Of a stretch of DNA of 25,982 nt, positions 1 to 25,982 are shown piece by piece; the first letter of the stretch is position 1; every line of letters begins with the position of its first letter. Position numbers and translations under genes: made by a program. The stretch spans positions 1 to 25,982 of the IMG/VR virus record IMGVR_UViG_3300047480_000320, one strand, 5' to 3'. The DNA is from a virus. The notes beneath the pieces were generated by a model. That model worked only from the letters and a program-made list of their open reading frames with translations. It was not told the origin of the DNA and ran no database searches.

Positions 1-1070
1 ATAATTTTAGAATTTAGAGCTTTACGTAAAGCATAATGAATTACTTCATTTAATTTGAATACTTTACATACTTGCCAGTTAGATGTATGGTCGCTCCATT
101 TTTCAATATAGGTTTCCTTCTCGCTCTTCTCAAAGGTAGCAGCATTACACTTCATGCAAAATTGAGAGTCGCACGACTGACAATCTAAAGGCTGATTCTT
201 TAACGCATCTTTAAACATATCAGTCTTTTCTTTAATAAGAGCATCAATGTCAGGCACATTGCGAATGTTTCCAAGTACGTGAGCATGAGATTCTTTATAC
301 ATGCATCCATGGCACGGGCTGATGTCTCCGTTCAAGTCCACACTAACGTAATTAATACCAGCAGAGCAAAGAGCTCTCGATTGCTGGAACCATCCAAACT
401 TTTCTGGAGGTAATTTGTGAGTATAGATGTGCTTTGCAATCTTAGTTAAGCCAACCTTAAGCTCCTCTAAATGAACTGCAAACTCTTCTTGTGTTAGAGT
501 GGAGTATAAGTCTGGAGTAGGGAAGTAGTTATCTGTTAACTGAATAACATCAAGGAACGCTTCATATATTAAGTGGAAATGTTTTGCAGTCAATACAGAC
601 TTCATATTAACGTTAAGGCCGTTTTGTTTAGCAGCAAGATAGTTTGATTTAACTAGTGCTGAAGATGGATTACCTACTTTATCGATACGTGTGATATCGT
701 TAACAGGCTTGCCATCATAAGATATTTGAAAACGCAGTCTTCCTTGTCCGAGTTCGTTGTGCAACTCAACAAGCTCTTTCATGTACTTTTTAAGATACAC
801 GCCGTTTGTATAGAAGAAGAAAGAGAAGTTTTGATCGTGTTTATACTTCTCAATAACACCTTTACAAAATTCCCAGTTTACAAATGGTTCACCGCCCCAA
901 AAATACACATCCTTTTTAGGATCTGATATTTTAGCCATGAATTCTTCAATATTGTCTAAGGTAACGGATGTGTTTTCTTCGAATTCAGTCGATAGACCGC
1001 ACTCATAACCTTCTGAACAGTATGTACATGCTAAATTGCATGTGCTCGTAACGTTAATGTCAATAACCAT
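1..1070 (-). CDS. Radical SAM/SPASM domain protein (partial, C-terminus off window)
   Basis: The frame is open from an ATG at 1070 to the left edge (356 codons, no stop), so the C-terminus is missing. The N-terminus carries CNLACTYC at residues 11-18, the CxxxCxxC motif that binds the radical SAM 4Fe-4S cluster, followed by GGEP at 59-62, the SAM-binding motif typical of MoaA/anSME-like members. Around residues 233-252 is a C-x12-G-x4-C element. Around 293-305 is CQSCDSQFCMKC, and one more Cys lies near 333. This resembles the seven-cysteine SPASM domain that holds auxiliary clusters, though the spacing (Cx2Cx4Cx2C) differs slightly from the canonical form. SPASM enzymes usually modify peptides or proteins (sulfatase maturases, RiPP maturases). 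The substrate cannot be read here. It is the last visible gene of the tail operon, 35 bases after the dehydrogenase gene, with a weak AAAGAG ribosome site about ten bases before the ATG. Family assignment is firm; function is open. Confidence 0.88.
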   Translation of the reverse strand, partial: MVIDINVTSTCNLACTYCSEGYECGLSTEFEENTSVTLDNIEEFMAKISDPKKDVYFWGGEPFVNWEFCKGVIEKYKHDQNFSFFFYTNGVYLKKYMKELVELHNELGQGRLRFQISYDGKPVNDITRIDKVGNPSSALVKSNYLAAKQNGLNVNMKSVLTAKHFHLIYEAFLDVIQLTDNYFPTPDLYSTLTQEEFAVHLEELKVGLTKIAKHIYTHKLPPEKFGWFQQSRALCSAGINYVSVDLNGDISPCHGCMYKESHAHVLGNIRNVPDIDALIKEKTDMFKDALKNQPLDCQSCDSQFCMKCNAATFEKSEKETYIEKWSDHTSNWQVCKVFKLNEVIHYALRKALNSKI

Positions 1071-1105
1071 AGTATAAATCTCTTTATGAAGGGATAAAAC
1101 GAGTA

Positions 1106-1846
1106 CTAAATTCCTCTATACTCATCGTTTAGTTCTAGTACGGTATTTAGTAGTTTAATATCATACTGTTTTGCTAAGGCTTTTGTGTCTTTAGGAAGGC
1201 ACGGCCCTCCGAAGCCTCGTTTTCCGTCTGGTCCAGGTACATTGAAATGAGTCGTCCCCATGTATGGGTGAGAAGCCATCATTTGTGTCAGCTGATTGAA
1301 GTCTACGTTCATTTCATTAGCAATATCATACATTGAATTCATGTATGTTATTTTTAAAGCTGCGAATGTGTTTAGCGTATATTTGAATAACGCTGCTGTT
1401 TTAATATCTACTAAGAACGTCTTACCTGGAACTACTGTAGAATATTGTTTGTACATTTGTAGTAACCGTTCAGCCTTCATCACATCCCCTCCTATTACCA
1501 ACACTGGGGGCGTAACAAAATCGCTAAATGATGTTGCTCGGGATAGAAATTCTGGATTATATAAAACATCATATCCATCGAGGTGATGTGGAAGAACAGT
1601 CGACTTAACTACTGTCAGGCCAGTATAACTGCTATCTTGTATTTCTTGAAGGACTTGTTTTAGAACAGCATATTCTGAATCATCTGTAGGCGTGGGTACG
1701 CAGACGAAAATGACGTCTGGGTTTTGCGCACAGACGTCATTTACGGATAGTGTGTTATATAATGGATCACATATTACACTTGTTGTATGATTAAAGCCAT
1801 ATTCTACTGCTTTACCGACCATACCATAACCAATAATACCAATCAT
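1106..1846 (-). CDS. Short UDP-glucose/GDP-mannose dehydrogenase-like protein
   Basis: This is a 246-residue nucleotide-sugar dehydrogenase of the UDP-glucose 6-dehydrogenase family, which oxidises the sugar C6 alcohol to a carboxylate with NAD+. The N-terminus is a Rossmann fold with GYGMVG (residues 6-11). VCVPTPT (48-54), KSTV (81-84) and NPEFLS (97-102, Glu99) follow. In the central helix Lys155 and Asn159 keep the K-x3-N spacing of the catalytic Lys/Asn pair. GFGGPCLPKD (211-220) holds the thiohemiacetal-forming Cys216 and Asp220. The protein stops just after the start of the central dimerisation helix. Full enzymes are about 390-450 residues, so the C-terminal UDP-binding domain is absent. 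The next gene downstream does not supply it. GGAG at 1852-1855 supports the start. It may be active with a different substrate, need a partner, or act in remodelling capsule or LPS sugars. The family is secure; the product is not. Confidence 0.9.
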   Translation of the reverse strand: MIGIIGYGMVGKAVEYGFNHTTSVICDPLYNTLSVNDVCAQNPDVIFVCVPTPTDDSEYAVLKQVLQEIQDSSYTGLTVVKSTVLPHHLDGYDVLYNPEFLSRATSFSDFVTPPVLVIGGDVMKAERLLQMYKQYSTVVPGKTFLVDIKTAALFKYTLNTFAALKITYMNSMYDIANEMNVDFNQLTQMMASHPYMGTTHFNVPGPDGKRGFGGPCLPKDTKALAKQYDIKLLNTVLELNDEYRGI

Positions 1847-1858
1847 ACAAACTCCAAA

Positions 1859-3298
1859 TTATATAATAAAGCACTCCACTAATTTTTCCTCATGGGAAGA
1901 ATTTGTTTGTAGAGCAACTGCGATAGGATTAACATTTCCAACTGTAGCACATCCATTGATACCTGCTACAACTGTTTGCCCTTTTCTGATAGGTCCAACG
2001 ACACGTACAGGCACTCGACCCTTTAGAGCAACTGGCTGACCTTCTGATTCAGCATTCATTAAGTATGCTGGGTTTGTAGATATAACACCGATTGCAACTT
2101 GACTGATATAATCAGACGCAATGCATTCAGCTTCAATTGAGTCGTCAGCAATAACAACAACCGTGCCAGGTATATATTCTTTGTCTGTAGTGTATTTTTC
2201 TGCTAAGTCAGCATAACGAGCGCTCGTAGCAGTTGCTGTTATAACGTTAGCACTGAAGTTGCCGCTAGAATCACGAGCTACGATAGAGCTTGCTGTAGCT
2301 GCATCCGTTGCTGAACGTTGAGCTGAAGCATATAATAATGTGTTAGCTCCAGTAGCTGTACCACTCAAACTTGCAGTAATAACGTTAGCACTAAAACTGC
2401 CTGCTGTGTCTCGAGCTACAACCTTACTTGCTGTGGCAGCAGATGTTGCATCCACTGTCAATGTTATGTTTGATGTAAGAGCTCCTCCACCAGTCATGTA
2501 AGTTCCAGCTAATACTGATCGTGCACATTGATTAGCTGTTCCATTTAAATCGCCAGTAACTCCACCAGTTGCAGTTATTAGACCAGTTACTGCTAATGTG
2601 TTTGAGAATGTAGCGTTACCAGTAACGGAAATTGTATTGGATAGTGTAGCTGAACCAGTAACTGTCAATCGCTCCCCAATACTTGTATTACCAGCAATGG
2701 AAAGGGTGTTAGAAAACGACGCAGCCAAAACGCCGTTGAAGGATCCGCTAACTCTCATTGCACCTGAAACGTTAGCTGAACCAGTTACAGTTAATGCTGC
2801 ATCTGGAGTTGTATTATTGATCCCTACTCGGTTATTCACCGCATCAATAAACAAGACTCCACTATCAAACTGAGAGTTACCGGTACCTACTGTAAGGGAT
2901 GTACCATTGGCGTTTGTAAATTGAAGATTGGCGGTAGTGAAAGTGCCTGTGACGTTAGCATCTCCTGTCACCATGAAAGCAACAGTTTGGCCGAAAGCTG
3001 TATTTACTCCAACGCGGTCGTTTGTGGCGTCAATTAATAATGTGTCAGTATCAAAGGTGACATTAGACCCACCGAAGGCCGCAACACCTACAACTTGCAA
3101 GGCTCCTCCAACGCTTGCAAACCCACCAAATGTTGTGTTACCGGTTAATGTGCTGGTTCCAGATACTTGTAGTGTGCTGCCAACGTTAGCAAAGCCGCTA
3201 ATTGTTGTATTGCCAGTTAATGTGCTGGTTCCAGATACTGTTGCGTTTTCTGAAACGATAAGCCCTTTACGGACTCTGAAGTCTTGAATATTTGCCAT
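1859..3298 (-). CDS. Tail-fibre-like structural protein with conserved C-terminal IMC/Peptidase_G2-like domain
   Basis: A 479-residue fibre-like protein. Residues 1 to about 90 contain tandem 24-residue beta repeats of the type VSGTSTLTGNTT..GFA.VG. The middle has FIDAVNNRVGINNTTPDAAL-type repeats, common in phage fibres, then two copies of a VARD(S/T)xGxFSANVITA motif. The last 120 residues (about 360-479) begin ARYADLAEKY and include PGTVVVI, GVISTNPAYLMN and GRVPVRVVGPIRKG. This end resembles C-terminal domains of marine T4-like fibre and structural proteins, and recalls the self-cleaving Peptidase_G2/IMC chaperone family. I cannot confirm cleavage residues. AAAGGGAAA at 3302-3310 is a good ribosome site. 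It lies between the 244-residue fibre paralogue and the dehydrogenase gene in the minus-strand operon. Its likely role is host recognition or a baseplate appendage; the exact T4 counterpart is unknown. Confidence 0.75.
   Translation of the reverse strand: MANIQDFRVRKGLIVSENATVSGTSTLTGNTTISGFANVGSTLQVSGTSTLTGNTTFGGFASVGGALQVVGVAAFGGSNVTFDTDTLLIDATNDRVGVNTAFGQTVAFMVTGDANVTGTFTTANLQFTNANGTSLTVGTGNSQFDSGVLFIDAVNNRVGINNTTPDAALTVTGSANVSGAMRVSGSFNGVLAASFSNTLSIAGNTSIGERLTVTGSATLSNTISVTGNATFSNTLAVTGLITATGGVTGDLNGTANQCARSVLAGTYMTGGGALTSNITLTVDATSAATASKVVARDTAGSFSANVITASLSGTATGANTLLYASAQRSATDAATASSIVARDSSGNFSANVITATATSARYADLAEKYTTDKEYIPGTVVVIADDSIEAECIASDYISQVAIGVISTNPAYLMNAESEGQPVALKGRVPVRVVGPIRKGQTVVAGINGCATVGNVNPIAVALQTNSSHEEKLVECFII
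3144..3239 (-). repeat. Perfect 24-base direct repeat, 72-base period, in the fibre gene
   Basis: An identical 24-base sequence occurs at 3144-3167 and 3216-3239, exactly 72 bases (24 codons) apart. It encodes the VSGTSTLTGNT-type unit of the fibre. The flanking bases are diverged synonymously, so the protein repeat is older than, or better kept than, the DNA outside the core. Confidence 0.85.
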
Positions 3299-3301
3299 TA
3301 G

Positions 3302-3310
3302 TTTCCCTTT
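3302..3310 (-). promoter_or_regulatory. Ribosome binding site of the 479-residue fibre gene
   Basis: Purine-rich AAAGGGAAA on the minus strand, three bases before ATG 3298, within the 33-base gap between the two fibre genes. Confidence 0.5.
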
Positions 3311-3331
3311 CCACTAACGATTAGATTGTAA

Positions 3332-4066
3332 TTATGAGAGCATTGTTCTTGCTATTTTGAATGTAGCATTAGATGTAGGAGTTGCAAGAAGACGTACGCT
3401 GCCAGCACTAATGTCTGCATCGAACGTACAGAATGTGGCCACAGTATTAACAACAGCATATTCTGTCAGGAATGCGGTCGTGCCATCGTGTATCAAAAGC
3501 AACTCTTCAGACATATAACCAGTCGAGGAGTCTTGTATTTGTATTAAATACTTTGCAGTTTTAAATGTATTGGCAAATGAATCGACAACAGTCTGCCCAA
3601 CAGTAGCATTTGCATATACTGTGCTATTTGATTGGAATGTTAACGATGGTCCAACATTAGAACGCACTGTTACTGTTAAAGTATTGCTTACAGTTGCATT
3701 ATTAGAAATTGTGGCTGTATTAGAAACGTTTACATCTGTAACGTAAGCAAACCATCGAGCACTAGTAGTTCCTAATGTGACGCCGTTTGCAAGAGGAGTA
3801 GCAGCGCCTCTAAAAGTTGCTGTATTTGCAAAATCAGCTGAGTTGGCATAAAGTTCCCATCGAGCAGATGTATTACCTAAAGATCTACCTGACACGTCGG
3901 GTGTAAAGTTGCCAACAATGTTGGCTGAAAACACCATACTGCCACTAACAGTAAGATCGCCAGCAATGTTAGCAGAACCGGTGACCTTTAAGTCTTGCTC
4001 TATCTCTGTATTGCCTATAACATACAGGCCATGCTGGGTTGTAAATTGTGTATTTCCTGTTGCCAT
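3332..4066 (-). CDS. Tail-fibre-like structural protein, paralogue of the upstream fibre gene
   Basis: A 244-residue protein. It opens with beta repeats (IGNTEIEQDLKVTGSANIAG and similar) and continues with two LGNTSARWELYAN / LGTTSARWFAYVT units, a motif widely repeated in fibres of marine T4-like phages. From about residue 135 a globular beta domain contains AKYLIQIQDSSTGYMSEELL and IHDGTTAFLTEYAVV. The matching segment of the next upstream protein (4073-5011) reads KILIATNGTDSYITEYAVL, so the two genes share a C-terminal domain. The ATG at 4066 is 6 bases from the previous stop and has no clear Shine-Dalgarno, so it probably depends on translational coupling. A virion surface or fibre role is inferred from composition, repeats and position. 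Confidence 0.7.
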   Translation of the reverse strand: MATGNTQFTTQHGLYVIGNTEIEQDLKVTGSANIAGDLTVSGSMVFSANIVGNFTPDVSGRSLGNTSARWELYANSADFANTATFRGAATPLANGVTLGTTSARWFAYVTDVNVSNTATISNNATVSNTLTVTVRSNVGPSLTFQSNSTVYANATVGQTVVDSFANTFKTAKYLIQIQDSSTGYMSEELLLIHDGTTAFLTEYAVVNTVATFCTFDADISAGSVRLLATPTSNATFKIARTMLS

Positions 4067-4072
4067 ATATTA

Positions 4073-5011
4073 CTAAGCCGTTAATGTTATGTTTAAATTC
4101 ATCGACAAGTTTGCGATGTATGGTGTAAAATTCAAAATAACGTTGGTAGTGTTAGAAGTGACTGTATACAATCCTAGATTAGCACTTGTAGGAGCATTTA
4201 ATACAGCATATTCTGTAATGTAAGAATCAGTACCGTTAGTTGCAATCAATATTTTCGAAGCACGGGTTGACGTTGTATTGCCTACACGAGATGTTATATC
4301 TCCCAACTTATATTGAGATTTTAACCAAGTATACACTTCAACAGGACTTCCAGTAGTTGCACCAAGACTTGTCACGACTCCCGTCTGTTTTCCTAATGTG
4401 CCAAATATAATATCACCATACATTGTCGCTGTATTGGCAACCTCAATACTACCATTGAACGTAGTACTAGAAGTAACAGTTACGCTATTAGCAGCAATGG
4501 TAAGAGTGTTACTTTGGATAACAGCACTGTTACCAGCAATAGTAGTATTTACGGAATCGATATCCGTATTTGTGCCGTTAAATAATGCATTACTTGAAAC
4601 AGTGAGTAACCTACCAGACGTAACGACGTTGCCGCTTAGTGTTGTGTTAGATCCAATGCTTAGTGTAGGCCCAGTAATATACATTGCTGTAGCATTGATT
4701 GCTGTGGCGCCGTTCGTGATGTTGACGTTAGCAGTGAAGGCAGCGTTAGCTCCAGCGAATACAGCATTAGATGAAATTGTCAAATTGGCTGCAGCATTAA
4801 CCGTACCACCTCTAATACTAGTACCAACAGCTACTGTGTTCGCTCCAAAGATACCAATAAGGTTAGTATTGCCAGTTGTGTTTGCTCCATCATTAGATGA
4901 GTTGGCAGTAACTATCTCCGACCCGAGAGTTGTTATTAACTGATTTGTCTTTGTAATAAGAGATGAAAATGTATCTGTTGCGATTACAATTTGGGTTATA
5001 TTTTTTGCCAT
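4073..5011 (-). CDS. Tail-fibre-like structural protein (Asn/Thr/Ser-rich)
   Basis: A 312-residue protein, unusually rich in Asn, Thr, Ser and Ala. The N-terminus (ITQIVIATDTFSSLITKTNQ) looks helical and may be an attachment segment. Residues 60-200 are a chain of short hydrophobic/Asn-Thr repeats (NLTISSNAVFAG, NTTLSGNVVTSG, NTLTIAANSVTV) expected to form a trimeric beta structure. The C-terminal about 105 residues share the TxYITEYAVL-type domain with the 244-residue neighbour. Its start overlaps the stop of the 71-residue gene by one base (TAATG), implying translational coupling. The stop is TAG. It is probably a fibre or baseplate appendage; I do not recognise a specific T4 counterpart. 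Confidence 0.7.
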   Translation of the reverse strand: MAKNITQIVIATDTFSSLITKTNQLITTLGSEIVTANSSNDGANTTGNTNLIGIFGANTVAVGTSIRGGTVNAAANLTISSNAVFAGANAAFTANVNITNGATAINATAMYITGPTLSIGSNTTLSGNVVTSGRLLTVSSNALFNGTNTDIDSVNTTIAGNSAVIQSNTLTIAANSVTVTSSTTFNGSIEVANTATMYGDIIFGTLGKQTGVVTSLGATTGSPVEVYTWLKSQYKLGDITSRVGNTTSTRASKILIATNGTDSYITEYAVLNAPTSANLGLYTVTSNTTNVILNFTPYIANLSMNLNITLTA

Positions 5012-5226
5012 TATGTCTTACCGTTCGTTAATATTTCCAACATACGTTTTATGTCGGCCATATCTTGCTTTAGATTGCCTACGTCACTAACTACACGAGA
5101 TAAAGCTAGATCTTTTGCTCTAGCTTCTCTATACGCTTGAAGTCCAGTACTATCAATATTTAGGACAGCTCTAGCTCGCCCTGGCGTATCGTCTTTAACA
5201 AACCCAGAATATTCAGTCTTTATCAT
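5011..5226 (-). CDS. Small conserved tail-operon protein with C-terminal coiled coil
   Basis: A 71-residue protein. The first half (TEYSGFVKDDTPGRARAVLN) is polar with no known motif. Residues about 35-66 (EARAKDLALSRVVSDVGNLK onward) follow a heptad-like pattern of Leu/Val/Ile/Met and should form a helix or coiled coil. The start overlaps the stop of the 683-residue gene by four bases (ATGA), and its stop overlaps the start of the 312-residue fibre gene by one base. This placement, and the absence of internal stops in such a tight operon, support a real gene. Similar short proteins sit next to fibre genes in marine T4-like phages. It could be a fibre chaperone, adaptor or small virion protein; no function can be assigned. 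Confidence 0.68.
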   Translation of the reverse strand: MIKTEYSGFVKDDTPGRARAVLNIDSTGLQAYREARAKDLALSRVVSDVGNLKQDMADIKRMLEILTNGKT

Positions 5227-7274
5227 GCAGATACCGCAATTGCTCTTAAGTCATTTACGTGAGGTACACGATAATCATTATCTGACAACAATACAATCTT
5301 AATGGAGAAATTCTTATATCCATCATAAGCACCAAATGTTGTATTGTAGTATCGAATAATGTTGCTGTTTTGGATATTAATGAAGGCAGTATGCTTATTG
5401 TTAATTTTGTCAATCTGCAATCCAGAAGATACCATGCTTGAGTTTGCAATAGGATCTGCAATTGTTAAAGATGTTGAATCGACAGCCGTCACAAGTGAAA
5501 TAACATGATTGTTTGGGAATGTTGGCTGATATATTCTAACTAAATCGTTCACAGATATTGCGCTATTAACAGTCACACCAGTCCCAACAATTACGTTGTT
5601 GCCTAGCGATGTTGTGTATAATCCGTTCGCTGCAGTACCATCCTGGTACATAGGAACCTTATACTCAAACTCAATAACGTCATTGCGGTTGAAAGGATTG
5701 CTCAATAACCCCTTGTCTGTTACCATCTCAAGGTGAGTCCAGTCTTTATCATCAAACGGCTCTGGGTCTACGTTATTGTGAAACTTAGCGTATACTCTAA
5801 TGTCGGTGTTGGCTGGCTTGTATGCGCTGATGTATATACGCAGATCTTCAGCATCTTGTCCATCAGCTAACACTACACGTTTAGCAATATATTTGGAAGT
5901 CGCATTACCAGAGTTAGTATGTTCTGCCGTATCATCGCTATTGATCTCATATCGTGTAACAAACACGTCGAGATTTTCTTCTTTGGCGTATGGAGATGTG
6001 TATATGTTGGTTGTGTTGAATGTGATTTCTGACTCTAAAGATTTAGAACCATCAAATAATGTAGCTCCATTTAATACTTCATAAGAACGAGAAGCAATGA
6101 CAGCTGGATAGCTATCCATAAATTTAATTTGATTAATCTCTACTAAAGCCTTGTTGCCAGATGCTTGATAGTAAGAAGAGTTAGCAATATTAATCGCTGT
6201 ATTTGTAAAGGTGCCTGCAGGGGTTGTGATATTGAAAGATGGTCTAATGTAATTAGCCTCGAAATTTTCAATATACTCAATTCTACAAGAAGCGCCAGAA
6301 TCTACTCCACGAACATACTCATTGTTGGCAAAATATGCACTTGTGTTGGCAGTTGAATTTTCGAGGGTCAACCGCTCTGTCATTGAATTAAATGCAAACA
6401 CAGTACCTACTGGTGTTTTCAAATATGACCCAGCTCCGTTCGAGAAAGAAGGAACAACATCAACTAACATGTAGGTGTTATTAGCAATGCTAGTTACTGT
6501 GCGCACATCAACGTTACCAGCTGTACCATCTGTTATAACAAACTTGTTACCTACTTGTAAAGTGGACGTGAAAGATGTGCCATTACCGACGATAGCTTTA
6601 CTAGTGGCATTGATAGTTAGTGTGCCAGTGCTTGGAGCCGTATTCTGGTACACATACTCTCCTCCTTTAAAATTGCCACTGATACTATTAGCAAACAATT
6701 TAAAGAATTCATTATAACTATTATTGAGTTTATATGTAGCGGTATTGCTTGTAAATTTAGCAACATTCAGTGCAAATTTCAAATCTGCATCTTTCAATGC
6801 TGTAAGCATTTTACCGTTAGTGATTGTGTAGAAGAATCCGTCTACTTTACCAGAGGATACTTGAGTATTGTTGGTTGTGTTGAGAACCTTCTCACCTGCC
6901 TTGTTCCACCACAGTTTAAAGTCATCATCACTACCATCGAACTTTACAAGTATAGCATATGATTGTGCTGTCTTGATGGCAATAGGAAAATTAAAACTGA
7001 ATTTAGTAGAAGTTGTAGCTGTACTTGTTTCGAATATTCCTGCATATTCTACACGAGCTACTTCCGGATATACTGCATTAAGATTAGGAACATCATTGTC
7101 TACTGGACAGATATAAACAGAAACTCCTGGTTCAAATATTCCAGTTTTTGTTTTTCCTGCAATAGGCTTATTTTTAAAAAACAAGTCGACGCTTGTAATA
7201 AAAATTGTATCAGCTTGTCTTACTGAATCTTTATCGACATAAAAGGTTTGAGCTAAATCAAAATCCGTTGCCAT
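5223..7274 (-). CDS. Virion structural protein (baseplate/fibre-associated), 683 residues
   Basis: The N-terminal about 175 residues (FDLAQTFYVDKDSVRQADTI, then GVSVYICPVD and KLWWNKAGEK) look like a beta-sandwich domain. Residues 214-280 hold a beta module with VGNGTSFTSTLQVGNKFVI, and 550-615 hold a second, more diverged copy (VGTGVTVNSAISVNDLVRI). A related module occurs in the DUF4815 protein next door. The C-terminal part has EDLRIYISAYKPANTDIRVY (476-495) and, at the very end, NFSIKIVLLSDNDYRVPHVN plus DLRAIAV, both typical of large structural proteins of marine T4-like phages. In between, 550-615 looks like an insertion into that C-terminal domain. The start codon overlaps the stop of the 163-residue gene by one base. 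It is probably a peripheral baseplate or proximal fibre component; the T4 equivalent (gp10-like?) is not certain. Confidence 0.72.
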   Translation of the reverse strand: MATDFDLAQTFYVDKDSVRQADTIFITSVDLFFKNKPIAGKTKTGIFEPGVSVYICPVDNDVPNLNAVYPEVARVEYAGIFETSTATTSTKFSFNFPIAIKTAQSYAILVKFDGSDDDFKLWWNKAGEKVLNTTNNTQVSSGKVDGFFYTITNGKMLTALKDADLKFALNVAKFTSNTATYKLNNSYNEFFKLFANSISGNFKGGEYVYQNTAPSTGTLTINATSKAIVGNGTSFTSTLQVGNKFVITDGTAGNVDVRTVTSIANNTYMLVDVVPSFSNGAGSYLKTPVGTVFAFNSMTERLTLENSTANTSAYFANNEYVRGVDSGASCRIEYIENFEANYIRPSFNITTPAGTFTNTAINIANSSYYQASGNKALVEINQIKFMDSYPAVIASRSYEVLNGATLFDGSKSLESEITFNTTNIYTSPYAKEENLDVFVTRYEINSDDTAEHTNSGNATSKYIAKRVVLADGQDAEDLRIYISAYKPANTDIRVYAKFHNNVDPEPFDDKDWTHLEMVTDKGLLSNPFNRNDVIEFEYKVPMYQDGTAANGLYTTSLGNNVIVGTGVTVNSAISVNDLVRIYQPTFPNNHVISLVTAVDSTSLTIADPIANSSMVSSGLQIDKINNKHTAFINIQNSNIIRYYNTTFGAYDGYKNFSIKIVLLSDNDYRVPHVNDLRAIAVSA

Positions 7275-7765
7275 TATTTCTCTCCGAATCCTGTTTCGAA
7301 TTCTTCTTGTGTAGGTCTGTATGCTTCAATATTAATAAAGCTCTTAGCATATGAAAAAGCTAGGCTTTCGTAGTTGGTAGGAAGCGTTGTCGTATTGATA
7401 TTAGCAACAACGATTTCTTTTTTGCCAGCTATAAGGTTGATAAAACTATAATATTCTGTCAATTCTGTAGTGTACTCTGGCACATTGGAAGAATAATAAA
7501 ATGTATAATTTAACTGACCATTTCTATCGCTGATTAATGGGTCACCCAACTTACCACCTAAAGGCTTATACTGTGTATTGCTTGCAAGATTGCCTTCAAA
7601 AAATAAGTAATGATATGTTAATGGTAGCAAACCGCTTACAGCGATCTCGAAAGCCTGATCTCTAACTAGAAATACAATTTGCGGTGAACGCTTACCGACT
7701 GACACGGCTTGAGTGACAGCACCACCGCCACCGCCACCACCAAATAACCCGCTAAAAAATCCCAT
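7274..7765 (-). CDS. Small virion protein with poly-Gly N-terminus and Ig-like beta domain
   Basis: A 163-residue protein starting MGFFSGLFG followed by a run of seven Gly (residues 9-15), then a single beta domain. Its core reads LPLTYHYLFFEGN, KPLGGKLGDPLISDRNGQLN and YTFYYSS, a pattern seen in Ig-like domains of phage tail proteins. The hydrophobic, Gly-rich N-terminus could be a flexible anchor. AAGG at 7773-7776, seven bases upstream, supports the ATG. A GATAAATA late-promoter-like sequence lies just further upstream. Its stop overlaps the next start (TAATG). Its place between two large structural genes suggests a baseplate or fibre accessory role. The function is not known. Confidence 0.7.
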   Translation of the reverse strand: MGFFSGLFGGGGGGGAVTQAVSVGKRSPQIVFLVRDQAFEIAVSGLLPLTYHYLFFEGNLASNTQYKPLGGKLGDPLISDRNGQLNYTFYYSSNVPEYTTELTEYYSFINLIAGKKEIVVANINTTTLPTNYESLAFSYAKSFINIEAYRPTQEEFETGFGEK

Positions 7766-7791
7766 ATATTAACCTTGTTAGTTTATTTTAT

Positions 7792-7799
7792 TATTTATC
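7792..7799 (-). promoter_or_regulatory. Possible T4-type late promoter -10 element (GATAAATA)
   Basis: The minus strand reads GATAAATA, seven of eight bases of the T4 late consensus TATAAATA. It lies at the end of the DUF4815 gene and 26 bases before the ATG of the 163-residue protein, a sensible place for an internal promoter. In AT-rich DNA such matches arise by chance, so this is only a candidate. Confidence 0.3.
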
Positions 7800-8328
7800 C
7801 CTGACGTTTCAAGCCGCGGATCGCAAACTTTGAAAAAAAGCCAGTAATTTTATTGTAAGGGACTTCAATAGCTTGAGCTATTAGAGAGGTTAGTAATAAT
7901 ACTGTACATATACCCCAAACGGCATATCCTCTCAATTTAGAGCTTTCCACTACAGGTTTAAATCCTAATTTACCAATTACCCAACACATTGGTAAACCAA
8001 CTGTCATTATGATCTTACCAGCTAAACTACTCTTTTCCCTAACGCCCATCATATACGCCATTTCTTCAGCCCATGGGCGAGCAAGTTTATTCAAGTACTT
8101 GATTGTTAATTCTCTTTCAATACGTGAGTGGGTTTCTTTGCTGATAAACGGAATAACTTTAGGTCCATGTCCTTCCATCCAATCTACAACTGTCTGTGCC
8201 CACGCCAAGTAACCATTGAATACCTCTGGATGGGAATCACGCAAGTAACGTCCGAACGCTTGGTCGGCTGTGTTGATGTCGTCTTCGAAGAATCCAAGCT
8301 CATTTAACTTAGCACAGATGATCTTACA
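7795..8328 (-). other. C-terminal helical domain of the DUF4815 protein with two hydrophobic segments
   Basis: This is residues 1328-1504, set off from the beta-rich body by a Gly-rich linker (8329-8355). It begins CKIICAKLNELGFF, has charged/aromatic helices (FNGYLAWAQTVVDWMEG, LARPWAEEMAYMMG), then two hydrophobic stretches of about 15 and 20 residues and a basic tail ending KRQG. Confidence 0.7.
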
Positions 8329-11300
8329 ATCGCCACCACCGCCACCATCGCCACCACTAGGAGGTGCTGGATCAGGAGTAATCTTAACCTCGCCGCGAGT
8401 TCTCAGACGGAAAGAAGATGGAGTAATAACAACTGACCCGCCATAATTTGTTTTATTACCATCTGAATTAACAGTCGATGTGGCAAGTTCTTGAGTAATC
8501 AAAGATTCTTCCACGAATGGCAATAGAATGGAGTTGTTGTTGTATATTGCGTTATTTGTCGTTACATCATTTCTACTGAATATGCTATTCAAGTTGAATT
8601 GTTTTGTTTTAGGATGCAACTCACTCAAGCTTTGCTCGATTTTTGCATTGAACTCCTTGCTAGACTCTTCAGCAAAAGTATAGTCATCGAAATCGTCTAC
8701 GAAGAATCCATTTTTAAATCTATTAACAGAAGGGTTTATAGCACTTGGAATTACTAGATCTTTTACTTTTGTTTCCAATAAATTCAAGCTGACATAATAC
8801 TCAAGCTGATTAATACGCTTTTCGAGATTACCAATGTCAGTCATTGTATAACTCTTAGCTTGATTGTTCTCTTCGAAAAGAGATGTAGATATGCTAGATG
8901 TATACTTACCGATACGTGTATTAATCTCACCAAGCTCGTTACCAACGCTCTTATTGAAAATTTGTAGGTTAGTGTTGCTTATTGACAACGGTAATGATGG
9001 ATATGGGCTAGTAGATATAATCGATAGCGTCACACTGTCGTTAGGCTTGCGTGGAGGACGAGAGCCAGTAATAGCAGGCGTACCCTCTAATACTTGGAAG
9101 CTTCCATCTTTCTTTGCCACAACTCTGTCAACACGTGAAAGATAATATTCTGCATCAAACGCGATTTCAGAATCTGGAGTAGGGAATAGCTTATCGTTAG
9201 AATTAAAGCTTTCTGTGTTTGCTGGGTTAATTGGAGCTCCAGACACAGTCGTCGCAATTGCTACTGTATTAGCAACATATGGACGGAAATCGAACGAATC
9301 GCGCAAATCGAAGTATTGTTTATCTGCAGTAATAACTTCTGGAATTTCAACAGTATTAATAGTATTACTTGAAGCTGCTAATGTCTTACCGTCATTTATT
9401 GAGTATGATGAAACTGTTAAGAACCCTTCACCTGAAGATGTGAAATTATCACACTTCACCAACAACCACTGTGTGTTAGCGATCTCTAGTGTAGAAGTAC
9501 TTTTCTTAACAAGATATGATTGACCGTAGAAGTTACCATCGTGTCCTTGATCAATATAGAAGTGCTTTGTTACGTCAAGATCAGATGCAGTGTTGCCTAA
9601 GTAGACGTTCTTCAAGCGAACAGCATCCGGTAATCCTAAAGACCAAGGACCAGTGCTGCTAGCAACGTTGTTGCCAGTATAGAGCTTGATAAAGCTATCG
9701 CGGTGAACTGTTTTTGTCGATTGAACAGCTGTGCTACGCTTAACGTTATATGTAACAGCTGCACTTACAGCGCCACTCAACGTTTCATTGAGATATACTC
9801 TTAGTGTATTATTGTTAGCACCAACAACTACATCGCGATTGTCGCGAGATGCAAGAGGGATAGGGTAGAAAGCAGGAAAGAACTTTTTAATAGTGGCTGA
9901 TGTATTAGCAAACGCACTGTTACTATTAATTGAAATGTGTGTTGCGTTAGTAATACCAGTAACACGACGAATACAGTCAGTTGTTGCATTGGCTGCTAAC
10001 TTTACATAATCACCAACTCGTAGATTGCTAGAGAATGATGTTCCAGATCCAATTACTAAATTAGAAGAAGTAGTAACTGCCACTGTACCAGTTAGGTTAG
10101 CGGAAGCTTCAGCATTAGCTAACGGAACGACAATAATATCATTCTTCTGCGTTAATGTTAAATTACTACTAGCAGTATACGGAAATTGTTCACCGCTTGC
10201 AATCAATGATAGGGTTAACATACCATTAGCATACAAATCAACAGCTTCGTCTGTTGTTCGGTATGTGAAGCTTACTGCATTGGCTACTTTAACAGCGTTT
10301 AGCCCTGTCGGGAAAAGCAAATTACTATTATCAGTATCTTTTAAGGTAGCTTCGTATGCTGATGTTGTTGGGTTGTACTCAAGTACAGCATCAGCTACGC
10401 CGTCGTTTGTGCCATTGTAATATACAGAACGAACGTTGCGGAATACTTTACCAGCAGACATCTTGATATCGAATAGATAAGCGCGATAGATTGCTTCTGG
10501 TGTGCCAGGTTCTCCAGACTCATACACTAAAGATCTAATACGAGCTGTACCAATCGCACTGCCAGTAGGAGTGATTGAAGTAGTTGTTGGAGCGCTAACG
10601 TTTGTTAAGAACGCTTGAGCTGTATCATACAATGAAATTGTATCACCAGACTTGAATTTAAAGTTACCAGCTAACTCTTTAATGCGGATATGATTACCAT
10701 AGTTAGCAGTGATCACTTGTCTATTTTTAGTTAAAGTGTCAGTCGATTTTCTAACATCGAGGTATGTGTTCTTCAGCGTTTGAATACGCTCACCAGAAAT
10801 ATATGCTAATCCAGGATCTACTACAACTGCATTGTGGGTTGTATTAGACAACGATGTGTTACCATCGAAATCCTTATCTTTAGTGATTACCAAAAATTCA
10901 TCCACAACAAAGTCGCCACTAGTTTCACTAGTACGACGAGCAAATTCTTTACCTAGGATATTGTATACGGTATTTCTGTTTTCTTTGTATGGCTCACCAT
11001 TCTTGAATTCTACTAAGGTAAAGAATTCTACGTTTGCTGCAGCATTAGTAGAACTAATAGTCACTAGCTCAGGAACTAATTTCAAACGATCTGCACCAGG
11101 AGCAGCAAAGTTTGTTGTACCTAATGCATTATCATAAAGGGTGCTGTCTGTATTAACGTTGGCTGTTGTTTCAGATGTTTTAAATCCAACCACTACATTA
11201 TTAGGTTGACCAGAGTATTTGTCTACTATGATGACTTGTGGGTCGACGCGTAAAAAATATCCCTTTTGATATATGATACCTTCTGTTGTAGAAAAAGCAT

Positions 11301-12309
11301 ATCCGTTACCAACAGGAGCAGTAAAGTCGTTATTAGCAATAGTTACTTGAGCTTTGTAGTTCTTGCTTGATAAACTCAAAGTACTAATAGATGCTGTGTT
11401 GTTTGTTGGTTTAATTGTAACGTGTGGAGGGATGATGTAAGTGTTGCCGCCAGCTTGAACGTTAATATTAACTACAACGCCTAAAGAGTCAGTTGTAATT
11501 ACACCAGTCGCACCACTACCAACTAAACTAGTAACGTTAGCCACAGCTCCAGATGAACCACCGGTAATATTATACCCAGGCGTGAATGTCCATTCGCTTG
11601 TGTTTGCTGATGTGTTTGCTAAGTCAGCATTCAGAGGTTTGATTTGTAGTACAAGGGTGTTAGCTATAATGCTATTATTAACACCAATAACTGTCGCTTG
11701 TGCGCCAGTAGTAGCCTGCGTGATAGTTTCACCATTAGAGAAAGAGCCAGATGCTATATTAACGCTCAAAGCACTAACTACAATTAAACTATCAGAGTTG
11801 GAGAAGTTGACTCCTCCGTTATTAACATCCACGCTATAGACTGGATAATCCTTACTATACACCGTCAACACTTCACCGTTAGAGTATACAGACGTATTAC
11901 CAGTGTCGGAGCTGTTAACATATTGCAAATAAAGAGTATTTAAGTCAGGATCTTTTTGCTCGAAACCAGATGATGTTTTTACAATACGAGCAACTAAGTT
12001 TGAGCTATTCTTTACAAAAAGCCCTTCATAGGACACAGGAGATGTAGGCTGTCCGTCTACCTGTAAGTCTAATACCTTAATGTATTGGTAATTAGGAAGA
12101 TACCTAAAATTGACACCACTAATGATAGTACCACTCTTAAATACATGGTCACCAAAACGCTCAATCTGCTTTTGGAGAATTGACTGTAATTGGTTTAACT
12201 CACGTGCTTGTAGAGCGACGCTTGGTTTAAATAAGATACCGTAGTAGTCTTTTGATTCTGTATAGTCATTAAAATATGGACTACGGGATAAATTGGTCTC
12301 GAGTGGCAT
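7795..12309 (-). CDS. Large virion structural protein: DUF4815 N-terminus, C-terminal membrane-like domain
   Basis: At 1504 residues this is the largest gene here. The N-terminus (LSRSPYFNDYTESKDYYGIL, then KPSVALQARELNQLQSILQK and FGDHVFKSGTIISG) is the signature of DUF4815 phage structural proteins. The body is long beta structure with inserted modules: FSNGETITQATTGAQATVIG near residues 187-210 and VIGSGTSFSSNLRVGDYVKL near 750. A helical stretch follows (NLEKRINQLEYYVSLNLLET). Residues 1319-1327 form a Gly-rich linker, then a separate 177-residue helical domain begins CKIICAKLNELGFFEDDI. It contains two hydrophobic segments, about 1433-1447 (IIMTVGLPMCWVIGK) and 1461-1480 (GYAVWGICTVLLLTSLIAQA). 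AGAGGA at 12313-12318 is a clear ribosome site. It directly follows gp8, so it is likely a peripheral baseplate or fibre-network protein. The C-terminal domain could contact membrane, but this is inference. Confidence 0.85.
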   Translation of the reverse strand: MPLETNLSRSPYFNDYTESKDYYGILFKPSVALQARELNQLQSILQKQIERFGDHVFKSGTIISGVNFRYLPNYQYIKVLDLQVDGQPTSPVSYEGLFVKNSSNLVARIVKTSSGFEQKDPDLNTLYLQYVNSSDTGNTSVYSNGEVLTVYSKDYPVYSVDVNNGGVNFSNSDSLIVVSALSVNIASGSFSNGETITQATTGAQATVIGVNNSIIANTLVLQIKPLNADLANTSANTSEWTFTPGYNITGGSSGAVANVTSLVGSGATGVITTDSLGVVVNINVQAGGNTYIIPPHVTIKPTNNTASISTLSLSSKNYKAQVTIANNDFTAPVGNGYAFSTTEGIIYQKGYFLRVDPQVIIVDKYSGQPNNVVVGFKTSETTANVNTDSTLYDNALGTTNFAAPGADRLKLVPELVTISSTNAAANVEFFTLVEFKNGEPYKENRNTVYNILGKEFARRTSETSGDFVVDEFLVITKDKDFDGNTSLSNTTHNAVVVDPGLAYISGERIQTLKNTYLDVRKSTDTLTKNRQVITANYGNHIRIKELAGNFKFKSGDTISLYDTAQAFLTNVSAPTTTSITPTGSAIGTARIRSLVYESGEPGTPEAIYRAYLFDIKMSAGKVFRNVRSVYYNGTNDGVADAVLEYNPTTSAYEATLKDTDNSNLLFPTGLNAVKVANAVSFTYRTTDEAVDLYANGMLTLSLIASGEQFPYTASSNLTLTQKNDIIVVPLANAEASANLTGTVAVTTSSNLVIGSGTSFSSNLRVGDYVKLAANATTDCIRRVTGITNATHISINSNSAFANTSATIKKFFPAFYPIPLASRDNRDVVVGANNNTLRVYLNETLSGAVSAAVTYNVKRSTAVQSTKTVHRDSFIKLYTGNNVASSTGPWSLGLPDAVRLKNVYLGNTASDLDVTKHFYIDQGHDGNFYGQSYLVKKSTSTLEIANTQWLLVKCDNFTSSGEGFLTVSSYSINDGKTLAASSNTINTVEIPEVITADKQYFDLRDSFDFRPYVANTVAIATTVSGAPINPANTESFNSNDKLFPTPDSEIAFDAEYYLSRVDRVVAKKDGSFQVLEGTPAITGSRPPRKPNDSVTLSIISTSPYPSLPLSISNTNLQIFNKSVGNELGEINTRIGKYTSSISTSLFEENNQAKSYTMTDIGNLEKRINQLEYYVSLNLLETKVKDLVIPSAINPSVNRFKNGFFVDDFDDYTFAEESSKEFNAKIEQSLSELHPKTKQFNLNSIFSRNDVTTNNAIYNNNSILLPFVEESLITQELATSTVNSDGNKTNYGGSVVITPSSFRLRTRGEVKITPDPAPPSGGDGGGGGDCKIICAKLNELGFFEDDINTADQAFGRYLRDSHPEVFNGYLAWAQTVVDWMEGHGPKVIPFISKETHSRIERELTIKYLNKLARPWAEEMAYMMGVREKSSLAGKIIMTVGLPMCWVIGKLGFKPVVESSKLRGYAVWGICTVLLLTSLIAQAIEVPYNKITGFFSKFAIRGLKRQG

Positions 12310-12312
12310 AGG

Positions 12313-12318
12313 TCCTCT
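12313..12318 (-). promoter_or_regulatory. Ribosome binding site of the DUF4815 protein
   Basis: AGAGGA on the minus strand, three bases before ATG 12309, touching the gp8 stop codon. It supports the chosen start of the 1504-residue protein. Confidence 0.6.
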
Positions 12319-14078
12319 TAGAACTTCATAATAATCTTAATAACTTCTGTTTGGTTATTAGATCGTGATATTGGGTCTGTATTTTCTATATATAACACTT
12401 CTCCAGAGCCGATTACAAGGTCTGGCGGAAGCACTGAAACTAGATTCGCAGTTGCGGAACTAGTTACTCCGATAAGAGCATTACTGCTATTGATTGTTCC
12501 TCTCACGTCTGTCAAATAGATATAATTAGAATCAATAGAATGGAATACACCATTCGATAACTCAATAGAAGATTGGTAAACTTTTTCGTCTGGTGTGAAT
12601 GTGCCAGACACAACGCTTCCTACATAACGCGTACGTTGATCGAACGTACTAAAGTCCTTTGTCATGTCGTTGATTTCGAAGCTAACAACGTTGGCAGTAG
12701 CATTTGATGTTGCACCAGTAACAATTTTTCCTGGTATAAACTGACCACTAACATTAGACAACCTCAATGTGCTGCCACTAAAGGATGACACGACCCCATA
12801 TGCATTACTATTAGCTTGGGTCACAACTTCATCGCTTGCAAAGATGCCAATAACAGAGGAGAGTGAAAATTCCACGTTTGCGAATAATGGATCCTTCAAT
12901 AATCCAATTGTACGATAATCGTTTGTTGTCGGAATTGTGTTTGCTTCATTGTTTGCGAAAGATACAGAGCATCCAACATATCTTCCGCCTAACTCATACT
13001 CTGGATCAGCTCCGTGGCCACCTTTTGGACCCACAACAACGCTGAGTGATGCAGCATTAGAAACGCCACCTGTATTTCCCTGTACGGTAGCTGTAGCAAA
13101 GGAATAGTTGTATCCTCTGTTAATGATTTCCACACGATATATTGAATTGCCAGCAGCTGAATTTACAAGTGCACGTGCACGAGCCCCTCCACCATCGCCT
13201 ACAATAGATACTGCTGGAGTAACTTCATACGCCGATGTTGTATCTGGAGCGGTTTCAAAAGCAGTATCAATTGTAACAATTTTATCAGTACCTACTACAT
13301 TATAATCTAAAATTTTACGGATTTGACCAATGCCAGTACCTGATTTGATGTAGATGTAACTATCATTATAAAAGTCATTATTTGCACTAGCCGTAGCAGC
13401 TAAGCCATACTTCTTAGTATCTCCCCCGATACGGAGATTAGTAGAATTGAAGGTGTTTGCAATATAGGCATCATAATTAGATCCTTTATTGCTGATTGTT
13501 ATAACATCAATCGCTCCACTTACGGCATTAGCAGTCACATTGGCATTAGGTATGACAGGAATAAAATCTGCAGTAGCAAATTTATCAAATTCTCCCTTAG
13601 TAATGCTATACATATATTTCCACACATACCCATCACTAGTACTGTAGTACTCATCATCAGCACTAGTATCAGATATTTGCGGTTGGTCTGTTGAAGCTGT
13701 ATTGCTGTTGTTGTCTAATACTTTAAACACATGGTATGAAGATGCTGCATTCGTTACAGCATAAAAAGCTGCATTAGAAAGATCTGTATTACTACGGTAA
13801 GGAGTGTATACAGTATTTGATGTCCAGTCATGACGCGGCACCATTATCTTCACATCGTCAGATGTAACTCTTTTTCCAAAAACCATATTACGATAAGAGT
13901 CGACGGAAATTTCTTCCACGCTATTAATCGGATCAGCAATTGAACTATCTCCATTAGCATATGGCGTGTGACGCCCTGCAAAAATATAGTATACAGTGTT
14001 TGCTGCTTCCGTGATAGATTCACGGAGCTGTTTTGCGTTATTTAATCTAAAATAATCAGTTATTAGTTGCTTTGCCAT
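12318..14078 (-). CDS. 8: Baseplate wedge subunit gp8
   Basis: Both ends match T4 gp8. Near the start are VYYIFAGRHTPYANG (29-43), VKIMVPRHDWTS (76-87; T4 gp8 has VIPRRDWG in this place) and YVWKYMYSI (151-159). The end is EVLYIENTDPISRSNNQTEV plus IKIIMKF, matching T4 MIYMENRPPI...INILFTF. T4 gp8 has 334 residues and this one 586. The extra length comes from two regions: about 185-350 (internal 'NKGSNY / NRGYNY' type modules) and 405-548 (two copies of an FxxxExVxQ...SxATANxVS module). In T4, gp8 dimers sit at the wedge periphery with gp7 and gp10. It lies directly after the gp7-like gene with one base between. No strong ribosome site is visible, which fits coupled translation. Confidence 0.92.
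   Translation of the reverse strand: MAKQLITDYFRLNNAKQLRESITEAANTVYYIFAGRHTPYANGDSSIADPINSVEEISVDSYRNMVFGKRVTSDDVKIMVPRHDWTSNTVYTPYRSNTDLSNAAFYAVTNAASSYHVFKVLDNNSNTASTDQPQISDTSADDEYYSTSDGYVWKYMYSITKGEFDKFATADFIPVIPNANVTANAVSGAIDVITISNKGSNYDAYIANTFNSTNLRIGGDTKKYGLAATASANNDFYNDSYIYIKSGTGIGQIRKILDYNVVGTDKIVTIDTAFETAPDTTSAYEVTPAVSIVGDGGGARARALVNSAAGNSIYRVEIINRGYNYSFATATVQGNTGGVSNAASLSVVVGPKGGHGADPEYELGGRYVGCSVSFANNEANTIPTTNDYRTIGLLKDPLFANVEFSLSSVIGIFASDEVVTQANSNAYGVVSSFSGSTLRLSNVSGQFIPGKIVTGATSNATANVVSFEINDMTKDFSTFDQRTRYVGSVVSGTFTPDEKVYQSSIELSNGVFHSIDSNYIYLTDVRGTINSSNALIGVTSSATANLVSVLPPDLVIGSGEVLYIENTDPISRSNNQTEVIKIIMKF
12435..12866 (-). other. Two tandem beta modules in gp8 (residues 405-548)
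   Basis: Two units, each with an FxxxExVxQ half and an IxGxTSxATANxVS half, lie just before the conserved gp8 C-terminus. T4 gp8 has no counterpart in this place. Confidence 0.55.
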
Positions 14079-14079
14079 A

Positions 14080-17000
14080 TTAGGTATCTAATGTAATGCT
14101 GATATAAGAAGCATTCGATGTTGCGCCTGAATTAGCTCCAGTTATAACAGATGACTGAACAAACTGTCCAGAAACGTTTGCTATGTGTAGGGTATTTATA
14201 GAGGTTATAACCGTGTAAGTATTGGATGCATTGTTAACTGCAGCTGTGTTAGCGTATGCATTTGATGTTGCTCCATACACAATACTATTAGCTGTCCATG
14301 TTCCAGATACTGTCCATATTTCTACAAGTGTATTATTAGCAGCAACGACAGTACCGTTTGCGGAATGTGTGCCACCCATTGTGTTAGATTGATACACAAT
14401 TTCTCCCACGGCAAAGGAACCAGTAACAGTATTACCTTGCTGGATGTTATTAATCGTGAGCTCTCTTCCTATAACTGCCTCAATATCAACTCCTGTATCG
14501 ATGGTTCCTTCTATCATACTTGTATATAAAGTACTATGGGTTGCGTTCGATGTAACTGCTACTACTGTAGCGCTACTAGTATTACCGCTAAAACTTGGTG
14601 TAGATATTTGCGTATTTGATTCTATGTATGGAGCACTGTTTGCAATTACTATCACGCCAGTGTGACCTTTATAAACCCCGTTTGCAGTGCTTTGAATTAA
14701 CTTCTCCCCAACAACGTAAGTTCCATTACCACTAACAACGTTAACGTTATATTGTCGAGGAATAACAGGAATTAAGTTACTATCTTCATAATCAGCATAT
14801 GAGTCGAATATAACTTTTCCAAAAAACGTTGTACCAGCTGTATGAACAACATCTTTCAATACTCTAGAGTATTTTTCTAAAGGAATACGTGCACGCACTT
14901 CATAGCTATACTCTTGATAATATTCCCCGTCGTGTATTTTGGAAGATCCATCTACGAAGCCACGTTCTGTTTCATAATATCCTTCACTTTGTCCTTGATC
15001 GTTCAACACAACCCTAGCTGTAACATCATATACTCCACCATCAAGAGACATCGACACTGTTTCATCTTGAACGTAACCAAATCCAGAATCAACAACTTCT
15101 AATGCAGATACTACTGTATTAGCTACCTGCACGTTAGCACTAACGACAGCATTCTCACCCACAGGAAGAGTTGAATAATCAGCAGCTGCGTCTAAAATTG
15201 TAGCAGATGAGCCTGACAACTTACCGACAATATTCTGATTTGAATAGAATTCTGTAGTCAAGTTTAAACGTTTCACTGCAATTGCGGAAGAATTGCTAGT
15301 TTTTACGGATCCTGTAGCTGTTGTCACTAACGTCACTGGCGTCACGGTTGCAATTGTAGCAGACGCGTTCGTTGTTAGTGTTTGTAGGCTATATGTATTG
15401 ACAAACGTACCAGTAGTGTCGCTAATCTTAATTGAGCCTGATCCTGCAACCACAGATGATTGATAAACAAATCCAGTTGCGGTGTTGGCTGTTCCGTTAC
15501 TCTGCCAAACATATTCTCCAATTTCTGGAACAACCATTGATGCTCCGTTTGCAGCTGTTCCAGTAAATCCTGTTACCTCAACTTGCTGTCCAACTGAATT
15601 AGAAGATGCCTCTACAATCTCACCAGGCACAAAAAGACCAGTAAGATTTGTTAGTTTAATAGTTAGGTCATGTTTGTCTAACGCTGCTACCTCTGGCTCT
15701 AATATAACTACGCGCGGATCAGCATTATAGCCATCACCAGGGTTAATACCTGTTAATACTGATATTTCTCCAATAGTCTTATTGCTGAATCTAAGTATAT
15801 TTTGGAGAGTCGTATTAATGTCGCCTGCAGGGTATTTCGGAAAGCCATATCCATTGGCAGCTACGTTTGAATTGCTACCATCTAGTAACACACTCATAAA
15901 TGCCACATTACCAGTGTTATTGGCTCGCAATAAGTCGGAGAATATTAGAACCGTCTGCTCGTTCGTCAATCCACCCACACTAAATTTTGCACTAGTACCA
16001 GTACTACGTACTGATACGTTAGCATAAGTGTTGCTTGTCAATCCAACGATATAGTTACCTGGATATGTAACAAATTGGTTAGTTGTATTAAATACACTAA
16101 TTGATGTATTTGAGGTATACATCACGTTGCCTGTAGCACTCGAATCAGTAAACGTATCAATTACAGCTGTTACACTATTACCACTAAGACTGATGGTTGC
16201 ATCAGTCGCCACATTTCCAGACACTGGGACTACTACCATTGTACCGGATGTGTTATTAGTTGGAGTATTAAGAACAACCACAGCATTCGCTGATACAACG
16301 CCATTGCCGTAATAGTTTTCCACTACAGTTCCAACGGCAAAAGCGGCTGAGTTTGTAGTGGTAGAATATTCAATAGTGGCAAGAGGTTGACGTACTGTCT
16401 CAAAGCGCTCGAATTCTGTTATTGAGCTGTTAGCATTTGTGAGATTAGTAAGTGTTAGGTTTGTATTGGATATAATAACTTGAGCATTTGTGCTGTATCC
16501 GAATCCACCACTTTCAATTTTAAAGTTTACACGGCCTGTTTCCGTTGAGATTTCGGTTACGCGTGCTTTACCTTGTTGACCGCTTCCAGTTTTAAGAGTG
16601 AGCACATCTCCAATATTAAAATCTCGGCCACCATTCAACACAATTAATTCAGATAATGATCCAATAACTTTAGGTGCACCTTCTACTATCGGATTAGATG
16701 CATCTACAATACGCTCATTGTAGGTGAAGGTTCCCTGTCGAGCGCTTATGTAAAACACATCGATAAATTTGCCCTGTACGCGCTTGCGTACAATACGTTC
16801 TATAAACGCTGACGCACCAGACGTAGTGCCAAGTACCGTCTTACCGACGAAACTGTCATTCCTACTTCCAGGACTTACTTCAATATATTCTGGAATAAAC
16901 CACTGCCCGTCTGAAGCCTTTAGCAAATCATCCCCTGGATAATAAACTTTAGCTTCAACGTTGTAGAGCAAACGGAATAATAACTCTATACCGCGCTGCG

Positions 17001-17298
17001 TACCTTTTGTGCGGTATAAGTCTTGAATATGTTTGATTAGAAGTCTTTTGTTTGTAGAGACCTCGTATGGCAAATCTTTTAAATATTTTTCTTTGAAATG
17101 TACAACAAACGCATCAATCGTTTTATCAATGTCACGATACTCAAACATATTACGACTTAGCTGAATAGCTTGGCCATTACTTTCCATCCATTCGTAATAG
17201 GCTTTCATGAAAGCAATAAAGTCAGTTCCCTCATCTTTATAGAAAGATGGAAACTGAGACTCGATAAATGGGGAGATGTGGTTTTCTATATCTCTCAT
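14080..17298 (-). CDS. Baseplate wedge protein, gp7-like by position
   Basis: A 1072-residue protein between gp6 and gp8, the place and size of T4 gp7 (1032 residues), but I see no direct sequence match to T4 gp7. The N-terminal 150 residues (MRDIENHISPFIESQFPSFY, FIAFMKAYYEWMES, RTKGTQRGIELLFRLLYNVE) are a helical domain seen in large tail proteins of marine T4-like phages. A long beta region of repeated modules follows. Near residues 780-830 is GYYETERGFVDGSSKIHDGE then YYQEYSYEVRARIPLEKYSR, a widespread phage tail motif. About 955-1070 carry repeated FAVGEIVYQSN / YGATSNAYANT / ITGANSGATSN modules. The start overlaps the gp6 stop by four bases. Function as the wedge initiator that joins gp8, gp6 and the periphery is inferred from position. 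Confidence 0.75.
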   Translation of the reverse strand: MRDIENHISPFIESQFPSFYKDEGTDFIAFMKAYYEWMESNGQAIQLSRNMFEYRDIDKTIDAFVVHFKEKYLKDLPYEVSTNKRLLIKHIQDLYRTKGTQRGIELLFRLLYNVEAKVYYPGDDLLKASDGQWFIPEYIEVSPGSRNDSFVGKTVLGTTSGASAFIERIVRKRVQGKFIDVFYISARQGTFTYNERIVDASNPIVEGAPKVIGSLSELIVLNGGRDFNIGDVLTLKTGSGQQGKARVTEISTETGRVNFKIESGGFGYSTNAQVIISNTNLTLTNLTNANSSITEFERFETVRQPLATIEYSTTTNSAAFAVGTVVENYYGNGVVSANAVVVLNTPTNNTSGTMVVVPVSGNVATDATISLSGNSVTAVIDTFTDSSATGNVMYTSNTSISVFNTTNQFVTYPGNYIVGLTSNTYANVSVRSTGTSAKFSVGGLTNEQTVLIFSDLLRANNTGNVAFMSVLLDGSNSNVAANGYGFPKYPAGDINTTLQNILRFSNKTIGEISVLTGINPGDGYNADPRVVILEPEVAALDKHDLTIKLTNLTGLFVPGEIVEASSNSVGQQVEVTGFTGTAANGASMVVPEIGEYVWQSNGTANTATGFVYQSSVVAGSGSIKISDTTGTFVNTYSLQTLTTNASATIATVTPVTLVTTATGSVKTSNSSAIAVKRLNLTTEFYSNQNIVGKLSGSSATILDAAADYSTLPVGENAVVSANVQVANTVVSALEVVDSGFGYVQDETVSMSLDGGVYDVTARVVLNDQGQSEGYYETERGFVDGSSKIHDGEYYQEYSYEVRARIPLEKYSRVLKDVVHTAGTTFFGKVIFDSYADYEDSNLIPVIPRQYNVNVVSGNGTYVVGEKLIQSTANGVYKGHTGVIVIANSAPYIESNTQISTPSFSGNTSSATVVAVTSNATHSTLYTSMIEGTIDTGVDIEAVIGRELTINNIQQGNTVTGSFAVGEIVYQSNTMGGTHSANGTVVAANNTLVEIWTVSGTWTANSIVYGATSNAYANTAAVNNASNTYTVITSINTLHIANVSGQFVQSSVITGANSGATSNASYISITLDT

Positions 17299-19091
17299 TC
17301 TTTTATCGCCACCACGTCCACTTCAATATCATCTTCGTCAATTTGCAAAATATAATTCTTTCCAGATGTAATATCTCTCTCTAAAGGGTTGACATATAAA
17401 TGAACATGATCGCCATCCAATGCGTCTATCGTCAAGTCGGTGATTACAACTCTACCTGTGGTATAGTCAACAGTACCTATATTCACTAATAATGTATTGG
17501 CGTCGGTGCCCTCAGCCGTGTAAATGCCAACGTTACCATTTCGGTCGTCTTGTATTGTACACAACCTGCCGCCATAATTAAATGACATACTATACACAGC
17601 TTTAACGTCTGATCTTACATAATCATCATATGAGATTGTATACACAGTAGATAGAGCAAACCCAAAATCGATGATATCGTTAAATGGTACGCCTGGCACG
17701 ACTGGTAGTTTTTTGTATGGGATTGTATATAAGTCAGCACTCAATATGCTTGAATGAGTATCATTAATAGCTTCCAACAATCTAGAATATCTTAAAGTTT
17801 TCTTAAACCCATTCAGTTTAGTGGCGTTATAGTTACTAATTGTGGATTTAACTAGAGTAGCAATATCAGATGCTTGTAATGTTGATACGTTTACGTTATA
17901 ACGTACTAGACATTGAGCCTCAATTTTGATGAACTCAGGATCGATAAACACAGGATCAATTGAAAGAGGCGATCTAGGCTTAATAAAATTATAGTAACGC
18001 TGCTTAGCACTATCTGGAGCTCCATCTAAGTCTTTATTATCTACAGCAATAAAAACTTTACCATATTGAGGAGGAGCAATATCCTCACCACCATAGGCAG
18101 ATACAGCTTGAATTTCGGGGAAGTTTGTACTTAATAGCGTTTCAAAATCTGAAGAAGTGATTGCTCGTTCTTGATTCTGATAATGGCGTGGAGCATTCAA
18201 TTTAATCGATTCGATAGGCTCGTTAACTGCGCCACCAGTAGCTATTGACACTGTGCTTATTGAGCTTATATTAGATTGGCCAGATATAGAACCATCAATA
18301 TCAAAGTATCGCGCGCTATTAGGTAGTTCGCCATTGCATGTTCTATATTCAATAGACACAACAGATCCATTCTTTGGAACTCTACCAACAACACCATCTC
18401 CAAACACTATTTCATATTGTGAATTTTCGGCAGGTTGCAAGAAATAACATTGAGTATTGCTATTAAGACCAAGCAAAGAACTTGATTTTGTGTATACTAA
18501 AGCAGATGCTCCATTATCCTCAATAACTGTCACAGTAAGGCTACGTGTATCTACAGTAGGATTAGATAACACAAAACGCTGCGATGTGTTAGAAGCGTTG
18601 TAAACGAAAGAGTCGGTAACGTATGTGCCTTCATATATTGCTAAATTGGCAGCAAACTGTCCATTACCATTTAAAGTTAGGGTAGTGGATTCACTAGTAG
18701 CAAAAGAATAATTATTACTTCCTACTTTGGCAGTAAACGTCGTCCCTTTAGGCACAACAAGCGCCCCCATTGCAATCGATGGTGTTACGACAAAAGAAAC
18801 TTGAGCCTGAGCTGATTGATAAGATCTAGGCGTGTAGTTTAATTCTTTAGCGTGAGACACAACACTATCTCGCAGTTGAGCTGTATCGAGGAACATCTCG
18901 CTTGCTACCATATTCAAATAAAATGAATTTAGGTAAGTGTTGTAAGATAACACATCTAATAATTGAGAGATGTTTGATCCCTCAAAATCTACATCTTTAA
19001 ATGGAGAGTCTGATCGTTTAAGATATGTTTTTAGATTGCTTTTTATTGTCTCAAAATCGAGATCAACTAAGCTAACGCTGGTGTTTGCCAT
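17295..19091 (-). CDS. 6: Baseplate wedge subunit gp6 (Baseplate_J family)
   Basis: A 598-residue protein (T4 gp6 has 660). The N-terminus has the gp6 pattern: VDLDFETIKSNLKTYLKRSD, FEGSNISQLLDVLSYNTYLN and SEMFLDTAQLRDSVVSHAKE, then LNYTPRSYQSAQA. The central Baseplate_J-type region includes NAPRHYQNQERAITSSDFET and the GKVFIAV strand, followed by SPLSIDPVFIDPEFIKIEAQ and RYSRLLEAIND. gp6 forms the ring around the hub that holds the wedges together, joins gp25 and gp53, and carries the conformational switch of contraction. Its ATG shares one base with the gp25 stop (TAATG), and its stop overlaps the gp7-like start by four bases. A GATAAATA sequence lies inside gp25 about 47 bases upstream of the start. 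Confidence 0.93.
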   Translation of the reverse strand: MANTSVSLVDLDFETIKSNLKTYLKRSDSPFKDVDFEGSNISQLLDVLSYNTYLNSFYLNMVASEMFLDTAQLRDSVVSHAKELNYTPRSYQSAQAQVSFVVTPSIAMGALVVPKGTTFTAKVGSNNYSFATSESTTLTLNGNGQFAANLAIYEGTYVTDSFVYNASNTSQRFVLSNPTVDTRSLTVTVIEDNGASALVYTKSSSLLGLNSNTQCYFLQPAENSQYEIVFGDGVVGRVPKNGSVVSIEYRTCNGELPNSARYFDIDGSISGQSNISSISTVSIATGGAVNEPIESIKLNAPRHYQNQERAITSSDFETLLSTNFPEIQAVSAYGGEDIAPPQYGKVFIAVDNKDLDGAPDSAKQRYYNFIKPRSPLSIDPVFIDPEFIKIEAQCLVRYNVNVSTLQASDIATLVKSTISNYNATKLNGFKKTLRYSRLLEAINDTHSSILSADLYTIPYKKLPVVPGVPFNDIIDFGFALSTVYTISYDDYVRSDVKAVYSMSFNYGGRLCTIQDDRNGNVGIYTAEGTDANTLLVNIGTVDYTTGRVVITDLTIDALDGDHVHLYVNPLERDITSGKNYILQIDEDDIEVDVVAIKE

Positions 19092-19519
19092 TAGCGTATC
19101 CTGTTAAGTAGAATGTCAAGTACAATGGGTTCTGATTTATTTATCACACTAAAAACAATAGTAACTGAATATGCATTAGCTTCTATGAATGGAGTAATAA
19201 CAACATCCACAAGATTAGCTCTTGGTTCGTAGTTGTTAATCGTCGTTTCAATATAATCCCGTAAGGTGCTTTCAGTTTGTGGACTGAAGTTTTCGAAGAG
19301 AAGGGATCTAATATCACTTCCCAACGTTGGATTAAATAATCTTTCCCCTCTATCTGTCAGCAATAAATTTCGTATAGAACGCTTTACTGCCTCTTCATTA
19401 GTATCAACCATTACATCTAATTTGCTTGGATGGATGTCAAACGAAGTTGTGAAATCTGAATATACCGTCTCTATGCGAGCTGTCTGCGTTACGGCTTGAG
19501 ATCGTTTTATAGCTGCCAT
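19091..19519 (-). CDS. 25: Baseplate wedge subunit gp25
   Basis: A 142-residue member of the GPW/gp25 family (T4 gp25 is 132 residues). The diagnostic block is EEAVKRSIRNLLLTDRGERL (residues 43-62), FNPTLGSDIRSLLFENF right after, then a helix (TLRDYIETTINNYEPRANLV) and the IxPFIEANAYSVTIVFSV strands. gp25 binds gp6 and gp53 in the inner baseplate and seeds sheath polymerisation; its fold relates to the sheath handshake domain. The family's lysozyme-like label refers to similarity only and no catalytic role is implied. It sits three bases after gp5 and directly before gp6. In T4, by contrast, gene 25 is in a different cluster from gene 6. Confidence 0.94.
   Translation of the reverse strand: MAAIKRSQAVTQTARIETVYSDFTTSFDIHPSKLDVMVDTNEEAVKRSIRNLLLTDRGERLFNPTLGSDIRSLLFENFSPQTESTLRDYIETTINNYEPRANLVDVVITPFIEANAYSVTIVFSVINKSEPIVLDILLNRIR
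19138..19145 (-). promoter_or_regulatory. Possible internal late promoter element (GATAAATA) before gp6
   Basis: The same GATAAATA octamer occurs on the minus strand inside gp25, 46 bases upstream of the gp6 start. It could drive gp6 and downstream wedge genes. It is inside coding sequence (Ile-Asn-Lys codons), so chance is quite possible. Confidence 0.2.
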
Positions 19520-19522
19520 GTA

Positions 19523-20374
19523 TTATCCGTTGTAAACTGGTGAAGTTATTGCATCAGCATCTACCTCGCCCTGTATGTTAATCGATCCATTGAATGTAGC
19601 TGTACCGCCAGTAGCAGTTATGTTAGCTACATGTAGTGTGCCCTTCACTGTCGTATCTCCTGTCACCGTAACTTGGCCTTCTACTGTTGCGTGTGGAGTG
19701 GTTAACGTTGTGCTTCCATTAACTGTAATTTTAGCACTACCCTGAACCGTCATATTGACATTACCACCAACAAACACATCTTTATTTTTAACAACAACCT
19801 CGACTTGACCGTCAGCTGCCTTAGTTACTATTCTGCCAGCCTCGTTTATCTCAAGATAAGATCCTGATTTATGATAAACGTGTATACGTTCGAAGTTAGG
19901 TGTGTCATCTATTTCAACGACGTGGCCACTCTCCGTCCTCATTACCTTATTATAAGGATATTTAGCATTGTAAGCTGAAGGTGGTTCGGGTCCGAGCTGT
20001 TCTTTATTAATTGTGTTTAATTCACGAGCTTCTGGTGGCACATCATGATTGTCAACTATCTGCCCTGGTATGCCAGCAGTTGCTCCCATGATGATTGGAT
20101 TGTTGCCATCATCACCATCCATGAAAAACCCAATAACGGTAGTCCCTACCTGAATTCCTAATGGGGCTTGACCAACTTTATTAAAGTTTGCTCCAGTGAC
20201 TGGACTCATCACAACAGCCCAAGGTAAGTTGTCTGTACCTACGCGACTTTGCTTCATTGAATGTACGTTGTATATACGAACCTTGACACGACCTAACTTC
20301 AATGGATCGTCCCGGTCCTCAACTACACCCACAAACCATCTAAATCCTTCTTCGCCTATATTTCTCGTCGTCAT
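19523..20374 (-). CDS. 5: Baseplate hub/spike protein gp5 (no lysozyme domain)
   Basis: A 283-residue spike protein. Residues 11-104 are an OB-fold domain beginning FRWFVGVVEDRDDPLKLGRV, with VKVRIYNVHS, TVIGFFMDGDD and PIIMGATAG, matching gp5/VgrG N-terminal domains. Residues 135-185 (YPYNKVMRTESGHVVEIDDT, then HVYHKSGSYLEINEAGRIV) are the usual link to the needle. From about 185 to 275 short alternating repeats (VEVVVKNKDVFVGGNVNMTV, KITVNGSTTL, VEGQVTVTGDTTVKG) form a triple-stranded beta-helix. T4 gp5 has 575 residues with a lysozyme domain between OB fold and helix. That domain is missing here, so the cell wall must be opened by another protein or only by mechanical force. It overlaps the gp27-like gene by four bases. 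Confidence 0.92.
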   Translation of the reverse strand: MTTRNIGEEGFRWFVGVVEDRDDPLKLGRVKVRIYNVHSMKQSRVGTDNLPWAVVMSPVTGANFNKVGQAPLGIQVGTTVIGFFMDGDDGNNPIIMGATAGIPGQIVDNHDVPPEARELNTINKEQLGPEPPSAYNAKYPYNKVMRTESGHVVEIDDTPNFERIHVYHKSGSYLEINEAGRIVTKAADGQVEVVVKNKDVFVGGNVNMTVQGSAKITVNGSTTLTTPHATVEGQVTVTGDTTVKGTLHVANITATGGTATFNGSINIQGEVDADAITSPVYNG

Positions 20375-21618
20375 GCATTAAATCCTATCTTGTTGCAATC
20401 AAACGTTACATTATGCTTGAACTTTTTATCTTCTTGGGTAATTAAATGGCGCAACTTCGTTATCATATATTTGCCTGAGTAGCGTGCATCGTTTGTTTTC
20501 TTTTCTGTTGTACCAGACGTATCAGGCAAATCTAACTGAATCATGTCTCCTACCGTAAGATAACTATCCCCATATGCCATGCAACGCGTAACGTTCTGAT
20601 TAAACAATTTTACAAAAGCATGGCGGTATCCAATTAAATCCGACACAAAGTCGTTGCCTTTACTTGAATCTTTAGGCGTAAACATATAAAAAGGTGCCCC
20701 AGCATTAACCTCGTTCATAATCTTTTGGGTATTAGGAACCTTTGTGGCCTTATCTCCTGTTTCGAATTTGTGAGCTTGTTTTGTCATCTCAAAGCTAACC
20801 TCTCCAAACTCCTTTGATAGTAAGTCAAATGACCTTACTGTATTCTTATACATTCCTCCAGCCAACTTATCAATCGTATCGAATTTAGAAAGATGTTCAA
20901 AGCGCTGTAAGTTGCGGAAAGCATATGTTTTACGCTGTTTGTCTGATATTGTGTCGGGGTTATAAGTGAATACGCGAGAGTCAATTGATTTAGAACCATC
21001 CTCTATCAATTTTTCTAACGTAACAAAACTTACCCCATATTGGTTTTCGAAAAATACAAAAACACCACCCGAAGCTCGCTTTGATACAGCCTTTTGTCTC
21101 AAAAAGTCAACTGCAGCTAGGGGATTCATTTTAGGAAGGGTAACTGGTATCAATCCTCTTGTCGTCTCAATCGTTACTGGCTTCTTAGTTTTTATTTCAT
21201 TAACTAGAATGTCCGCTACCATCTCAGCCACGGTATTATTATACCCTTTATCCACAAGGGTAATGCTATTGATAAAGTGTTCCTGAGAAACACATTTCAA
21301 CATATAAGCTGATCCCTTACCAGTCGCATTATTCACTGTACCATCAATACTGTATGTGCGGAAATTATACTTCGTAGGCTTGTCGCGTCCAGGAGTCACA
21401 TATACTATTTCTATATCTTCTTCACCGATGATAGGAAAATCTTTAACAAGGTTAATGCTATCAACCATCATCAATTCAGCATATATCGTAGGTTCTTCTA
21501 TATCCTCAAATATAGAAAGGGACATAACTTGAGCACGAATATCTACACTAGCACTTTTATTTGTATTAGTAAGTTTAATACTAATTATTCGAATGTCGCC
21601 TGGTTCATATTGTTTCAT
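20371..21618 (-). CDS. 27: Baseplate hub protein, gp27-like
   Basis: A 415-residue protein next to gp5, the hub partner position (T4 gp27 has 391 residues). Visible features: an N-terminal beta barrel (DIRIISIKLTNTNKSASVDI, LSIFEDIEEPTIYAELMMVD), a VDFLRQKAVSKRASGG helix near residues 170-185 followed by VFVFFENQYGVSFVTLEKL, and a C-terminal barrel with YGDSYLTVGDMIQLDLPD near 350 and SGKYMITKLRHLITQEDK near 385. This layout (two barrels split by a helical domain with F-L-R-x-K) is the gp27/VgrG hub pattern. gp27 trimers sit on gp5 and bridge to the tail tube. Both ends overlap neighbours by four bases. Assignment rests on architecture and context; a direct T4 gp27 alignment was not possible. 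Confidence 0.78.
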   Translation of the reverse strand: MKQYEPGDIRIISIKLTNTNKSASVDIRAQVMSLSIFEDIEEPTIYAELMMVDSINLVKDFPIIGEEDIEIVYVTPGRDKPTKYNFRTYSIDGTVNNATGKGSAYMLKCVSQEHFINSITLVDKGYNNTVAEMVADILVNEIKTKKPVTIETTRGLIPVTLPKMNPLAAVDFLRQKAVSKRASGGVFVFFENQYGVSFVTLEKLIEDGSKSIDSRVFTYNPDTISDKQRKTYAFRNLQRFEHLSKFDTIDKLAGGMYKNTVRSFDLLSKEFGEVSFEMTKQAHKFETGDKATKVPNTQKIMNEVNAGAPFYMFTPKDSSKGNDFVSDLIGYRHAFVKLFNQNVTRCMAYGDSYLTVGDMIQLDLPDTSGTTEKKTNDARYSGKYMITKLRHLITQEDKKFKHNVTFDCNKIGFNA

Positions 21619-22475
21619 AGAAGCTCGTCTAATTCTTTCTCAATTTGATCGATATATGATTTGTCGATTAATTTAATGTGGCGTTTTGATTCGTTTATCT
21701 CATTCTCATAATCATAAAACGAAACATAGGTCCAATATGAAGCTTCGTTTGCAGATATTGGAGTAGCAATTGTCGTCACATTTGATACCGTAGCACTCGC
21801 TCCTGTAGTACTCCCTATCAAACTACCAACAGATCCAGCAGTATTGACGATTGCTCCAATTACATGGTGTATTGTTAGTGTGGTGCTGTCTTTGTACTTT
21901 ACTGTTGCTGTTGCTGTCACGTTCCCAGATGTCTTTTGCGTTACTATCTCACCAATTGCGAAATTGGTGGTGGAAGAAACAGTTATTTGTTGAATTTTAT
22001 TTGTATCAATTGCAAGACTATCTTGAGCTCTTTCATAAGCAGCTATACTGCCAGAAGCTCCGATACGAGGTGCAAAGTATTTCTTTGCGTAACTTGGTAA
22101 GGCTGCATACCCGGCAGGGGTTAGCATTGTTTCATCCTCATACCAGTTTGTGCGCCAATAATTAATATTTTCTTTAGCTGCTACCAGCGATCCATACTTT
22201 TTAATAATGAAGTTATTAAATTCATCTTCCATTAGAGGCCACTCATGTACAGGATCGATGATATCATTTGCCATGTAGATTACCCAACTGTAACGAGGAT
22301 CATCATAATAGTTTGCTGCAATAATATCAGCGCGCTCGCCTTCAATTATAGTATAAGGATAAAAAATAGCTCCAGCTTTTTTAGCGGCATTGCTAAATTT
22401 TACTTTAGCTAGTAGATTGACAGCAACGTTGCCATCGTAATATATTACAGGAAATTTTGTGAATAAATTAAACAT
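21615..22475 (-). CDS. 53: Baseplate wedge subunit gp53, with inserted beta module
   Basis: Residues 1-110 match gp53: FTKFPVIYYDGNVAVNLLAK, FYPYTIIEGERADIIAANYY, DDPRYSWVIYMANDIIDPVH and EWPL. The C-terminal 40 residues (YWTYVSFYDYENEINESKRH, IKLIDKSYIDQIEKEL) also match the family. T4 gp53 is 196 residues and this one 286. The surplus is mainly a beta module at 158-235 (FAIGEIVTQKTSGNVTATAT, then TGASATVSNV) like those in gp7-like, gp8 and the DUF4815 protein. gp53 locks gp6, gp25 and the hub at wedge interfaces. An AGGG ribosome site lies a few bases before the ATG. It is nine bases after the gp48-like stop and overlaps the gp27-like start by four bases. Confidence 0.92.
   Translation of the reverse strand: MFNLFTKFPVIYYDGNVAVNLLAKVKFSNAAKKAGAIFYPYTIIEGERADIIAANYYDDPRYSWVIYMANDIIDPVHEWPLMEDEFNNFIIKKYGSLVAAKENINYWRTNWYEDETMLTPAGYAALPSYAKKYFAPRIGASGSIAAYERAQDSLAIDTNKIQQITVSSTTNFAIGEIVTQKTSGNVTATATVKYKDSTTLTIHHVIGAIVNTAGSVGSLIGSTTGASATVSNVTTIATPISANEASYWTYVSFYDYENEINESKRHIKLIDKSYIDQIEKELDELL
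21771..22004 (-). other. Beta-module insertion in gp53 (residues 158-235)
   Basis: This segment separates the two conserved parts of gp53 and carries the FxxGExVxQ ... GxSxATVxxV pattern. The same pattern occurs in gp7-like, gp8 and the DUF4815 protein. It accounts for most of the length gain over T4 gp53. Confidence 0.6.
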
Positions 22476-22484
22476 ATTTCAACC

Positions 22485-23708
22485 CTATGGGGCAACCCCA
22501 GTCGTAAATGTACCCTCACCATCAACTGCCGTTCTGGCTGGTGGCGGAGTCGGCGATGGTGCAACTACCTTTCCTTCAGTAGTGACTGGTATTGGTTTAT
22601 TAGATGAGTTTTGTCCAAGCGGTTGAGTTAGATCTCCTGCTTGTACATCATTACGGGTAACTGGTTCTACCTCACCGAACTCTAAACTTATCTCTGCTTC
22701 AGTTGTATATTTACCACCCTTAAAGAACGACGGTGTACCTTGAGGAGCATAGTTAACACTCATACTCTTTAAGTAACAATTTTTGAACGAGTATGGCATA
22801 TCTCTTGTTTGAAATTCAATAGTACATATATCAGGGAAGTTGAATAACAATCCAGTTTTTTCTGGTAGCATTCTAATTTTAAGTTCTCTAATAATTGTTT
22901 TAAGAGCTGCAGCTTCTGCTTCTGAATTCGGCGAACATCTGAATCTGAATGAATGGCTACGCAAATCAATGCCTTGAAATTGTAGTGCTTGATAAGGATT
23001 TAATACTGACCCAGTCGCACGATCGATCGCTGCTCCAGCATTATCGGAAATTGATTTAATTCCGCTTCTAGCCAAATATGCTAAGTTGCCTGGACCGCCT
23101 GCTAGATTACCAAGCTTCTGACCAGCCGCTGCAGCTTTTTCTTTAGTCATTGTGCCGCCAAGCATTTCTTGAGCTGATTTTAATAACCCGCTTTCTTCTA
23201 ATAACCCAGCCATACCAAGTTGCTTTTCAGCATACTGGACGCTATAACGCTCACTTAGCTCGGAAGGTAGAGGAAGAAATATTACAGCTTCGTTTATTTC
23301 TTGTCGTTTAAAGACGGGATTCGGTTGATATGCACTCTTAAATGAAAACTTAATATAATAGTGACCTAAATCTAAAGGGAATTGATACTGGCGCGCACCT
23401 TGCGTAACTTTACCACGTGTACCCTCAGGTCTTATTTCGCGAATCTTTTCAGCAACGCCTAGGGTATCTTTAAATTTAGTTACTGTAGAAACAGCACTAC
23501 CTAGCTGATTGAAGGCAGCTGACGCTGCACCGGTGATTGAACTGCCAGCAGCACTTAGTTTGCCAGCAATCCCTCCAACAACTCCCTGAATGGCACCAGA
23601 TGCATCATTAAGTACTGTTGATCCTGCGCCACTAATTGAATTCTGAACGTTCCCAAGCGCTTGCTGCGTTTGTTGAGCAATCGTTGAGGGGTTAGTTAAA
23701 TCAGGCAT
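22485..23708 (-). CDS. 48: Baseplate tail-tube cap protein, gp48-like
   Basis: A 407-residue protein, first gene of the minus-strand operon. Residues 1-80 are Ala/Gly/Ser-rich and probably helical (GAIQGVVGGIAGKLSAAG). From 105 come tail-tube-like strands: YQFPLDLGHYYIKFSFKSAY, then AVIFLPLPSELSERYSVQYA (141-160). NPYQALQFQGIDLRSHSFRF (237-256) and FPDICTIEFQ (291-300), followed by NCYLKSMSVNYAPQGTPSFF (310-329), are conserved in gp48/gp54-type proteins. The C-terminus is Pro-rich. In T4, gp48 (364 residues) sits on the hub and gp54 starts the tube. Since a shorter tube-like protein on the plus strand fits gp54, gp48 is the best call, but the reverse is possible. No clear ribosome site precedes the ATG, and only 11 bases separate it from gp4. 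Confidence 0.8.
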   Translation of the reverse strand: MPDLTNPSTIAQQTQQALGNVQNSISGAGSTVLNDASGAIQGVVGGIAGKLSAAGSSITGAASAAFNQLGSAVSTVTKFKDTLGVAEKIREIRPEGTRGKVTQGARQYQFPLDLGHYYIKFSFKSAYQPNPVFKRQEINEAVIFLPLPSELSERYSVQYAEKQLGMAGLLEESGLLKSAQEMLGGTMTKEKAAAAGQKLGNLAGGPGNLAYLARSGIKSISDNAGAAIDRATGSVLNPYQALQFQGIDLRSHSFRFRCSPNSEAEAAALKTIIRELKIRMLPEKTGLLFNFPDICTIEFQTRDMPYSFKNCYLKSMSVNYAPQGTPSFFKGGKYTTEAEISLEFGEVEPVTRNDVQAGDLTQPLGQNSSNKPIPVTTEGKVVAPSPTPPPARTAVDGEGTFTTGVAP

Positions 23709-23713
23709 AAATA
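23706..23713 (+). promoter_or_regulatory. Possible late promoter element (CATAAATA) for gp4 in the divergent gap
   Basis: The plus strand reads CATAAATA, seven of eight bases of TATAAATA. It overlaps the gp48-like start codon and ends six bases before ATG 23720 of gp4. If used, transcription would begin at about the gp4 start codon, giving a message with almost no leader. No good Shine-Dalgarno is seen for gp4, which is compatible with this but does not prove it. Confidence 0.3.
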
Positions 23714-23719
23714 TTTTCT

Positions 23720-24169
23720 ATGAGTTATAAAGGTTTCTTTAAGCCCAAAAACCCCAGCCGATATCGTGGAGATCCTACAAACATAATTTACAGAAGTTCG
23801 TGGGAGTTTAAGCTTATGACCTATTTAGACGTCCACCCAGACATCATTGAATGGTCAAGTGAAGAGTTTTGTATACCTTATAGATCTCCTGTAGATGGCA
23901 AAATACACCGTTACTTTCCAGACTTCCATGTTAAAAAGAAGAATGCTAGTGGAGAATTGGAGACAGTGGTTATTGAAGTTAAACCAAAAAATCAAGTAAT
24001 TCCACCCACCGTTGTTAAAACGAAGACCAATAAACCCACGAAAAGATACATTCGGGAAGTTATGACATATGGAATCAACGAAGCGAAATGGAAAGCTGCT
24101 AAAGCATTTTGCGCTGATCGTAAGTGGAAGTTTCTAATAATGACGGAATCCGAACTAGGAATAAAATAA
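23720..24169 (+). CDS. 4: Head completion protein gp4
   Basis: A 149-residue protein matching T4 gp4 (150 residues) along its length: KPKNPSRYRGDPTNIIYRSS, WEF, then YLDVHPDIIEWSSEEFCIPY, GKIHRYFPDFHVK, VVIEVKPK and NEAKWKAAKAFCADRKWKFL. In T4, gp4 acts with gp50/gp65 to prepare filled heads for tail joining. The sequence also shows a PD-(D/E)xK-type arrangement: Glu29, Pro67-Asp68 and Glu86-Val-Lys88. This resembles the TnsA-like nuclease fold, so a DNA-trimming activity is possible but not shown. It is the first gene of the plus-strand block. Its stop shares a base with the next start (TAATG). Confidence 0.93.
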   Translation: MSYKGFFKPKNPSRYRGDPTNIIYRSSWEFKLMTYLDVHPDIIEWSSEEFCIPYRSPVDGKIHRYFPDFHVKKKNASGELETVVIEVKPKNQVIPPTVVKTKTNKPTKRYIREVMTYGINEAKWKAAKAFCADRKWKFLIMTESELGIK

Positions 24170-24768
24170 TGGCAATCGCTGTTTTTAACAACATTCTAAA
24201 GCAAGCCCAAAAAGCAGGGGCATTGACAAACAAAGCTATTGATGCTACTCAATGGCTTCGAGACAAAGCGGCAACATTTCGCAACGTAGACCCTAATCGT
24301 GTAATCAAACAAGGTATGGATAAGTCAGTCATGCAAGTAAAAACTGGTCAACTGTTCTTATTTCAGTATGACCCTAAGATGAAAGACAAACTGCCGTACC
24401 ACGATCGTTTTCCTCTTGTGTTTCCAATTAGACGAGATGGTGCTGGATTTTATGGGTTGAACATGCACTACCTTCCTGTTCCATTCAGAGCTATCCTAAT
24501 GGATAACTTATACCAGCTAATTAATAATTACAAAAACGACGAAACTACAAGATTGCGACTTACATATAGCATGCTGGCTAACACAGCTAAATTTAGGTAT
24601 TACAAGCCATGTCTAAAATACTACCTAAATAGCCAAGTACAAAGTAAATTCATATACATTGCACCAAATGAATGGGATTTGGCTTTATTCCTTCCACTAC
24701 ACAGATTCCATGGCGCTACTGCAGCGGCGGTGTATAGAGATAGTAGAAAAATAATAACAGGCACATAA
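24169..24768 (+). CDS. Conserved T4-like virion morphogenesis protein (possible DNA end protector)
   Basis: A 199-residue protein. I chose ATG 24169, which overlaps the gp4 stop by one base, over an in-frame ATG at 24124 inside gp4. The chosen start begins MAIAVFNNILKQAQ, a helical N-terminus. The core has LFLFQYDPKMKDKLPYHDRF (62-81), PLVFPIRRDGAGFYGLNMHY (82-101), DETTRLRLTYSML (124-136) and EWDLALFLPLHRFHGA (168-183). The aromatic-rich conserved blocks indicate a globular family protein of T4-like phages, not a spurious frame. Proteins of this type beside gp4 are, from memory, sometimes labelled DNA end protector (gp2); I cannot verify this. A tail or neck assembly role is the main alternative. 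Confidence 0.8.
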   Translation: MAIAVFNNILKQAQKAGALTNKAIDATQWLRDKAATFRNVDPNRVIKQGMDKSVMQVKTGQLFLFQYDPKMKDKLPYHDRFPLVFPIRRDGAGFYGLNMHYLPVPFRAILMDNLYQLINNYKNDETTRLRLTYSMLANTAKFRYYKPCLKYYLNSQVQSKFIYIAPNEWDLALFLPLHRFHGATAAAVYRDSRKIITGT

Positions 24769-24769
24769 T

Positions 24770-25654
24770 ATGTCAAAAGTCACTGACTTTTTCACAACTG
24801 GTAGAAATATAGCAGGAACTGCGAATGCTCTTCGCGAATTCCTGCCAAGCGAAATTACTAACGGCATTGATTCAATATTTGGTGGTAATATCTTACCAGT
24901 TGGAGCTCGAAAAGGTATTAGTGGATTTAGATCAACTATCAATAATCTAAACGGTATACAAAGACCAAATCATTTTTATGTGACGATTCCCAATCCCCCT
25001 ATCCTTCAGGGAGACATAGGTCCTATCCTTTTACCTTTTCTAACTGAATCTGCTTCAATTCCTGGTGTATCATTAGCTACATCGGATGTTAGACGTTATG
25101 GATATGGCCCAACGGAGAAGAAGCCATATGCACCCATATTTGTTGACCAGCAGATGACATTCTTAGGAGATGCATCTGGTACAGTCCACAAATTCTTCTA
25201 TAAATGGATGAATGGGATTGTAAAATATGATGAGTTTCCGTTAGGCAGACCAGGGTATAATGGCGTTCGTCCTTTTGAGGTGGAATATAAACGCCAGTAT
25301 GCTGTGGACATTACAATCACAGCCATTGATGAGGTTGATCGTAAGATCATGGAAGTACAGCTGTTTGATGCATTCCCTATCGCTATGGGTGACATTGGAT
25401 TAAGTTGGAATCAAAACGACGGATATGTAGGGATTCCAGTGACGTTTTCCTATTATAAGTGGAAGCGTACAGATATTAGTATAAATCTCGATGAATTAAT
25501 AGGAGAAGATATCTCTCCTGTTCAGAGATTATTGAAGGCAGGATCTGCTATACAGACTCTTGCTAAAATTAAAAAGCCCAACAACGTTGCAGATATCCTT
25601 AACGTAGTCAACAATAGTAAAGTTGCTGTTGGAAGCTTAGGAGGTTTCTTTTAA
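24770..25654 (+). CDS. 54: Baseplate tail-tube initiator, gp54-like
   Basis: A 294-residue protein (T4 gp54 is 320) with a tail-tube fold related to gp19. The N-terminus is a helical extension. NHFYVTIPNP at 67-76, ESASIPGVSLATSDVRRYGY (93-112) and YAPIFVDQQMTFLGD (120-134) are tube-type strands and loops. FFYKWMNGIV (142-151) and YAVDITITAIDEVDRKIMEV (177-196) with FDAFPIAMGDIGLSW follow, then the closing strand PVTFSYYKWK. gp54 sits on gp48 and starts tube polymerisation. It begins one base after the previous stop. Assignment to gp54 over gp48 is based on size and the tube-like core; moderately sure. Confidence 0.78.
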   Translation: MSKVTDFFTTGRNIAGTANALREFLPSEITNGIDSIFGGNILPVGARKGISGFRSTINNLNGIQRPNHFYVTIPNPPILQGDIGPILLPFLTESASIPGVSLATSDVRRYGYGPTEKKPYAPIFVDQQMTFLGDASGTVHKFFYKWMNGIVKYDEFPLGRPGYNGVRPFEVEYKRQYAVDITITAIDEVDRKIMEVQLFDAFPIAMGDIGLSWNQNDGYVGIPVTFSYYKWKRTDISINLDELIGEDISPVQRLLKAGSAIQTLAKIKKPNNVADILNVVNNSKVAVGSLGGFF

Positions 25655-25658
25655 GGAG
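25653..25658 (+). promoter_or_regulatory. Strong ribosome binding site of gp26
   Basis: AAGGAG, five bases before ATG 25664. It overlaps the stop of the gp54-like gene. It is the best Shine-Dalgarno sequence in the plus-strand block and fixes the start of gp26. Confidence 0.75.
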
Positions 25659-25663
25659 TTATT

Positions 25664-25982
25664 ATGGCATTACCAAAAATTAGTCACCCAATATTTGAAT
25701 TGACGTTACCATCCACAAAACAAACAATTCGCTACAGACCGTTTCTAGTAAAAGAAGAAAAGATTCTTCTTACAGCTCAAGCATCTGGCGAGCCTCAAGA
25801 TATCATCTTATCGATTCGACAAGTAATCAATAACTGTATTCTTACAGAAGGCGTTGATATTGAAGATTTGACGACGTTTGATTTAGAATATTTGTTTATC
25901 AAAATTAGAGCAAAATCAGTCAACAATATTATTAGCTTGACATATAGAGATCTGGAAGATGATAAGCGTTATGATGTAGAGG
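25664..25982 (+). CDS. 26: Baseplate hub subunit gp26 (partial, C-terminus off window)
   Basis: The frame opens at ATG 25664 and is still open at the right edge (106 full codons). The sequence starts MALPKISHPIFELTLPSTKQ, then RYRPFLVKEEKILLTAQASG, and continues with IRQVINNCI and DLTTFDLEYLFIKIRAKSVN. This matches the N-terminal half of T4-like gp26 baseplate hub/assembly proteins (T4 gp26 is 208 residues). The KIRxKSVxN helix and 'RPFLVKEEKILL' block are the strongest marks. A strong AAGGAG at 25653-25658, overlapping the gp54-like stop, lies five bases before the start. In T4, gp26 is required for hub assembly. Confidence 0.88.
   Translation, partial: MALPKISHPIFELTLPSTKQTIRYRPFLVKEEKILLTAQASGEPQDIILSIRQVINNCILTEGVDIEDLTTFDLEYLFIKIRAKSVNNIISLTYRDLEDDKRYDVE

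Follow-up and report, generated by a model that had tools for sequence, protein, structure and literature searches.

Radical SAM/SPASM enzyme genes are linked to a Cys-repeat tail protein gene in divergent phages: a probable route to a cross-linked tail tip

The radical SAM gene and its surroundings

The window (the whole stretch of DNA that was analysed) is a virus record of 25,982 bases. The rSAM-A gene, at one end of it, ends a T4-like tail operon (Table 1). The upstream genes on the same strand include a virion-type gene for a 71-aa protein together with fibre-like and T4-like tail and baseplate genes. The window also encodes a 1504-aa tail protein, the nearest relatives of which are found in Caulobacter phage Cr30 and rhizobial T4-like phages. 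An earlier note on this DNA had described the radical SAM gene as co-oriented with the fibre genes and tightly following them. The orientation is as described, but a truncated UDP-glucose-dehydrogenase-like gene lies in between. Genes of this kind, of 242-249 aa and without the C-terminal domain, are present in 37 of the 80 rSAM-A loci found by profile scans (see below), even in divergent phages of the hexad class.

Table 1. Features of the window at the end of the tail operon
Feature	Position	Strand	Description
rSAM-A	3..1070	-	Radical SAM/SPASM enzyme; opens the radical SAM island; C-terminus truncated by about 12 residues at the contig end
Truncated UDP-glucose-dehydrogenase-like gene	1106..1846	-	Accessory; 246 aa, comprising just the NAD-binding and central domains
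Fibre-like tail gene	1859..3298	-	479 aa; homologues in other phages often directly precede the module
Upstream tail genes (244, 312, 71 and 683 aa)	3332..7274	-	Context marking the end of the tail operon

The open reading frame of rSAM-A starts with ATG, has no stop codon, and is open at the contig end after 356 residues. The gene was completed from a relative, L002, in which the full-length protein has 368 residues; the number of residues missing from the window protein follows from this comparison. The two proteins are 95% identical, with a dN of 0.036 and a dS of approximately 2. This means that rSAM-A is under strong purifying selection.

The CNLACTYC and GGEP motifs are both present in the window protein, which scored 55.4 bits with Pfam Radical_SAM (PF04055; cut-off 29.5) and 27.6 bits with Pfam SPASM (PF13186; cut-off 21.5). 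The earlier description of a radical SAM/SPASM enzyme closing a phage tail operon is confirmed. Cys11, Cys15, Cys18, and GGE are invariant in an alignment of 42 homologues. The SPASM cysteines had been called near-complete. With the pattern C-x9-15-G-x4-C, then CX2C..CX..C, then C, all seven are present (C235-x12-G-x4-C253, C297-x2-C300-x4-C305-x2-C308, C335), and they are likewise invariant in the alignment. The spacing is a variant one, CX2CX4CX2C, whereas rSAM-B, a second enzyme found in relatives, has the canonical CX2CX5CX3C. An apparent loss of CX3CX2C in some rSAM-B proteins was rejected as a start-codon artefact of ORF calling. The rSAM-A protein opens straight into the radical SAM core, with approximately 10 residues ahead of CX3CX2C. 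It has no N-terminal leader-binding (RRE) domain, and no RRE-type Pfam match was found among the small neighbouring genes tested.

The Cys-repeat tail protein of the relatives

In relatives of the window, rSAM-A belongs to a group of radical SAM genes that stay together, the others of which lie beyond the window. In L002, six other radical SAM genes come after it, as do a glycosyltransferase-like gene and the gene for a tail protein with tandem Cys heptads (CTCNCNY). This protein, often continuing into an S74 segment (SDxRLKxNI) of the intramolecular fibre-chaperone type, is hereafter called REP; the window ends before it. REP from L002 has 252 residues with CTCNCNYCTCNCNYCTCNCNYSCTCNCNYSDKRLKENI, the last part of which is the start of the S74 chaperone domain (Peptidase_S74, 24.2 bits; cut-off 22). 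In many other REPs only the SDxRLKxxI start is kept, or it is absent. The C-terminal part of REP matches virion-structural and tail-fibre families of PHROG. The N-terminal part is variable, with recurring helix-like segments (NxLxxxINxExxRRG).

Two classes of repeat are observed. The heptad class has the pattern C-x-C-[ND]-C-[ND]-[YF] in 2 to about 25 tandem copies; Asn or Asp is found at position 4 in 92% and at position 6 in 97%, and Tyr or Phe at position 7 in 93%. The hexad class, in divergent phages, has about four copies of C-x-C-N-x-x (for example, CICNSD-CSCNLV-CACHND-CGCNYS), usually directly before SDxRLKxxI. In both classes, Asn or Asp is often three residues after the first and the second Cys. 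The codons of the repeats vary synonymously, and Cys and Asx are kept. A chance repeat was rejected, since the reversed pattern gave zero hits and the residues hold while the codons vary.

The position of REP after the tail genes, its S74 segments, and its PHROG matches suggest, with moderate confidence, that REP sits at the fibre tip. REP is followed in 61 of the 80 rSAM-A loci by a small gene (110-245 aa family), the product of which might assist fibre assembly. In L010 (13804-16368) and L022 (9501-11558), three or four REP genes lie in tandem. Their N-terminal parts differ and their Cys repeats are near-identical, which looks like diversification of the N-terminal parts. Downstream of REP, in L002 (14933-21083) and the equivalent stretches of L003-L024, there are up to four additional radical SAM genes that lack a clear match to SPASM, together with glycosyltransferase-like and unknown genes, suggesting more decoration steps.

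Linkage between the enzymes and the repeats

A viral scan for rSAM-A gave 23 loci at 72-95% identity, and REP is present in 21 of them. L019 ends before REP. In L024 (13781-14480), REP is internally deleted and frameshifted relative to the near-identical L006, either through loss in the phage or through a collapse in assembly.

The linkage is also observed when the search starts from the repeat. A DNA pattern of two heptads was found in 31 viral stretches, 21 on known contigs and 10 on new ones. All 10 new contigs carry radical SAM genes (3-16 each), and nine carry an rSAM-A homologue. A relaxed heptad pattern was found in 57 viral stretches versus only three in about 85,000 prokaryote species genomes. 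Radical SAM genes are present in 20 of 25 further records with this pattern, namely, in 18 of 23 virus records (one being the already known CP220) and, on the same contig as REP, in both of two binned genomes. In total, radical SAM genes are present in 28 of the 33 virus records obtained with the repeat DNA, these contigs being metagenomic and partly redundant, with some near-duplicates. Four of the five remaining records (L096, L097, L099, and L113) are truncated no more than about 2 kb from REP. The fifth (L118/G015; 43.8 kb) is not cut: it encodes a 252-aa protein with 17 heptads (9278-10036, flipped coordinates) and has no radical SAM gene, and is so far a true exception.

In the opposite direction, profile scans gave 76 rSAM-B loci and 80 rSAM-A loci. 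A same-strand Cys-rich ORF of the CxC type lies within 5 kb in 72 of the 80 rSAM-A loci (median gap, 431 bp), the Cys-rich threshold being our own choice, and none of 636 other ORFs in the same loci is Cys-rich. The homologues are not scattered; a scatter with no link to fibre genes would have told against the earlier idea. Among the eight negative loci, three (L267, L281, and L289) have a weaker Cys-rich neighbour, two (L019 and L192) are at contig ends, one (L240) has a deleted REP, and two (L291 and L293) are weak enzyme hits. When the loci were clustered at 70% identity, 34 of 39 clusters had a Cys-rich neighbour. At 60 bits or more, rSAM-B is found in 71 of the 80 loci; a third enzyme, rSAM-C, is found in 47, mainly in the heptad class. 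The order of these core genes differs (A-B-C-REP, REP-A-B-C, B-C-A-REP, B-A-REP, and others). Such shuffling in divergent phages means that the linkage is not simple vertical synteny.

The module is not characteristic of phages in general: rSAM-A and heptads are both absent from seven T4-like relatives with the same baseplate gene as the window, and just one of the seven has a radical SAM gene of any kind, although one of the contributing scans matched in none of its records and is alone a weak negative. The radical SAM pairs of Erwinia and Cronobacter jumbo phages were also set aside, being distant and without an adjacent Cys repeat. In Cronobacter phage CR5 (L302 5960-9350), a different radical SAM pair lies near virion structural genes, with an upstream 69-aa protein containing CNGSCSW; this is possibly another phage precursor-maturase arrangement.

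The central idea of the earlier note, that the target of the enzyme is a phage structural protein, has strong backing from this gene linkage in many divergent phages. The candidates that it named appear mistaken. The 71-aa protein has no Cys and the 479-aa fibre protein only four, and neither is what stays conserved beside the enzymes. The substrate is likely to be encoded instead beyond the window edge, by the dedicated Cys-repeat tail gene that lies a few genes downstream in relatives.

Independent support for the link between the enzymes and REP comes from another lineage. The cultured Campylobacter phages CP220, CPt10, CP21, and IBB_35 (Firehammervirus) carry rSAM-A, rSAM-B, and a heptad protein, as the relatives of the window do. 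The repeat protein of CP220 (534 aa, CLCDCNYCTCDCNY...) has the same heptads and is encoded three genes from rSAM-A, with rSAM-B elsewhere in the genome. In the annotated phage collection, this protein is found only in 15 Campylobacter phage records. A search of this collection with a heptad protein gave nothing, probably because repeats were masked; the Campylobacter protein was found via the enzyme. Public annotations of the module genes (CP21_105, WX1, and CP20) look wrong, the repeat protein being named N-acetylneuraminate pyruvate lyase and rSAM-B arylsulfatase regulator.

The presence of 11-12 radical SAM genes in Campylobacter phages was noted in 2010, as was a coding 21-bp repeat (PMC2853527), which corresponds to the 534-aa protein of CP220. 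In the passages of that paper considered here, the two are not linked: a metabolic role is ascribed to the enzymes, the repeat protein is called hypothetical, and REP is not among the identified virion bands of CP220. The suggestion made there (PMC2853527), that the genes are metabolic helpers aiding the infected host under low oxygen, now seems very improbable, in view of the strict tie to a Cys-repeat tail gene across many phages and the lack of a close match to a metabolic enzyme in the comparisons described below.

The probable reaction and comparison with known systems

The top NCBIfam model for rSAM-A, rSAM-B, and rSAM-C is that of the thioether-forming ranthipeptide maturase PapB (NF047865). 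The scores are far below its equivalog cut-off of 340 bits: 75.4 for the window protein, and 77.7, 138.8, and 85.4 for rSAM-A, rSAM-B, and rSAM-C from L002, respectively. When profiles were compared with solved structures, CteB (5wgg) was the best match over the core and SPASM regions (1e-27 for rSAM-A and 7e-35 for rSAM-B), followed by 8vpo and the anaerobic sulfatase maturase. The chains of BtrN and MoaA rank below CteB and the sulfatase maturase. The MoaA model gave only 38.6 bits with the window protein (cut-off 284), under many peptide maturases, which places it outside that small-molecule family. The nearest families are thus peptide and protein maturases, and a close match to a small-molecule radical SAM enzyme, which would have spoken against the earlier idea, was not obtained. 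The matches to PapB, CteB, and the sulfatase maturase make peptide or protein modification involving Cys the best reading.

For this reason, and because sugar genes are optional, a metabolic or nucleotide-sugar enzyme was rejected as the main reading of rSAM-A and rSAM-B. In one form of it, the substrate would be a sugar or small molecule of a nucleotide-sugar or glycan pathway that serves to decorate the fibre or host surface, with REP a mere neighbour. The UDP-glucose-dehydrogenase-like gene in 37 of the 80 loci and the glycosyltransferase-like gene of the freshwater group fit such a pathway. REP, however, is nearly constant where these genes are not, the same loci contain no Cys-rich genes elsewhere, and rSAM-A and rSAM-B fit peptide maturases better than MoaA or BtrN. 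We regard this pathway as improbable.

We consider it quite likely, from gene content and sequence comparison, that phage radical SAM maturases act on the co-encoded Cys-rich REP, most likely by forming thioether cross-links. The linkage strongly suggests that REP is the substrate to which the enzyme set is matched. The maturase set would comprise rSAM-A, rSAM-B, and, in the heptad class, rSAM-C. The N-terminal part of REP may anchor the protein on the tail and act as a leader for recognition. The 5'-deoxyadenosyl radical and the SPASM auxiliary clusters would then be used to link the sulfur of Cys to carbon atoms in the side chains of nearby Asn or Asp, giving thioether bridges. The occurrence of Asn or Asp three residues after Cys in both repeat classes makes links from Cys(i) to Asx(i+3) a concrete guess. 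PapB is known to accept Cys-Xn-Asp spacings with n = 0-6, as well as nested links (PMC9413430).

The thioether is proposed with moderate confidence. The enzymes might modify REP with a different main change, such as epimerisation, a carbon-carbon cyclophane on Tyr or Phe, or another change of Cys, and the dense cysteines might then bind metal or iron-sulfur clusters. The conserved aromatic residue at heptad position 7 would suit a cyclophane, several different radical SAM proteins in each island suggest more than one reaction, and the similarity to PapB is well under the equivalog cut-off. Nevertheless, rSAM-A and rSAM-B match thioether formers best, and the repeats are dominated by Cys and Asn/Asp, which could plausibly act as donors and acceptors in Cys-Asx links. 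A main change other than a thioether therefore seems rather unlikely.

If thioethers are formed, the cross-linked repeats would make a rigid tip or binding surface resisting proteases and reductants. These unrelated phages probably cross-link their own tail tip chemically; a role of the tip in infection is weakly suggested. A broader proposal, which we regard as evenly poised, is that phages of many lineages have a dedicated multi-enzyme radical SAM pathway that staples tandem Cys repeats of the tail fibre into a covalent rod or tip, which other radical and sugar enzymes would decorate. This would be a widespread, previously undescribed RiPP-like system, the product of which is a viral tail adhesin.

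The earlier note knew of no described phage tail modification by a radical SAM enzyme, and our search agrees with this: no report was found in the open-licence literature. If the proposal is true, radical chemistry builds virus particles, of which no description was found in the searchable literature. It would also explain the 5-16 radical SAM genes of some phages, which in the Campylobacter case were remarked on as puzzling in 2010 and ascribed to metabolism. Enzymology would further gain many natural pairings of repeat substrates with their maturases, which could also help in making cross-linked protein rods of very high stability.

Among known systems, the phage set resembles PapB with its substrate PapA and the SCIFF maturase CteB. 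The enzymes share the radical SAM core and the seven-Cys SPASM domain, and a Cys-rich substrate with nearby Asp or Asn in repeated motifs is encoded beside the enzyme (here in the relatives). The differences are that the phage enzymes are far under the family cut-off, that most of them have no N-terminal RRE, and that two or three different maturases are present. The proposed phage substrate is also a large tail protein and not a short peptide. A further parallel is the quinohemoprotein amine dehydrogenase maturase QhpD, which puts thioether bridges into a protein subunit and not a free peptide. QhpD (TIGR03906) is the second or third best model for rSAM-B, although the score (87-96 bits of 453) is far under the cut-off and QhpD is bacterial and without tandem repeats. 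The phage set works like RiPP-type maturation, and is outside the PapB family by that family's own cut-off.
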